The notes under the pieces are model-generated. The model saw only the letters and a list, made by a program, of their open reading frames with translations. It made no database searches and was not told the DNA's origin. Of a stretch of 64,000 bases of DNA, positions 1-64,000 are shown piece after piece (the first letter of the stretch is position 1; the number at the start of each line of letters is the position of its first letter). Origin of the DNA: Calothrix anomala FACHB-343 (GTDB taxonomy: Bacteria; Cyanobacteriota; Cyanobacteriia; Cyanobacteriales; Nostocaceae); assembly GCF_014696435.1 (NCBI RefSeq), contig NZ_JACJQG010000049.1, forward strand, positions 1-64,000, in the 5' to 3' direction. The position numbers and the translations under genes were made by a program.

Positions 1-66
1 CTGCCCTCATCTCGACCTTTGGCGAATAGGCTTAAGTCTGCCATACCGATATCTTTGAAAGTATAG
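1..66 (+). other. possible C-terminal tail of a gene cut by the left edge
   Basis: Frame 1 is open from the first base to a TAG at 64-66 (22 codons). It could be the end of the preceding gene of the injection-system operon, since the next gene starts 22 bases later on the same strand. The tail is too short to assign to a family, and the opposite strand is also open here, so this is weak. Confidence 0.2.
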
Positions 67-88
67 ATATCACTGCCATATAGCAACT

Positions 89-502
89 ATGGTTTATGGT
101 CAACCACGAGACTATTTAGGAACTGGTTGGGCTTTTCCCTTGCGCTTAAATTTGCAAGGAGGGATACAACTCACCAGCGAAGAAGAAAAAGTTAGAGAAT
201 CCATTTGGATTATTCTCCGTACTGGCGTAGGCGAAAGAGTTTATCGCCCTAATTTTGGTTCGCGTTTATCGGAATTAGCATTTGCACCGATGAACAACGA
301 CACTCTGATCCAAATTCGCATGTATGTTTTAGAAGCCTTAGAAGTTTGGGAACCCCGCATTACCGTCGATCGCGTCGTCACCGAACCCGATCCAGTGCGC
401 GGTCGAGTAAACATCAATATTATTTATCGACTTAAAGACAATCCTGATATTAATAACTTTGTTTATCCATTTTATTTATTACCTCCTAACGAAGAAGAAT
501 AA
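89..502 (+). CDS. gp25/GPW-like baseplate wedge protein
   Basis: The 137-residue protein matches the GPW/gp25 family by eye: an N-terminal part placing the protein in the baseplate, then a core with ESIWIILRTGVGERV and RPNFGSRLSEL (about residues 36-65), the usual family signature. Members form the wedge or sheath-initiating part of the baseplate in contractile phage tails, type VI systems and extracellular contractile injection systems. Length is normal for the family. The next two genes are also baseplate or tail components, so this belongs to an eCIS-type locus whose sheath and tube genes would lie left of the window. In multicellular cyanobacteria such particles have been described as thylakoid-anchored; whether this one is anchored cannot be told from here. 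Confidence 0.85.
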   Translation: MVYGQPRDYLGTGWAFPLRLNLQGGIQLTSEEEKVRESIWIILRTGVGERVYRPNFGSRLSELAFAPMNNDTLIQIRMYVLEALEVWEPRITVDRVVTEPDPVRGRVNINIIYRLKDNPDINNFVYPFYLLPPNEEE

Positions 503-637
503 TTAGTCATTGGTCATTAGTCATTTGTCAATAGTCAATGGTCAATGGTCATTTATCCTCCTTGTCCTCCTTGTCCTCCTTGTCCTCCTTGTCCCCTTCC
601 TAGCCCCTAGCCCCTAGCCCCTAGTCCCTAGCCCCGC
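503..637. repeat. compound short tandem repeats inside the CIS operon
   Basis: The spacer between the gp25-like gene and the large baseplate gene is almost entirely short repeats: variants of the 7-mer GTCAATG/GTCATTA, about four copies of the 9-mer TCCTCCTTG, then about five copies of the 7-mer CCCCTAG. Such heptamer STRRs are typical of heterocyst-forming cyanobacteria. They separate two genes that would otherwise be closely spaced. Confidence 0.9.
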
Positions 638-2830
638 ATGAAATTCGATTTTTTACCACAATTACCATCTTCCAATTTAGACGATCGCACTTTTGACGAT
701 CTGGTGGAAGAATGTATGATGCGTATCCCGCGCTACTGTCCTGAATGGACAGATCATAACCTCAGCGATCCGGGAATTACGCTCATTGAATTATTTGCTT
801 GGTTAACTGACCAAATGTTACTCCGGTTTAACCAAGTACCAAGAAAAAATTATGTTGCTTTTTTAGAATTATTGGGAATTCGCCTCCAACCCCCCGCACC
901 AGCCCATACTGAATTAACTTTTTATTTAAGTTCTGATTTACCTGAAGCTTATACAATCCCTACAGGAACGGAAGTTTCTACAATCCGCACGGAAACTACA
1001 CCGGCAATTACTTTTAGTACAGATTCGCCTTTAATTATTGGTAAACCCCGATTACAGCATTTTCTCACCGCCCAAACTGTAGAAGATATCCCCCAATCGT
1101 TGCGGGAACGTCTCTCAAATGTTTGGACTCGTCAATCTAATGGTTTCTGGACTGGGGGAGAACAAGCTGTATTTAGCGAACAACCCCAAGCGGGAAATTG
1201 CTTTTATTTGGTAATTAATTCCGACGATTCTTTAGATGGTAACGTCATCGAAGTTACTATCCAAGGGGCAGCAGCAACACCCACAGGCATTGACCCCAAT
1301 CATCCCCCCCGCACATGGGAAGCTTGGGACGGACAAGATTGGCAACCTGTGTTAATGAAAGAATCGGACGACCAAACCAGGGGATTTAGTTTTTACGAAA
1401 TTAACCAACAGGGAGGAAACCCCGCCCAAGGTGCAGATGTGCGCCTGCATTTACCGCAATCTTGGCCTGTAACTACTTTTACTGCATACCGAGGACGTTG
1501 GTTGCGTTGTTGCTATACTAGCCCAGAAGAAAGTCAAGAAGGTTACAGCCGTCCGCCGAAAATTACAGGGTTAGCGGTGCGGTCAATTGGCGGTACAGTG
1601 AGGGCGAGTCACAGTACCTTGCTGCAAGAGGAACGTTTAGGAATTAGTAACGGTACTCCCGGACAAACTTTTCAATTACAAGCGCCGCCAGTTTTAGCGC
1701 GCCGGGAAGACGAATATATTATTGTTACGCCTCCTGGGGGTTTACCGCAAACTTGGAATGAGGTGAGAGATTTTGCCGATTCTACACCCCAAGACCGTCA
1801 TTATGTGATTGATTCGCTAACAGGTTCGGTGCAATTTGGCCCTTTGATTCGCGAACCGGGACAAATTCAACGCCAGACAAAAGTGCGATCGCGGATTCAA
1901 CAACCAAAACTAGATGAAACCATCGCTCAACCCAGTGACATTGAAAACGCCCTTGAGCATCAATACGGAGCCGTTCCTCCCAAGGGTGCAGAAATTAGAA
2001 TTCTCGCTTATCGTACAGGGGGAGGAAAAGAAGGTAACGTACAAGTAGGTTCGCTGCAGTTTTTAAAGTCGGCTGTTCCCTACGTAACCAGTGTCACAAA
2101 CTACAAACCCGCCATTAACGGTGCAGATGCCGAATCTTTAGAACAGGCGGTAATTAAAGCACCAAGAATTTTGCGAACACGCGATCGCGCCGTCACAGCC
2201 GAAGACTTTGAAGTTTTAACTCAACAAGCCGGTGCAGGTGCGATCGCCCGCGTGCGTTGTTTACCCGCCCTTGCTAATACCCAAGCAGGTACAGTCAGTT
2301 TACTCGTAGTCCCCCAAGCCAATACAGATAACCTAATTGAAGGTATCGCACCCACACAATTTGCCCTCAGCCCCGCCCTGCAAGACCAAATATTACAATA
2401 CTTAGATGATAGAAAGTTATTAGGAGTACAAATCAGACTCTTAGAACCAGACTATGTTGGCGTTTCCGTGCAAACAGAAGTCATCCTCGAACCCACTTAT
2501 GAAAACCCCTTAGCCAGAGCCGAAATCCTGCGCAACTTAAGAATTGCTCTGTATAAATATTTAAATCCCCTCACCGGAGGTACTGAAGGTAAAGGCTGGC
2601 CCTTTGGGCGACCGGTTTATCCCTCAGACATCATCGCCTTAATGCAACAAACCCCAGGCGTGCGTTATTTAGGCCAAGTCCTGCTATTTCCCATCCGCAA
2701 ACAAGGAGACACCTGGAGAAGACAACCATCACCAGAACAAATCATCGATCCAGGAACCCAAGGCTTAATTTGTTCTTGGTTTGACGCTAACCTGCGTTCC
2801 AGTCATGACATCCAAATTAGTACTCGCTAA
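638..2830 (+). CDS. large baseplate assembly protein (gpJ/Afp11-like)
   Basis: The 730-residue protein resembles the 'putative baseplate assembly protein' family of contractile injection systems (gpJ/gp6-like; Afp11 in the antifeeding prophage). The N-terminus has the family opening (PSSNLDDRTFDDLVEECM, then WTDHNLSDPGITLIELFAWL around residues 38-57). A long middle region probably contains inserted beta domains. The C-terminal half (from about residue 480) has the J-like core with LRTRDRAVTAEDFEVL. In phage P2 and its relatives, gpJ forms the outer baseplate triangles. The gene lies between gp25-like and tail protein I-like genes, the usual eCIS order. The ATG lies directly after the STRR block and has no clear Shine-Dalgarno. 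Confidence 0.85.
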   Translation: MKFDFLPQLPSSNLDDRTFDDLVEECMMRIPRYCPEWTDHNLSDPGITLIELFAWLTDQMLLRFNQVPRKNYVAFLELLGIRLQPPAPAHTELTFYLSSDLPEAYTIPTGTEVSTIRTETTPAITFSTDSPLIIGKPRLQHFLTAQTVEDIPQSLRERLSNVWTRQSNGFWTGGEQAVFSEQPQAGNCFYLVINSDDSLDGNVIEVTIQGAAATPTGIDPNHPPRTWEAWDGQDWQPVLMKESDDQTRGFSFYEINQQGGNPAQGADVRLHLPQSWPVTTFTAYRGRWLRCCYTSPEESQEGYSRPPKITGLAVRSIGGTVRASHSTLLQEERLGISNGTPGQTFQLQAPPVLARREDEYIIVTPPGGLPQTWNEVRDFADSTPQDRHYVIDSLTGSVQFGPLIREPGQIQRQTKVRSRIQQPKLDETIAQPSDIENALEHQYGAVPPKGAEIRILAYRTGGGKEGNVQVGSLQFLKSAVPYVTSVTNYKPAINGADAESLEQAVIKAPRILRTRDRAVTAEDFEVLTQQAGAGAIARVRCLPALANTQAGTVSLLVVPQANTDNLIEGIAPTQFALSPALQDQILQYLDDRKLLGVQIRLLEPDYVGVSVQTEVILEPTYENPLARAEILRNLRIALYKYLNPLTGGTEGKGWPFGRPVYPSDIIALMQQTPGVRYLGQVLLFPIRKQGDTWRRQPSPEQIIDPGTQGLICSWFDANLRSSHDIQISTR

Positions 2831-2841
2831 AACAAAAGCTT

Positions 2842-3873
2842 ATGGTTCAAAGCCGACATAGCCCAGCCGTAGAAATTCAACTCACCCCCATGCAAATACC
2901 CGAAGCCGTACCTGGGGCGGGTTTAGCATTTGCTGGGCCAGAAGGTATGAATGCAACAGCACATAACTTGCTTTTGCATCCCGGACAACCCAGCGAGATG
3001 ATTGTCCATATTAAAAATCTAGAAGACCGTCCCTTAAGGCTAAGTTTAAAAGTAGAAGGTGAATTTCCTTCCCAATGGTGCCAAATTGGTACAGAAGGAA
3101 GAGAAATTCCCCCAGGGGCACAGATGGATGCAGTATTATATTTCACTGTTCCCGCCACATTTTTTGAAGACCAAGAAGCAATTTCCCCAGGGAAAAAAGA
3201 TAAATTAACCCTCAACTTTCACTGTTTAGTAGTAGTTAATATTGACCAAGGTACAGAAAGAGAACAAACTCAACACAGCGAAATATTTAATTTATATATT
3301 CGCCCCTACAGTTTCTACATGGAATTTTTGCCCGTTCTCTATCGCGAAATTGACTTCATTGGGCGCTTCATCAAAATATTTGAACAAGCTTATCAACCAG
3401 CAATTGATAGCTTCAACGTCATGTGGGCAAACATCGACCCCTTAACAGCACCTAGAGCATTACTGCCATTCTTAGCCCATTGGGTAGCTTGGCAAGTAGA
3501 TTCTGTTTGGGATCTCAATCAACAACGCCGTTTAATTCGTCGTGCAGTCGAGATTTATCGCTGGCGAGGAACCCGCAAAGGATTGCGTCTTTACCTCCAC
3601 CTTTACACAGGTTTACCCCTAGACGAAGATATCCCCAACGAACGCGATAAACATATTAGTATTACAGAACCCTTTGGCCCCAGCTTCATCTTAGGTGATG
3701 CCCACATCGGCAGCGCCGTCTTAGCAGGGGGACAAGCATATCATTTCGTAGTTCACTTACGCAAAACCCGCTCCAATCAACTCATAAACGAACAATTAAT
3801 CAGAACAATCATCGAACAAGAAAAACCCGCATTTTGCACCTACGAACTATTTATAGAAAACCCAATTACATAA
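2842..3873 (+). CDS. tail protein I-like baseplate protein (gpI/Afp12-like)
   Basis: This gene of 343 residues starts 11 bases after the large baseplate gene, so the two are probably co-transcribed. Residues 1-150 look like an immunoglobulin-like beta domain (HPGQPSEMIVHIKNLEDRPLR). Residues about 155-340 match the phage tail protein I type seen in CIS loci (FYMEFLPVLYREIDFIGRF, then RWRGTRKGLRLYLHLYTG). Its homologues attach to the gpJ-like protein at the baseplate periphery. The N-terminal Ig-like domain is an addition relative to phage gpI. Two small ORFs overlap it in other frames and are shadows. Confidence 0.8.
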   Translation: MVQSRHSPAVEIQLTPMQIPEAVPGAGLAFAGPEGMNATAHNLLLHPGQPSEMIVHIKNLEDRPLRLSLKVEGEFPSQWCQIGTEGREIPPGAQMDAVLYFTVPATFFEDQEAISPGKKDKLTLNFHCLVVVNIDQGTEREQTQHSEIFNLYIRPYSFYMEFLPVLYREIDFIGRFIKIFEQAYQPAIDSFNVMWANIDPLTAPRALLPFLAHWVAWQVDSVWDLNQQRRLIRRAVEIYRWRGTRKGLRLYLHLYTGLPLDEDIPNERDKHISITEPFGPSFILGDAHIGSAVLAGGQAYHFVVHLRKTRSNQLINEQLIRTIIEQEKPAFCTYELFIENPIT

Positions 3874-3905
3874 AAATATTTTGGCAATGCCTAAAGTATT
3901 TATTA

Positions 3906-3938
3906 ATTTTGAATTTTGAATTTTGAATTTTGAATTGA
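3906..3938. repeat. ATTTTGA heptamer repeat
   Basis: About four tandem copies of ATTTTGA end directly before the ATG of the DUF4159 gene. The same heptamer recurs at 24627-24656. Confidence 0.85.
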
Positions 3939-3939
3939 C

Positions 3940-5139
3940 ATGACACACCCATTCCCCCCACCAACCATCAAATCCTTTGAACGCCTACAAGCCTCCGATG
4001 GACTATTAATAAATGCCGAGCGCTGGAGTAAAGCCCATGAATACCACCGACTGCGACAAAACACCCACTATCAATGCTTAAACCAACCCGGAATAGTCTG
4101 CGGTTTAGGCGTGCGCGTCATTCCCGCACCCCGCCAAGTTGAAGCAAAATATCGAGATGGACGCTGGGTACAAATTCAACCAGGAATCGCCATCGATGTA
4201 GCCGGAAACTTAATTGTAGTCCCCAAAGCATACGACTTTCCCATTGATTTAGAAGTAGTTAGTACCGAACCAATTACAATTTACTTAGTCGTCAGTTACG
4301 TAGATCCAGACGAACTAAGACGCGGACAATCAAGAGATATTGTCCAAGAAACATATCGCATCGACCAAAAAAATTCCACCCTAGAAAGTCACGAAATCGA
4401 ACTTTGTCGCATCCTCTTACAACCAGGACAAAACACCATTACTCAACCTGCGGATGTCTTCTTTCCTGGTTACCAAAACATTGATTTACGCTATCGCCGC
4501 CACGCCCAAGCAAGACCACAAACAAATATTGCGATCGCGCAAGTAAATCATAGCGATTCTGAATGCGCCCGAAACTTTTTCAACCTTGCTTATTTACTCC
4601 AATCCATCGAACATCTCTACCCATCCTTACGGGGAATTGATGAACCAGGACAAGTATCTTTAAGCGAAAACATTCAAGACTACGATTTACTTTATTTAAC
4701 AGGACAGGAAGCACTATCTTTTAACAGTATTGAATTTGAATCACTGAAAAATTATTTAAATTTTGGTGGCATACTTTTAGTAGATGCGCCGCAAAATGCT
4801 AATGCTTTAATTGACAGTACCCACGCCTTAGCCCAGCAACTAGAAAATCCCTTAAAACCTTTAGAAGAACTACAAAGAAGTCATCCTTTACGCACCAAAC
4901 CCTTCTTATTTGCAGCTTTACCCAATGTCAATCAAAACTTCATTCGCCTGTTAATTGGTGGGGGAATTATCTTAGTAATTGGTGATTTAGCCAGCGCTTG
5001 GGGATTAGATAGAGAATTGAATTTACCCAGAGTAGCTATTAGAACCGCCCAAGAATTTGGCATTAATATTTTGCACTATGCTTGGAGAAGGCGACAGTAT
5101 ATTGGCTTACAGCAAGAAGATAATACAGGTAAATGGTAG
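3940..5139 (+). CDS. CIS-associated protein with C-terminal DUF4159 domain
   Basis: A 399-residue protein with two visible parts. Residues 1-165 form a beta-rich region (GVRVIPAPRQVEAKYRDG, then PGIAIDVAGNLIVVPK) that I cannot assign to a named family. Residues about 195-395 resemble DUF4159, a Rossmann-like domain (DYDLLYLTGQEALSF, then LKNYLNFGGILLVDA, ending NILHYAWRRRQYIGL). There is no signal peptide. It is the last same-strand gene of the injection-system segment, 66 bases after the tail gene, so it may be a structural accessory, an anchor or a cargo-related protein; none of these is shown. The DUF4159 call is moderately sure, the role is unknown. Confidence 0.6.
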   Translation: MTHPFPPPTIKSFERLQASDGLLINAERWSKAHEYHRLRQNTHYQCLNQPGIVCGLGVRVIPAPRQVEAKYRDGRWVQIQPGIAIDVAGNLIVVPKAYDFPIDLEVVSTEPITIYLVVSYVDPDELRRGQSRDIVQETYRIDQKNSTLESHEIELCRILLQPGQNTITQPADVFFPGYQNIDLRYRRHAQARPQTNIAIAQVNHSDSECARNFFNLAYLLQSIEHLYPSLRGIDEPGQVSLSENIQDYDLLYLTGQEALSFNSIEFESLKNYLNFGGILLVDAPQNANALIDSTHALAQQLENPLKPLEELQRSHPLRTKPFLFAALPNVNQNFIRLLIGGGIILVIGDLASAWGLDRELNLPRVAIRTAQEFGINILHYAWRRRQYIGLQQEDNTGKW

Positions 5140-5218
5140 AAGGAAAGGGAAGGGAAGGAGGACAAGGGGGACAAATGTCAACTTACAGCAGTTTTTACCT
5201 ATTTGAACCACATCTATC

Positions 5219-5282
5219 GTAGGGGCACGGCACCAACAATCTTTTGGTACATACAATAATTTTACTGATGCCGTGCCCCTAC
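5219..5282. repeat. palindromic element with GTAGGGGCACGGCA ends
   Basis: Perfect 14-bp inverted repeats (5219-5232 and 5269-5282) enclose a 36-bp loop. It belongs to the same style as the GTAGGGGCGGGTT hairpin at 36586-36648. No target duplication is visible. Confidence 0.8.
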
Positions 5283-5333
5283 AGCGTGGTCTATTTACCT
5301 GAAAATAGCTGTAACGCAAAACCCAGCTACCGC

Positions 5334-5449
5334 AAGGAACTGAAGTTCCTTGCTAATAACCAAAGTCATCTAAAGATGACTAAATATCCTCCAAATCTTG
5401 AGTCTACTTTAGTAGACTTGGGCTATTAGCCTGAGAATTCATTCTCAGG
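5334..5449. repeat. repeat element of four consecutive palindromes
   Basis: Four near-perfect palindromes of 18-20 bp follow one another: AAGGAACTGAAGTTCCTT (5334-5351), AGTCATCTAAAGATGACT (5364-5381), AGTCTACTTTAGTAGACT (5401-5418) and CCTGAGAATTCATTCTCAGG (5430-5449). The array fills most of the gap between the DUF4159 gene and the convergent comB-like gene. Read as RNA it would give four hairpins, so it may also end transcription. Confidence 0.85.
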
Positions 5450-5547
5450 CGGGTGACAAAGCTAAGACAGAGGCTATTTTTAACTTAAGTTGATACGTCT
5501 GAGCGCTGCCGTGACCTTACTATTATACCTTAATAAGTTGAAAAACA

Positions 5548-6270
5548 CTATAAAATACATCTATTAATATAAGCATTTTCAGTTAACAAAGGTACGCAAT
5601 TACTAATATTAAAAGCTGCTGCTAATTCCACATCTAACTCATAACCTTTAGCAATTAATTCTTTCCCAGAACTAGATTTTTTCAAGTATCCTAACAAATC
5701 ATTTCTAAAAGTCTGAAATACTGCTAAAGCACTTTCAGCCTCTGGAGATAAACTACCATTTAAAAAACTCAAAATTGCTCCAACACCAATTAAATCTTCA
5801 AAAGCCGGTCTTAATGTACCATCCTCCCACTTTTCCCCAGCAGGAATTACAGCAATTTTAGAGCCATATTTCTGCGCAAATTTAGCCACTGCTTCACAAT
5901 TTCGTAAACAACCAGCTATTGTTGGTGTTTTACGAGTTAGTAATGTGAGAGTCGAACCATTAGGAGAAGGTATAACTAATTTAGTTCCCGTTGTAATTTT
6001 AGTTAAAGATGCAGGAGAAAGAGAATAACCTGCTTGTGAAAACCTACCTTTTGCTAATTCCGCATTAACAGACTTAGCATAATCAATTGCGGAATCATCT
6101 CTCCATTGATAGGGATATATAATTGCGCCATTCTTTGTAGCAATTTCTGTCGCAGTCGAAAAAGATAGTACATCGACAATGATAATTACATCACTAATAG
6201 GTGCAAGTTGAGTAACACCTTGTACACCCCACTCACAGCGTAAATCAAATTCTGCTTGATCGTAAATCAT
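5548..6270 (-). CDS. comB: 2-phosphosulfolactate phosphatase family protein (ComB-like)
   Basis: The 240-residue protein matches the ComB family: VIIIVDVLSFSTATEIA near residue 28-44, VIPSPNGSTLT near 98-108, and AVIPAGEKWEDGTLRPAFEDLIG near 138-160. ComB removes phosphate from 2-phospho-3-sulfolactate in archaeal coenzyme M synthesis. Many cyanobacteria keep this family without a coenzyme M pathway, so the true substrate here is uncertain. Length is normal. The ATG at 6270 has an AGGA-type ribosome site about 5 bases upstream. The gene stands alone. Confidence 0.8.
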   Translation of the reverse strand: MIYDQAEFDLRCEWGVQGVTQLAPISDVIIIVDVLSFSTATEIATKNGAIIYPYQWRDDSAIDYAKSVNAELAKGRFSQAGYSLSPASLTKITTGTKLVIPSPNGSTLTLLTRKTPTIAGCLRNCEAVAKFAQKYGSKIAVIPAGEKWEDGTLRPAFEDLIGVGAILSFLNGSLSPEAESALAVFQTFRNDLLGYLKKSSSGKELIAKGYELDVELAAAFNISNCVPLLTENAYINRCIL

Positions 6271-6641
6271 TTTTTCCTAAAATCAGTTAATACCGTTAAA
6301 TTTAAAATTTGTTGTTGCGTAACATACTAATGCCCTAATATCAATTCTCTATAAACTTGCAATAAATTATTACTTCTCTATTTCTTGGCGTACTTGGCGT
6401 ACTTGGTGAAGCAGTCCGTTCTTGGGGGTTTCCCCCATGAGGAACTGCTGAACCCGAAGGGCGGTTCATTTATAAATATTAAGTGCATCATCACAGAGAA
6501 ATTGTATAAAAACATATTGCTGATAAATATGTGCTTTTTGCGCCATTTATAGGAGTGGTAAATGAATATATATTTACCACCGCTAAATAGTTAAACCCCT
6601 ATGATAATGCCTATCGACAATTTAAGAGTCTTCGGAATGCT
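6271..6641. repeat. intergenic region with hairpin repeat (6411-6450)
   Basis: This is the divergent spacer between comB and the PsiE-like gene, so promoters of both should lie here. It has a direct repeat of CTTGGCGTA and a hairpin with a GGGGGTTTCCCCC core (6424-6436) flanked by complementary GCAGT..C and G..ACTGC arms. The CTTGGCGTA phrase recurs at 29465-29480. No gene is visible. Confidence 0.6.
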
Positions 6642-7109
6642 ATGGTAAAAAAAGTATTAGCAGATTTAAATAATTATTTTCAGCGAGATAAAATTGTTCG
6701 CAATCTAGAATTTTTTCAAGATTTTATTATTGTATTTCTCTGCTTAGGTTTATTTTGCGTCATGCTGATTCGCCTAGTAGATATGTTCTCTTCTTTTGTC
6801 CGTCCGCTAGATTTAAGACAAGTAACATCTGATATCCTCTTTATTTTAATTCTCGTCGAACTATTTCGTCTCTTAATTGACTATATAGAAGCACAGAGTA
6901 TCTCTGTAGCAGCCGCAGTAGAAATTACGATTGTTTCTGCTTTAAGAGAAGTTATTTTGCGTGGTGTACTGGAAATTCCCCGCGATCAACTTTTGAGTAT
7001 TGCTGTATTTTTACTGGTTTTAGCAGGAATTTTTATAGCTTTACCACGCATGTCTAGATTGTTTGAACACTCAAGAATTTCTCACTCAGAAACCACAGAA
7101 CACAATTAA
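6642..7109 (+). CDS. PsiE-family membrane protein
   Basis: A 155-residue protein with four predicted membrane segments (about residues 28-48, 60-80, 88-108 and 115-135) and the family's REVILRGVLEIP-like loop. It resembles the phosphate-starvation-inducible PsiE family, whose biochemical role is unknown even in E. coli. No Pho box is evident in the 370 bases upstream. The gene is monocistronic: the upstream neighbour diverges and the downstream neighbour converges. Confidence 0.75.
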   Translation: MVKKVLADLNNYFQRDKIVRNLEFFQDFIIVFLCLGLFCVMLIRLVDMFSSFVRPLDLRQVTSDILFILILVELFRLLIDYIEAQSISVAAAVEITIVSALREVILRGVLEIPRDQLLSIAVFLLVLAGIFIALPRMSRLFEHSRISHSETTEHN

Positions 7110-7126
7110 AAAATGAGAACTCTCAT

Positions 7127-7148
7127 ACCCCTAAATTTACTTAGGGGT
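7127..7148. terminator. hairpin downstream of the PsiE-like gene
   Basis: ACCCCTAA (7127-7134) and TTAGGGGT (7141-7148) form a perfect 8-bp stem with a 6-base loop, 17 bases after the stop codon. There is no T-run, so its role as a terminator is inferred from position only. Confidence 0.4.
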
Positions 7149-7199
7149 AAGTAAGTCGGTGAGAAAAATTTAATGTATGTGAAGAAATACAAATTAACC

Positions 7200-7276
7200 G
7201 TAGGGTGTGTTATGCCGTAGGCTAACGCACCTTGAATTGTTGACTGTGCGTTTACTCCGTGAGACAACACACCCTA
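7200..7276. repeat. GTAGGGTGTGTTA palindromic repeat
   Basis: GTAGGGTGTGTTA (7200-7212) faces an imperfect reverse complement (7264-7276), with GGCTAACGCACC inside. The same core occurs in the larger element at 19622-19779, and a degraded fragment lies near 9614. Confidence 0.75.
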
Positions 7277-7331
7277 AATTTAAATTTCTTAACATAGTTT
7301 TAACTATTAGCGCCGACTTACTTATTACTGA

Positions 7332-8645
7332 TTAATTTGATGTAGATATTAACCCAGTTTGCTTATAAATAGGGCATACTATCTTTTTAATCTCTGGTAG
7401 CTTTCTCGCAAAATACAACGCGCTGAGAGCACAACAAACACCTCCAAATAATAAAGCATTTGCTACACCAATGTGACCTGCCAAACCTCCAAAGAATAAA
7501 TTACCAAAAGGTAATATCCCTAAAAATCCTGTTGTGAATATACTTGTAACTCTACCTCGTTTATTTTCATCAACAATGATTAATTGAATAAAATTGCTAA
7601 TAGCAATTAAACTCAATGTATTAGTCATGCCAACAATAAAAATTAAGATAAGGCAAAGTTCTAAACTAGCAGAACGTGAAAAGAATATCAGACTTAAACC
7701 TAAAATCAAAGTAGAGTTAGCTACAACTTTCTCTAAGCCAGTAACTTTCTTTCTAAGTATTAAGAAAAGTCCAGCAACTATCGAACCCAATGCCGAAGCT
7801 GTCATAATATAGCCCATAGTTTCGGCATTACCATTTAAAATATCAGTTGTGAAAATTGGCATCAAGTTAACATAAGTCATAATCATAAAACAAATTATGA
7901 CTTGCATAAGTAATACATATTTAATAGGTAAAAATTTATAAGTATATACAAAACCCTCCTTTAAATTTTGCCAAATGTGCGGTTTTTTAGTGGAGTCGTT
8001 GTTAGCAAATGACTTAATTCGCACGGTTAAAATTGCGGAAATAAAGGGGAAATAGCTAACGCTATCAACCAAAAAGCAGGATGCTGCGCCTACTTTCGCC
8101 AGTAATAATCCTCCCACCATAGGGCTGATAAATTTAGCTGTATTAATTAAGAAAGAATGAATGGAAATTGCGCTATAAGTATCAGCTTTATTATCGACAA
8201 TCCGAGGAATAGCTACTAACCGTGCAGGTAAATCAAAAGCTTTGACAATTCCTTGGAGTATCCCAATTACCAAAATCCAAATAAAATTAATTTCCCCAGT
8301 CAGACTCAAATAAGTTAACGCACCGGATAAAATAATCGATACTAACTGAGTAGCGAGTAAAACATATCTGAGGTTCCAACTATCTAATAAAACTCCTACT
8401 ATCGGTGTCAATACTAAGCCTGTTGCTTGATTGGTAAATCCAGCAATACCTACTAATACTGCTGAATTAGTTAGTTGATAAACCATCCATACTAAAGCAA
8501 ATTGTGTCATCCAAGAGCCAAAAAAAGATACACTTTCTCCGATGACAAAACAGCAAACATTTGCAGATTTCAGCGCTGGGGGAATCTGGAAAAAACCAAA
8601 CTTCAGTTTGTGTTTTTTAGAATTTGCTTGATGAATTTGCGCCAT
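7332..8645 (-). CDS. MFS exporter (EntS/MFS_3-like)
   Basis: About 437 residues with roughly 12 membrane segments. The opening (FVIGESVSFFGSWMTQFALVWMVYQLT, in part) is typical of the EntS/MFS_3 exporters, as is the DLPARLVAIPRIV stretch after the fourth segment. Members move siderophores, macrolides or other small molecules out of the cell by proton antiport; the substrate is not predictable here. The ATG at 8645 is preferred over the one at 8675 because an AAGGA motif lies 7 bases before it. It is followed by 1.2 kb without genes, so it is transcribed alone. Confidence 0.75.
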   Translation of the reverse strand: MAQIHQANSKKHKLKFGFFQIPPALKSANVCCFVIGESVSFFGSWMTQFALVWMVYQLTNSAVLVGIAGFTNQATGLVLTPIVGVLLDSWNLRYVLLATQLVSIILSGALTYLSLTGEINFIWILVIGILQGIVKAFDLPARLVAIPRIVDNKADTYSAISIHSFLINTAKFISPMVGGLLLAKVGAASCFLVDSVSYFPFISAILTVRIKSFANNDSTKKPHIWQNLKEGFVYTYKFLPIKYVLLMQVIICFMIMTYVNLMPIFTTDILNGNAETMGYIMTASALGSIVAGLFLILRKKVTGLEKVVANSTLILGLSLIFFSRSASLELCLILIFIVGMTNTLSLIAISNFIQLIIVDENKRGRVTSIFTTGFLGILPFGNLFFGGLAGHIGVANALLFGGVCCALSALYFARKLPEIKKIVCPIYKQTGLISTSN

Positions 8646-9824
8646 TAATTTTTCCTTTTTTGAAGATAGATACAACCCTTTATGTCAGTACAATGGCTGA
8701 CGTAAATTATTTAGCAACAATTTTAGACAAGCTGAAGTTTAGTACAACATAAATTTAGGATGCTTAGTATTTGACGATAAAAAACTGACACAAGCAATAA
8801 CTGACTAGAGTTAAAGATCGTGCCATTAAACTACGTTAATTTGGTAGATATATCGTAGTATTATATAGGATATCTTCAGAAAATCTCAACTAAGACTAAC
8901 TATCTGATATGCAGCTATAGCCTCTAAGAGTGAGGCTATACAAACTCAGCCTACCTACGCAGACTAATAAACTTATTTTTTCGTCTTATTGCTAAAATAG
9001 GATATTTATTAAAAACTTAATAACTCAGTATAAATACTTTCAATCAATATGTGAGCGCCCCAGGAGGGGGAAGTCAAGAGTTAAAAGTATTCAACTACTC
9101 TTGTAACAAATGAATCTAGCACATTTTTATTGTTTGCCTAAAAACCTTGCTAGATAACGGTTATAAAATCTGTTAGTTAGGAAGTATTGTTTTTTGTTGC
9201 CAGCGATCGCAGTAGGTGAGAAACTGTAACTACATACTACACCGAAGATCCGCGATCGCAATTTTTGGGTAAGAGTACCAAAATCACCCCACATGCCAAG
9301 ATTGTGCTAGTTCAACTGATGCTTGCACGATAATTGCTTGTATATAAATTTTAGACAATTGCTGGCTCCAATCAGGATTTATTGCTTAGGGTAGACTATG
9401 AATCTAAATAGCCAACTCTATTGGCGGAGTGAAAATAATTTTTGATTAGTTATATGTATTATAAGGCTTTTAACTTAATTGCCTCTGCTAAATAGACAAA
9501 TCTGCGTTTGCATAATTTGAGATTTATCCCTGATTTACCAACATGTATTGAGCGGAGATTTTCCACTTGAACTAATATCTAATTGGAGAAAATAGAAAAT
9601 TCAGTATTTCTAGGGTGTGTTAGATGTTGCATGTAAGTTAACATCGCAATATTGAGGAGCATTACAACAGTAATAATCTCACCAAGGATATGTATAAAAA
9701 TCAAATAGGAATGCAATAATAATTTTTCTTTAATTAGCGAAGTCTGACAGATTTAATTTCCCGTATTAGTCAATACAAAAATATCCGAACAACAATTATA
9801 AAAATATAACCAAGAGCAATTTAT
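8646..9824. other. long gene-free region
   Basis: About 1.2 kb with no convincing ORF on either strand. Visible items are a perfect 9-bp hairpin TATAGCCTC/GAGGCTATA (8916-8940), two HIP1 octamers near 9200-9260, and a degenerate piece of the GTAGGGTGTGTTA repeat near 9614. The base composition is AT-rich throughout. It must hold the promoters of the MFS gene and of the small Cys protein at 9825, and could hide a non-coding RNA, but nothing specific is recognisable. Confidence 0.5.
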
Positions 9825-10211
9825 ATGCAAAGTAGAAAAATATGGCATAATTCCGAAAATCTAGATATATTCTCTGAGCAAAGTCCCTTTAACAAGGTTC
9901 AAACTCAACCTGTAAAAACTGATAATTTTGTGTTCAATGACGCATTAATAGCCCAGTCAGGAAGTTTTCTGGCTTTTATAGTTTTTTGGGGTGGAATCTT
10001 TATAATTTGCACAAAAAAACTCAAGTTATTATCTGAGAATAAGCTGACTGAACCAATGAATGATTGTGCTAACTTACCCTGTATAAAATGCCATTACTTT
10101 GCGAGAAATCACTATTTGAAATGCGCTGTACAGCCTGGAATAGCGTTAACTAAAGAAGCAAATAATTGTGCTGATTATCATCCCAAGAAGGAAATGTCAG
10201 CTAATGATTAA
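9825..10211 (+). CDS. small membrane protein with Cys-rich tail
   Basis: 128 residues with one membrane segment (about 45-63, SFLAFIVFWGGIFIICTKK) and a C-terminal domain carrying CIKCHYF, LKCAVQP and NCADYHP. The CxxC..C..C spacing looks metal- or disulfide-forming and resembles a cyanobacterial family of unknown function with the same CxxCxFx..LKCAV..P..C.DY pattern (from memory). The Cys tail follows the membrane segment; by the positive-inside rule the KKLK after the helix suggests a cytoplasmic tail. The gene stands alone. Confidence 0.6.
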   Translation: MQSRKIWHNSENLDIFSEQSPFNKVQTQPVKTDNFVFNDALIAQSGSFLAFIVFWGGIFIICTKKLKLLSENKLTEPMNDCANLPCIKCHYFARNHYLKCAVQPGIALTKEANNCADYHPKKEMSAND

Positions 10212-10368
10212 AAATTAGCGCTAAATTTCAATGAATTCGTAGTCAGAATTTTAGTAATGCTGTAATTCATCACTAAAACCCTGACTACAAAATTATTCTA
10301 AGATAACAAGGCGTGAATAAAGCTACCATTTCAAACAGTCACAAGCCTTGATTTATTAACTTTTTTAC

Positions 10369-10426
10369 TGTTGACTGTTGACTGTTGATTGTTGACTGTT
10401 GACTGTTGACTGTTGACTGTTGACTT
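10369..10426. repeat. TGTTGAC heptamer repeat
   Basis: About eight tandem copies of TGTTGAC (one variant TGTTGAT) lie just downstream of the secreted-protein gene on the minus strand. The complementary heptamer appears at 30273-30320. Confidence 0.9.
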
Positions 10427-10451
10427 TCTCGGTAGCGGTACTAGTTTTTTG

Positions 10452-10904
10452 CTAACAACCTGCATCACCGACAACAGGTATTTTGACTTTTTTACCATTC
10501 TGCTGGACAGTAACAGTTCCTTCTTTGATGGCAACAGTCTCAATCTCTCCTTTTGCACCAAGTTTGACAGCTACGTCAACTATAATTTTACCATTGGGAC
10601 TTTGAAAAGTCTGAAATGTTTTTTGTCCATAAAAAGCTGTACCAGTAGATTTAATTCGCTTAAATTTGGTAATTTTACCGTTTACCAACATCTCCATAGA
10701 GTTATTTGTTAACCCATTGAATAAGATATAGCGATTTTTATTGGTGCTACTGGGTTTCCATAAAGTCATACCGCAGCCATGCCCAGTAATTTGAGCGAAT
10801 TTGAATTCCTCTACTTTGGGAATGCTTGTAGCTTGAGCGGACTGAGCTATGAGAAAACTAGTAAATAAAGATATAACGGCAATTTTTTTCATTTTTCTGA
10901 ACAA
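10452..10904 (-). CDS. secreted protein of unknown function
   Basis: 150 residues starting with a signal peptide (MKKIAVISLFTSFLIAQSAQA, in part; cleavage probably after AQA, near residue 25). The mature part has two Cys, one in GHGCGMTLW and one as the last residue, which could form a disulfide. Middle repeats of charged beta-strand sequence (NGKITKF, NGKIIVDVAV, NGKKVKIPV) suggest a beta fold. No family is recognised. MFRK or MKK could be the start: the second Met lies 4 codons in. Confidence 0.55.
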   Translation of the reverse strand: MFRKMKKIAVISLFTSFLIAQSAQATSIPKVEEFKFAQITGHGCGMTLWKPSSTNKNRYILFNGLTNNSMEMLVNGKITKFKRIKSTGTAFYGQKTFQTFQSPNGKIIVDVAVKLGAKGEIETVAIKEGTVTVQQNGKKVKIPVVGDAGC

Positions 10905-11177
10905 TGTATAAATAATAAATTAGCTCGCCCGATTGGTTTGCATATATTATTTACACTTGAGGGAGCGGAATTTCCTGATTAATATTTTATTTTCACCCGA
11001 TTGGTTGATTCGCTACTGTATACTGTTGCTGTCATTGCCTAAATCATCAGTACAAAGAAGTAATTTGATCGTGATTTGATTTTTAGCGGGAAAACTGTGT
11101 AAGGGAGCGTATAATTTACTGTCTATGCGATTATTTGGGTAATTATTTATGTGAGAAAAAATAAATTTCCCAAAAGC

Positions 11178-11211
11178 TTGACTCTCCACCCAACTGGAGA
11201 TTGCTTAATAA
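11178..11211 (+). promoter_or_regulatory. MerR-type metal-responsive promoter/operator
   Basis: A -35 box TTGACT (11178-11183) is followed by the inverted repeat TCTCCA-N6-TGGAGA (11183-11200) and a -10-like CTTAAT/TTAATA (11204-11210), giving a spacer of 20-21 bases. A dyad inside an over-long spacer is the hallmark of promoters controlled by MerR-family metal sensors (ZntR, CueR, PbrR). It lies about 30 bases upstream of the DUF305 lipoprotein start. No merR-like gene is in the window. Confidence 0.65.
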
Positions 11212-11238
11212 AATAAGGAACCTATTGAAATTATCTTT

Positions 11239-11928
11239 ATGCAACTCCCTACACTGAAAAATAGCGTTTTGGCATTTACTTTAGTAGCGATCGCCTCTGT
11301 ATCTGGTAGCCTATTAACATCTTGTGTTACCAGTACTTCTCAAAGCCAAGCGCCAAATCTGGCTACTGATGCTAGCGACAAGCACCAAAGTCACCAACAT
11401 GCTGGGATGGATCATAGCATGGCTATGGATTTAGGCCCGGCTGATGCTAACTATGATTTGCGCTTTATTGATGGAATGATTCCCCACCACCAAGGCGCAG
11501 TTCTCATGGCTCAGGAAGCGCAGCAAAAATCAAAACGCCCAGAAATTAAAAAGCTAGCAGACGCAATTATCAAAGCACAGAACCAAGAAATTACCCAGAT
11601 GAAAAGCTGGCGCACAGCTTGGTATCCCAAAGCTGGGGATAAACCGATGGCTTATAATTCTCAGAAGGGTAAGATGATGGAAATGTCATCTGAGCAAATG
11701 CAAGCGATGATGATGAATATGGACTTAGGTAATGCTGATACAGAATTTGACCTACGTTTTATTAATGCAATGATTCCGCATCATGAAGGAGCCGTAACAA
11801 TGGCTCAAGATGCTTTACAAAAATCTCAGCGAGCGGAAATTAAGAACTTAGCTCAAGCAATTATTAAAGCACAAGATACAGAAATTAAGCAGATGAAACA
11901 GTGGCGACAAGCTTGGTATAACAAGTGA
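11239..11928 (+). CDS. lipoprotein with two DUF305 domains
   Basis: 229 residues. The N-terminus is a lipoprotein signal peptide with lipobox LLTSC (Cys29). A His/Met-rich linker (HQSHQHAGMDHSMAM) precedes two tandem DUF305 units, about 66-130 and 161-229. Each has the family core FIDGMIPHHQGA / FINAMIPHHEGA (His83-84 and His181-182) and ends in MKxWRxAWY. DUF305 is a four-helix, ferritin-like fold often linked to copper or other metal stress. The two units are clearly an internal duplication. The MerR-type operator just upstream supports metal induction; copper is the best guess but not shown. Confidence 0.8.
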   Translation: MQLPTLKNSVLAFTLVAIASVSGSLLTSCVTSTSQSQAPNLATDASDKHQSHQHAGMDHSMAMDLGPADANYDLRFIDGMIPHHQGAVLMAQEAQQKSKRPEIKKLADAIIKAQNQEITQMKSWRTAWYPKAGDKPMAYNSQKGKMMEMSSEQMQAMMMNMDLGNADTEFDLRFINAMIPHHEGAVTMAQDALQKSQRAEIKNLAQAIIKAQDTEIKQMKQWRQAWYNK

Positions 11929-11935
11929 ATAAATG

Positions 11936-12095
11936 GGGAGCATCCCAATTTTGACGCAATACCCTCAAGGGTATTGCTATACCAACAAAGCCTGCCTTCG
12001 CAGGCTATCAAACTTTTAGCCTGCGAAGGCAGGCTTCGTATTTCTAGCCCCACCCTTATAGGGTGAGGACGTTTTTGCACATTTGGGATGCTCCC
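11936..12095. mobile_element. 160-bp MITE with 8-bp target duplication
   Basis: Perfect 13-bp terminal inverted repeats GGGAGCATCCCAA (11936-11948) and TTGGGATGCTCCC (12083-12095). Both sides are flanked by AATAAATG (11928-11935 and 12096-12103), an exact 8-bp direct repeat that looks like a target-site duplication. Inside is a 19-bp perfect hairpin (11988-12006 with 12018-12036) plus small palindromes. The left target copy begins on the last base of the DUF305 stop codon. There is no coding capacity, so it would depend on a transposase elsewhere. Confidence 0.8.
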
Positions 12096-12105
12096 AATAA
12101 ATGTA

Positions 12106-12144
12106 GGCAATGTCCACTAAAATTTAGATTTTGTGGGCATTGCC
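12106..12144. terminator. hairpin between convergent genes
   Basis: GGCAATGTCCAC (12106-12117) pairs with GTGGGCATTGCC (12133-12144), 11 of 12 positions. It lies between the DUF305 gene and the convergent patatin gene and may stop transcription from either side. No long T-run follows. Confidence 0.4.
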
Positions 12145-12177
12145 AACCCTAAATATACTTTAATTTTGGATAAAAAT

Positions 12178-13866
12178 TTAAGATAATACTTTAGGGTTAG
12201 AAGAGAAATTCTGCCAATCAATAACTAGATTATTCCACAATTTACGAATGTCTTGAGGATAGGAATTAGGTTGAGCGCCATGCGTGCGAGTAATATAAAC
12301 CATTAAGTTATAACAAGTAGTAACTTGTCCGGCAATCAGCAAATTATCTAGTTCGTTATCTTCCGTAAACCAAAGCGTAGTTGGCATACTAGCAGCAGCA
12401 TCAATAATTTCGAGAATTGCCGATGATGGTGGTTCGACTCCTGGTAATTGAGTTAATTGGCTACCTGTTCTTAGTTCATAAATCAGGTTAGAAATTAATT
12501 TTTGGCGAGTTGTTTCATCATATTGTTGATAAATAAACCTAAAGCCAAGACTGCGAATACGTTGCATAAATACGGAGCCAGCCATTGCTTGTAAAGAACT
12601 TAACCGTAAATAAATCCCATTAACTACTTGATTAACTGTGAGATTTTTTAAATCTTTCCATGCAAGAATGCCAACTTGGGGGATTAAAGGGAGAATTCGC
12701 TTTTTAATAATATTGCGACTCCAGACTAAGATAGAAGCGGTTGTAGCTGCAAGTAAAATGGGGATAATATATAGGAAAAAATCTAGCCAAATAAATTGAC
12801 CATTGATATAGTCTTTAATAAATTCATAACCAATTGTTACTAATGTAAAAGCACAAAAGCCAATTAGTATTTTTGAAATCCAATCAATTGCTTTTAAAGT
12901 TAGCGGACTCACTTTAAAAGGGGCGGGAAAAGAATATAAACTACCCGGTCTTTGATCGACATCAGAAATAATAAATAAATCCAGCTTCACCTCACTGCGT
13001 TTTTCAGCTAGCCATAAACTTTCAATTCCCTGATTATCGTAAATTCCTCCATCCATCAAAGCAATATCTGTATCTTTTTGACCAGAAATTATTGGTATAT
13101 TGCTATCTATCGTTGCTAATTCTTCATCTGATGCAAGTGGGTTTTCATCTGCTATTGGTTGTTTTAAATCCACTTTTGGCAGTGTTTTAGCTACTGTTTT
13201 TTTGATATTATTTAATGCTTGGCTATCTGACCAATTAAAATCTCCGGGAAAGGCTAAGGGTTCAAAACCACCAGGGAAACAAGAAGAAGCAGCAACAATA
13301 TCAGCAACTCTAATATCTTCAGCATCAGACCTATCTATTGATATATTCCCATTACCAATTCTGGCTTTAGGGTTAGCACTACGCTGAAACCTAAAAGCTA
13401 ATCCACTGCGAAATTCTGTAGCGTTAAAAATGACTTCTTGGAGAGGAATGTTAGCATTAAGAATATGCCCAAAGCGGTAGGGTTTACCATCAGCATCTTT
13501 GAAGAATTTTTCTGCATAAACTTGGGCGCTAGCAGTAATTAAGTCAGTTCTTGATGAGGGTATGTTGATTTCTTTTCTATTAAGCTTGTTTAAAGCTAAT
13601 TCTACTAGTTTGGTATTTTTGAGCAAGGCATAATATTCTTGATAAAATTCTGGAAATGTTTGCCCAGCAACTAAAGATAAAGTATATTTTGCCCCTGTAA
13701 ATGTTCCCCCAGAAACGGTGGATATCATTCTCACTTGCTGCAATAAATTGACGCGATTTAAATAAGATAATAATCCTAAATGAAATCCCGCAGCCCGATA
13801 ACCACCTCCTGACAATGATAAGCCAATATTTTGAGGTAAATTTGATTGCTGGTGAGTTTGAGTCAT
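12178..13866 (-). CDS. patatin-like phospholipase with membrane segments
   Basis: 562 residues. The patatin domain fills about residues 13-300, with the oxyanion loop GGGYRAAG (20-27), a nucleophile Ser52 in STVSGGT, and the catalytic Asp in ALMDGGIYDNQG (around 268). Two or three hydrophobic segments follow (about 325-345 and 360-385), so the enzyme is probably membrane-bound with the catalytic domain on the cytoplasmic side. Patatins release fatty acids from membrane lipids. The position of Ser within VSGG rather than strict GxSxG is a common variant. The gene is alone, with no signal peptide. Confidence 0.8.
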   Translation of the reverse strand: MTQTHQQSNLPQNIGLSLSGGGYRAAGFHLGLLSYLNRVNLLQQVRMISTVSGGTFTGAKYTLSLVAGQTFPEFYQEYYALLKNTKLVELALNKLNRKEINIPSSRTDLITASAQVYAEKFFKDADGKPYRFGHILNANIPLQEVIFNATEFRSGLAFRFQRSANPKARIGNGNISIDRSDAEDIRVADIVAASSCFPGGFEPLAFPGDFNWSDSQALNNIKKTVAKTLPKVDLKQPIADENPLASDEELATIDSNIPIISGQKDTDIALMDGGIYDNQGIESLWLAEKRSEVKLDLFIISDVDQRPGSLYSFPAPFKVSPLTLKAIDWISKILIGFCAFTLVTIGYEFIKDYINGQFIWLDFFLYIIPILLAATTASILVWSRNIIKKRILPLIPQVGILAWKDLKNLTVNQVVNGIYLRLSSLQAMAGSVFMQRIRSLGFRFIYQQYDETTRQKLISNLIYELRTGSQLTQLPGVEPPSSAILEIIDAAASMPTTLWFTEDNELDNLLIAGQVTTCYNLMVYITRTHGAQPNSYPQDIRKLWNNLVIDWQNFSSNPKVLS

Positions 13867-14128
13867 TGATTTTTCACGAATAAACTGAGTTTACTTAGCT
13901 TGTGAAATTGCTACCTTAAGCGCGATAGCTTGGATTAATAGCCCAATAAACCGAGCATAAATTTATATAAGTCCTGAAACTGCTGTAAAAAGGGCTATAT
14001 TTCCCCAATAGGGATTATTCTACCTTGAATAAAGTGAGTAAAAAATATTACTTAACATAAAGACAGGGAAGTTACGGTGCTGATTTTAGACCTTTTATTC
14101 TCAATACTTAGAGTCTATCATTGATTGA

Positions 14129-14157
14129 TTTCATCTTAATTTCATATTTAGATGAAA
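14129..14157 (+). promoter_or_regulatory. TTTCAT direct repeats ahead of the RND operon
   Basis: TTTCAT at 14129-14134 and 14140-14145 are spaced by one helical turn (11 bp), the usual layout of OmpR-family binding sites. An inverted TTTCATCT/AGATGAAA (14129-14136, 14150-14157) overlaps. TTTCAT-type repeats have been reported for cyanobacterial metal regulators of this class (from memory). The 11-mer TTTCATATTTA (14140-14150) recurs at 20298-20308, before the response regulator. It lies 30 bases upstream of the preferred start codon. Confidence 0.5.
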
Positions 14158-14186
14158 CACTGGAAAATATAGCTTTGTTGATAGCG

Positions 14187-15872
14187 ATGTCTAAACCTCT
14201 GCGTTCCCAACCACCTCAAGCAATTCGCTCTGTTTCTAGTACAATTATTAGCCTGCTGATATTTGCAAATCCCATAGTAGTTTTAGCTCACGGCGGGCAT
14301 GGTAATGAATTTCAAGGAGGAAGTCAAGCAAATTCCTCTACCACAGCGATTAAAGTTGATGCGCAAACAGCGCAACGCTTGGGTATTAAAGTTGAGCCAG
14401 TGAAAAGCCAGGCGTTAGCTGTAGGAATTAAAACTACGGGACAAATTGAGACTTTACCCAGCCAAAAGGTAGAAGTAAATACACCAATTGCTCAAGCGAA
14501 AGTAGTGGAGTTGTTGGTAGAACCGGGTGCTACAGTCAAAAAAGGTCAAGCAGTAGCGGTATTGTCTAGCCCGGATTTAGTGGAACTGCGGGTTAATTCC
14601 CAAGAAAAATTAGCAGAAGGTCAGGCGGATTTACAACAAGCTTTAGCTGATTTAAAATTAGCTCAACAAAATCGCGATCGCTATCAACAAATAGCCAATG
14701 CAGAAATCGCTCAAGCACAAACGCAAGTAGCATTCGCCCAAGAAAAATACAATAAAGATAAACAGTTAGCTGCTGCTGGCGCTTTACCTCAACGCACAGC
14801 TTTAGAATCGCAAACCCAGCTAGCCCAAGCTAAAGCCGAACTCACTAAAGCTAATAGTCGCCGGGAAGTAATTGAGGCAGAAAATCAGCTAAAACGCGCT
14901 GCTTCCGCCGTTGAAGTCGCAAAATCGCGAATTCAACTAAGCAATACCACTTATCAAACTCGCCTCTCCCAATTAGGAACCCGCGCCAATGCTCAAGGAT
15001 TGGTGACGGTGGTATCCCCGATTACTGGTAAGGTAGCGGATAGAGAAGTTACCCTTGGGCAATCCTTTGAGGATACGGGCGGTAAATTGATGACGATTGT
15101 CAATGACAGCAAGGTTTTTGCCACCGCAAATATCTATGAAAAGGATTTAAATCAAGTTAAGACTGGTCAAAGGGTAATTGTTAAAGTTGCTGCTGTGCCT
15201 AACCGTAGTTTTACAGGCAGAATTACCCGCATTGGCTCGGTGGTGGAAGGAGAAACGCGAGTTGTTCCCGTACAAGCTGAATTGGAGAACTTCGGCGGAT
15301 TGCTCAAACCGGGAATGTTTGCAGAACTGGAAGTGTTAACAGCGCAAACAGCATCGCCTAGTTTAGTTATTCCCAGTGCGGCGGTAGTGGAAGCCAATGG
15401 TAAAAAGCAGGTTTATATCCAAAATGGTAACGCCTATCAATCTGTGGAAGTGACTTTAGGGCAAACCTCTGGCGATATGGTGGAGGTAAAAACTGGGTTA
15501 TTTGCTGGGGATTTAATTGTTACCCAACGCGCTCCGCAACTTTACGCACAATCTTTGCGGGGGAGTAGTGCAGCAGATGAGCATGGACATGGCACTTCGA
15601 CTGCTCTCAGTGCCCAAACAGAAGAGAAAAATTCTAATTCCTCAATTCCTTTATGGATGGGTGTAGGGGGAGGTGTTGCACTTTTTAGTGTAGCTTTTAT
15701 GGGTGGTGTTTCTTGGGCTAGTCGTCGCCGCAAACATCAATATCAATTAACTGTAGAACAAGCAGATTTACCGCCAGAATGGGTTGATAACCATTACGTA
15801 GCGAAGCAGGATTCAGGTGGTTTGAATAACGAACCGCAAAGGCGCGAAGTACACAAAGAAGAAGTTTTTTGA
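14187..15872 (+). CDS. RND efflux periplasmic adaptor (CusB/CzcB-like)
   Basis: 561 residues from the ATG at 14187. This start is preferred to 14121 because a signal-like hydrophobic segment (ISLLIFANPIVVLAHG) then lies near the N-terminus, and the upstream codons overlap putative operator repeats. After it comes a His-rich stretch (HGGHGNEF), a lipoyl/barrel-sandwich half (VVELLVEPGATVKKGQ), a long coiled-coil hairpin (about 130-260), the second barrel half (VSPITGKVADREVTLG) and a beta-barrel (LKPGMFAELEV). A second His stretch (DEHGHG) and a C-terminal membrane helix (LWMGVGGGVALFSVAFMGG) end it. It links the pump to an outer-membrane channel. No channel gene lies in this window. Confidence 0.85.
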   Translation: MSKPLRSQPPQAIRSVSSTIISLLIFANPIVVLAHGGHGNEFQGGSQANSSTTAIKVDAQTAQRLGIKVEPVKSQALAVGIKTTGQIETLPSQKVEVNTPIAQAKVVELLVEPGATVKKGQAVAVLSSPDLVELRVNSQEKLAEGQADLQQALADLKLAQQNRDRYQQIANAEIAQAQTQVAFAQEKYNKDKQLAAAGALPQRTALESQTQLAQAKAELTKANSRREVIEAENQLKRAASAVEVAKSRIQLSNTTYQTRLSQLGTRANAQGLVTVVSPITGKVADREVTLGQSFEDTGGKLMTIVNDSKVFATANIYEKDLNQVKTGQRVIVKVAAVPNRSFTGRITRIGSVVEGETRVVPVQAELENFGGLLKPGMFAELEVLTAQTASPSLVIPSAAVVEANGKKQVYIQNGNAYQSVEVTLGQTSGDMVEVKTGLFAGDLIVTQRAPQLYAQSLRGSSAADEHGHGTSTALSAQTEEKNSNSSIPLWMGVGGGVALFSVAFMGGVSWASRRRKHQYQLTVEQADLPPEWVDNHYVAKQDSGGLNNEPQRREVHKEEVF

Positions 15873-15938
15873 AAGAGAGAAGTAAAAAAGATAACAAAAT
15901 CTCGCCAATGTTCAATGGGCAGGATTTTTAATCCAAAA

Positions 15939-15962
15939 TCTAAAATCTAAAATCTAAAATTC
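15939..15962. repeat. AAAATCT heptamer repeat
   Basis: Three to four tandem copies of AAAATCT lie immediately before the pump gene, within the RND operon. Confidence 0.8.
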
Positions 15963-15967
15963 TCAAG

Positions 15968-18900
15968 ATGCTTAGTGCGATTATTAAATGGGCGATCGCT
16001 CGCCGTTGGCTAGTGGTTTTGAGTACAATTATCCTGATGATTTGGATATTTCGCACGATTATCCAAATGCCTTTGGATGTTTTTCCTAGTTTTGCGCCAC
16101 CACAAGTAGAAATTCAAACGGAAGCGCCAGGACTCGCGCCGGAAGAGTTGGAATCTTTGGTGACTTTACCAATTGAAAGTGCAATTAATGGTACTCCTGG
16201 GGTGACAGCAGTACGTTCATCTTCCGCAGCAGGGATTTCTGTGGTTAAGGTGATTTTTGATTGGGGGAGTGATATTTATCAAGCGCGTCAGTTGGTAACG
16301 GAAAGGTTACAACAAGCACAAGGTAAGTTACCTGCTGGGGTGGAAACGCCACAAATTTCTCCTACTAGTTCCCCAATTGGTACTGTATTGCAATATGCTT
16401 TTACTTCTGATACTACACCTTTAATGGAAGTACGGCGAATTGTCGATTGGCAAGTGACAAATCGGCTTTTGGCTGTGCCGGGAGTTAGTCAAGTTGTTGC
16501 TTATGGTGGTGATATTAGGCAATATCAAGTATTAGTCGATCCAGAAAAATTAAAAGCTTTTAATGTTACTTTAGCTGATGTAGAGGAAGCAACGGCGGCT
16601 GCAAATATTAATGCTCCTGGTGGTTATTTGATTACCCCAGATAGAGAAAAATTAATTCGAGGGATTGGTAGAATTGAATCTCTTGAGGAATTACAACAAT
16701 CTGCAATTACTGCTCGCAATGGTACGCCAGTTAAAATATCTGATGTGGCTGATGTAAAAATTGGCGCAGCAATTAAAAGAGGTGATGGCAGTTTTAACGG
16801 GAAACAGGCTGTTATCGTCACAATCAACAAACAGCCGCAAGCAGATACACCAACAGTTACCAGCGCTATTGAACAGGCAATTACGGAAATTAAAGCTGCT
16901 TTACCAAAAGATATTCAAGTAACAGCGACATTTCGCCAAGAAAATTATATTGATGCTTCGATTGAAAATGTCCGCGCAGCTTTAATTGAAGGTAGTATTA
17001 TTGTTGCTATTATCCTCATTCCTTTTTTAATGAATTGGCGGAACCTCGCCATTTGTTTAACTGCTTTACCCTTATCTTTATTAATCGGTATATTTCTCCT
17101 CAATTGGTTGGGGCAAGGTTTAAATACCATGACTTTGGGAGGGTTAGCCGTTGCGATTGGTTCGGCGGTTGATGATGCAATTGTTGATGCGGAAAATGTT
17201 TACCGCAACTTACGAGAAAATAAATATTCTCCCCATCCGCGCCCTGTTTTAGATGTGGTATTTGATGGTTGTCAAGAAGTAAGAGATTCGGTATTTGGCG
17301 CAACTATCATTACTATCGTTGTCTTTGCTCCTGTATTTGCTTTAACTGGGGTAGAAGGTAGCATTTTTATCCCAATGGGGTTAGGCTATATGGCGGCTGT
17401 GATTGCGTCGAGTCTCACAGCTTTGACGATAACTCCAGCTTTATGTGCAATTTTATTACCTCACGGTCACTTACCAGAAAATGAACCTTGGGTAGCGAGA
17501 TTTTTTAAGCGGTTGTATTATCCTCTGTTGGGGTTTTCGCTGCGATATTCGGGAATTATTTTAGCCTTAGCCCTTGCAAGTACAGTCACCGCGATCGCGA
17601 TCGCTCCTAGTTTTGGTAGAGTCTTTTTACCAGAGTTTCAAGAACAAACTTTGGTAAATACCCTGACACTCTACCCTGGTGTTTCCTTGGAGACTACCAA
17701 CGCTGCGGGGGAAGCAATTCAGCAAGCACTCAAAGGCGATTCGCGATTTCCTTATGTACAGTTGCGTTCCGGGCGCGCACCAGGTGATAGCGATGCAGGG
17801 GGGGTAAATCTAGCACATTTAGATATTGAATTGAGCCGGGAAGCTTTAGAAAACAGGGAAGGGGTGATTAAAAAGCTGCGGGAAGAATTGGCGAAATTAC
17901 CAGGAGTTGCGCCCAATATTGGCGGTTTTATCTCCCATAGAATGGATGAGGTATTATCTGGGGTAAGAAGTGCGATCGCAGTCAAGATTTTCGGCTCTGA
18001 TTTAGCACAACTCCGCACCATTGGGAGTCAAGTAAATGAGGTAATGAAAACTGTCAATGGGATTGTTGATTTACAACTAGAACCGCAAGTACCCATCGAA
18101 CAAATACAAATTAAATTTAATCGTACAGATGCTTCTCGCTATGGTTTAACAGTGGGTAAAATTTCCCAAATTATGGAAACTGCTTTGAATGGTAAAGTAG
18201 TTTCGCAAATCTTAGATAAACAACAAACATTTGATTTAGTAGTTTGGTTAAAGCCCGAATCTAGGCAAAATTTAGATACAATTGGTAATTTATTAATTGA
18301 TACTCCTGCTGGGCAAAAGATACCATTAGCCCAAGTCGCCACCATTGAAAATGGTACAGGGCCAAATACCATTAATCGGGAAAATGTTTCTCGGTTAATT
18401 GTCGTTTCTGCGAATACTAGCGGTAGAGATTTACGCTCTGTTGTCAATGAAATTCAAGCAAAAGTCAATCAACAAGTACATCCCCCCTCTGGTTACTATA
18501 TCCAGTATGCAGGGCAATTTGAAGCCCAAGAAAGAGCGACACAAAATATTTTAATTTTTAGTGCGATCGCCTTTATTGCCATTACAGTTATCATGTATAT
18601 TTCTGTCAAATCTATTCCTTCAACCGCCACAATTATGATTAACTTACCCTTGGCATTAGTAGGAGGAGTATTTTCTGTAGCTTTATCTGGCGGGATTATT
18701 TCTATTGCCTCTTTAGTTGGCTTTGTTACCCTGTTTGGCGTGGCGACTCGTAATGGTTTATTACTAGTAGATAATTACAATACCAAGTTTGCCGAAGGAA
18801 TGCCTTTGAAAGAACTTTTAATCAAAGGTTCAATGGAAAGATTAAACGCCATTTTAATGACAGCCTTTACCTCTGCTTTAGGTTTAGCACCTTTAATAAT

Positions 18901-19039
18901 TGATAGCGGACCTGGTAAGGAAATATTACAACCACTTTCTATAGTTGTCTTGGGTGGTTTATTTACATCTACAGCATTGACATTGGTAGTAATACCTGCT
19001 TTATATGCTAAATTTGGCAAAATTTTGCTGCAAAAATGA
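15968..19039 (+). CDS. heavy-metal efflux RND pump (CzcA/CusA family)
   Basis: 1023 residues with the RND layout: helix 1 near residues 12-30, a large periplasmic loop (about 35-330), six helices (335-540), a second loop (about 560-850) and five C-terminal helices. Helix 4 reads LGGLAVAIGSAVDDAIVDAEN (in part), with the acidic residues typical of the proton relay of HME-RND pumps. The MDEVLSGVRSAIAVKIFG stretch fits heavy-metal pumps of the CzcA type. It exports divalent or monovalent metal ions from periplasm or cytoplasm. Whether Ni/Co/Zn or Cu/Ag cannot be decided by eye. It starts 95 bases after the adaptor and forms one operon with it. Confidence 0.9.
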   Translation: MLSAIIKWAIARRWLVVLSTIILMIWIFRTIIQMPLDVFPSFAPPQVEIQTEAPGLAPEELESLVTLPIESAINGTPGVTAVRSSSAAGISVVKVIFDWGSDIYQARQLVTERLQQAQGKLPAGVETPQISPTSSPIGTVLQYAFTSDTTPLMEVRRIVDWQVTNRLLAVPGVSQVVAYGGDIRQYQVLVDPEKLKAFNVTLADVEEATAAANINAPGGYLITPDREKLIRGIGRIESLEELQQSAITARNGTPVKISDVADVKIGAAIKRGDGSFNGKQAVIVTINKQPQADTPTVTSAIEQAITEIKAALPKDIQVTATFRQENYIDASIENVRAALIEGSIIVAIILIPFLMNWRNLAICLTALPLSLLIGIFLLNWLGQGLNTMTLGGLAVAIGSAVDDAIVDAENVYRNLRENKYSPHPRPVLDVVFDGCQEVRDSVFGATIITIVVFAPVFALTGVEGSIFIPMGLGYMAAVIASSLTALTITPALCAILLPHGHLPENEPWVARFFKRLYYPLLGFSLRYSGIILALALASTVTAIAIAPSFGRVFLPEFQEQTLVNTLTLYPGVSLETTNAAGEAIQQALKGDSRFPYVQLRSGRAPGDSDAGGVNLAHLDIELSREALENREGVIKKLREELAKLPGVAPNIGGFISHRMDEVLSGVRSAIAVKIFGSDLAQLRTIGSQVNEVMKTVNGIVDLQLEPQVPIEQIQIKFNRTDASRYGLTVGKISQIMETALNGKVVSQILDKQQTFDLVVWLKPESRQNLDTIGNLLIDTPAGQKIPLAQVATIENGTGPNTINRENVSRLIVVSANTSGRDLRSVVNEIQAKVNQQVHPPSGYYIQYAGQFEAQERATQNILIFSAIAFIAITVIMYISVKSIPSTATIMINLPLALVGGVFSVALSGGIISIASLVGFVTLFGVATRNGLLLVDNYNTKFAEGMPLKELLIKGSMERLNAILMTAFTSALGLAPLIIDSGPGKEILQPLSIVVLGGLFTSTALTLVVIPALYAKFGKILLQK

Positions 19040-19063
19040 TAAATTTTATTGAGGATTAAATCT

Positions 19064-19549
19064 ATGAACTCGCTCAAATCCAGCTTGCTAATTATTAGCA
19101 GTATCGGCTTATTATTTTTAGGTGCTTGTAGTAACAATCAGCAAGCAGCAAATACAGAAAATAATCCAGCTAATTCTACTACTAATACTCAAACCTCAGC
19201 TGCACCCGTAGCAAAAAAAGAAGCACAACATGGTAAAACTAATGGCGGACAAGTTGTAGAAACAGGTGCTTACCATTTAGAGTTTGTTTCTGTGAAAGAA
19301 GCAAGTGGAACGCATCTAGATTTATATCTCCAAACAGGAGATAATCATGAAGCCATCCCAGATGCTAAAGTAACAGCACAAGTGCAATTACCTGATGGTA
19401 AACAGCAAACAGTTCCTTTAAACTATGATGCTAAAGATAAGCATTATGCAGGTTTATTAAAAGAACAATTAACAGGTCAATATCAGGTAAAAATTAATGC
19501 TGATATTAACGGTAAAAAAGTAGATGGACGCTTTAATTTTAATCGGTAA
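19064..19549 (+). CDS. lipoprotein with YtkA/FixH-like domain, RND operon
   Basis: 161 residues from the ATG at 19064, which has a GAGG site at 19051-19054; a TTG at 19049 is less likely. The signal peptide ends in lipobox LGAC. A low-complexity Asn/Thr linker follows, then a beta domain (about 60-160: HGKTNGGQVVETGAYHLEF, then DAKVTAQVQLPDGKQQ) resembling YtkA/FixH-like Ig folds. It begins 25 bases after the pump stop, so it is the third gene of the operon. A role as periplasmic metal binding or pump accessory is inferred from position. Confidence 0.65.
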   Translation: MNSLKSSLLIISSIGLLFLGACSNNQQAANTENNPANSTTNTQTSAAPVAKKEAQHGKTNGGQVVETGAYHLEFVSVKEASGTHLDLYLQTGDNHEAIPDAKVTAQVQLPDGKQQTVPLNYDAKDKHYAGLLKEQLTGQYQVKINADINGKKVDGRFNFNR

Positions 19550-19621
19550 ATTTTAGCTAATTAGGGTTTGATACCATTGATGATGCTAATATCAATTCTA
19601 TGTGACCCTGGATATTAACGC

Positions 19622-19779
19622 CTTCTATAGGATTCATATTTGATTTTTGAAATATACGTAGGGTGTGTTATGCCGGAGGCTAACGCACCGTCCGAAGGCT
19701 TTGGTGCGTTACACTTCGTGATAACGCACCCTACATATACTTAGATTTTTTCAGAAATCAAATCGGATTCCTATAGAAG
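19622..19779. mobile_element. 158-bp palindromic element (MITE-like)
   Basis: Ends CTTCTATAGGA (19622-19632) and TCCTATAGAAG (19769-19779) are inverted repeats, and the imperfect pairing extends inward about 30 bases on each side. The core has GTAGGGTGTGTTA (19658-19670) facing TAACGCACCCTAC (19722-19734). No target duplication is seen. The core is shared with 7200-7276. Confidence 0.7.
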
Positions 19780-19863
19780 CCTGGGGCTTGTTTTTGAATG
19801 ATTTAGTGTCTCAATATTTCTCACAATTTTAAAATTTCACTGATTATAACTACAAAAAATGGT

Positions 19864-20136
19864 TGCCTTTCTCGTCCTTCAAGTAACTTTCATCAACCTT
19901 GAAGCAATTTCAGGGTTCCCGGAATCAACTTCAGGGTTCCTTGAATCAACTTCAGGGTTGACGTTTCCGTGTTTCGCGTAGTCTGAATTAACTTCAGGGT
20001 TCCTTGAATCAACTTCAGGGTTGACGTTTCCGTGTTTCGCGTAGTCTGAATTAACTTCAGGGTTCCTTGAATCAACTTCAGGGTTGACGTTTTCGTGTTT
20101 CACGTAGTCTGAATTAACTTCTGGCTTTGGATTTCT
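19864..20136. repeat. 63-bp tandem repeat built of 21-bp subunits
   Basis: Three full 63-bp units start at 19927, 19990 and 20053, with partial degenerate copies on both sides (a fourth begins at 20116). Units 1 and 2 are identical or nearly so. Each unit contains two 21-bp subunits beginning AACTTCAGGGTT and a third diverged subunit. Because 63 is a multiple of 3, minus-strand frames stay open (19879-20103 gives a 21-residue repeat with NPEVDSRNPEVNSDYAKHG). There is no ribosome site, so coding is unproven. Confidence 0.85.
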
Positions 20137-20250
20137 GTGTTTATACTAATTCACTTCCTCTGCTCCCTCCGCTAGCCGATATGTATCCTTTATAAGGTGT
20201 AATGGTATTACCCTAGTGCGTGTTTTTAAACCCCACACGCGGCTGTTTTC

Positions 20251-20524
20251 CCGTTGTAGCCAGTGGTGTGGATAATGGGAGATCTAGATATATACAATTT
20301 CATATTTAATTAGTATTAAAAATGTTATACCAATTTTTTATGAGGCTGCATAGAATTCGATCCCCCCTAGCCCCCCTTAAAAAAGGGGGGAATTAGAATC
20401 AAAGTCCCCCTTTTTAAGAGGCAGCCCTGCGCCCTTGGTGGTTCCCCCCGTTGTAGCAAGTGGCGTAGATAATGGGGGATCTAGATATATACAACTTCAT
20501 ATTTAATTGGTATTAAAAATATTA
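20251..20524. repeat. 77-bp direct repeat flanking a C-rich palindrome
   Basis: The 77 bp at 20251-20327 recur at 20448-20524 with only a handful of mismatches (CCGTTGTAGC at the start, TATTAAAAAT near the end). Between them lies a CCCCCCTTAAAAAAGGGGGG palindrome and related strings (20360-20420), the same kind as at 60277-60355. The second copy ends 22 bases before the ATG of the response regulator, so the promoter region may have been duplicated. TTTCATATTTA lies in copy 1 (20298-20308), CTTCATATTTA in copy 2 (20495-20505). Confidence 0.8.
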
Positions 20525-20546
20525 GTCAACAATCAATAATCAGCAT

Positions 20547-21239
20547 ATGCGAATACTACTAGTAGAAGATGAAGAAGATTTAGGTGGTGCTATTAAGCGA
20601 ACTCTTACCCAACATAAATATTTAGTAGATTGGGTAGTTGATGGTGATGATGCTTGGGCATATTTAGAAAATAGTTGGACGCAATATACCCTAGCTATTT
20701 TTGATTGGATGATACCGGGAATATCAGGCTTAGAATTATGCAAACGCCTACGCCAGCATAAAAATCCTTTACCTGTGTTAATGCTTACCGCCAAAGACAG
20801 CATGGAAGATAAAGTTGCTGGCTTAGATGCTGGTGCAGATGATTATTTAGTCAAGCCTTTTGGTATGGCAGAATTATTAGCAAGATTGCGAGCATTACAA
20901 AGGCGATCGCCCCAATTTCAGCCACAGGAATTAACTGTTGGTAAACTAACTCTCGACTATGGTAACAATTTTGTTGTGAGTCATGATGCTGAGGGAAATA
21001 AACAGGAAATTTCCCTGACAAATAAAGAATTTCAGCTACTAGAATATTTTATGAAACATCCAAATCAAATTGTCACTACAGAACAAATTCGCAATCAACT
21101 TTGGGAAGTCAGCGCCGAGCCAGTTAGTAATGTAGTAGCAGCGCAAATGCGATTACTGCGGCGTAAATTAGCTCATAGTGGTTGTGACAATATAATTGAA
21201 ACTTTGCATGGTACTGGATATCGTCTGAATGTGGTTTAA
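20547..21239 (+). CDS. rppA: OmpR-family response regulator, probably metal-responsive (RppA/NrsR-like)
   Basis: 230 residues: receiver domain 1-120 with acidic pair ED (7-8), phospho-acceptor Asp53 (AIFDWMIPG) and Lys in DDYLVKPFG; winged-helix DNA-binding domain about 130-228 (LTNKEFQLLEYFMKHPNQIV, in part). It resembles the cyanobacterial RppA/NrsR group, which pairs with RppB/NrsS kinases and controls metal efflux genes. It follows the RND operon on the same strand, after 1 kb of repeats. The matching kinase is probably the gene at 23117. The symbol is by resemblance and context, not by alignment. Confidence 0.7.
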   Translation: MRILLVEDEEDLGGAIKRTLTQHKYLVDWVVDGDDAWAYLENSWTQYTLAIFDWMIPGISGLELCKRLRQHKNPLPVLMLTAKDSMEDKVAGLDAGADDYLVKPFGMAELLARLRALQRRSPQFQPQELTVGKLTLDYGNNFVVSHDAEGNKQEISLTNKEFQLLEYFMKHPNQIVTTEQIRNQLWEVSAEPVSNVVAAQMRLLRRKLAHSGCDNIIETLHGTGYRLNVV

Positions 21240-21247
21240 CAACTGTT

Positions 21248-21565
21248 TCATCCTCCTGAATGTTGGTACTTATTTGAGAGAACTGCTCTAAGATTAGCGA
21301 ACAGACAGATGCTTGCTAGACCCAATAAAATGTATGTTGGAGCCATAACTACTCCCATCATGAACCAAGCACATACGTGCAGTATCATTAATAGAGCAAA
21401 GAAACTGGCAATAAAAGCAGTTTGCCATACCTGAATCGTCGGACGCTTCAAAAGCACCAAAATTATTGTTGATGAAGTAGCAAACAGATTCGCTGGAATT
21501 AAAAAGGCACAAATGCCAATACAGTAAGTGCTAGAGAATTCAGTTAAAATGTTAAATTCGAGCAT
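21248..21565 (-). CDS. small membrane protein of unknown function
   Basis: 105 residues with three hydrophobic segments (about 12-36, 46-66 and 70-92) and a Lys/Arg-rich junction after the first. The stop lies 8 bases from the response-regulator stop, convergent. It resembles short cyanobacterial PSII-interacting or thylakoid hypothetical proteins only in size; no family is recognised. It shares strand and spacing (43 bases) with the zinc-ribbon gene upstream, so the two are probably one operon. Confidence 0.55.
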   Translation of the reverse strand: MLEFNILTEFSSTYCIGICAFLIPANLFATSSTIILVLLKRPTIQVWQTAFIASFFALLMILHVCAWFMMGVVMAPTYILLGLASICLFANLRAVLSNKYQHSGG

Positions 21566-21608
21566 GATTTTTCTGACTCAGTTACTAGATTTTTAGATGA
21601 TTTTTGTT

Positions 21609-21869
21609 TTAAAACTCTAGCACTGGTGCAGAGTTAGGGTAGTTAGTTCGAGAATTAGATATTTCGCCAAGTGGCATTTCTTGATAACAATGGCTACAAC
21701 GCCAATAAATACCTGTATGTCCCATATGACGGAGTAAAGCGTATGAACAGCAAGGGCAAATATGATGACTCCACATAGAATTCCAGGTATATGTAATTGT
21801 ATTTCCTTTACTCGTATCAGTTAGAGTATGAGTTAGTAATTCATCCGTTTTATTTGATAAAACTTGCAT
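21609..21869 (-). CDS. small zinc-ribbon protein
   Basis: 86 residues with two CxxC knuckles: CPCCSY (about 38-43) and CSHCYQEMP (about 58-66), spaced 16-17 residues, a four-Cys zinc ribbon. His residues (HH before the first knuckle, HMGHTG between) are also present. A ribosome site GGAG lies a few bases before the ATG at 21869. It lies inside the two-component region but its role is unknown. A binding role for DNA or protein is possible. Confidence 0.6.
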   Translation of the reverse strand: MQVLSNKTDELLTHTLTDTSKGNTITYTWNSMWSHHICPCCSYALLRHMGHTGIYWRCSHCYQEMPLGEISNSRTNYPNSAPVLEF

Positions 21870-22040
21870 TTTTTTCTCCTTTATTATGGTAATTCAAGCT
21901 TTATTTATAAAAACAATGATGCTAAAATTCCGAATTTAGCAGCGTTCATTATTTTTATATGTTGGCTTAAATTGTTGGGCGATAAGTTAGGTATTTTATA
22001 GAAAGCGACTGTTCTTTAAGAAAAGTGGAAAGTTGATTGA

Positions 22041-22436
22041 TCAAACAACATAAGCTATATAGTCTAGTAAATCATCTAGGTTAATAGGTTTTGTTGCATA
22101 AATCTGAAAACCTGCTTTTAGAGCTACATCACACCCTTTGGGGAGAATAAAAGATGTCAAAGCAATAGCTGGAATTGGTTTAAGATTTTGACCTTTTTCA
22201 AAACTTCTGAGTTTACGCATTAGAGAATAGCCATCTTCTCTAGGAAAAGCGATTTCAGAAATTAAACAATCTACTTGACCATTTGCTAATATGGATAAAG
22301 CCTCTGATACAGAAGTTGCTACTTCTACGGATATAGAAAACTCTTGAAAAATTATTTTAATTAAATCAACAAAGTCAGAGTTGGTGTCAACTAACAGTAA
22401 TTTTAAACCATTTAGCGACAGATGTTGAGTAGCCAA
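22041..22436 (-). CDS. stand-alone receiver lacking the phospho-acceptor Asp
   Basis: 131 residues forming a single CheY-like receiver. The usual acidic pair is reduced to VDT (Asp17, Thr18) and the phospho-acceptor position holds Glu61 (CLISEIAFPREDG); the conserved Thr94 and Lys116 (YATKPI) remain. Glu at this place often mimics the phosphorylated state, so the protein is probably not switched by a kinase. It lies between the response regulator and the kinase, on the opposite strand. A role in tuning that pair is only a possibility. Confidence 0.75.
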   Translation of the reverse strand: MATQHLSLNGLKLLLVDTNSDFVDLIKIIFQEFSISVEVATSVSEALSILANGQVDCLISEIAFPREDGYSLMRKLRSFEKGQNLKPIPAIALTSFILPKGCDVALKAGFQIYATKPINLDDLLDYIAYVV

Positions 22437-23116
22437 AACAGGAGAATTGTTAATAGTAAAAGTCCTGTGACTAAGAAATTAACCGCCTACCTTTATAAGA
22501 CTATTTTTTGTGCTATCGGTAACTCGGTGCGTCAAGGTAGCTTTAAAAGAGCCATCAAAAATTACAAGGGGCAGAACTTGTTGCTGACATAAACTGACGG
22601 AACAATTTACATTATTAAGTTGTGTGAAAAGAGTTCTATTTCTTCAGGCATATAAGCTGACCGTGCAGCAAAAAATGTTTCTCACTAGTTCTAATATAAC
22701 ATTTTCTAGAGAATTATGTTGGTGAAAATGTCTAGACTGTTTAATACTAGACTGTTGAACATAAATATTTATTCCTATAAACTGTGCTGTGAACTATTTT
22801 TGGCTGGTAGCTCAAGTTAACAAATTAATTTTTATCTATAGATAGCTTGAGCTTGACTCATCATATAAAAATCTATTACACATTCGGGGCAATATTAAGT
22901 ATTATAAAAATAGTCTAGGCAATATAAAAAGAGATATATTTTCATGTGATTGATAGTTATTTGACAAAATATTGAATAAAAAAGTAGTTTATAGCAACTG
23001 TATAATACTCAATTATCAAGATTATTTTGAGGCAGATAACCTAAATAATGAACTGGGCGAATTTGGCTGTTTTCTGTTACACAGGCAAACTGTATGGCGA
23101 CTAAAAATATCTGCTT
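22437..23116. other. divergent intergenic region before the kinase
   Basis: About 680 bases separate the pseudo-receiver from the kinase, which diverge. The sequence is AT-rich, without recognisable repeats or a convincing gene. A 94-codon ORF at 22972-23256 overlaps the kinase start in another frame and looks like chance. Promoters of both genes should lie here. Confidence 0.5.
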
Positions 23117-24532
23117 ATGAATCAAAATACACTATTTCAAAAAACCCGCTTACGTTTAGCGCTGTGGTATGCCCTGGTTATGGCTTTCATTTTAAGTGTT
23201 TGTGGGTTTGGTATTTATCAAGCAATCTCTCATGCTCACTGGATGACATTAGATAGAGAACTGGAATCTGTAGCGGGAACTTTACACGATACTATCGAAT
23301 TAAAACTACATCAACCTGCGCAATTAGAACCAGTAATAAACAGAATTTTACCGAATATTTGTGTAGTTGGTGAAAGTTGCATTCAAGAAAAATCTAACTC
23401 TAAACGTCATATTTTAAGCGCCATTAATCAAAGCGATTACTATGTCAGATTCTTTGATAAATCAGGACGATTAATTGCTATAGCGGGAAATCATCCAGTA
23501 GGATTAACCACAGCCTTTAATAAGGAACTTTGGCAAACTCTTAAAGATAAAAAAGGCAACTTATATCATCAAATTTCTTTTGTTTTACATACCCAAGATA
23601 ATCGTGATTGGGGTTACATTCAAGTAGGGCGCAGTTTGGCAGATTTTAATAGTTATCTGACGGCGGTAAAACTCACTTTAATTTTGGGATTACCAATTGT
23701 CATGCTTTCGGTGGGTATTGCTAGTTGGTGGTTAGCAGGATTAGCAATGCAACCGATTTATCGCTCATACAGACAAATTCAACAATTTACAGCCGATGCA
23801 GCCCATGAATTACGCACACCTTTAGCCGCAACTCAAGCCACAGTAGAATCAGCATTGATGTTGTCTCACCTGGATGAAGCAGAAGCGCGGGAAATTCTCC
23901 GCACTACCCAACGTCAAAATCAACGACTGACAACTTTGGTAACAGATTTACTGCTATTAACCCGCTTAGATCGTCAATCAGTACCAATGCAACGGGAAAT
24001 TTGCGGTTTGGATGATATTATCAACGATTTAATCGAAGAGTTTGCAGCTTTGGCGATCGCATCTCAAATTAAACTCACCGCTTCTATCTCAGTTTCCCAT
24101 CCCCTAAATGTCATTGGCAATCAAGATCAGCTTTATCGCCTATTTTCTAACTTAATTGTCAATGCCATTCACTACACCCCAGCCGGGGGAAAGGTAACGC
24201 TTTATGTAGATTGCAATGATTATTATGCTGTAATTCAGGTGCAAGATACAGGTATTGGCATTCCCCAACCAGAGTTGACGCGCATATTCGATCGCTTCTA
24301 CCGCATAAATAGCGATCGCTCTCGCACTACTGGCGGTTCTGGGTTAGGATTAGCGATCGCCCAAGCAATTGTACAAGCACATCACGGTAGCTTAGATGTA
24401 AAAAGTGAATTAGGTAAAGGTAGTACTTTTACTGTTAATTTACCCTTTAATGTTGGCTCAATTGATAGCGTTCGCTCAATTTACCCCTTAAAAAGTTTGT
24501 ATCGCTGGTTACGCCATATTAATAAAAATTAA
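23117..24532 (+). CDS. rppB: sensor histidine kinase, probably RppB/NrsS-like
   Basis: 471 residues: membrane helix 1 (about 13-36), periplasmic sensor region (37-182) containing a Cys pair (CVVGESC, 82-88) that could bind metal or form a disulfide, helix 2 (about 183-210), then HisKA with His230 in AAHELRTPLAAT and a HATPase domain with NLIVNAIHYTP, DTGIGIP and GGSGLGLAIAQ. It is likely the partner of the regulator at 20547 although three opposite-strand genes separate them. The layout matches cyanobacterial RppB kinases. Ligand is unknown; metal or redox state is inferred from the RND neighbours. Confidence 0.7.
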   Translation: MNQNTLFQKTRLRLALWYALVMAFILSVCGFGIYQAISHAHWMTLDRELESVAGTLHDTIELKLHQPAQLEPVINRILPNICVVGESCIQEKSNSKRHILSAINQSDYYVRFFDKSGRLIAIAGNHPVGLTTAFNKELWQTLKDKKGNLYHQISFVLHTQDNRDWGYIQVGRSLADFNSYLTAVKLTLILGLPIVMLSVGIASWWLAGLAMQPIYRSYRQIQQFTADAAHELRTPLAATQATVESALMLSHLDEAEAREILRTTQRQNQRLTTLVTDLLLLTRLDRQSVPMQREICGLDDIINDLIEEFAALAIASQIKLTASISVSHPLNVIGNQDQLYRLFSNLIVNAIHYTPAGGKVTLYVDCNDYYAVIQVQDTGIGIPQPELTRIFDRFYRINSDRSRTTGGSGLGLAIAQAIVQAHHGSLDVKSELGKGSTFTVNLPFNVGSIDSVRSIYPLKSLYRWLRHINKN

Positions 24533-24626
24533 ACTTGCCAAAACTTGTACTTTGCTCTCTTGATTCTTGGCGGATAAGTTTTCTGTGAGCATTATTAGTG
24601 GGAGTTTAAATCCCCCCACTAACAAA

Positions 24627-24656
24627 TTTAAATTTTGAATTTTGAATTTTGAATTT
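24627..24656. repeat. ATTTTGA heptamer repeat
   Basis: About four copies, directly after the stop of the convergent por gene; same unit as at 3906-3938. Confidence 0.8.
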
Positions 24657-25643
<987 letters not shown>

Positions 25644-25780
25644 TTATCTAGAATCTCATGCATCATGACTTCTATTAACAAATGCTATCTCTAATGAAAC
25701 AGATTGTTATGTTTACAGCCACAAGCTAGACTCTTTACATAGAGCGACTCTTATGCGTTATATAGATATTCTTTTAAGCT

Positions 25781-25810
25781 GTTGACTGTTAACTGTTGAC
25801 TGTTAACTTG
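25781..25810. repeat. TGTTGAC/TGTTAAC heptamer repeat
   Basis: Four tandem copies alternating TGTTGAC and TGTTAAC, upstream of por. Confidence 0.8.
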
Positions 25811-25890
25811 TTGGTGTTAAGCACGTCTACATTTCGCTTCACGACCTTCGCAATGATTTGTGTAATTAATATGTTTAACTACTTAACAGC

Positions 25891-26322
25891 TTAACGAATC
25901 AAAATAAGTGTACCAGTTAAAATCAAGCCAGTTCCTAATATCACTTGCAGCGTTAGCTGCTCCTTGAGAAAAAATACCGAAAATATCAGCACCAAAACCA
26001 AGCTCAATTTGTCTAAAGGTGCGACTAAAGAAGCTTTGCCAAATTGTAAAGCCCGAAAGTAAAACAACCAAGAAAAACCAGTTGACAACCCTGAAAAAAC
26101 AAGAAACAGTAGAGTTTTTGGGCTAATTGTCAGTAATGTATTGAGTTGTCCTTTAGCGAGAACCCAACCCCAAACCATGATGAGAATGACTACTGTACGG
26201 ATTGCAGTTGCTAAATTGGGATTAATTGCTTCAACTCCAATCTTGGCAAAGATAGTTGTCAACGCTGCAAAAAATGCCGATAACAGGGCATAAAATATAC
26301 TATTTACTTCGTTATCTAGCAT
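25891..26322 (-). CDS. EamA-family single-domain transporter
   Basis: 143 residues with about five membrane segments, corresponding to one EamA (DMT) unit rather than the usual two. The ALLSAFFAALTTIFAKIGV opening and LFYFRALQFGKASLVAPLDKL stretch are typical. Such half-size proteins probably act as dimers. Substrate unknown. The ATG at 26322 is well placed. No operon partner. Confidence 0.75.
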   Translation of the reverse strand: MLDNEVNSIFYALLSAFFAALTTIFAKIGVEAINPNLATAIRTVVILIMVWGWVLAKGQLNTLLTISPKTLLFLVFSGLSTGFSWLFYFRALQFGKASLVAPLDKLSLVLVLIFSVFFLKEQLTLQVILGTGLILTGTLILIR

Positions 26323-26478
26323 TTTTATCCTTAATAAATAAATCTTTATTGAGAAATAATATCACTAATTTCACTAGATACTATTTAAAAATAATCTAGA
26401 TTGCTTGACTAGATGTTGCTCGTGAGATGCTTTTGCTTTTTTGAGCTTTATGACAGGATTATTGGCTAAAAAAGACGA

Positions 26479-26530
26479 AAAAACCCCTGGTAGGCAGGGG
26501 GGGTATCAACTCTAGGAGGTCGTATTATGT
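26479..26530 (+). promoter_or_regulatory. hairpin and strong ribosome site before a short ORF
   Basis: CCCCTG (26485-26490) and CAGGGG form a stem near 26485-26500, followed by AGGAGG (26514-26519) and an ATG at 26527. The ribosome site is far stronger than is usual in this window. The ORF it would drive is described in the next entry. Confidence 0.45.
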
Positions 26531-26823
26531 CTACCTATCATTCCTTAGATAGAAGATTATGCAATTTTGCAAAAAAATTTGGGGCATTGGGCATTGGGCA
26601 TGGGGCATTGGGCATTGGGCATGGGGCATTGGGCATGGGGCATTGGGCATTGGGCAGAGACGCGATGAATCGCGTCTGTACAATTGTCTTCCTTGTCCCC
26701 TTCCCCTACTCTCCTCACTCAGGCTTTCTCGCCACAATAGTCCGATGGCGAGGATCGCTAGCTACTGTAACTGGTGGCGCGAAACCTACAGCTTGCAATG
26801 TAGCTTCAATATCAAAGGTGTAG
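26527..26823 (+). pseudogene. short ORF overrun by heptamer repeats, possibly a truncated gene
   Basis: The first 18 codons (MSTYHSLDRRLCNFAKKF) follow a strong ribosome site, then the frame runs straight into GGGCATT repeats and ends inside the opposite-strand methyltransferase gene. It is most easily read as a small gene whose 3' part was replaced by STRR expansion. It is not recognised. It may equally be a non-coding leader. Low confidence. Confidence 0.3.
26580..26660. repeat. GGGCATT/GGGCATG heptamer repeat
   Basis: About eleven tandem heptamers, directly followed by the GACGCGATxxATCGCGTC hairpin that also occurs near 51980, 54175 and 60445. Confidence 0.9.
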
Positions 26824-27665
26824 TAATCATCGCTCCAGGGTTCGGTGCTTTTCATTAATGTAAATAGCACTGGTGGCAGGTTTTGGATTACCTGGGATTT
26901 GGGATTATTATCTACAATTGCGATCGCACCACCAGGGCGTAGTAATCTTAAAGCTTCGGCGAAAATTGCTTGACTCGCATACCCCGGCAATTCATGGGTG
27001 ACAAACTGAAGCGTTACCAAATCAAAAGAATTATCAGGTAATTTTGTATTCTCAGCTTGTGCGTGAATCCACTGAGCTATCTCACCTTTAACATCAAGAT
27101 TACGAGCAACAGTGAGCATATATGGTGATAAATCAAGCCCTACTGTACGCACGGCATGACTCTGCTTTTGCTGATAATAACGGTGTAAAGCTAAAGTAGA
27201 AACCCCTACCGAGCAACCAATATCTAAAATATCTCGGACTTCCTGAGGTGCATAAGTAGCGAGAACTTCATGAAAACTACCTCTGAGGCGTGCATGAGCG
27301 ACTTCCCAAGTTAAGTTTTCTTTCGGCCACACCCGTAACGCCATTGAATAGGTAGCTGACTCAGTTTCAAAAGCCGCATCCCAGCACAGATTACCTTCAC
27401 TGTAGGCGTGGAAGGGTACTTTATAATAATCAGGATAAACAACATCGGGGTTAGTCATCTTGGTAATTTGCGCTGTAATTCCCGATGATTTCAGCGTTTG
27501 ATAGTTTTTCCGCCAGGGAACGCCGTTTTTCTCAGCAGTGTTGATGAGTACTTTCCTGGCTTGCTGCTTCATCAATTGATAGATGGGTTTAGTCTGTATC
27601 AGGAGATTGACAAACTTGGAAAGCGTATCTTCTCCAGCCCAGTCCGGTTTTAGCTTGGTGTTCAT
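26715..27665 (-). CDS. class I SAM-dependent methyltransferase
   Basis: 316 residues. The N-terminal third is a helical lead-in; the Rossmann methyltransferase fold begins near residue 140 with motif I DILDIGCSVGVST, then VGLDLSPYM, AQAENTKLPDNSFDLVTLQFV and LRPGGAIAIVDNNP. These fit the Methyltransf_11/25 group. Substrate is unknown; the N-terminal extension (CWDAAFETESATYSM) resembles a cyanobacterial/plant-type group of unknown target. The 5' end is preceded by about 300 bases with a repeated string also found at 42670. Confidence 0.8.
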   Translation of the reverse strand: MNTKLKPDWAGEDTLSKFVNLLIQTKPIYQLMKQQARKVLINTAEKNGVPWRKNYQTLKSSGITAQITKMTNPDVVYPDYYKVPFHAYSEGNLCWDAAFETESATYSMALRVWPKENLTWEVAHARLRGSFHEVLATYAPQEVRDILDIGCSVGVSTLALHRYYQQKQSHAVRTVGLDLSPYMLTVARNLDVKGEIAQWIHAQAENTKLPDNSFDLVTLQFVTHELPGYASQAIFAEALRLLRPGGAIAIVDNNPKSQVIQNLPPVLFTLMKSTEPWSDDYYTFDIEATLQAVGFAPPVTVASDPRHRTIVARKPE

Positions 27666-27858
27666 CGGCTTGCAAAAATCAAGGCAAGATAACTAATGTA
27701 GATAGGTCGAAACCAAGATAATTATCAGGTCTATCTGTTGCCGATTCTCATTAAATTAAAATGAGCAACCTCAATCCTCAATGCGATCGCCTGAATTTAA
27801 ATCGTTTCATTCCTATATATTGATATAGTACAGGAATTAATGCCCCAACTCCTGACAA

Positions 27859-27885
27859 TTGTACAGACAAGGGTTATCGCGTCTC
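27859..27885. repeat. 27-bp dispersed repeat, copy 1
   Basis: A 27-base string starting TTGTACAGACAAGGG and ending CGCGTCTC is identical to 42670-42696. It resembles a degenerate version of the TTGTAGAGACGCGATT...ATCGCGTCTC hairpin seen elsewhere in the window. Confidence 0.75.
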
Positions 27886-27900
27886 TCTCTGTCTCTGACA

Positions 27901-27934
27901 AAAAAGCGATCGCACCAGAAGAAATGCGATCGCT
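27901..27934 (-). terminator. terminator built from two HIP1 octamers
   Basis: On the minus strand, GCGATCGCA and TGCGATCGC form a perfect 9-bp stem (27927-27934 with 27907-27914) with a 10-base loop, followed by TTTTTT (27906-27901). It lies 29 bases after the stop of the DUF3386 gene, as a rho-independent terminator should. Confidence 0.7.
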
Positions 27935-27962
27935 CATCATGACATTAAGGAGTGAAACTAAA

Positions 27963-28616
27963 TCAAGCAGTCGGTTCTAATAACTGGATATTAGAGAAGA
28001 TAAATTCCTGAGTTGTAACTTTTCCTTCAATCTCAGTCTTAATTTCCCGGCGATTGAGAATGAAATACTTACCAACTTTTTCATATTCATCGGTAAACTC
28101 ACTTCTACCACCCTTTTGTTCACCTGTTGCCGGGTCATGGTATACAGAATCGTAGGTGTGAGACAAATAACCTTCGCCAGTTTGGTGACTGCTGAAGGTA
28201 TCAATGGTCACAAAAGTACCGTGAACCAGACGATGAACGTGGCTAACTTCATTATTGCGGACTTTATATTTATCGCCCTCAGCCTTACCACCAACTAAAA
28301 TTTCTACAGAACCATCAGCTGCGGTAGCACCATAGCTAAAAGTATTAGCACTGTGGGTATCTTCAAAAGAACGGCGGACGCGGTGAATTGCGATTTCCCA
28401 AGCTTGATATTGAATCGCTTGCTTGGCTTGGTCGTCCGATGCATCTGAGACTTCCGCCTTGAGATTAGCGCTAACGACTACCTTCGCTGTAGCCACTTGA
28501 CCGTCATTTTTCAAGGTAACATCAGCTGTATAGCCAGGAAAATCCTTGTCCCAAGTGTAACGATTTTCATAAGCAGCCCGGAAAAGTTCCTGAGCAGAAA
28601 TTTGTGTAACTGTCAT
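27963..28616 (-). CDS. DUF3386-family protein
   Basis: 217 residues from the ATG at 28616 (MTVTQISAQELFRAAYENRYTW, in part). This is preferred over 28706, whose extra 30 residues are unlike the family. It has the DUF3386 pattern: FPGYTADVTL, WEIAIHRVRRSFEDTH and the C-terminal QEFIFSNIQLL. The family is common in cyanobacteria and plants-related lineages with no known function. It is beta-rich, without signal peptide. The HIP1-based terminator follows it. Confidence 0.85.
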   Translation of the reverse strand: MTVTQISAQELFRAAYENRYTWDKDFPGYTADVTLKNDGQVATAKVVVSANLKAEVSDASDDQAKQAIQYQAWEIAIHRVRRSFEDTHSANTFSYGATAADGSVEILVGGKAEGDKYKVRNNEVSHVHRLVHGTFVTIDTFSSHQTGEGYLSHTYDSVYHDPATGEQKGGRSEFTDEYEKVGKYFILNRREIKTEIEGKVTTQEFIFSNIQLLEPTA

Positions 28617-28720
28617 GTGTTTACCTATAGCCAGTAGTGATATTAGCGTTTTTGCTTTCCTTGGTATTAGCATAGAAGTAATTGTGAAGCTCCGCATAGT
28701 CCCCAACTGGGTACACTTTA

Positions 28721-29398
28721 ATGACTAATTCTCTTCATGCTGCATTTGCTGCGATCGCTAACGTCGGCGATGAGCAAGAGCTAAAACTCGCGCTCACGGA
28801 CAAAATTAGCGAACATTTTGGCGTGCAACATTGGGGTATCTCTTTCATAGATGACCAGTCAAAGACTGAGATTGATGTTTCCGATATTCCCGCCGTCTGC
28901 TTACAAGGTAATCCCATCGGACGTTACGTAGTTGAGCGTCATGCACCCGCGCACGAGCAATTGATACTATCAGAACAAGATTGGAAGCATATTTGTCCGC
29001 GCCACGATCACGAACATGTAATGACAGGCCCCATCGTCTGTGACGGTCGTTTGGTAGGAACCCTCAACTTAGCTCGCGCTCAAGGTAGTCCACCCTTTGA
29101 CGGTAATGATTTAGCCGATTTAAGTGCTTTATGCATTCACATTTCTGCAAAAATTGCCACCTTGCGGGCGAAACCTCAAATTATCAAACCCTCCTTACCT
29201 AACCCCCTCACACCAAGGGAGTTAGAAATTGCTGAATTAGTCGCTCAAGGCTTAACCAATGGGGAAATCGCCGCTCGGCTGTGGATTAGCCAAAATTCTG
29301 TCAAGCAAGCCCTCAAACGCATGTTTCGTAAACTTGGGGTATCAGCACGCACAGAAATGGTCACAAAGCTACATTCAACAATAACTCGTAATTTATGA
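28721..29398 (+). CDS. GAF-LuxR transcription regulator
   Basis: 225 residues: a GAF-like sensor domain (about 5-150, with MTGPIVCDGRLVGTLNLARA) followed by a LuxR-type helix-turn-helix (about 160-222: LTPRELEIAELVAQGLTNGEI). It diverges from the DUF3386 gene (starts 105 bases apart), so it may control that gene. His/Cys-rich stretch CPRHDHEHV (about 91-99) could bind metal or heme. The first Met has a weak ribosome site. The ligand is unknown. Confidence 0.8.
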   Translation: MTNSLHAAFAAIANVGDEQELKLALTDKISEHFGVQHWGISFIDDQSKTEIDVSDIPAVCLQGNPIGRYVVERHAPAHEQLILSEQDWKHICPRHDHEHVMTGPIVCDGRLVGTLNLARAQGSPPFDGNDLADLSALCIHISAKIATLRAKPQIIKPSLPNPLTPRELEIAELVAQGLTNGEIAARLWISQNSVKQALKRMFRKLGVSARTEMVTKLHSTITRNL

Positions 29399-29437
29399 AA
29401 ATCTATCGTTATGGTTTAAATTTAAATCCATATCCAT

Positions 29438-29528
29438 TAGGACTTACGCACATTCTACGAACTCTTGGCGTACTTGGCGTCTTGGCGGTTCCATAAATTA
29501 AGGATTTGGAAAATTTTTGCGTAAGTCC
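29438..29528. mobile_element. 91-bp MITE with 8-bp target duplication
   Basis: Perfect 11-bp inverted ends GGACTTACGCA (29440-29450) and TGCGTAAGTCC (29518-29528). The flanking ATATCCAT at 29430-29437 and 29529-29536 is an exact 8-bp direct repeat, as expected for a target-site duplication. It holds the CTTGGCGTA phrase and no gene. It lies 39 bases upstream of the next start codon and so has probably supplied part of that promoter region. Confidence 0.75.
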
Positions 29529-29566
29529 ATATCCATAACGGAATAAAAAATTTGGCTGATGCTTTT

Positions 29567-30208
29567 ATGAACCGCCCGCGCATTCTGCAACCAGGTACAA
29601 GTTACACATTTAGCAAATATTTTGAACTGCCCTATGCACCAGCCGATATTCTTGCAGAATTTAATTGTACTTATCAACGTCAACGGCTGGATTTACCAAA
29701 GTATCCAGATAAACTTAATTGTTTAGATTTTTTAAGCGGCTATTTGTCAAGAAATTTAGCCTACGTTAACCCCATAAGTGAAATGGCAAGAAGAGAGGTA
29801 TTAATTGCCCCCACTTTATTAGAAATTTGTGCAGAAACCCAAACTCAATTAAATATTGAATATCCAATTAATGTTAACGAACAGTTAAAAGGTAGCTTTG
29901 ATTACTACATTAACAGTGATGCGGGAATATTAGTAATTGAAGCCAAGCAATCTGATTTAGGTCGAGGATTTACTCAATTAGCAGTAGAATTAATTGCCCT
30001 TGATCAATGGACGCAATCTCAGACACCTCTACTTTATGGCGCTGTCACCACAGGAGAAGATTGGCGATTTGGTATATTTCATCGTCAAGAAAAACGCATT
30101 GTCCAAGATTTGAAACTTTATCGCGTCCCTGAAGAATTGGAAGAATTACTGCGGATTTTGGTAGGAATTATTGTTGCACCTACATCCTTAACTATGGAGA
30201 ATACTTGA
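29567..30208 (+). CDS. PD-(D/E)XK nuclease-like protein of unknown function
   Basis: 213 residues from the ATG at 29567 (a TTG at 29552 would add five). The centre has GSFDYYI followed after nine residues by VIEAKQ and then FTQLAVELIAL: Asp, Glu-x-Lys and a helical Gln, which is the layout of the PD-(D/E)XK nuclease fold. A Uma2-like or cyanobacterial hypothetical relationship is possible. There is no methylase or other restriction partner next to it. Function is inferred only from the motif. A MITE lies directly upstream. Confidence 0.5.
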   Translation: MNRPRILQPGTSYTFSKYFELPYAPADILAEFNCTYQRQRLDLPKYPDKLNCLDFLSGYLSRNLAYVNPISEMARREVLIAPTLLEICAETQTQLNIEYPINVNEQLKGSFDYYINSDAGILVIEAKQSDLGRGFTQLAVELIALDQWTQSQTPLLYGAVTTGEDWRFGIFHRQEKRIVQDLKLYRVPEELEELLRILVGIIVAPTSLTMENT

Positions 30209-30270
30209 GTTATCGAAAAAATGCGATCGCATCAGACATTGCCAAATTACAAAAAACATTCCCTTCTTCT

Positions 30271-30320
30271 GTCAACAGTCAACAGTCAACAGTCAACAGT
30301 CAACAGTCAACAGTCAACAA
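30271..30320. repeat. GTCAACA heptamer repeat
   Basis: About seven tandem copies of GTCAACA; complement of the repeat at 10369-10426. Confidence 0.9.
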
Positions 30321-30440
30321 ATTAATTGTTTTTTTACAGTTCCCTAAAAGACAGGTGGTATCATTGCCTCTGCATATGTAAATTAAAAGCTGTAGAGAAC
30401 TACTTAATCATCATCTCTACGTAAAAACCGAACAATATTT

Positions 30441-31448
30441 ATGCCTACTACCACCTGGAATCGTCATCACATTCTTTCCCTTAACGACTTTACTACCGTT
30501 GAATACGATGCTGTATTGCAAACAGCCGCGAGTTTCCAAGAAGTGCTATCGCGACGCACGAAGAAAGTACCAACTTTACAGGGACAGGTGGTGGCGAATT
30601 TGTTCTTTGAACCTTCTACCCGCACTCGCAGTAGTTTTGAAATCGCCGCTAAACGTCTCAGCGCAGATACCCTCAATTTTGCCGCCGCTACCTCTTCCAT
30701 GACAAAGGGAGAGACAATTTTAGATACGGCGAAGACCTATTTGGCGATGGGAACTGATATTATGGTGATCCGCCATCGAGAAGCTGGAGTACCAAATGCG
30801 ATCGCACAAGAAATGGATCGTTTAGGTGTAAAAGTTAGCGTACTCAATGCTGGTGATGGTCAACATGAGCATCCATCCCAAGCACTGCTAGACTTATTCA
30901 CCATCTGTACTTTAATCGATCCAGCCAATCCCCGCATAGAATTGTTAAAAGGTAAAAAAATTGCCATTGTTGGCGATATTCTTCATTCTCGTGTAGCGCG
31001 ATCGAATATTTGGAGTTTAACAGCAAGCGGTGCGGAAGTTCATTTAGCCGCACCCCCAACCCTTTTACCCAAAATCTTTGCCGAGTATTTCTCAGAAGAA
31101 ACAACCTCTCCCCAGCGTCAGCTATTTTTACATTGGGAACTAGAACCTGCTTTACGCGACGCTGATTTTGTCATGACTTTGCGTCTGCAAAAAGAACGCA
31201 TGACTGCCCATTTATTACCCAGTTTGCGAGAATATCATCAATTATTTGGCATTACCCGCGATAAATTACAACTTTGCCAACCTAATGTTAAAGTATTGCA
31301 CCCAGGGCCAGTCAATCGCGGTGTGGAAATTAGCTCCGATTTAATGGACGATCCAGAATTTAGCTTAATTCAAGCACAAGTTACCAGTGGTGTAGCCGTG
31401 CGCATGGCTTTGTTATATCTCATTGGTAGCGGTAAAGTCTCAGCCTAA
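30441..31448 (+). CDS. pyrB: aspartate carbamoyltransferase, catalytic subunit
   Basis: 335 residues with carbamoyl-phosphate-binding STRTRSSFE (59-67), HPSQALLDL and the aspartate-loop [11 protein letters not shown] near the C-terminus. It joins carbamoyl phosphate and aspartate in the first committed step of pyrimidine synthesis. Length is slightly above the usual 310, as in other cyanobacteria. The regulatory subunit pyrI is not present, as in most cyanobacteria. The gene is alone. A heptamer repeat lies 120 bases upstream. Confidence 0.95.
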
Positions 31449-31515
31449 TCATAAAACACACCCGTAGGGGCGGGGAGACCCCGCCCTTCTCCGGATTTAG
31501 GCTATTGAGCATGAG

Positions 31516-31550
31516 TTGACAAAACTATTATTTCGATTATTCTAGAAATA
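31516..31550 (+). promoter_or_regulatory. promoter and candidate operator of the ArsR-ClpN gene
   Basis: TTGACA (31516-31521), 16 bases, then TATTCT (31538-31543) 6 bases before the ATG. The inverted repeat TATTTC/GAAATA (31529-31534, 31545-31550) spans the -10 and the start codon, which would suit autorepression by the encoded ArsR-type protein. The site is inferred from position and symmetry. Confidence 0.45.
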
Positions 31551-32413
31551 TGGCAATAAATAATGAAGACACAGCTCGCTATGCAGATATCTTTGCTGCA
31601 TTAGGATCAGAGCCACGTTTAGAAATTATGCGGTTGCTATTTGCGAGTTATCCAAATGGAATGACAGTAGGCGAGATTCAGGAAAAGCTGAAGATTCCCA
31701 ACTCCACCCTATCGCACCATTTGGAGAAGCTGAGAATTGAAGGATTAGTTAATAGCCGCAAAGACAAGCAATTTTTGTGGTATTCCGCCAATGCAGAGAC
31801 AATGGAAGACTTGCTGTCTTTTTTGTCTACAGGAAGAACAAAACGCGATCGCAATCTTGATGCAATCAACAATATATCCCAGCAGGAGGGGTTTATGTTG
31901 GAAAGATTTTTTGAATCGATTTTTGAAAAAATCTTAGGATTTACATCTAATAGATTCCACCTCAGAGGTTTTGAAAGATTCACCCAAAAAGCCTTGATAG
32001 CTATATCCATAGCGCAAAGTGAATCTCGTCGCTTAGGACATCGATACGTTGGTACGGAGCAAATTTTGCTAGGACTCGTTGGTGAAGGTAGCGGTTTTGC
32101 AGCACAGTTTCTTAACTCTGTAGGTGTTAACTTAGAAAATGCTCAAATTGAGGTAGAAAAAATCATCGGTAGAGGTCGGGGATTGACACCCCTGGATATT
32201 CCATTTACATCCAAAGCTCAGAAAGTATTACAACTAACGGTAGAAGAATCGCGCCAATTAGGTGTCAATTATATTGGCACAGAACATATTTTATTAGGTC
32301 TGCTCAAGGAAGGAGAAGTAGATAGAGAACCGGGAATAGCAATTAAAGTCTTACAAAATCTTGGAGTAGACCTTGCTTTATTAGAACAACGGCTGCGCAG
32401 GTCTTTAACGTAG
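31550..32413 (+). CDS. ArsR-type regulator fused to a Clp N domain
   Basis: 287 residues. Residues 8-90 form an ArsR winged helix ([25 protein letters not shown]). Residues about 140-285 are a ClpA/ClpC N-terminal double repeat ([17 protein letters not shown] and [16 protein letters not shown]). No AAA+ module follows, and no metal-binding CVC motif is seen in the DNA-binding part. The ClpN domain in Clp ATPases receives substrates and adaptors, so this protein may couple transcription to Clp proteolysis. A second, strong ribosome site (AGGAGG, 31884-31889) with ATG at 31895 sits exactly at the joint, so a ClpN-only product is possible. Confidence 0.8.
31884..31897 (+). promoter_or_regulatory. 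internal ribosome site at the ArsR/ClpN joint
   Basis: AGGAGG at 31884-31889 lies 5 bases before an in-frame ATG (31895, codon 116). It would give a 172-residue protein consisting of only the linker and ClpN domain. Confidence 0.5.
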
Positions 32414-32830
32414 AATTTTGTTAGTTATTTCCAGGGATATAGCAATCCTATCTGAGTTGTGAAAATATTTTTTTGATGAACCGCATTAGACGCGGAGCGG
32501 CTTCCCGTAGGGTAGACGCCAAGTACGCCAAGGTTCAGAGAAAAAACTGAGAGTTAGCAAATTTCATAAATGATTTAGCATTGCTATATACTCTCAGCAT
32601 TAGCCTTAAGCTAACTGTATCTTTTGTTTTACACCCGAAAAATTATATTCATCTCTATCTCCCATCTTAAACCTCAACATCCAGCAAACAGAGATTTTTC
32701 GGGTGTCTTACTCTAACCCAGGTATGAGTATTTATAAACTATTCATGTAATAAATTACTCCCATTGTATGAAGACATAATTTGAGAATTTGGGAAAATGA
32801 GATTGTTAAGATTAATAGGAGAAAATCATT
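32414..32830. repeat. intergenic region with a 76-bp palindromic element
   Basis: Holds a perfect 13-bp inverted repeat ACACCCGAAAAAT (32631-32643) / ATTTTTCGGGTGT (32694-32706) and a CTTCCCGTAGGGTAGACGCC phrase near 32500. No gene is seen. The region ends with the promoter and AGGAG site of the pentapeptide gene. Confidence 0.6.
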
Positions 32831-33274
32831 ATGAGACAGACATTGTTGACAGCAGTAGCTTTATTCAGCACCCTCGCTTTAGCTGCACCAATTTCTGCTC
32901 AAGCTAGCGCCAACCAAGCGCAAGTAAAACGCTTGTTAGAAACTGGAGTATGTGCTGGATGTGATTTAACTGGTGTTAATCTTAGTGGTGCGCACTTAAT
33001 TGGCGCAGATTTAAGAAACGCTAATTTAAAAGGTGCTAATTTAGCAGGTGCTAATTTAGAAGGTGCTGATTTAGCTGGCGCTAATTTGGAAGCTGCAAAT
33101 TTGAAAGAAGTCTTTGCGAGTGGTACAACCTTCAATAATGCTAATCTTACTAATGCTAATTTAAGCGGAGCTAGTTTACATAACGCTCAAGTAGATGGCG
33201 CTGTGATGATTGGCGCTAATCTTAATGGCGCTGAGGGATTTGATATTAATCTGGGTATTGGCGGTGAAGAATAA
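32831..33274 (+). CDS. secreted pentapeptide-repeat protein
   Basis: 147 residues: signal peptide ending AQA (about residue 26), then LLETGVCAGCDLTG with a CxxC pair, and about 18 pentapeptide units A(N/D)LxG (about 48-135) folding as a right-handed beta helix. A short acidic tail ends it. Such proteins with LLxTxxCxxCDLxGADL starts are frequent in cyanobacteria and lie in the periplasm or lumen. Function is unknown. AGGAG lies about 10 bases before the ATG. Confidence 0.85.
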   Translation: MRQTLLTAVALFSTLALAAPISAQASANQAQVKRLLETGVCAGCDLTGVNLSGAHLIGADLRNANLKGANLAGANLEGADLAGANLEAANLKEVFASGTTFNNANLTNANLSGASLHNAQVDGAVMIGANLNGAEGFDINLGIGGEE

Positions 33275-33331
33275 TAATTAAGAGTTAGAAACTAGTATTA
33301 ACTCTAATTTCTAACCCCCAACGCTTAAATC

Positions 33332-34672
33332 TTAATCACCAGTAATTGAGAGTTCATTCACCCAAATGCGAGGACAAACACCACCAGGTGTTAACTCAGG
33401 CTCTTTTTCTACACAAATAATCGATTTCAACACTTCTAAGAAATCGCCGGCGACTGTTGCAGATTCAATACTGGTTTTCTCACCTTTATTAATTAACCAA
33501 CCATCAAAAGGTAGAGAAAACGAACCTTGTAAGGCTTTTACACCTGCATGTAAAGCTTGTAAATCATCAATCAAAATTACATTTTCCGCAGTTTCTAAGC
33601 TTAATTCTTGCTCAGGTTCGGCGGCTCTAAATACATGAAAAAAGTTAGGGCTAACGCTAACTTTTGCACCAATACTTGCATTACCTGTTGGTTGAGCGTT
33701 CATTCTTTTTGCAGTTCCCGCACTGTGAAGGAAGCCCGCTAAAACACCCTTTTCAATCAGAGAAACTTGACGAGTAGGTGTACCTTCACCATCAAAAGTT
33801 TCTGCACCAATATTAGCAGGGTGTAATGCATCATCAACTACAGAAATTAGCGGTGAAGCAATTTGCTTACCGATATCATCAGCAGTCGATAAACTTTGAT
33901 TATCGAGAATATTTTGGGCATTATATAAATTAGAAAAAGCACCCAACAAACTCAAGAAAGCTTCCGGTGAGAACACAACTAAATATTTACCAGACTTGAT
34001 TTTTTCATAATTCAAGTGACTGATAGTTTTCTCAACAGTTTCTTGAATACAACCATTGATATCTAATTTTTCTACACCCCGGTTGACTCTAAAAGCGCCA
34101 GCACTGCGGGGTTTTTTCCCTTCCTCTTCAGTTTTGCTGTAAAGATATACCGATGCTATGGAATGAGATTCTGTTCTGACTGCGCCTGCACTATTGAGGT
34201 AGAATCGGTCAATATCTCTTTGCGCCAAACCATTATATGGTACACCGTTAATTGCGGGATGGGCTGAGAGTAATTCTTTTTCAGCTACCAATAATTTTTC
34301 GATAAGTTCCGAAACAGGTGCTTGAGGTACTTTGTCGTGAGGTGTATTTTCAATAGGAATAGTAGCCTCTGGACTAAAATCAGGAACATTTTCCTTCACA
34401 CCAAAAAAACTAGCTTCATAGGCAGTTTTTAAAGCTAATTCTAATCCCTTGGGATCTACATCTGTAGTGCTGGTAACACCCATTGTATTCTCTTCATTCC
34501 AGACACGAACTGTCACACCAGAACGATTAGAAGCTTTAACTTGTTTGGGTTCACCTTGGTCTACCTGGACGCTAGTTTCATCTACAGTAGAACCATAAAT
34601 ATCAAACTTTTGAATGCCAAGTTTTTCAGCATTTTCCTTGGCATAATTTGCAATCTCATTGATAGTAGACAT
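33332..34672 (-). CDS. pmbA: TldD/PmbA-family protein, PmbA (TldE) type
   Basis: 446 residues from ATG 34672. It has the PmbA features (VQVDQGEPKQVKASNRSGV near the start; GNASIGAKVSVSPNFF and the C-terminal LTPGGVCPRIWV) and lacks the HExxxH motif of TldD. In bacteria TldE and TldD form a metalloprotease that trims small peptides. The TldD partner is the next gene upstream on the same strand, 264 bases away. Together they form the expected pair. Confidence 0.85.
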   Translation of the reverse strand: MSTINEIANYAKENAEKLGIQKFDIYGSTVDETSVQVDQGEPKQVKASNRSGVTVRVWNEENTMGVTSTTDVDPKGLELALKTAYEASFFGVKENVPDFSPEATIPIENTPHDKVPQAPVSELIEKLLVAEKELLSAHPAINGVPYNGLAQRDIDRFYLNSAGAVRTESHSIASVYLYSKTEEEGKKPRSAGAFRVNRGVEKLDINGCIQETVEKTISHLNYEKIKSGKYLVVFSPEAFLSLLGAFSNLYNAQNILDNQSLSTADDIGKQIASPLISVVDDALHPANIGAETFDGEGTPTRQVSLIEKGVLAGFLHSAGTAKRMNAQPTGNASIGAKVSVSPNFFHVFRAAEPEQELSLETAENVILIDDLQALHAGVKALQGSFSLPFDGWLINKGEKTSIESATVAGDFLEVLKSIICVEKEPELTPGGVCPRIWVNELSITGD

Positions 34673-34942
34673 AGTCAATTGTGGATTTTTGATGTTTAAC
34701 TCTCAATAGACACAGACATATTATTCATCCGTGTTCATCTTCGCCTCTCATAAATATGTCTCACCACAAGAACACCTCAAGAAAATCTGGCTGTAATAAA
34801 TCACAACTTTTCCTTTTCACAACCTCCGCGTACCTTTGCGCTAGGCTCCGCGTACCTTTGCGTTTAAAAGCTCTCAATTCAACCAACCACAAAGGATACA
34901 AAGTAAGACATAAAAAGGATCTCTTGTAGTGAGAAATAAGTA

Positions 34943-36415
34943 CTAGCGTCCGCCTACGGTAATAGAATCAACCTTGATATGAGGCTGTCCTACTGTAGTG
35001 TAAATACTGCCGCTAACAGAACCACAAAAACCAGGTGCAAGTTCTAAATCTTGGGAACACATAGAAATTTTATTCATAATTTCCTTAGCTTCACCAATCA
35101 GAATTGCGCCTTTTAATGGTTTAGTAATCTTGCCATTTTCAATTAAATAAGCTTCATCAACGCCAAAGTTAAATTGACCTGTAGCACCAACACTACCACC
35201 ACCCATTTTTTTGCAGTAAATACCTTTATCAATGGAGGCAAATAAATCATCAACACTGTATTCACCAGGTGCAATATAAGTATTCCGCATCCGGCTAGCA
35301 GCAGCAAAGGTATAATTTTGGCGGCGTCCGCTACCGGTTCTGGGGTGTCCAGTGCGCCAAGAACCTGTTCTATCTGCTAAAAAGTTCTTAAGAATGCCTT
35401 TCTCAATTAATAATGTTCTTTGCGCCGGCATACCTTCATCATCCATATCTATGGTACCAAAGGCATTGTCGGCTCGTCCTTCATCCCAAGCTGTCAGGCT
35501 TTCGTGGGCAATTTTTTCGCCTTTTTTATCAGCAAAAGGTGTGGTATTTTTTTCTATTTGCGTAGTTTCTAATAAATGTCCGCAAGCTTCGTGGAAAATC
35601 ACGCCACCAAAGTGATTCGCCATGATAATCGGGTAAGTACCAGATTCCACATAATCTGCATAGAGCATTTTACCTGCAGATTCAGATATTTGCTCGGCGG
35701 CTTGTTGGTAATCCCAAGTTCTTAAGAAGTTAGCATCGCTGGTATTACCTGCACGTTCGCCAATAGAGGCGCGATTAGCACCATCTGCACAGAGTAGGTT
35801 AAAGCCTACAGATTGGGTGAGGCGGATGTCACGGGCAAAAGTTCCATCACTGGCGGCGACTAATACTTCTTGCCAATCGCGGAAATAGCTGGCACGACGG
35901 GATTGTACGTGGCTGGCTTTTTTGGTGAGTTGGGCAGTACCATCAAGTAGAACTTCTCCCATTTCGCGGATAGAACTACACAGTGGTAACCAGCCATCTT
36001 TACCGCGTTTTGTGGCGTAATCTCTAAGTAATTCTAAATTGATTTCGGGGATAAAAGCGGTAGGTGCGGGTAATTGCAATCCCAGGATAGAAAGACCTTT
36101 TTCTAAGGCGGCTTTTAACCCAGAGAAGGAAAGGTTATTGGTGCTGACATAGCAATCAGCTTTACCGCGAAATACTCTCACCCCCGCACCTGTGGCGAGA
36201 CTGGGTGAAATACTGGTGATGGCGTCATCTTCAGCCAGACAGCTGATATAGTTGCGACGTTCTAGGAAAAATTCGATAAAGTCGGCACCTGCGGCGCGTC
36301 CTAATCCTAACAGGGTAGCCAGAGGGGCTTCCCAAGTGTCATCGAATCGTTCCGATGTGGAAGAATATTGTAAGGTGGGGAGCTGGTTCGAGAGAAGTAG
36401 AGTACTTGTAAGCAT
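34943..36415 (-). CDS. tldD: TldD metalloprotease subunit
   Basis: 490 residues with HEACGH in [14 protein letters not shown] (around residue 275), the HExxxH zinc site, and Cys in the C-terminal part. [23 protein letters not shown] is typical of TldD. With PmbA (33332-34672) it should make a heterodimeric peptidase. It is the upstream gene of the pair; the ATG is 36415. Upstream Met alternatives are not seen within the frame. Confidence 0.9.
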
Positions 36416-36585
36416 GAATAGCCTCGTCTGCTGGCGTGTTCAGAGATTTGACCGAAAATTCCTAGTGTGATTAGTCTAACAAATCAGTAAAACCCACAGT
36501 TGGTGGTAAATTGGTAGGGTTTTCCACCATTTAGCGTTTGGATTCAAGAGTTTACCAAGATTTATGACCAATTTTTTTAAAGTCA

Positions 36586-36648
36586 GTAGGGGCGGGTTAA
36601 GCAAGATAGTCGTGAATGATTGGATCATATTTGTGAACCCGCCCCTAC
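36586..36648. repeat. palindromic element with GTAGGGGCGGGTT ends
   Basis: Perfect 13-bp inverted repeats (36586-36598, 36636-36648) with a 37-base loop, between tldD and the dehydrogenase gene. Of the same style as 5219-5282. Confidence 0.8.
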
Positions 36649-36686
36649 AGCTGGTGAGAAATGCGGGTTGATTCCTGATTTTTCAG

Positions 36687-38168
36687 TTAAAATTGACGCG
36701 ACCAATTGCTAGGCCAGCGTTCGACTACTACTTTAGTTTGGGTAAAAAATTCGACTGCGTGATGGCTTTGCCCGTGTAAATCGCCAAAAAAGCTTTCTTT
36801 CCAACCGCTAAAGGGAAAAAATGCCATTGGCGCAGCTACACCAATGTTGATGCCAATATTACCAGCTTCGGCTTCGTAGCGGAATTTGCGGGCGGCTGCT
36901 CCACTGCTGGTGAATAGACAAGCCATGTTACCATATTGACCGCTATTAACTAAGGCGATCGCATCTTCAATACTATCTAAATGAATTAAGCTCAGTACAG
37001 GGCCAAAAATCTCTGTACGGGCGATTTCACCTGCAGGATTGACGTTTTCTAAAATGGTTGGGCGGATAAAATTACCTTGTTCGTAACCCGATATCTGTGC
37101 TTTTCGTCCATCAACTAACAAATTTGCCCCTTCTTCTACCCCTTGCTGAATTAATCCCTCAATTCTGGTTTTACTCCTCACATCAATTACTGGCCCCATT
37201 TCTACGCCTTTATCTAAACCGTTACCTACCACCCGGTTTTTGGCAGTTGCAGCGATGGCTTCGGTAAACGAGTTACGTGCATCAGCAACGGTAATGGCTA
37301 TCGATGCAGCTAAACAACGTTGTCCCGCACAACCAAAGGCGCTATCTGCTGCAATGCGTGTAGTCATCTCTATATCTGCATCTGGTAAAACAATCAGGGG
37401 GTTTTTCGCCCCACCTTGACATTGCACTCGTTTACCATTGGCGGCGGCGCGGCTATATATATATTTAGCTACTGGTGTAGAACCAACAAAACTAATGGCT
37501 TTGATTTGGGGATGATCTAAAATGGCATCGACAGCTTCTTTACCGCCATTAACTAGATTAATTACCCCTTTGGGTAAACCTGTTTTATCTAGTAGGTGGA
37601 AGATTTTTTGCATTGTCAGAGGTACCTTTTCCGACGGTTTGACAATGTAGGTATTGCCAGTTGCGATCGCATAAGGTAAAAACCAAAAAGGAATCATCCC
37701 CGGAAAATTAAACGGACAAATCACCGCCGCCACTCCTAAAGGTTGGCGAATCATCATCTCATCAATTCCTTTGGCGATATCTTCCAAATTTGTCCCTTGC
37801 ATCATCATGGGAATTCCGCAAGCAACTTCCACATTCTCAATCGCCCGTCGCATTTCCCCCTGAGACTCAGCTAAAGTCTTACCGCACTCCCTGGTGATGG
37901 TTCGCGCCAAATCTGCAAAATCTTCTTCCAACAGATTTTTCAGCTTAAATAAATACTGTACCCGTTCCGTCGGTGGAGTACGTCGCCATGTCGCAAAAGC
38001 CGCCACCGCCGCCGCAACTGCTTGATTTACCTCAGACGCAGGTGATAAAGGTACTTGTGCTAATATTTCTGCCGTTGCTGGATTGATGACATCTAAATAT
38101 TCTGTAGCGTTTGTTGATGTACACCACTGACCATTGATGTAGTTGGGTAAGATTGGCATTGTACTCAT
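36687..38168 (-). CDS. mmsA: CoA-acylating aldehyde dehydrogenase, methylmalonate-semialdehyde type
   Basis: 493 residues of the aldehyde dehydrogenase superfamily with catalytic Cys in [12 protein letters not shown] (about 290), Glu in NAD site and the GASPIAKYI-equivalent [11 protein letters not shown]. The [30 protein letters not shown] stretch (given in part) marks the MmsA/IolA group, which uses CoA and NAD in valine or inositol breakdown. There is no other valine-pathway gene nearby, so the real substrate is uncertain. ATG 38168. Confidence 0.85.
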
Positions 38169-38926
38169 GGGGCAAATTGAGATTTTTCGGTGAATAGATG
38201 CAGCAAGGGACTTCCAATTAAAAAAATAACCAATCGCTATGCAGGCAGAGGGGCAGGGAGCAGGGAGCAGGGGGAGTAAAGAAAAATCTCCTTAAATAAA
38301 TTGGGTAATTTATTCTCTGGAAGTCCCCAATATGGCTATCTTAGCCCTTGTGCATTTCATTCAACTTGATTGAGGCATTCGGCTACAAACCTCTCAACCT
38401 TTGATTTTTGAGTATCGTTTGTGTACTCGGTGATAACCTACCCTGCTAGTTTTCCTTCGGACTACGGTAAATCTACAGGATTAAGAGGTTTATAAATAAA
38501 AAATATCTAATAATACTTGTGGGTTAAGCCTTTCACGCGATAAAAAACTGAATAATTTATTTCTTAATTATTTCTAAATATTTGCAAATTTGAGATTTTT
38601 GCTGTTTTTGCTTCACTTGTATCTATTTATATTTTTGACAATAGGTAGCTTTTTGAGTCAAAGCTGCTACTCTCTTCAGCGCAGCAAGTTGATGACTATG
38701 TATTCATCACCGAGCATTTTGTCAAAAATACTGCTTCTTCAGAATTTCCTCAGAATTATCTTTTAGTCTTTGATGCTAGAGAGTGACGAACTCAGGTATT
38801 AACTTTTTTGTTTCTACTATTGCGAGTGGATATGCACTCTCGCTTTGACTAGAGAAAAAACGAATAGAAATCAGTTCAACAAAGCAATAAATAGCTTATC
38901 AATTCTTTTAGAAGGTAGATAAATTT
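38169..38926. other. intergenic region, AT-rich
   Basis: About 760 bases without an ORF of note. A GCAGGGAG tandem near 38247-38275 is a short purine repeat. The rest is AT-rich and holds the promoters of the dehydrogenase (minus) and the InsA-like gene (plus). Confidence 0.5.
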
Positions 38927-39322
38927 ATGTCAGTTCAACTTGGAGTTCAAAAAATCGAAAATAGCTACTCTCTACCATACAAAAATTTGAGTTTGCTCAA
39001 TCAAAAACAACCAACTTTTGCCAAGCAGACAATGAATTGCCCTCTATGCGGCTATGCTCGAACTCGCAAGCACGGTAAGACAAGTAAAGGCAGTCAGCGC
39101 TTTTTCTGCCCCAGTTGTCGCCAAACTTTTAGTGAAACATTAAATACCCTTTATTATCGCCGCCAAGTTAATAAAGAAGACATCCAAATTGTCCTGCAAT
39201 CCTATGCAGAAGGCATGAGCTTTAGAGGCATTAGTCGGATTAGCGGTTTAGCTTACAACACTGTAGTCAGAATTATTCAGGCTGCTAACCAAAAGGCAAA
39301 TTCTGCTAATACAGAAGATTAA
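38927..39322 (+). CDS. InsA-like protein (IS1-type N-terminal part), orphan
   Basis: 131 residues with a zinc ribbon CPLCGYARTRKHG / FFCPSCRQTF (about 38-66) and a helix-turn-helix (about 80-120: MSFRGISRISGLAYNTVV). This is the InsA module of IS1-type transposases. No InsB DDE part follows and no IS ends are visible, so it is a remnant or a stand-alone DNA-binding protein. The ribosome site is reasonable (GAAGG). Confidence 0.65.
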   Translation: MSVQLGVQKIENSYSLPYKNLSLLNQKQPTFAKQTMNCPLCGYARTRKHGKTSKGSQRFFCPSCRQTFSETLNTLYYRRQVNKEDIQIVLQSYAEGMSFRGISRISGLAYNTVVRIIQAANQKANSANTED

Positions 39323-39432
39323 TTATTAACTAATAAGTTATTCAACCACAGCGTCAATAAAATAGCTGTTCTCAACCCAAGGAAACGCTTACGCTGTATA
39401 CCTGTTTGAATTTTGGATTCCGCGAAGCGGTA

Positions 39433-39558
39433 CTAGTGGCTCATCGTCAAAGTTTTGATGATTTGGCTGCCAACACAAAACGTGTTTGGTGAATTCATCG
39501 ACTGAGTTCTGCACTCAGAAATCATTCTCCCCACGAAATTAATGCGATGAACCACTAG
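39433..39558. mobile_element. 126-bp inverted-repeat element (MITE-like)
   Basis: CTAGTGGCTCATCG (39433-39446) faces CGATGAACCACTAG (39545-39558), 13 of 14 matching. No clear target duplication. It lies 110 bases downstream of the InsA-like gene, but its ends cannot be tied to it. Confidence 0.6.
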
Positions 39559-39657
39559 ACTTATTCCAAATTTCAGAGATTTCTTGACTGAGCGTTCAGA
39601 TCCCTCGCAGTTTGGCTAATAATGAAGAAAGATTAAGTTTCATTTAGCAAACTCACA

Positions 39658-40326
39658 ATGAGCCAAACTGCCCTGAATTTGATTGCCATATCTATTTTTT
39701 TGATGACTCTCTCGGCGTTGTTGGGGCCATTACTAAACATTTCGCCAACATTACCAGCGATCGCCACCTTTACAATTTTAGGAATAGCAACCTTCGATAG
39801 TTTCAGTTTGCAGGGAAGGGGTGGTTCGCTGCTGTTAGATTGGATTGCTGGTTTTTCTCCTTCCCATCGCGATCGCATTATCCACCATGAAGCTGGTCAT
39901 TTTCTCGTCGCTCACTTTTTAGCTATTCCCGTTACTGGCTATACTCTCAGCGCCTGGGAAGCTTGGAAACAGGGACAACTCGGACAAGGTGGTGTCAGCT
40001 TTGATGATAGTGAATTAGCCTCAGAATTGGAATTAGGTAAAATTAGCGCTCAAAGCTTGGATCGCTACTGTACTGTATGGATGGCTGGAATTGCTGCCGA
40101 AAATTTAGTTTTCCAAAATGCTGAAGGTGGTGCTGACGATCGCCTCAAGCTCGCAGAGGTGTTGACAAAATTGGGCTTTTCTGGTAATATAATCCAACAA
40201 AAACAGCGTTTTCATGCACTACAAGCCAAAACTCTGTTACAAGAAAATTGGTCAAGTTACCAAGCTTTAGTCACAGCTATGCAGCAACGTGCCTCAGTGG
40301 CTGATTGTCAAAGGGTAATTGGTTAA
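39658..40326 (+). CDS. FtsH-like (M41) metalloprotease domain without AAA module
   Basis: 222 residues with two N-terminal membrane segments (about 5-28 and 32-48) and a cytoplasmic domain with HHEAGHFLVAHF (HExxH, His77-Glu78...His81) and a third acidic candidate in GGADDRLKL (about 160-168). It aligns by eye to the protease half of FtsH; the AAA+ domain is absent. Related stand-alone proteins occur in cyanobacteria and plastids. It may cleave membrane proteins or be a non-ATP-driven partner of FtsH. The ATG follows the -40 region directly, 335 bases after the InsA-like gene. Confidence 0.7.
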   Translation: MSQTALNLIAISIFLMTLSALLGPLLNISPTLPAIATFTILGIATFDSFSLQGRGGSLLLDWIAGFSPSHRDRIIHHEAGHFLVAHFLAIPVTGYTLSAWEAWKQGQLGQGGVSFDDSELASELELGKISAQSLDRYCTVWMAGIAAENLVFQNAEGGADDRLKLAEVLTKLGFSGNIIQQKQRFHALQAKTLLQENWSSYQALVTAMQQRASVADCQRVIG

Positions 40327-40407
40327 TGGTCAATGGTCAATGGTCAATGGTCAATGGTAAGTTGTTCTCCTAGCCCCTAGCCCCTAGTCCCTAGCCCCTA
40401 GCCCCTA
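40327..40407. repeat. ATGGTCA and CCCTAGC heptamer repeats
   Basis: About five copies of ATGGTCA (40327-40357), then about five of CCCTAGC (40368-40407), between the protease and the convergent cyclase gene. Confidence 0.9.
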
Positions 40408-41433
40408 TTATGATGACGCAGCTTTGAGATAGGGCATATCAGATAAATCATAGGAGCTAATCACTTTATTTCTGCCTGTGGATTTAGCTTCTAGGAGACA
40501 TTGATCGGCACGATGCAATAAACTGATACCTTGCTCATCATCATCGCTTTGTAGGGAAGCTGTGCCTAGACTAATGGTGACGTTAATAGTCTGATGGTTG
40601 TTGATCGCAAAGGGTTGTTCGCTGACTATGCGATTGAGACGCTTGGCGACAATCAATGCTTCTTCACCTGTGGTATTGCCTAGAAGAATCACAAATTCTT
40701 CACCGCCATAACGGAAGGGTGTATCTTGAAAGCGTAAATTATGTTTTAACCGAACACATAATAACTGTAAAAGGCGATCGCCTACTAAATGCCCGTAGGT
40801 ATCATTAACTTTTTTAAAGTAATCTACATCTAAAATAATTAAACTAAAAGGAAGCGTTTGTTCGCGGGCTTTTTTAATTTGTCTGGGTAAGTCCCATTCT
40901 AAAGCACGACGGTTATTGATTTCGGTCAAAGAGTCAGCTAGAGCGATCGCGGAAAGTAAATCGTTGGTGCGAATTAAATCGCGGTACTTTTTCGCCTTGC
41001 GCAAACCAACTGTTAATTGCGCCAGAATCAGGCGATGATTAGCAGTCACCTCGGCTAAGGTATAGTCTGTTTTACTTTCTGGAAGTTGCCAAATATAAGC
41101 ATCAGCGCCTTGTTTTAAGGCTGAGGAAGTCATTTCTAATTCCCACTCCCAGCCATATTGATCTCTATCAGTTATCTGCTGACAACGATCTTCTAGAAGA
41201 ATGCAGTATATCCAAGATAACTTTGGCTGGTCTTTCAACCAACTGCACAGATCCATACTGCCATCTCGGCTAGCCTGGATAAATATAATGTCTGGCGGTG
41301 ATGCTTGAATATAAGAAATCGCTCGATCGAGATCGCCAATTACCTCTACACTAAAAGCGGTTGCATAACGGATCTGATCTGGAAGCGTGGAGATAAATTT
41401 ATGACTTCCAAAGACCAGAAGGGAAATATTCAT
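40408..41433 (-). CDS. diguanylate cyclase with degenerate receiver
   Basis: 341 residues. Residues 1-145 fold like a receiver but lack the phospho-acceptor (Gln53 in DIIFIQAS), so it is not a standard response regulator. Residues about 165-335 form a GGDEF domain with RYGGEEFVILL (243-247) and a product-inhibition I-site RFQD (234-237) five residues before it. The enzyme should make c-di-GMP from GTP and be inhibited by it. The gene stands alone. Confidence 0.85.
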   Translation of the reverse strand: MNISLLVFGSHKFISTLPDQIRYATAFSVEVIGDLDRAISYIQASPPDIIFIQASRDGSMDLCSWLKDQPKLSWIYCILLEDRCQQITDRDQYGWEWELEMTSSALKQGADAYIWQLPESKTDYTLAEVTANHRLILAQLTVGLRKAKKYRDLIRTNDLLSAIALADSLTEINNRRALEWDLPRQIKKAREQTLPFSLIILDVDYFKKVNDTYGHLVGDRLLQLLCVRLKHNLRFQDTPFRYGGEEFVILLGNTTGEEALIVAKRLNRIVSEQPFAINNHQTINVTISLGTASLQSDDDEQGISLLHRADQCLLEAKSTGRNKVISSYDLSDMPYLKAASS

Positions 41434-42065
41434 TGCTTTGCTTTTTGCCCTATTTCAATTTTCAAGAGATGAACCTGTTAAACTAAGCGCTTACTTAATT
41501 AATACTGAATACGTCGGTAGTTATGGCTAGGGAAGATTACCCTATGATTAATTGTTGTACTGCGAAATATATAATTTATTTGCAATTTTAATCTCCTTTT
41601 AAGGATTTACCTCAACTTCGGTTACTTGCTGATTAACTTCTGACCCTACTTTCGGCTTTTCTATATTTTTTTTAAAACAGTAAAAATACTGAATCTTATT
41701 GTTGGAGACAAAAGTTTTTCTGTATTTTCCTGGTATGAGACATTGGGAATAATGATGATAGCTATTAGTTTCTAATAACCAGCATATATTAAATAAAAAA
41801 AATTACTGAGCTTGAATATTTAAAACTTTATAAAGTTTAGATTCCCCGTAAAAACCGATATCTTCATTGGATTTACATAGTTCTATCTCCTTGAAAACAC
41901 GTCATTAACCCATTGAATATCTCTAGGATCTAAAGGCGAGAGCTATAGCTTTATCCTTGTGCATCTAGGATTAAGTGATGATTTTCAATATAGCAAGCAT
42001 CAGTTGTGTAGTTCTATATTATTTATTAGTTATTCATCAATTTTTTAAAAAGACTTCAGTAAATA
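41434..42065. other. intergenic region, AT-rich
   Basis: About 630 bases without a visible gene or repeat. Together with the element at 42066-42173 it separates the cyclase start from the HMA gene stop. It should hold the cyclase promoter on the minus strand. Confidence 0.5.
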
Positions 42066-42173
42066 TACATAAATCCTGACTCCGTACTCTTCCCTAAAAA
42101 CAAAATTATATTATTTAAATACACGATCGTCTGCCCCGATTCGGGACGGACGATCGCAACCAGGATTTATGTA
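42066..42173. mobile_element. 108-bp inverted-repeat element
   Basis: TACATAAATCCTG (42066-42078) and CAGGATTTATGTA (42161-42173) are perfect 13-bp inverted repeats. Inside is a second palindrome around CGATCGTC...GACGATCG. No target duplication is seen. Confidence 0.65.
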
Positions 42174-42220
42174 AATCTCATGAGATTTCAATCTAGTTTT
42201 GGCAACAAGTGTGGTGATGA

Positions 42221-42421
42221 TTAATAACCAGCTATGTTGTAACCAGCAGCAACAATTATTTGCTTAATGGACTCCTCAGAAGCTGCGGATTCTACGCTGA
42301 CAGTTTTAGCTTGGACATCCACATTTACTTTTGCATCTGGTTCCATCACATGAATAGAATTCTCAATTTTTGCGGCACAGTCTTCACAAGCTATGTCCGG
42401 TACATTCAGTTTTAATGCCAT
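42221..42421 (-). CDS. heavy-metal-associated (HMA) chaperone-like protein
   Basis: 66 residues from the ATG at 42421, which has AGAGG upstream; 42439 is a less likely start. It is a single HMA domain: IACEDCAAKI carries the CxxC metal site (Cys12, Cys15) and the C-terminus has AAGYNIAGY. The residue before the first Cys is Ala rather than the usual Met/Thr-x pattern. Such proteins pass copper to P-type ATPases. No ATPase gene lies nearby. Confidence 0.85.
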   Translation of the reverse strand: MALKLNVPDIACEDCAAKIENSIHVMEPDAKVNVDVQAKTVSVESAASEESIKQIIVAAGYNIAGY

Positions 42422-42945
42422 TGCTGACCTCTGAAACAAAACTTAATATCTTCTTAATAATTATCTTAGCCTTGACATTGTGCTGGCTCATCGTCCTCAA
42501 GTTAGGTGCATGTATGGGACGTAGGGTATAGATTTTCTGGTATGTGTACTGTTGACAGTTGACTGAAGAAAGGCAGTATCTATGGCAAAATAGGAAAGAG
42601 GGACAAGGGAGAAATAAACCAAACTATGTTGCGCAATGTAAATATGCTTGAAACCCTTACCAATGACTATTGTACAGACAAGGGTTATCGCGTCTCTTAC
42701 AAATGACTATTGACAGATGACTATTGACAGATCTCGCCAGTTGTCTTTAATTGCGCCGACCTACTTAAAATAGGAATTGATTTATCTGTCGGCTGTACTT
42801 AAGGCTAAACTCGTAAGCAAAAACCTGTAGCGCCAATCCCCTGCTGTCTAGGCGTAGGGATTGTGAATGCGGCATACTTTCTCTGTAGAAGAAACGATCC
42901 TTTGTCGGCCTTCCCAATTTTATTGAGATTATTGTTGTAAAACCC
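42422..42945. repeat. intergenic region with dispersed and tandem repeats
   Basis: Contains the 27-bp string at 42670-42696 shared with 27859-27885, and a 14-bp tandem ATGACTATTGACAG repeated about twice (42703-42731). The alaS promoter must be in the last 200 bases. No gene is visible. Confidence 0.6.
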
Positions 42946-45588
42946 ATGTCTTCTAATCCCCAGTCCCTCAGTGGTAACGAAATTCGCACCTTATTCTTGA
43001 ACTTCTTTGCTGAACGAGGACACCAGATTCTCCCAAGTGCTTCTCTTGTACCTGAAGATCCGACGGTGCTGCTGACGATCGCGGGGATGCTACCATTTAA
43101 ACCGATATTCTTAGGGCAACGCACGCCAGAATTTAATCGCGCTACCACATCGCAAAAGTGTATCCGCACCAATGATATTGAAAATGTCGGACGCACCAAA
43201 CGCCACCATACGTTTTTTGAGATGCTGGGTAACTTCAGCTTTGGTGATTATTTTAAAGAACAAGCGATCGCTTGGGGATGGGAAATTTCTACGCAAGTTT
43301 TTGGTTTTTCCCCCAACAACCTTGTCGTCAGCGTATTTGAGGAAGACGACGAAGCTTTTGCCATTTGGCGCGATCAAATCGGCGTTCCCGAAGCCAGAAT
43401 CAAGCGCATGGGTGCAGATGATAACTTTTGGGCATCCGGCCCCACTGGCCCATGTGGCCCTTGTTCTGAGATATACTATGATTTCCACCCAGAACGGGGT
43501 GATGAAAACATTGATTTAGAAGACGATTCCCGGTTTATCGAGTTCTACAACCTGGTATTCATGCAATACAACCAGGATGCAGAAGGGAATTTAACACCTC
43601 TGCAAAAAAAGAATATTGATACTGGCATGGGTTTGGAAAGAATGGCGCAAATCCTGCAAAAAGTACCGAATAATTACGAAACAGATTTAATTTTCCCGAT
43701 TATCGAGACAGCAGCCAAAATTGCGGGAATTGACTACCACAAGAGCGACGAGAAAACCAAAGTCTCGCTAAAAGTCATCGGGGATCACGTGCGTGCTGTT
43801 GTTCACATGATCGCTGATGAAATTCGCGCTTCCAATGTAGGACGGGGTTACATATTGCGGCGCTTAATTCGCCGGGTGGTGCGTCATGGGCGATTAATTG
43901 GGATTAGTGGCGAATTTATTACCCAAGTTGCAGAAACTGCGATCGCGCTTGCGGAATCAGCTTATCCTAATGTCAGACAACGGGAAGCCGCAATTAAAGC
44001 CGAACTACAACGGGAAGAAAGCAATTTCTTAAGAACTCTCGACAGAGGCGAAAAACTGCTTGAGGAAATTATTCAACAGGTAAAACAGCAAGGAAAAACC
44101 GTAATTAGCGGCGAAAGTGCTTTTACCCTGTATGATACCTACGGTTTCCCCCTAGAACTCACTCAAGAAGTGGCTGAGGAAAACAACCTCACCGTTGATG
44201 AAGCAGGGTTTGATGTGGAAATGCAAAAGCAGGTGGAACGCGCTAAAGCAGCCCATGAAACCATCGATTTAACCGTGCAGGGTTCTTTGGATAAACTTGC
44301 AGAACATATCCACGCAACGGAATTTTTAGGTTATACCCAGCCAGCAGCCACGGCGAAAGTGGAAGTATTGCTAGTGGGTGGTGTGGCGCAAGAAGCAGCC
44401 GAAGCGGGTACAGATGTGCAAATTGTCCTGAATCAGACCCCATTTTATGCTGAATCTGGGGGACAAATTGGCGATCGCGGTTATATCACAGGCGATGGTG
44501 TGGTGATTCGCGTTGATGATGTGAAAAAAGAATCTGATTTCTTTGTGCATTTCGGACGCATCGAACGCGGTACAATCCGAGTAGGAGATACTGTAACTGC
44601 ACAAATCGACCGTGCTTGTCGGCGTCGTCTGCAAGCTAACCATACAGCAACTCACCTGCTACAAGCAGCATTAAAGAAAATTGTCGATGAAGGTATATCT
44701 CAAGCAGGTTCCTTAGTTTCCTTTGATAGATTGCGCTTTGACTTTAACTGTCCCCGTGCTTTAACAGTAGAAGAAGTCCAGCAAGTTGAAGAACAGGTAA
44801 ATACTTGGATTGCCGAGGCACACAGTGCAAAGATAGAAATATTACCTTTAGCAGAAGCCAAAGCTAGAGGCGCTGTGGCTATGTTTGGCGAGAAATACGG
44901 CGAAGAAGTGCGAGTAATCGACTTTCCTAGCGTATCAATGGAACTGTGCGGTGGAACTCATGTCAGTAATACTGCGGAGATTGGCGTATTCAAGGTAATT
45001 TCCGAGGCTGGTGTAGCTTCGGGAGTGCGGCGGATTGAAGCAGTTTCCGGCCCGGCAGTGTTGGATTACCTAAATTTGCGGGATAAAGTAGTTAAAGATT
45101 TAAGCGATCGCTTTAAAGTTAAACCCGAAGAACTACCAGAGAGAATCACAACTCTGCAAAACGAACTCAGAACCAGCCAAAAACAACTGGATGTATTGAA
45201 AGGACAATTAGCGATCGCAAAATCCGACAGCTTGCTGCAAACAGCCGAATCTGTAGGCGATTATAAAATCATCGTCGCCCAATTAGATGATGTCGATGCC
45301 GAATCCTTGAAAACCGCAGCCGAAAGGTTATTACAAAAACTAAGTAACGGTGCGGTGGTGCTAGGTTCAGTTCCCGAAGCTGGGAAAGTGAGTATAGTAG
45401 CAGCCTTTAGCGCAGAGGTGAACAAGAAAGGTTTGCAAGCAGGTAAATTTGTCGGTGCTGTCGCCAAAATTTGCGGCGGTGGCGGTGGTGGAAGACCAAA
45501 TTTAGCCCAAGCCGGCGGACGCGATGCGAGTAAGTTACCAGAAGCTTTAACACAAGCGCTGAGTGATTTAAAAGCTGGATTGAGTTAA
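42946..45588 (+). CDS. alaS: alanyl-tRNA synthetase
   Basis: 880 residues: class II aminoacylation domain from the start ([20 protein letters not shown]), tRNA-recognition middle part, editing domain with HTATH (about 567-571) and CGGTH (about 668), and the C-terminal [15 protein letters not shown]. It charges tRNA-Ala and clears Ser/Gly mischarges. Length is normal (about 876). A terminator follows at 45641-45670. No operon partner. Confidence 0.97.
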
Positions 45589-45640
45589 TTGCTTGTCAAG
45601 CATATATCTTGCACACTAAGAAAATTTCAATAAAGTAGAG

Positions 45641-45670
45641 TGGGTTACGCCTTTGCCTAACCCATTTTTT
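45641..45670 (+). terminator. rho-independent terminator of alaS
   Basis: TGGGTTA (45641-45647) and TAACCCA (45658-45664) make a perfect 7-bp stem with a 10-base loop, followed by TTTTTT (45665-45670). Confidence 0.85.
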
Positions 45671-45734
45671 GTTCATCTGAAAAGAAACTTGATTTACGTA
45701 AAATCAAATAACTTAAAATCTAAAATTTCAATCA

Positions 45735-46331
45735 ATGAAAAATTTTAACTGGCAAAGTCGTATTAGAGAATGGAGTCAAAAGCGAATAGAAGCACTTGAA
45801 GATTATGAGAAAGAAGAGTTATCATCAGAAGTTATTGAATCTGGCTACTTAGGTTATCCTGGTGCGACTGAAGAGCAGATTACTGCTGCTGAAGCTCGTT
45901 TAAATATAAATTTACCACCTTCTTATCGAGAGTTTCTCAAAGCTTCTAATGGATTACCTCCTACATCAAAAGGTAGCATCCGATTTTATGCAGTTGAGGA
46001 AATCGATTGGTATGCTCTTAACCATCAAGATTGGATAGATGAATTGATGGAAGATAGGCAAAGATTTGAGCCAGTAACCGAGGCAGAATACTTTGTTTAC
46101 GGTCATGAACAATGTAATTTAACTTTTTACCCAGCACATCTACAAACAGTATTAGAGATTAGTAGTGAAGACTTGGGTTTTCAATTCTTACTTAACCCCA
46201 ATATAATTGTAGTAGATAAAGAATGGGAAGCTTGGTTTTGTAGTTTTTCAACTACATTCGGTTTATATCGATATCGTTCTTTTAGCGAAATGATGGATGA
46301 GATATTAAATGACCTAGAACTCCTTGGCTAG
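45735..46331 (+). CDS. SMI1/KNR4-family protein
   Basis: 198 residues. The core (YPGATEEQITAAEARLNINLPPSYREFLKASNGL, given in part) and the C-terminal SF...MMDEILND fit the SMI1/KNR4 superfamily (about 40-195). In bacteria this family often supplies immunity to polymorphic toxins or contact systems. No toxin lies directly upstream, though the cluster downstream has toxin-antitoxin genes. The gene has its own start shortly after the alaS terminator. Confidence 0.8.
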   Translation: MKNFNWQSRIREWSQKRIEALEDYEKEELSSEVIESGYLGYPGATEEQITAAEARLNINLPPSYREFLKASNGLPPTSKGSIRFYAVEEIDWYALNHQDWIDELMEDRQRFEPVTEAEYFVYGHEQCNLTFYPAHLQTVLEISSEDLGFQFLLNPNIIVVDKEWEAWFCSFSTTFGLYRYRSFSEMMDEILNDLELLG

Positions 46332-46332
46332 A

Positions 46333-46554
46333 CTAGTCAATTTCCTGTGGATGTTCTTTATAATACGACCAAGCTGCCGCTAAATCTTCAATTGTTAACG
46401 TTGGGTAATTCCTCAATAATTCTTCGTCGGAAGCCCCTTGCTGACGGAAAGAAACTAGAGTCCAAACAGCAATACGAGTATCGCGGATGCGTGCATTACC
46501 TCCGCAAACTCCGGAAGTTTTTTGAATAAAATATTTTTGAATCTGGGGAGACAT
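46333..46554 (-). CDS. DUF433 protein (VapB-like antitoxin)
   Basis: 73 residues with the DUF433 pattern: GGNARIRDTRIAVWTLVSF, GASDEELLRNYP and LTIEDLAAAWSYY. The domain is a helix-turn-helix antitoxin type usually paired with a PIN-like (DUF5615) toxin encoded just after it. Here the downstream side is the convergent SMI1/KNR4 gene, whose stop is 1 base away, and no toxin gene is present. It is therefore an orphan. Confidence 0.8.
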   Translation of the reverse strand: MSPQIQKYFIQKTSGVCGGNARIRDTRIAVWTLVSFRQQGASDEELLRNYPTLTIEDLAAAWSYYKEHPQEID

Positions 46555-46624
46555 AAATTAGTAAATAAGCAATCTGTATATATTTTAATTTTATTTTAAA
46601 CTCAGATTTAGTTTTGTAATATTT

Positions 46625-46669
46625 GCAAAGTGCGTTAGCCGGAGGCTTTGGCGGAGCCATCGCACTTTC
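46625..46669. repeat. AAAGTGCG inverted repeat
   Basis: AAAGTGCG near 46626 faces CGCACTTT near 46661, with GGAGGCTTTGGCGGAGCC between. Lies between the divergent DUF433 and Panacea genes. Confidence 0.55.
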
Positions 46670-46758
46670 AATAGTATTTGTGTACTAAAAAGATAAAACC
46701 TCAGTTATAATAATATATATAAGTTCCCCTAAAAACTTGCTAATTGCACATCTGAGTT

Positions 46759-47346
46759 ATGATTGATTGCCTCAATGTAGCTCGTTACTTTATCGTCAAA
46801 GCTTATGAGGATGGTATAGAAGCTGAAATGACCAATATGAAGGTGCAAAAGCTACTATATTATTCACAAAGTTTGCATTTGGCACTGTATGATGAGCCAT
46901 TATTTGATGAAGAAATCCAAGCTTGGCGATATGGCCCGGTTTGTCCGCCTGCGTACAGATTTTATAGTGAATTTGAAGCCAATCAGTTACCCGTTCCTAG
47001 TAAAGATTTTTTATTACAAATTTCTGATGAACAGAAAAAACTTTTAGCAGAGATTTGGGAATATTTTGGCGGCTATCATGCATATCGATTGAGTGATATG
47101 ACTCATGGAGAGTTTCCTTGGAAAAAGGCTCGTAAAGGTTTACCACCTCAAGCTAGTTCAACTGAGCCAATTCGCTTTGAGGATATGAAAGCTTTGGGTT
47201 ATCAAAAGCTAGACATTATTGAGAGAGAAAACCCTGCTTATGAATCGGTAATGTCTAAAACTGTAGAGGAAGCTATTAATTCGGAATCCTCAACTCGTGT
47301 TTCTAAAGGAGAAGTGCGTGACTGGCTCAAATCCCTTCTCGATTGA
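46759..47346 (+). CDS. Panacea-domain (DUF4065/SocA-like) antitoxin
   Basis: 195 residues. The N-terminal two-thirds matches the Panacea domain: NVARYFIVKAYEDG, MTNMKVQKLLYYSQSLHL, EIQAWRYGPVCPPAYRFY. The domain is found in antitoxins that neutralise many unrelated toxins. It overlaps the RelE-like gene by 29 bases, the arrangement expected for a two-gene TA operon with the antitoxin first. Its C-terminus (about 165-195) is less conserved and may set toxin specificity. Confidence 0.8.
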   Translation: MIDCLNVARYFIVKAYEDGIEAEMTNMKVQKLLYYSQSLHLALYDEPLFDEEIQAWRYGPVCPPAYRFYSEFEANQLPVPSKDFLLQISDEQKKLLAEIWEYFGGYHAYRLSDMTHGEFPWKKARKGLPPQASSTEPIRFEDMKALGYQKLDIIERENPAYESVMSKTVEEAINSESSTRVSKGEVRDWLKSLLD

Positions 47347-47695
47347 GGAATCTGATAATTTTAGGCGTTCTTTTAAGAAACTTGCCAAAGCTTTAGGAAG
47401 CGATTTTGTTGAGCTTTTAGGGGAAGTTTTAGAAAATTTAATTAACGATCCTTATCCTGTAAATTCCCGGAATGAACCTTTACCAGCAAAGATTCAGCTA
47501 CCTGAAGGATGGACATTTCACAAACTAGAGTTAAAGGCTGGTAAGGGAGCTTCTGGGCAAGTAAGATTGATGTACTTGGTGAACACGATTGACCAAGTAA
47601 TCAAACTCGTCTGGATTTATAATCATGAGCAGTTTGCAAAACGTCCAGCCGAAAAAGACTTAAAGGGTATGATCAAAGAAATCTTAGAGTCTTAA
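47318..47695 (+). CDS. RelE/ParE-like toxin, partner of the Panacea protein
   Basis: 125 residues from a GTG at 47318, which has AAAGGAG 6 bases before it; 47297 is also GTG but lacks this. The pattern DNFRRSFKKLAKALGSDF, DPYPVNSRNEPLPAKIQLP and GQVRLMYLVNTIDQVIKLVWIYNHEQF (in part) is that of RelE/ParE-type toxins. Coupling by overlap supports a panAT unit. The family is inferred by eye and this toxin may be a ribosome-dependent RNase or a gyrase poison. Confidence 0.7.
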   Translation: MTGSNPFSIEESDNFRRSFKKLAKALGSDFVELLGEVLENLINDPYPVNSRNEPLPAKIQLPEGWTFHKLELKAGKGASGQVRLMYLVNTIDQVIKLVWIYNHEQFAKRPAEKDLKGMIKEILES

Positions 47696-47873
47696 TTATA
47701 AGAAAACTGCGATCGCATCATGCATAAACAGCTTTTGAAACCCCTGAAAATACCAAATGAGAGTGCATTATCAAATATCTGGATGTAGGTTGGGTTGAGG
47801 AACGAAACCCAACAATATAAAGTATTGTAATTGTTTGTATAACCAAAAAAACTAACAATTAAATAAACTCATC

Positions 47874-48704
47874 ATGCGGCGAGATACCATTTTTTACAAA
47901 TTATTCAAGCAATTTCCTGGCTTATTGTTTGAATTAGTAGACGAACCACCCCTAGAAGCAGACAATTATCAGTTTGAATCGGTAGAAGTGAAAGAAACCG
48001 CATTCCGAATTGATGGAGTATTTCTACCTCCAGCTAACGCAGCTTCTCAAGTAGTATTTTTTGCCGAAGTGCAGTTTCAAAAAGATGAAGATTTATATTT
48101 TCGCTTCTTTTCGGAAGTATCCTTATTTCTGCACCGCCACCCGATCCGTTATCATGACTGGATGGGCGTGATAATTTTTGGCTCTCGCAACTTAGAACCG
48201 TCAAATTTAAGGATTCATCGTTCTTTATTAGCAGGCGATCAAGTTCAGCGAATATATCTAGATGAATTGGGCGATGTACAACAGCAACCATTAGGATTAG
48301 GCTTGATGTTGCTGACGATTAAAGAAGGAACAGAAGCCATAGAAACAGCTAGGTTTCTACTGGAACAAGCGCAGGAACAATCAGAAATAGCGATAATAGA
48401 TTTAATTGCGACTATTATTGTTTACAAATTTAGCAACCTCAGTCGAGAGGAGATTATAAATATGTTAGGACTAGATGTAGAAGAACCAAGAGCTTTGCGA
48501 GAAGCGAAAGAAGAAGGGCGAAAACAAGAAGGTACATCCCTGGTAATCAGACTGTTAAATCGACGTTTGGGTGGAATTCCTGAGCAGTATTTGTCACAAG
48601 TTCAACAGTTGTCTTTATCTCAAATTGAGGCTTTGGGTGAGGAGTTGTTGGATTTTTCGACTGTGGCGGATTTGGAAACATGGTTACAGTCTAATTTAGG
48701 TTAA
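47874..48704 (+). CDS. DUF2887/Rpn-family nuclease with DUF4351 tail
   Basis: 276 residues: an N-terminal PD-(D/E)XK-type region, about 1-150, with RIDGVFL and FFAEVQFQKDEDLYFRFF. A C-terminal DUF4351 part, about 225-275 (GTSLVIRLLNRRLGGIP). Such proteins (Rpn/PDDEXK transposase-like) are very common in cyanobacteria and act as DNA nucleases promoting recombination. It is separated from the TA pair by 178 bases and is likely independent. Confidence 0.8.
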   Translation: MRRDTIFYKLFKQFPGLLFELVDEPPLEADNYQFESVEVKETAFRIDGVFLPPANAASQVVFFAEVQFQKDEDLYFRFFSEVSLFLHRHPIRYHDWMGVIIFGSRNLEPSNLRIHRSLLAGDQVQRIYLDELGDVQQQPLGLGLMLLTIKEGTEAIETARFLLEQAQEQSEIAIIDLIATIIVYKFSNLSREEIINMLGLDVEEPRALREAKEEGRKQEGTSLVIRLLNRRLGGIPEQYLSQVQQLSLSQIEALGEELLDFSTVADLETWLQSNLG

Positions 48705-48708
48705 AAAT

Positions 48709-48736
48709 GGGCATTGGGCATTGGGCATTGGGCATG
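48709..48736. repeat. GGGCATT heptamer repeat
   Basis: Four tandem copies directly after the DUF2887 stop. Confidence 0.85.
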
Positions 48737-48833
48737 GGAGAGCCAAGCACCGCAAATAGCTGACTTTTGCATAAGCTCTCAAACATGAGATATATATCAC
48801 AGTAAATCTTCGCAGACAATCTGCATTGTAGCT

Positions 48834-51800
48834 ATGCGTCGTTATCGCCCAATCGCTTATAGTCTCCAAAGTCTAAGTGTTGCGTCTTTGGCGCTGTACC
48901 TGACATTTCCCTTGGGAACATTGATTGCGCCATTGAGAATATCGCCGGTATTAGCGCAAAATTCCAGCGATCGCCAAATCGAAGCTGATAAACTACTCAA
49001 ACAAGGTGAAGATTTAGTCAATCGCAATCAATCTCAAGCAGCTTTACCAGCGTTTGAGCAAGCTTTGACAATTTATCGTCAAATCAAAAATCGACAGGGA
49101 GAAGGAAGAACTCTCAAGGGGATAGGGAATGTTTACTATGATTTGGGCGACTACAAACAAGCAATTACCTATCAACAACAAGCTTTAGACATCGCTCAAG
49201 CTATCAACGATCGCGATTTAGCAGCTAGAGCATTAAATAATCTCGGTAGTAACTATAGAGCTTTGGGGGATTTACCGCAAGCGATCGCCTATTATCAACA
49301 AGCATTAGCGATCGCGCGTCAAATTCAGGATCTCGAACGAGAAACCAATACCCTCGAAAATCTTGGTTATGTCTACGATACTGTCGATCTGACTCAGGCG
49401 ATTGATTTTTTAGAACAAGCTTTGGTAGTTTTACGCAAACAATCTGCTGATTCTCCACAAAAGCAGCTAAATCTCCGCAAACAAGAAACGGATATTCTCA
49501 TCGCTTTGGCTAGGAATTATTATCTGTTTGGCGTTTACAAAGGTATAGGTGAAGGAAAATCACCTGATGAAGCTTTCAATAAAGCAATTGAGATTTATCA
49601 ACAAGCGGTGAGTCTAGGGAAACAAACAGGCGATCGCTCTCAACTTGCAGACGCACTCTTAGGGCTTGGTAATATGTATAATGCCAAGAGTAAGTATAAC
49701 GAAGCTGTCGCCACACTCCAGCAAGCTTTGCAGATTTTCCAAACAGATAAAAAATCACCAATTAAGCTACGCGATACTTTATCTAAATTAGGTGAAGTTT
49801 ATCAAGGTTTGCGTCAACCAGAACAAGCATTAACATATTATCAACAAGCATTAGAAATTGCTAAACAAATCACCGCTAATTCTCCTTTTGCGAATCTAGA
49901 AAGAGATAAAGAGCAAGGATTAATCATAGTTAATATTGCTAATATTTATGCAGAAACAGGTAAGTATGAGAAAGCGATTCAAAATTATCAAGATGGGTTA
50001 GTAATTTTACAATCAAGCCTCAAGCAAGCTGAAAAAATTACCGATCCGGGGAAGAAGTTTTTGCTGGATTTAGCCAAGCAACAACTCAATCAAGTAATTA
50101 AATTTAGCTATGTACGCATGTGTGCTACTTATAAAATTTTAGGTCAATCAGCAGAAGCTAAACAAGGTTGTACGGAAACTTCTCCTAATGTGAAAAGTCT
50201 CACGGTTGCAAATAAAACTTCGCCAGAATTAGAAGCGGCACTGAAGAAATTAAATCAAGCACAAGCATTAGGAAAGCCGGAAATGGTAGCATACTCTTTA
50301 GCTGAAATTGCTGATGCTTACGCCAATTTACAAGAAAGCGATCGCGCTTGGGAATACTATCAAAAAGCTATTGCTTTAGCTGAAGAATATCCGCAGTTTC
50401 AGCAATACATCTATTTTAAAGTTGGTGGTTTTTACGAAAATCAGAAAAAATACGATTTAGCGATAAGTTTTTACAAAAAAGCGGCATTATCTGCGAGAAA
50501 AGCGCAGCAAAAAGTTGATGAAGCTATTATGTTCAATCAAGTTGCAAATACTAGCTACACAGCAGGTAAGCTAACAGAAGCAACAGAGGCTTTATATGAG
50601 GCGATTAAAGTTTATGAAAGTCTGCGTATAGACCTCACAGATAAAAGTCAAATCTCTATTTTTGAAACCCAAGCCCAAACTTATAGTTTATTACAGAAAA
50701 TTCTCATTACACAAAATAAAGTTAACGAAGCTTTAGAAGTAGCTGAACGCAGTCGTGCTAGAGCATTTGTCAATTTATTAACTTCACGACTTTCGGCAAC
50801 GCAAAATCGGCAATTAACTGCGGATTTACCAACAATTGAGAAAATTAGAAAAATTGCTCAAGTGCAAAATGCAACAATTGTGTCATATTCGCTGGTTAAT
50901 TATTCCCAAAATAACGATAAAAAAAAATTGCAAACATCAGAAATATATATTTGGGTAATTAAACCTCATGGTGAAATAACTTTTAAATCAGTTAATCTGC
51001 AATCTCTCAATCAACCTCTAACAGATATTATCAATCAAAGCCGCGTCTCCCTTGGTGCAGGTGGTAGGGGAATTAAAATCGAACCTAATGATGAATCTTT
51101 GCAAAAACAATACTTACAAGAATTATATCAAATACTCATTGCCCCAATTGCGTCATTATTGCCCAATAACCCCAATGAAAGAGTAATTTTTATTCCCCAT
51201 CAATCGCTTTTTTTAGTTCCCTTTCCCGCATTGCAAGCCAAAAACGATAAATATTTAATTGAAAAACATACTATTTTAACTGCACCAGCAATTCAAGTTT
51301 TAGAATTGACTCATCAACAAAGACAAAAAGTCAAAGGTAAAGATGTATTAGTAATTGGCAATCCTACCATGCCAAAAGTGGGAATTCCATCGGTGCAATT
51401 ACAACCATTGTCGGGTGCAGAAACAGAAGCTGTAACAATTGCTAATTTACTCAAAACTCAAGCTATTACTGGCGAACAAGCCACAAAAACCGCTTTCAAA
51501 CAAAAGCTATCTTCGGCGAGAATCATTCATTTAGCAACACATGGATTACTCGACGATCCTAGCAAAGGAATTAAAACTGCGATCGCACTTGCGCCAACTG
51601 CTAACGATGACGGTTTGCTCACCCCTGGAGAAATCGTCAATTTACCCATCAATGCAGAACTGGTAGTTTTGAGTGCTTGTGACACTGGTAGAGGCGCAAT
51701 TACAGGTGATGGCGTCATTGGTTTATCCCGTTCATTAATTACTGCTGGTGCTACCAGTGTAATTGTCTCCTTATGGTCAGTTCCCGATTCACCCACCTCA

Positions 51801-51944
51801 GAATTAATGACTCAATTTTATCAACAATGGCAGCAAAATCCCGATAAAGCGGTAGCATTGCGCAACGCCATGCTAGACACCATGAAAAAACACCCCAATC
51901 CTGTCAACTGGGCTGCATTTACCTTAATCGGCGAAGCAATTTAA
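48834..51944 (+). CDS. secreted TPR protein with C-terminal CHAT protease domain
   Basis: 1036 residues: an N-terminal hydrophobic segment (about 12-42, LSVASLALYLTFPLGTLIAP) ending near VLAQN, which looks like a signal peptide. About ten TPR units (about 50-640), then a CHAT domain (about 730-1035) with the His/Cys pair in RIIHLATHGLLDD (about 900) and LVVLSACDTGRG (about 950). CHAT is a caspase-like protease fold. If secreted, it would work in the periplasm or outside, unlike cytoplasmic defence proteases such as the gRAMP-linked TPR-CHAT. Target unknown. Many paralogues exist in Nostocales. Confidence 0.85.
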   Translation: MRRYRPIAYSLQSLSVASLALYLTFPLGTLIAPLRISPVLAQNSSDRQIEADKLLKQGEDLVNRNQSQAALPAFEQALTIYRQIKNRQGEGRTLKGIGNVYYDLGDYKQAITYQQQALDIAQAINDRDLAARALNNLGSNYRALGDLPQAIAYYQQALAIARQIQDLERETNTLENLGYVYDTVDLTQAIDFLEQALVVLRKQSADSPQKQLNLRKQETDILIALARNYYLFGVYKGIGEGKSPDEAFNKAIEIYQQAVSLGKQTGDRSQLADALLGLGNMYNAKSKYNEAVATLQQALQIFQTDKKSPIKLRDTLSKLGEVYQGLRQPEQALTYYQQALEIAKQITANSPFANLERDKEQGLIIVNIANIYAETGKYEKAIQNYQDGLVILQSSLKQAEKITDPGKKFLLDLAKQQLNQVIKFSYVRMCATYKILGQSAEAKQGCTETSPNVKSLTVANKTSPELEAALKKLNQAQALGKPEMVAYSLAEIADAYANLQESDRAWEYYQKAIALAEEYPQFQQYIYFKVGGFYENQKKYDLAISFYKKAALSARKAQQKVDEAIMFNQVANTSYTAGKLTEATEALYEAIKVYESLRIDLTDKSQISIFETQAQTYSLLQKILITQNKVNEALEVAERSRARAFVNLLTSRLSATQNRQLTADLPTIEKIRKIAQVQNATIVSYSLVNYSQNNDKKKLQTSEIYIWVIKPHGEITFKSVNLQSLNQPLTDIINQSRVSLGAGGRGIKIEPNDESLQKQYLQELYQILIAPIASLLPNNPNERVIFIPHQSLFLVPFPALQAKNDKYLIEKHTILTAPAIQVLELTHQQRQKVKGKDVLVIGNPTMPKVGIPSVQLQPLSGAETEAVTIANLLKTQAITGEQATKTAFKQKLSSARIIHLATHGLLDDPSKGIKTAIALAPTANDDGLLTPGEIVNLPINAELVVLSACDTGRGAITGDGVIGLSRSLITAGATSVIVSLWSVPDSPTSELMTQFYQQWQQNPDKAVALRNAMLDTMKKHPNPVNWAAFTLIGEAI

Positions 51945-51948
51945 AAAT

Positions 51949-52029
51949 TGGGCATGGGGCATTGGGCGACAATTGTAGAGACGCGATTCATCGCGTCTCG
52001 ATTCATCGCGTCTCGATTCATCGCGTCTC
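51949..52029. repeat. heptamer repeats and three GATTCATCGCGTCTC units
   Basis: GGGCAT heptamers (51949-51968), then the 15-mer GATTCATCGCGTCTC three times (51985-52029). The unit can form the GAGACGCGAT/ATCGCGTCTC hairpin seen near 26660, 54175 and 60445. Confidence 0.85.
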
Positions 52030-52455
52030 TATTAACCACCCTAAAGATAGATAAAATATTTGCAAATTTTAGCCACAATTAATATATAATTATGCGCCAT
52101 TGCTTATCAATATCATAATTGATATTTTCTGCACAAAAAATTTAGTAAATAGCTATAAATTGTCTAAAAATCTAGTCAATTCCCAGTTAATTAATCAACC
52201 ACTATCAAGATAGCAGACTGATACTGCCATCTCAGCTTTTATTAATTAAATTAATAGCTTGATAATTGCCAGATGGTATGGTAGTTTTATTTTCCGCCAA
52301 AGAAGTGGAACGAACAAAACCAGTACAGCAAAAATCTATCTGTTAAGGGTATAGATAAAAGCACAATACTTGATTTTGTGTCTAACCACAAGCTTACTAC
52401 TAAAGTGGTAAATATTTTAACTGTGTAAAGTTTACTGGTAAATTTAACTATTAGC

Positions 52456-52483
52456 TTGACACAGATACTGACAGTAGTAAAAT
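52456..52483 (+). promoter_or_regulatory. candidate promoter of mgtE
   Basis: TTGACA (52456-52461), 16 bases, TAAAAT (52478-52483). If used, transcription starts near 52490 and leaves a leader of about 250 bases before mgtE. Confidence 0.4.
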
Positions 52484-52489
52484 CTACTC

Positions 52490-52741
52490 TAAATAAACCA
52501 ACAATCAGGGCGGTGAGTTAGTACTGGTGTGGAATGCCAAAAATTCTACACACTGAGTTTTGCATCTATTCGGATCACACATTTCCAGGATAGTATATAT
52601 GACTTAGCGATGCCTGATTGGATATCCATATTGAATTTTTGAATGTTTATGGACCAGAGTCCACAAGACGGTAGTATTAACCTCCTCTGAGCTGGCGGGA
52701 AAGTCTCCCAGCGCGGGGGAGACCATTAGGAGGGAGGTATT
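52490..52741 (+). promoter_or_regulatory. structured mgtE leader with Shine-Dalgarno-sequestering hairpin
   Basis: Three stems are visible. GTGTGGAAT/ATTCTACAC (52527-52535 with 52543-52551), GGAC/GTCC (52651-52662), and a large final structure. In that last one CCTCCT (52681-52686) is complementary to AGGAGG (52728-52733), the ribosome site of mgtE, and encloses GTCTCCC/GGGAGAC (52703-52709 with 52717-52723). The ATG is at 52742. A second GGAGG (52733-52737) partly overlaps. This could be a magnesium or other ligand sensor, but it does not look like the M-box consensus I know. Confidence 0.5.
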
Positions 52742-54094
52742 ATGCTCATGCAAGATTTGCGCAATTCTCTTGTTGAAGTTGCTGACCTAAACCAGCTCAA
52801 ATGGGATTTGAATCATTTACAACCCGTTGATGTTGGTGAATATATTACAAAACTGCCGACAAATCAGCGAGCGATCGCCTTTCGCTTGCTCAATAAAGCC
52901 CAAGCAATTGATGTTTTTGAATATCTACCAACAGAGGTACAAGAAGAACTAATCAATTCGCTGCACGATGTTCAAGTAGTACAAATTGTTGAGGCGATGA
53001 GTCCTGATGAAAGGGCAGAATTATTTGATGAATTACCAGCCGGAGTAATTAAACGGTTATTACAAGAATTAAGTCCCGAACAAAGACAAGCAACTGCAAC
53101 AATTTTGGGTTATCCCGAAGGGACAGCTGGGCGGGTAATGACTACAGAATATGTCCGGCTGCGGGAAGGATTAACTGTCGGTGAAGCCCTAAGTAAAATC
53201 CGCCGTCAGGATGAAGATAAAGAGACGATTTACTATGCTTATGTCACAGATGATAATCGCACGTTGGTGAGGGTAGTTTCCCTGCGGCAATTATTATTTA
53301 CTTTTCCTGATGTATTAATTAGAGATATAGCTAGCGATCGCGTCATTAAAGTCAGAACCGAAACCCCCCAAGAAGAAGTGGCGCAAATTATGAAGCGCTA
53401 TGACTTAATCGCTATCCCGGTTGTTGATAGGGAAGATAGATTAGTCGGGATTATTACCATTGATGACGTAGTTGATATTTTAGAAGAAGAAGCTACAGAA
53501 GATATTCAAAAATTAGCGGGTGTGAGTGGTGATGAAGCCGCTTTATCTCCACCTTTACTCACCATTCGCAATCGCCTACCTTGGCTGTTGGGAATTATGG
53601 CTTTGTATATTGGTGCAGCTAGTGCGATCGCACCTTTTCAATCAGTGATTTCCGCCGTCCCTGTTCTCGCCGTTATCATGCCAATTTTTTCTAACACTGG
53701 TGGTACTGTGGGGATTCAAGCATTGACAGTGACAATCAGAGGTTTAGGTGTCGGTGAAGTTACAGCCAAAGACACCCTGAAAATTCTTCGTAAAGAACTA
53801 CTTGCGGGTGTAGGTACAGCCATAGCTTTAGCCATAACCATGATTATGCTTTCCTTAATTTGGGCACAACCTCAAGAACGATGGGTAGCGTTAATTGCTG
53901 GATCGGTTATGGCGACAAATACCCTAGTAGCAGTCACCCTGGGAACTTTACTCCCGATGGGTTTGAAACAGTTAAAGCTAGATCCGGCTTTAGTTAGCGG
54001 GCCATTAGTCACAACTATGTTAGATACAATAGGCTTTCTAACTTTCCTCTCCCTGATTTCTGTAGCTTTAAACGTCTTCCATTTACCAACCTAG
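52742..54094 (+). CDS. mgtE: magnesium transporter MgtE
   Basis: 450 residues: N domain (about 10-130, DERAELFDELPAG), two CBS motifs (about 135-255, ending TIDDVVDILEEEATEDIQKLAG), and five membrane helices (about 285-450, NTGGTVGIQALTVTIRGL). The channel lets Mg2+ enter; the N and CBS domains sense Mg2+ and close it. It is preceded by a long leader and hairpin that may control translation. No operon partner. Confidence 0.92.
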   Translation: MLMQDLRNSLVEVADLNQLKWDLNHLQPVDVGEYITKLPTNQRAIAFRLLNKAQAIDVFEYLPTEVQEELINSLHDVQVVQIVEAMSPDERAELFDELPAGVIKRLLQELSPEQRQATATILGYPEGTAGRVMTTEYVRLREGLTVGEALSKIRRQDEDKETIYYAYVTDDNRTLVRVVSLRQLLFTFPDVLIRDIASDRVIKVRTETPQEEVAQIMKRYDLIAIPVVDREDRLVGIITIDDVVDILEEEATEDIQKLAGVSGDEAALSPPLLTIRNRLPWLLGIMALYIGAASAIAPFQSVISAVPVLAVIMPIFSNTGGTVGIQALTVTIRGLGVGEVTAKDTLKILRKELLAGVGTAIALAITMIMLSLIWAQPQERWVALIAGSVMATNTLVAVTLGTLLPMGLKQLKLDPALVSGPLVTTMLDTIGFLTFLSLISVALNVFHLPT

Positions 54095-54277
54095 TAGGGG
54101 CTAGGGGCTAGGGGCTAGGAAGGGGGACAAGGGGGACAAGGAGGACAAGGAGGACATGGGAGACAATTGTAGAGACGCGATTCATCGCGTCTGTGCCCAA
54201 TGCCCAATGCCCAATGCCCAATGCCCAATGCCCCATGCCCAATGCCCCATGCCCCATGCCCAATACCTAATGCCCCT
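54095..54277. repeat. compound heptamer and nonamer repeats
   Basis: GGGGCTA heptamers, GGGGGACAA-type nonamers, the GAGACGCGAT/ATCGCGTCTG hairpin, then about 12 heptamers of CCCAATG/CCCCATG. An ORF of 61 codons on the minus strand (54115-54300) consists of these repeats and is not a gene. Confidence 0.9.
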
Positions 54278-54338
54278 TTCCGAAATTCATAAATGTGCAA
54301 GTGTATTCACTAATATCAGGTTTCTAAGTTGAAGACTT

Positions 54339-54596
54339 ATGAATCGCTTTGCATCTTTGATTATCGCAGGAACAATCGCATCTATAGCCACATTGGCGAT
54401 CGCTCAAACTACCGACGCTAATACATGCACAATCTACCAAAATTGTCAATATCGTACATTTGACACATATCAGCCTCAGATTCAAAGCAGTGTCAACAAA
54501 AATATCTACAAAACTAGTATTTTGAGCGTCTTTATCATTCTTGTCACTACAAAAATAGCCAATACTGCCTTAGAGTCCTGGCTGAATAAATCATAA
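54339..54596 (+). CDS. small exported protein, unknown
   Basis: 85 residues: signal peptide ending AIA (about residue 22), a Cys-containing mature part (CTIYQNCQYRTFD) and a C-terminal hydrophobic segment (about 60-75, TSILSVFIILVTTKIA). No family is recognised. The terminator at 54675-54711 follows. Moderately likely to be real. Confidence 0.5.
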   Translation: MNRFASLIIAGTIASIATLAIAQTTDANTCTIYQNCQYRTFDTYQPQIQSSVNKNIYKTSILSVFIILVTTKIANTALESWLNKS

Positions 54597-54674
54597 AATT
54601 GTCTCAAAATCTAGTTTATCGGGGTGGATAATACCCAGCTAGCTATTTCCAAAATCTCAATCATTAATCAATAA

Positions 54675-54711
54675 AAAAATTCCCGGTTTACTAGATAAAT
54701 CGGGAATTTTT
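54675..54711. terminator. bidirectional terminator
   Basis: AAAAATTCCCGGTTTA (54675-54690) and TAAATCGGGAATTTTT (54696-54711) form a 16-bp stem with one wobble and a 5-base loop, with A-runs and T-runs at the ends. It sits between convergent genes. Confidence 0.85.
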
Positions 54712-54745
54712 ATTTGTGAGAATATCTCAGATCAACTACCTGAAA

Positions 54746-55393
54746 TTAAACTGTTACTTTTATAGCTACCTGTTCTTTTGTGCGATTTTTGCTATTTTTT
54801 CTTGTCAACAATCCACCCATACCAACAGCTATCATTCCTAGTATTGTGCCAGGTTCTGGTACAGCTTGGGTTTTTCCCGTTCCTATTTTGTAGTAAACGC
54901 TAATATGAGAAACATCCTTTGTTTCGTTACCGTTAAAATTAAATGCAGCTTTTTCAAATGGGGAATTCCAGGTTCCAAAAGTTTTTCCATCCTCAACCAT
55001 GTAACCCACAAGTTGAGTGCTTTTAGCAGATTTGAAGATGAGCATGACATCTTCCCAGTTATTTTGAACTACCTTCGATATATCCCAGCTTCCAGATTTC
55101 CCCTCTCCTTGGCTTTGCAGATCTATATAACCAGCAGTTTCACCGATTTTGCCACCAAATACCCAGTTATTAATATCAAAGAAATTTTCAGTATTAACTG
55201 TCAACGGTTTATCCTTCTTCTCCTGAAAATCTTGACTGCTGGTATTGCTAACTTCGCATTCAGAAGTATTGGAGACATTATCGCTAATGACGCTAGAACA
55301 AGCAAAAGTAGCGGCCTTAGCTGGTGCTGAAGCTGCTAACATACCAGCAGCGAGAATCGAAGAACCTAATACAGTCGCCAGCATTTTTTTCAT
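54746..55393 (-). CDS. PEP-CTERM sorted exported protein
   Basis: 215 residues with a signal peptide (MKKMLATVLGSSILAAGMLAA, in part) cleaved near APAKA, a beta-rich body (about 30-180), and the C-terminal tag VPEPGTILGMIAVGMGGLL plus a basic tail RKNSKNR. The tag directs proteins to an exosortase-like system. The body has four Cys near its start (CSSVISDN.. SECEVS). Function unknown; surface or extracellular. Confidence 0.85.
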   Translation of the reverse strand: MKKMLATVLGSSILAAGMLAASAPAKAATFACSSVISDNVSNTSECEVSNTSSQDFQEKKDKPLTVNTENFFDINNWVFGGKIGETAGYIDLQSQGEGKSGSWDISKVVQNNWEDVMLIFKSAKSTQLVGYMVEDGKTFGTWNSPFEKAAFNFNGNETKDVSHISVYYKIGTGKTQAVPEPGTILGMIAVGMGGLLTRKNSKNRTKEQVAIKVTV

Positions 55394-55827
55394 GATAGAT
55401 TACTTTCCCTTACACACAATCTGATGGACTAACAAAGAATACTTAGGCTGCTAGAAAAACTTGCTTGTTTTTTCATAAATAGCACTTGATTCAAAGTATT
55501 AATTAAGTAAATCCATGTCAATTATTAAAGCGATATTTTCACATATTCTTTATAAAACATTTCTTGATATAAAAGCTTTAAGAAAAAAGCTGATAATTCT
55601 GGTATTTTCACGTGCTAGGGATAAAAGTATTTTTGAATAAAAGTTTGAATAAATCAATAAGATTAGGGATTTTTACGCAGGAATATCCTAGCTTTTGGAG
55701 AATTGCCTATCTATAGGATTAGCAATACCAATCAAAACCCGGATATGCTGTAAAATTCCAACCATACATATATTTCAAAAATTAAGTATGAATTCTAGAT
55801 CTATTATTAAAACTATTTAATTTGATA
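55394..55827. other. intergenic region upstream of the PEP-CTERM gene
   Basis: About 430 AT-rich bases with no gene. It should hold the PEP-CTERM promoter. It has no repeats that I recognise. Confidence 0.5.
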
Positions 55828-58800
55828 CTATCTTTCGTCGAATTTAGGAATAGTGAAGTAAAAAGTACTACCTTTCCCTAAAGCACTTTCTACCCAAATT
55901 TTGCCCCCATGCTGTTGAACGATACCGCGACAAATAGCTAATCCTAAACCTGTGCCACCTTTTTGTCGAGAATCGCTAGCATCAACCTGTTGAAATCGTC
56001 CAAAAATACTTTCTAGCATCGTCTCAGGAATGCCTCGCCCTTGATCTTGAACTTTAAATAAAACGCGATCGCTTAATTCTTCTACAATCACAGTCACTTG
56101 GCTATTGATTGGGGAAAATTTGATCGCATTACCAATTAAATTCACTAAAGTTTGGACAATTCGGTCTGAATCTACCCAAATTTGCACAGAATTGGGCACC
56201 ATAACTAAAGAAACATCATTTTCTGTGGCTAGCGGCTTCACAGCTTCTACAGATTGGCGCAGAATTGTTGCAGTATCGCACCACTGCTTGACTAAATTAA
56301 ATTTATTGGATTCTAAATGTTCTAAGTCTAAAATGTCATTAACCAACCGCACTAGGCGTTCTGTATCGCTGTAAGCAATATCTAACATTTGTTGAGCCGT
56401 TTCTGGTTGGGTTTTGAGAACTCCAGAAGATAGCAACCCTAAAGCACCACGAATAGAAGCTAAGGGTGTGCGTAATTCATGGCTGACAATGGAGATAAAT
56501 TCTTTCTTCATTGTCTCAATTGCTCGACTTTCTGTAATATCTTCAATTGTGCCAACATAGCCCATTAATTCATTGCTATCCGCCAGTAATGGAACGATGG
56601 TAATCCGACAAAAACGCCAAGTGGCATCACGCAGAATGTAACGGATTTCCGTGCAGAATTCTTGATTTGCTGTGGTTAATGCCTGTAAACGGGGTAAAAA
56701 TTCGGCTAAATCTTCTGGATGAATAAATTGCATCCAGCGATCGCCTAGAGATTCTGCAAAGCTCAAGCCGCAAATTGTTTGAAAACGGGGATTGGTATAA
56801 ATATTTTTACCTTGAGCATCGGTTCTAAAAATCCCGATGGGTGCAGAATCGCTGAGAGTCCGGAATAAAGTTTCGTTTTGACGCACTGCTTCTTCTGCTC
56901 GTTTGCGATCGCTAATATCAATGCTGACACCAATCACTACCCAGCCATCACCAGTTTCTTGGCGATAGGCAGAATAAGTAGTAGAAATCCAGCGCAAAGA
57001 ACCATCTTTATGGCGAAATCGATATTCTATAATACAAGCACCTTCAGAAATACTCTGGAGAAATCGAGAATATCTGACTTTTTCCCGATCTTCCGGAAAT
57101 ACCCTGGAAAGCCACAGCATTTTATCAGCGAGGAGTTCTTCGGGAGTATAACCAAAAATGATTTCGCTAGCTCTAGATTGATACTCATATTCCCATTCCT
57201 GGCTGCTAGTCATGCGAAAACTAAAAATTGAAGCGCTAGCTGTGGAAAGAATATTATTTAAGCGTTTTTCGGAAGTTTGCAAAGCTAACTCTAAGCGTTT
57301 GCGATCGCTAATGTCAACGCTAACGCCTGTGACAATCCAGCAATCAGCTGCTTCATCTCGATGGGAGGTATAAGTTCCAGAAATCCAACGCAGAGAACCA
57401 TCTTTATGATGGAATCGATATTCTACATTAGTAGTCCGTTCGGCAAAAATATCTGCGAACAAAGGATAAAAAATTGTATCCCGATCCTCAGCAAATACCT
57501 GTGACATCCACAGCTGCTTATCCGAGATAATTTCTTCTGGACTATAGCCAAACAAACTTTCGCTACCAATAGACTGATATTCATATTCCCAGTCGTAATT
57601 TGCAAAGGCGCGAAAACTGACAATTGAGGCGTTAGCTGTAGTCAGGATACTTTGTAAGCGAATTTCCGAAGCTCGTAAAGCTAGTTCTAATTTTTTGCGA
57701 TCGCTAATATTAAACGCGATTCCTTGAAGAATTGGAGTTTTACCATCTGGCGCTATGACTAAGCTAGCTTGATCGCGAACCCAAATGATTTGCCCATCGC
57801 GAGTTAACATGCGATACTCAGCCAGTAAAGGTTCTCCCGTCTTAATTGTATGTTCAAAACTATTTTTGACGCGATCGCGATCGTCTGGATATACATAATT
57901 TGACCAAGTATTTAAATGTCCCGCAACCCATTCTTCAGCAGGAATCTGCAATAACTGGTTAATTTGCGGACTGATGTAAGCAAATTCAGCCGTAGCCGTA
58001 ATTGGCGCAGTATAGACAACTCCGGGGATTTGTTCCAATAAATTTCTGTAGCGTAATTCCGCTTGTCTGAGTTTTTCTTCTGCTTGTTTGCGATCGCTAA
58101 TTTCTATGCTGCTACCAATAATCCGATACACCCGCGATTGTTCGTTAAATAAAGGCGTTAAACTAGTAATCCACCAGGTATCTTCTCCTTGAAATGGTAA
58201 ACACTCCTCATAGCTAATCGTTTTTCCTGCTGCAATACAAGCTTGATAATGCTGGCGAATTGATAATGCAATTTCCGCAGGAAAGATATTTTCTGGAGTT
58301 TTACCTTGGATCTCTAGAGAACTGATACCTGAAAGTCTTTCCGCTAGTGGATTCAACCCTGCAAAGCGAAAGTCATTATCTTCAAGAATATCCACCACAA
58401 AAATACATTGTTCAACACCGTTATAAATACTGCGTAAAAACTTTTCTTGTTCTTGTAAAGCTTTTTGTGCTAAGAATCTTTCTGTAATATCTTGAGCAGT
58501 GCCATAAATCCGAATTACCTGCCCATCAGCGTTAAATTCTGCTTGTCCAGTACCTTCAATATAGCAGGGAGGCGTACCGGGTGGGGTGTTACGTCGCAGG
58601 ATGAGTTTATAGGATTCCCCTATGGTAATTGATATTTCCACAGCTTGATGTAATCTTGCCGCAGATTCTGGATGATACAATTCTAAGAGATCCTCATAAT
58701 TAGGTTCCCCTAATGCGGGATCTCGATCAAAGATATGAAATAATTCTTCTGTCCAAGTAATTTTTTGTGTTCTTAAATCGAATTCCCAATTGCCAATTTT

Positions 58801-60126
58801 CGCTACTTTTTGGGCTTCTGTAAGTAAAGCTTTACTTTTACGCAGAGTTTCTTCAGTATTTTTTAAGTCAGTAATATCAAATCGGATACCATCCCAACAA
58901 ATCCGCCCATCATCCATCCGGCGAGGAGATGAGCAGACACGCACCCAACGGATATCTCCCTCTGGGGAATATTCCCTTACTTGGATATCAAATACTGACA
59001 TATTGTCTACAGACTCCTGCTGCTTCTGGAGCATGTAGGGAATATCATCTGGAATGATGATGTTAAATAGTAGGCTGGAATCAGCTAAGATGGCTTCGGG
59101 TTTCAAGCCATTTGTTTGTTCAACGCCAGCACTGACATAATAAAAGCGATTGCTACCATCTAATTCTTGCACTAACTGGTAGATGTAACCATTGGGAACG
59201 CGATCGCCAATTCCTCGCAGAAAAGCTTCTCGTTCTTGTAAAGCTAGTTCGGCGCGTTTGCGATCGCTAATATCGCGGTGAATACCAATCATTCTCAATG
59301 GCTGACCGCAATTATCCCACATCACCACCTTGCCGTGGTTAGCAATCCATTTCCACTCGCCGGATTTGGTTTGCATTTGATATTCAAAGCTGTAGGGAAT
59401 AGAACTATCCTGGAGGTGAGACTGCAAAACATTCATCACCCAGGATCGATCGTCGGGATGAATCAATTGTTCCCAAGTACTCAAATTATGGTATAATTCA
59501 TCAGCTCTATAGCCAAGCATTTCACACCAGCGATCGCTCAGATAAACTTCTCCCGTCAGCAAATTCCAATCCCACAGTCCATCTCCTGAAGCTGCTAAGG
59601 CTAATTGCAATCGTTCTTCACTTTCTCGCAAAGCTGCTGCTGTCTGCGCTTGCTGCTGATGTTGTATTTCTACCAGCTGTTCGTAGCGTGCAATTTTCTG
59701 GGGTAGCGCTTGTTGAATACTTTGATGTGTAATCACACCTAAAAGTTGTCCTTGCGCATCCAAAACTGGAAGATGAGATAATTGCTGCTCTTGTAGTAAA
59801 GAGATAACGCTATATATATTGCCTAACTCTGATTCTTTCACAGTCATAACATTACCAGTCATGACATCAGCTAGGGTAGTTACAGTCAAGTTTAACCCTG
59901 AAGCGATCGCCTTGACTAACTCCTGTGTTGTAAAAATTCCCAGGATTTGATTTTGCTCTACAACTAATACATAACTTATGCATTCCTGGCTCATCATTTG
60001 CACCGCAAACTCAACTGATGTCTCTAGTGCTAAGGTGATTGCACGCTTTTGGATAAATTGAGTTTGGGAAAATGGCGGCATAATACTGGAAATAGCAATG
60101 TGCGAAAATATTTTGTTTACAGCCAA
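55828..60126 (-). CDS. multi-sensor histidine kinase: CBS pair plus eight PAS domains
   Basis: 1432 residues. About 15-145: two CBS motifs. About 165-1195: eight PAS/PAC units (first one LALAASGDGLWDWN; each ends near ITDRKR-like ISDRKRAEL). About 1200-1265: HisKA with EFISIVSHELRTPLASIRG. About 1310-1428: HATPase with NLIGNAIKFSP, DQGRGIP and GGTGLGLAICRG. No receiver domain and no membrane segment, so it is soluble. PAS 6 and PAS 7 are close duplicates. The receiver gene pair at 62721-63991 is 2.6 kb away and on the same strand but with another gene between, so it is not clearly its partner. Confidence 0.85.
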   Translation of the reverse strand: MAVNKIFSHIAISSIMPPFSQTQFIQKRAITLALETSVEFAVQMMSQECISYVLVVEQNQILGIFTTQELVKAIASGLNLTVTTLADVMTGNVMTVKESELGNIYSVISLLQEQQLSHLPVLDAQGQLLGVITHQSIQQALPQKIARYEQLVEIQHQQQAQTAAALRESEERLQLALAASGDGLWDWNLLTGEVYLSDRWCEMLGYRADELYHNLSTWEQLIHPDDRSWVMNVLQSHLQDSSIPYSFEYQMQTKSGEWKWIANHGKVVMWDNCGQPLRMIGIHRDISDRKRAELALQEREAFLRGIGDRVPNGYIYQLVQELDGSNRFYYVSAGVEQTNGLKPEAILADSSLLFNIIIPDDIPYMLQKQQESVDNMSVFDIQVREYSPEGDIRWVRVCSSPRRMDDGRICWDGIRFDITDLKNTEETLRKSKALLTEAQKVAKIGNWEFDLRTQKITWTEELFHIFDRDPALGEPNYEDLLELYHPESAARLHQAVEISITIGESYKLILRRNTPPGTPPCYIEGTGQAEFNADGQVIRIYGTAQDITERFLAQKALQEQEKFLRSIYNGVEQCIFVVDILEDNDFRFAGLNPLAERLSGISSLEIQGKTPENIFPAEIALSIRQHYQACIAAGKTISYEECLPFQGEDTWWITSLTPLFNEQSRVYRIIGSSIEISDRKQAEEKLRQAELRYRNLLEQIPGVVYTAPITATAEFAYISPQINQLLQIPAEEWVAGHLNTWSNYVYPDDRDRVKNSFEHTIKTGEPLLAEYRMLTRDGQIIWVRDQASLVIAPDGKTPILQGIAFNISDRKKLELALRASEIRLQSILTTANASIVSFRAFANYDWEYEYQSIGSESLFGYSPEEIISDKQLWMSQVFAEDRDTIFYPLFADIFAERTTNVEYRFHHKDGSLRWISGTYTSHRDEAADCWIVTGVSVDISDRKRLELALQTSEKRLNNILSTASASIFSFRMTSSQEWEYEYQSRASEIIFGYTPEELLADKMLWLSRVFPEDREKVRYSRFLQSISEGACIIEYRFRHKDGSLRWISTTYSAYRQETGDGWVVIGVSIDISDRKRAEEAVRQNETLFRTLSDSAPIGIFRTDAQGKNIYTNPRFQTICGLSFAESLGDRWMQFIHPEDLAEFLPRLQALTTANQEFCTEIRYILRDATWRFCRITIVPLLADSNELMGYVGTIEDITESRAIETMKKEFISIVSHELRTPLASIRGALGLLSSGVLKTQPETAQQMLDIAYSDTERLVRLVNDILDLEHLESNKFNLVKQWCDTATILRQSVEAVKPLATENDVSLVMVPNSVQIWVDSDRIVQTLVNLIGNAIKFSPINSQVTVIVEELSDRVLFKVQDQGRGIPETMLESIFGRFQQVDASDSRQKGGTGLGLAICRGIVQQHGGKIWVESALGKGSTFYFTIPKFDER

Positions 60127-60235
60127 CTGTAGCTGTCGTACAGAAAGCGGATATTTAATTTAAGCTCGACATTTAAGAACTGACAAACACATTTAAGCAT
60201 TTCCCAGAGAGAATTTGATTCCAGGCGCTTCAAAC

Positions 60236-60500
60236 ATGCTCAGGGGTTAGGGGTTAGAGGCGTGTTTTCAAAGTCTTAGATCCCCCCTACCCCCCTTAAA
60301 AAGGGGGGTGAAAAGACTCTCAAAGTCCCCCTTGAAAAGGGGGATTTAGGGGGATCGAGAAATTTAGAAGGCTCAACGAGTAGTTGGAAAACACGGGCTA
60401 GGGGTTAGGGGCTAGGGAGACAAGGGGGACAAATGACAATTGTACAGACGCGATTAATCGCGTCTCTAACAAATGACCAATGACCAATGACCAGTTTTTC
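60236..60500. repeat. C/G-rich palindromes and heptamer repeats
   Basis: GATCCCCCC ... GGGGGATC strings (60277-60358) with two nested CCCCCTT/AAGGGGG stems, then heptamers TTAGGGG/CTAGGGG, GGGGGACAA, a GACGCGATTAATCGCGTC hairpin and TGACCAA heptamers. The same string type lies at 20360-20420. Confidence 0.85.
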
Positions 60501-60529
60501 TTATACATTGTATTAGGCTTTACTATGAA

Positions 60530-61069
60530 ATGAATAATTAGCAAAGTCAACGATAAACTTTGCTTACTAAGCATGGATTTGCGCAAATTCTGTATCTGCT
60601 GTAACAAAAATATTTGAGAAAAAGATTAAGTATAAGTAACTACAATACATAAAGTGTTTTAGTACCAAAATTAACCATGAGACTGGATGTTGCTAGCGAT
60701 TAACTGCGTATACCATGACAGAGTAATTACTTATTTAGGCATACGTATATAAATCCGCTTAGATATTAATAATAATCAAATATTGATGCATTTCCAGATC
60801 TATCAAACTGCATATTCTCAAAAACCATATTTAATAGCAGCCGCTCTATCGCAAGCATTAAAATTAAATATCACGTTAGATATATAAACAAATTAAATCT
60901 AAATAGTAAGAAAAAACTTTATTACTTGAAGCAGATACATAAAACCATTTGACGTATTAATTTAGAATAAAGTTTAATTAAAGTCTTAAATGATTGCCTA
61001 AAACTGCTAGGCAGAAATGTTGGATTGATTGGTCTGAAACTTTTTTAAATTCAAGAACAACAACAAACT
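60530..61069. other. leader and promoter region of the glycosyltransferase
   Basis: About 540 AT-rich bases with no gene. It must hold the promoter of the glycosyltransferase. A weak TTGACG/TAGAAT pair (60950-60970) is a candidate. Nothing else is recognised. Confidence 0.4.
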
Positions 61070-62407
61070 ATGAACGCTACCTCTGAAAAACGCATTGCTT
61101 TAATTTCAGTTCACGGCGATCCAGCGATTGAAATTGGTAAAGAAGAAGCTGGCGGACAAAATGTTTATGTGCGCAAAGTTGGTGAAGCTCTAGGGCGCTT
61201 GGGATGGCAAGTTGATATGTTTACCCGCCAAGTAAGTGCAGACCAACAACAGATTGTGCAGCATAGTGAAAATTGTCGTACTATCCGCTTTCAAGCAGGC
61301 GCTTTAGAGTTTGTTCCCAGAGATAATCTATTTGATTATTTACCAGAATTCATTGAGAAGTTTTTAGCATTTCAAAAAGAAAATAACATCACCTATCAAT
61401 TAATTCACACTAACTACTGGCTTTCTAGTTGGGTAGGAATGCAACTGAAGAAGATTCAAGGAAGCAAACAAGTTCACACATATCATTCTTTAGGAGCAGT
61501 TAAATACAACACTATTGAGAATATTCCCCCAATCGCCACTAAAAGATTAGCAGTAGAAAAAGAAGTTTTAGAGACAGCTGAAACAATTGTGGCGACGAGT
61601 CCCCAAGAAAAACAACATATGCGATCGCTCGTTTCCAAAAAAGGTAATATTGACATTATTCCCTGCGGTACAGATGTGCAGCAGTTTGGCTCGGTGGATA
61701 GAGAAACAGCAAGAGCAAAATTAAATATCGACCCAGAAGCGAAAGTTGTGTTATATGTGGGCAGATTTGACCCCCGCAAAGGTATAGAAACAGTAGTGCG
61801 TGCGGTGGGTGCATCTGAGCTGCGCGAGTCGCAAAAACTGCACTTAATCATTGGTGGTGGTAGTACTCCGGGTAATAGCGACGGTATCGAACGCGATCGC
61901 ATTGAAGGTATAATTAACGAATTAGGTATGAGCGACATCACCAACTTACCTGGTCGTCTGTGTCAAACAGTTCTACCCACTTACTACGCTGCTGCTGATG
62001 TTTGCGTTGTTCCCAGCCACTATGAACCCTTTGGACTAGTAGCAATTGAAGCAATGGCGAGTGGAACCCCAGTAGTCGCCAGCGATGTCGGCGGCTTGCA
62101 GTTTACCGTAGTTCCCGAAGTTACTGGTTTATTAGCACCACCTCAAGATGTCCCCGCCTTTACAAAGGCTATTGACCGAATTCTCATGGATCAACAATGG
62201 CGCAATGAATTAGGTCAAGCCGCTAGAGAACGAGTAATTAACAAGTTTAGCTGGGATGGTGTAGCAGCTCAACTGAGCGAACTCTACACCCAACTGTTAG
62301 AACAGCCTGTAACAAAATCCTTAGTGCAGACTTTAGAACAAACCTTAGAACAAACTGCTGTACCACCTGCGGTGGAATCTACCAAGCAACCAGCTTTACT
62401 CAGCTAG
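61070..62407 (+). CDS. GT4-family glycosyltransferase (sucrose-phosphate-synthase-like)
   Basis: 445 residues of the GT-B fold: N-terminal half with ISVHGDPAIEIGKEEAGGQN (about 14-34), a hinge, and the nucleotide-sugar half with YVGRFDPRKGIE and HYEPFGLVAIEAMASGTPVVAS (E-x7-E). The opening GGQNVYVR is typical of GT4 enzymes close to sucrose-phosphate synthases. Whether it makes sucrose phosphate or a surface glycan is not settled; there is no phosphatase domain. The Gln-rich tail (about 420-435) is weakly repeated (TLEQTLEQT). Confidence 0.7.
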   Translation: MNATSEKRIALISVHGDPAIEIGKEEAGGQNVYVRKVGEALGRLGWQVDMFTRQVSADQQQIVQHSENCRTIRFQAGALEFVPRDNLFDYLPEFIEKFLAFQKENNITYQLIHTNYWLSSWVGMQLKKIQGSKQVHTYHSLGAVKYNTIENIPPIATKRLAVEKEVLETAETIVATSPQEKQHMRSLVSKKGNIDIIPCGTDVQQFGSVDRETARAKLNIDPEAKVVLYVGRFDPRKGIETVVRAVGASELRESQKLHLIIGGGSTPGNSDGIERDRIEGIINELGMSDITNLPGRLCQTVLPTYYAAADVCVVPSHYEPFGLVAIEAMASGTPVVASDVGGLQFTVVPEVTGLLAPPQDVPAFTKAIDRILMDQQWRNELGQAARERVINKFSWDGVAAQLSELYTQLLEQPVTKSLVQTLEQTLEQTAVPPAVESTKQPALLS

Positions 62408-62489
62408 GAATTTTCTCAGCATTTGTTGGTAGTCTAGATGCCCGACTTCTTGAAGGATGCTGCTGGTGAATTAGGGGTAAGACCCCTCG

Positions 62490-62635
62490 CTTAACCCGAA
62501 ATCCCGCCGTCACCCTCAAGGGTGCGGCTAACCGAACAAAGCCTGCCTCCGCAGGCTAGAGAAATACAGCCTGCGGAGGCAGGCTTTGTAGCGTTAGCCA
62601 CTGGCTTATAGCCTGTGGGCGGTGTGTCGGGTAAG
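62490..62635. repeat. multi-hairpin element related to the core of 11936-12095
   Basis: A perfect 22-bp inverted repeat (62536-62557 with 62568-62589; core GCCTGCCTCCGCAGGC) lies inside CTTAACCCGA (62490-62499) and TCGGGTAAG (62627-62635). The core differs from 11988-12036 mainly by TTC/TCC changes. It is downstream of the glycosyltransferase, which ends with a GGGGTAAGACCCC hairpin near 62474. Confidence 0.75.
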
Positions 62636-62720
62636 TGAGAGAACAGTTTATATCAATTGTTGATGGGTCTGACTTCTAATTCGCTAACTGTATCCTTGAA
62701 ACAGTCGGGGATCTTGCAAC

Positions 62721-63107
62721 TCAAGTGGATAATTGCCAACCTAAAGTTGTCGCCACTAAATGTGACAGCCGCAAAGGATCGAATGGTTTAGAAATTACCC
62801 CTGCAACTCCCAAGCGAGAAAATTCATTTAAATCTACTTTTTGTACTTTAGCTGTTAGCAAAATTACTGGAATTTTTTTAGTAGCTAAATTAGCTTGTAA
62901 TCGATTAAACAATGCCAAACCATCAATGTCTGGCATCATCACATCTAAAAGAATGGCATCAGGATGTTCCTTATCTGCTAAAGTCAAGCCTTCACTACCA
63001 GACTCGGCTATCAGTACTTGCCAACGACCGATATTTTCTAAACAAGCTTTAATGACAGTACAGAGATTTTTTTCATCATCAATTACTAAGATGCGTTTTG
63101 CTGGCAT
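62721..63107 (-). CDS. single-domain response regulator
   Basis: 128 residues, one receiver with the acidic pair DDE (9-11), phospho-acceptor Asp in AILLDVMMPDIDG and Lys in VISKPFDPLRLS. It lacks an output domain, so it acts as a CheY-like shuttle. It is 23 bases from the next receiver gene on the same strand and is probably in its operon. Confidence 0.85.
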   Translation of the reverse strand: MPAKRILVIDDEKNLCTVIKACLENIGRWQVLIAESGSEGLTLADKEHPDAILLDVMMPDIDGLALFNRLQANLATKKIPVILLTAKVQKVDLNEFSRLGVAGVISKPFDPLRLSHLVATTLGWQLST

Positions 63108-63130
63108 ATTCTTTAACAGACTCGTGCTGA

Positions 63131-64000
63131 TTATTGATGTAATAACTTTTTACTTAAATGTGTTCTTTCTAACCTATTTAATATCCGGGCAACTAATTCT
63201 GGTTCGATAATTGGTTTTCTCACATAGTCATCGGCTCCCACTGCGTATACTTTATATAGTATTTCCGATTCAAAATGAGCGGAAAGAAATAATATTGGTA
63301 AATGGTTCCAATAGCTATCATTACGGATAACTTGGCATAAATCTATACCATTAAAATCTGGCATTTCAATATCTAATATCAATAAATCGGGTTTAGTCGA
63401 TTCTAAAATTTCCCAAAAGCGTTGCGATTCTTGTAATGGTGTGACTTGTAGCCCCCAAGGAGATAGTAAAGTAGTTACTTGGTGAAGAATCACCGGATCG
63501 TCATCCACAACTAAAACTTTGGCATCGGTGCTAGTTTGTTGGTTGAGGGCGACATTAACTGCTGTTAAGACTTCCACAGCAGACATCGTTTTATTTAAAA
63601 AACTATGTGCGCCTAAACGTGCAGCTTCTACTCTGTTAGGTAGTTGATTGCTACTAGTCAAGACAAGAATGGGAATTTCTGGGTGATTTTGGGTGATTTC
63701 TCCTAGCAGGGTAAAACCATTTTCCTCTTGGTCAGGAAATGACAAATCTAGTAAGATAACTTCGGGAGGATTTAAGGCTATCTTCGATCTAGCCGTTTTT
63801 GGCTCGCCTGCTACTTCTACTTGAAAACCCCAAAATACCGCTTCTAATTTAATTCTTTCAGTTAGGGTAGTATCGTCATCAACAATTAATAGCCTTGCTG
63901 ATGTTACCGCCGTTTTGCTAGCACTGGCTGGTGAAGATGGTTGCTGTTGTAATGTCTGTTTCAACAATTTGACTAATTCGGTTAACTGCAAAGCTGTACT
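63131..64000 (-). CDS. response regulator with two receivers, cut by the right edge
   Basis: The minus-strand frame is open to the end of the window; the 3' end is at 63131. A TTG at 63991 would give 286 residues, but the frame continues beyond it, so the true start is outside. Two receivers are present: about 35-150 (acidic DDD, phospho-acceptor Asp in VILLDLSFPD, Lys at FLNKTMS) and about 158-280 (Asp in LLILDIEMPDFNG, Lys in VRKPII). The N-terminal sequence seen (LTELVKLLKQTLQ) is a coiled helix and probably belongs to a preceding domain. Confidence 0.75.
   Translation of the reverse strand, partial: STALQLTELVKLLKQTLQQQPSSPASASKTAVTSARLLIVDDDTTLTERIKLEAVFWGFQVEVAGEPKTARSKIALNPPEVILLDLSFPDQEENGFTLLGEITQNHPEIPILVLTSSNQLPNRVEAARLGAHSFLNKTMSAVEVLTAVNVALNQQTSTDAKVLVVDDDPVILHQVTTLLSPWGLQVTPLQESQRFWEILESTKPDLLILDIEMPDFNGIDLCQVIRNDSYWNHLPILFLSAHFESEILYKVYAVGADDYVRKPIIEPELVARILNRLERTHLSKKLLHQ

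Follow-up and report, generated by a model that had tools for sequence, protein, structure and literature searches.

Among described systems, mycobacterial ClpC2 comes closest to the gene analysed here. According to the available text of PMC10030653 (Taylor et al. 2023), ClpC2 binds its own promoter, cyclomarin blocks this binding, transcription goes up, and the excess ClpC2 captures cyclomarin, so that the protein serves as an antibiotic sponge. The same text places the clpC2 palindrome 1-2 nt before the ORF, over the -35 and -10 elements and often repeated upstream, and suggests that the transcript is leaderless. In the available part of a further report from 2026 (PMC12913811), unfolded protein likewise relieves ClpC2 repression, and not every ClpC1-binding peptide does so. 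Another described feature of relevance is the inner start of clpB: as stated in the available text of PMC6168691, codon 149 of the E. coli gene, a GTG, is a conserved, in-frame start that yields a shorter protein.

The locus under study lies in a stretch of 64,000 nucleotides from Calothrix anomala FACHB-343, which is referred to below as the window. It is a fusion of an ArsR winged helix to a double ClpN domain. In total, 39 cyanobacterial fusions of this kind were found, and these fall into group A (31 genes from 30 genomes, the window gene among them) and group B (8 genes). As far as the available text on ClpC2 goes, in both proteins an additional N-terminal (dimerising) part precedes a ClpN that lacks an ATPase, and in both genes a palindrome covers the promoter beside the ORF in a leaderless layout, the transcript start being predicted for ArsR-ClpN. 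The first-pass annotation had known of no described system with this layout. That statement is not supported: mycobacterial ClpC2 is a ClpN-bearing autorepressor and sponge, and its operator adjoins a predicted leaderless ORF (PMC10030653, available text).

The same comparison, drawn from that text, revealed several differences. The N-terminal part of ClpC2 is a four-helix bundle, whereas that of ArsR-ClpN is, by sequence, an ArsR winged helix; the operator sequences differ; and own-promoter repression has been demonstrated for ClpC2 and is only predicted for ArsR-ClpN. DNA binding by ClpC2 is assigned to its ClpN, whereas ArsR-ClpN has an ArsR domain. Since the ClpN of ClpC2 is itself thought to bind DNA, the coupling in ArsR-ClpN cannot be the same as in ClpC2. 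In addition, ArsR-ClpN differs in having a conserved inner start, which would release ClpN alone. ClpB, as described in the available text, resembles ArsR-ClpN in that a gene of the Clp family has a second, conserved start in frame; however, the second start of ClpB removes the N-domain, whereas that of ArsR-ClpN would isolate it. Synechocystis sll1957 has an ArsR winged helix as in the fusion, a likeness at the domain level (PMC4010505, available text).

No description of an ArsR-ClpN fusion was found in the open-access literature, subscription papers lying mostly outside that scope. The fusion is genuine and of more interest than a chance pairing of domains would be, but a described system, ClpC2, already works similarly. 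Judged by its sequence and by this analogy, ArsR-ClpN probably works like ClpC2 while standing outside that family, and we propose that it represents a non-orthologous, convergent counterpart of ClpC2 with an added inner start.

Domains, operator and candidate sensor of the fusion gene

The features of the locus, given by their positions in the window, are as follows.

31516-31543, plus strand: promoter match, with -35 TTGACA at 31516-31521, a 16-nt spacer and -10 TATTCT at 31538-31543
31529-31550, no strand assigned: operator palindrome TATTTCGATTATTCTAGAAATA, overlapping the -10 element and touching the start codon
31550-32413, plus strand: arsR-clpN fusion gene with an ATG start, full-length product of 287 aa
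31583-31825, plus strand: ArsR/SmtB winged helix, residues 12-92
31826-31894, plus strand: linker, residues 93-115, hypervariable by entropy and by changes per column
31884-31889, plus strand: internal Shine-Dalgarno sequence AGGAGG, 5 nt before the inner ATG
31895-31897, plus strand: internal start codon ATG, codon 116, in frame
31895-31966, plus strand: amphipathic-looking, Phe-rich stretch of 24 residues (116-139), consensus M-F-E-x-F-[FL]-x-S
31895-32413, plus strand: predicted short product of 172 aa, comprising the Phe-rich stretch and the double ClpN domain
31970-32398, plus strand: double ClpN domain, residues 141-283

An ArsR winged helix joined to a double ClpN repeat with no ATPase had been recognised in the first pass, and profile searches bore this out. 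In Pfam, HTH_5 matched the fusion ORF at residues 23-69 (E 4.7e-11) and Clp_N matched it as two stretches (E 4.8e-27); the part corresponding to the short product alone was also matched by Clp_N (E 7.8e-28). No AAA family was matched by Pfam in ORF 31550-32413, which stops after ClpN. The NCBIfam model HTH_metalloreg (NF033788) scored 70 bits on the window protein, with a cut-off of 55, and residues 49-62 of the ArsR domain showed no variation among the 9 sequences compared. Residues 141-280 matched the N-domain of chloroplast ClpC1 (5gui) with an E value of 1.1e-49, and the ClpN part shares 64% and 57% identity with two ClpC-like proteins of the same genome (open frames of 839 and 834 aa, respectively). 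Thus, the ClpN part of the fusion is a ClpC-type N-domain and not a diverged helical domain, a case for which the first reading had allowed. A single ArsR-ClpN fusion was found in this genome (9.24 Mb, G000).

The promoter match TTGACA-N16-TATTCT has 10 of the 12 consensus bases and stops 6 nt short of the first ATG. Within the window, four promoter matches were found against 2.8 ± 1.6 expected, which is not better than chance. The match is nevertheless taken to be more than chance because its layout recurs in relatives: the -35 element, the -10 element and the 6-nt distance, with a spacer of 16-18, were found by pattern search in 18 of the 31 group-A genes, window included. The usual promoter spacing would put the transcript start on the A of the first ATG (31550), and for this reason a leaderless mRNA is predicted.

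As initially noted, an inverted repeat lies over the promoter: the arms TATTTC (31529-31534) and GAAATA (31545-31550) overlap the promoter match. A TATTTC-N10-GAAAT-like palindrome, with small variations allowed, directly adjoins the first ATG in 27 of the 31 group-A genes (26 by pattern and L179 by eye). In L124, L178, L237, and L238, a palindrome copy is located 24-30 nt upstream, with a longer leader. Tandem operator-like palindromes were seen by eye in four group-A genes, namely L124 (G029), L179 (G154), L237 (G457), and L238 (G562), and recall the doubled operators reported for clpC2. Of three stand-alone cyanobacterial ArsR genes compared, L181 and L184 carry a related palindrome before the ATG and L188 lacks it. 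Since the site is present in two stand-alone genes, the operator palindrome may, by its sequence, be older than the ArsR-ClpN fusion.

A search of the own genome for the operator with up to three mismatches gave 3 matches, as against 3 in the reversed control. One was the promoter of the gene itself, with 0 mismatches; the other two, each with 3 mismatches, are intergenic and lie some 305 and 610 nt upstream of the nearest listed ORF start (L203 and L206), which is too distant for ordinary operators. A looser pattern gave one further match in this genome, also present in G006, and this match falls within a long ORF whose sequence resembles that of a histidine kinase. No second close copy of the operator at a likely promoter position was found in the own genome by the pattern search, which would miss weaker sites. 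The plainest reading of these sequences is that the fusion gene is mainly self-regulating, and ArsR-ClpN may have a small additional regulon.

All nine frames of stand-alone ArsR relatives contain an ECC cysteine pair, the fragment L193 included, whereas the window protein contains no cysteine in its 287 aa and has an added ClpN. A thiol metal sensor is thereby ruled out for the window protein and, since this signal is excluded, ClpN remains as the candidate sensor. ClpN is the docking part of ClpC. The residues F2 and F80 of ClpC1, which we take to correspond to F96 and F172 of ClpC2, have their counterparts in F141 and F219 of the window protein, and F occupies these columns in 21/30 and 26/30 group-A genes, respectively. 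The glutamates of the GTE motifs are kept in the window protein as E170 and E245, with E in 30/30 group-A genes. At the positions matching ClpC1 K85 and E89, the window protein has Q224 and Q228; in these columns the relatives have K in 27/30 and E in 24/30 group-A genes. On the sequence level, the groove residues of ClpN in the window protein are mostly retained. In the ClpC2-cyclomarin complex, F96 and F172 form the main contacts, and E181 and Q94 the polar ones (PMC10030653, available text).

The start codon at the joint

An AGGAGG 5 nt before an in-frame ATG (31895) had been reported to lie exactly between the two domains. The two sequence elements are present as described; however, the ATG is not at the edge of ClpN, as the 24 residues 116-139 intervene. 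The first-pass annotation had made conservation of this start a point to check, and it proved to be kept throughout group A: all 31 genes have a start codon at this position, which is ATG in 30 of them and GTG in one (L168). On the tree of 30 group-A genes, the codon changed once, from ATG to GTG, and the ten codons preceding it changed 7-15 times each. Other columns with a consensus Met showed 4, 1, 7, 10, and 9 changes on that tree, the single-change column being residue 27 in the ArsR domain. The mean number of changes per column was 10.5 for the linker, 3.4 for ArsR, 7.7 for residues 116-139, and 5.4 for ClpN; the linker is the least conserved part of the group-A gene, and conservation sets in at the inner start. 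A similar course was found for entropy in 19 group-A representatives sharing less than 80% identity: with gapless anchoring at the inner start codon, which raises the far-linker figures since linker lengths differ, it amounted to 2.3-3.8 bits at positions -24 to -5 and was lower at -4 to -1 (1.7-1.9) and for the start codon itself (0.30).

Pairing with the anti-Shine-Dalgarno sequence at the inner start had a mean of -8.11 kcal/mol in the 31 group-A genes. When the ten upstream codons were recoded synonymously, the value was -5.24 ± 0.37 kcal/mol, and 0 of 1000 recodings were as strong; the 19 representatives gave -7.44 versus -4.93 ± 0.49 when recoded, with 0/1000 as strong. Pairing at or below -6 was found at 22/31 inner sites versus 4/128 other in-frame Met codons and 982/8440 other codons; the sequences are related, so these counts do not represent independent trials. 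A separate run on 25 genes left the picture unchanged. The pairing is weak at 9/31 inner sites (L117, L165, L169, L172, and L234-L238), the weakest value being -0.5 in L237. Local mRNA structure at the inner start gave no clear signal (mean z 0.36, n = 19), and the region lay above the gene's average structure in 4 of these 19 genes. In the window sequence, a hairpin at 31876-31892 covers the inner Shine-Dalgarno site.

In group B, the counterpart of the inner start is GTG in L183 (G122, pairing -6.5) and TTG in L187 (G105, pairing -7.4), and the remaining six fusions have no start codon at this position. L191, also of group B, has an ATG elsewhere within the linker. Group B can be read as having lost the inner start or as never having possessed one.

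A second kind of regulator fused to ClpN was found in the XRE-ClpN genes of other cyanobacteria. Seven of them were recovered from 243 genomes (E 1e-55), and together with L125 and the shorter L130 the set comprised nine. Locus L125 belongs to G018, and L246-L252 belong to G247, G009, G248, G179, G035, G125, and G194, respectively. These genes resemble ArsR-ClpN in that an HTH is joined to ClpN and an ATG stands at the joint, the latter in 9/9 fusions; pairing there ranged from -3.0 to -10.3 and was -6 or better in 5/9. They differ from ArsR-ClpN in their Cro/C1-type HTH and in the C-terminal Uma2, a putative restriction endonuclease, that Pfam matched in L125, the one member analysed at full length. 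Because the XRE HTH belongs to another family than ArsR, the start at the joint is a recurring trait of regulator-ClpN genes. ClpC begins with MFERFT, and for this reason the joint Met of the XRE fusions may, as far as sequence tells, be a former ClpC start.

We consider it quite probable that the inner start of the fusion gene is used for translation.

Proposed mode of action and alternative explanations

The sequence itself shows that the domains are fused, how the operator is laid out, that the inner start is conserved and that ClpN keeps most of its groove residues; two products in cells, autorepression, a ligand and a sponge role are what we infer. Full-length ArsR-ClpN would be translated from the leaderless first start, dimerise via its ArsR part and occupy the palindrome over its own promoter. 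Its C-terminal ClpN would be the sensor for ligands of the ClpC N-domain, candidates for which are peptide toxins, adaptors of phage or host origin, and unfolded protein. Occupancy of ClpN would weaken DNA binding, as reported for mycobacterial ClpC2, and the derepressed mRNA would then give more repressor and, via the inner Shine-Dalgarno start, free ClpN. The latter, having neither the DNA-binding nor the dimerising ArsR part, would soak up the ligands of ClpC or compete for them. For this scheme as a whole, namely two proteins from one autoregulated mRNA with ClpN as the sensor and free ClpN as the sponge, sequence and analogy give about an even chance of being correct.

Part of the data could also be explained by a single product, a full-length autorepressor that senses ClpC ligands and in which the Met and the purine-rich stretch merely mark the structural start of a helix. 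Weak pairing at nine of the 31 inner sites would agree with this, the stretch after the inner Met is conserved as protein too, and the stronger constraint on ArsR than on ClpN (3.4 vs 5.4 changes per column) indicates that the full-length form clearly matters. However, the start codon has been preserved next to variable residues (-1 to -10), and its sole change was to a codon that is still a start. Moreover, the mean pairing exceeds what the encoded protein would demand, and the XRE fusions also have an ATG at the joint. We regard a single product as unlikely. The codon might instead persist without function, as the old start of a separate clpN that was fused to arsR via loss of a stop codon. 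Such an event would leave a start and a Shine-Dalgarno site at the joint, ClpC itself starts with MFERFT, and group B together with the weak group-A sites could represent ongoing decay. Against this, the start codon is still present in genes as little as 48% identical to the window protein (L180), whereas the linker beside it has been overwritten. We hold a functionless relic to be highly improbable.

Another explanation concerns the fate of the protein and not its number of products: through ClpN, the ArsR repressor, or proteins that partner it, would become Clp targets or adaptors, and the resulting turnover of the repressor would report Clp capacity. This would agree with the docking of ClpN in ClpC, known in general, and with the ClpC-like character of the ClpN in the fusion. 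Nevertheless, an isolated N-domain is generally expected to bind the ligands of ClpC and not the ClpC ring, and neither clp nor ars genes were seen as conserved neighbours among the 25 neighbour clusters listed. In our opinion, this explanation is quite unlikely.

If the proposed scheme of an autorepressor with a separately started ClpN sponge is true, actinobacteria and cyanobacteria each came independently to guard Clp with a docking-domain copy that induces itself. This would suggest that toxins of natural origin, or phage proteins, directed against ClpC are common beyond actinobacteria. The gene would then be a compact one-gene circuit that combines sensor, autorepressor and separately started sponge, and it could provide a reporter for compounds that bind the ClpC N-domain. 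A more far-reaching interpretation is that cyanobacteria have at least twice, with ArsR and with XRE, built a self-contained ClpC immunity gene: its autorepressor would use its own ClpN copy to detect toxins or phage adaptors that dock on ClpC, and an inner start on the same mRNA would supply free ClpN in large amounts as a sponge; we put this forward tentatively and hold it to be rather unlikely.

Distribution of the fusion and related loci

Among the 59 nearest genomes, own included, the full fusion was found in 9 (G000, G006, G018, G025, G027, G028, G029, G032, and G051). Its distribution is patchy within the genus: full copies are present in G000 and G006, and the best matches in G001-G005, G007, and G008 of the same genus are at the ClpC level only. 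In an order sample of 388 genomes, 39 matched a query of ArsR plus linker at E 1e-15 or better, a threshold that diverged members would escape. These comprised 21 group-A genomes (22 genes), 8 of group B, 9 with ArsR alone (one of them the contig-end fragment L193), and G024 with a broken gene. A class sample of 388 genomes, which overlaps with the order sample, gave 41 matches, including 8 of group A (three counted before) and 1 of group B (counted before); the other 32 have open frames of 124-233 aa, lengths that suggest ArsR alone.

Group B is distinguished by its linker and by a ClpN clade of its own (support 100/100), and 7 of its 8 members have an adjacent Cys pair at residues 92-95. On the ClpN tree, group-A ClpN separates from ClpC with low support (34/69) and the branches are long; therefore, no claim is made on one versus several fusion events. 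A wider contig scan gave at least 80 loci, and among the matches listed the titles were actinobacterial except for one Acetobacteraceae MAG. Seven of the 80 listed loci were read, and six of them are long ClpC-like frames with 345-911 residues past the match start; the frame of L050 extends to the contig end, and L057 is a ClpN frame of 154 aa. No ArsR domain was seen by eye in the seven loci read among the at least 80 matches listed. As for the neighbourhood of the fusions, pyrB-like genes occur at 8/36 loci and pyrH/speB-like genes at 7/36, the names having been assigned by reading sequences in 36 compared stretches of unequal length.

Several incomplete genes were also observed. In the group-A gene L234 (G683), the reading frame is lost within the first ClpN repeat, and ClpN continues in another frame; it is either a sequencing error or decay. 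In L122 (~7130-7870, G024), the ArsR-ClpN gene is frame-broken, with the joint and the inner start missing and the promoter palindrome still there. L123 (6335-6808, G017) is a lone ClpN part of an ArsR-ClpN gene with no preceding ATG, apparently located behind a methionine-aminopeptidase-like gene (named by sequence reading), and looks like a deletion remnant. Finally, G018 carries both ArsR-ClpN and XRE-ClpN besides a ClpN-only frame, L126 (~4750-5480), which has MFERFTEKAIKV and an additional C-terminal stretch.
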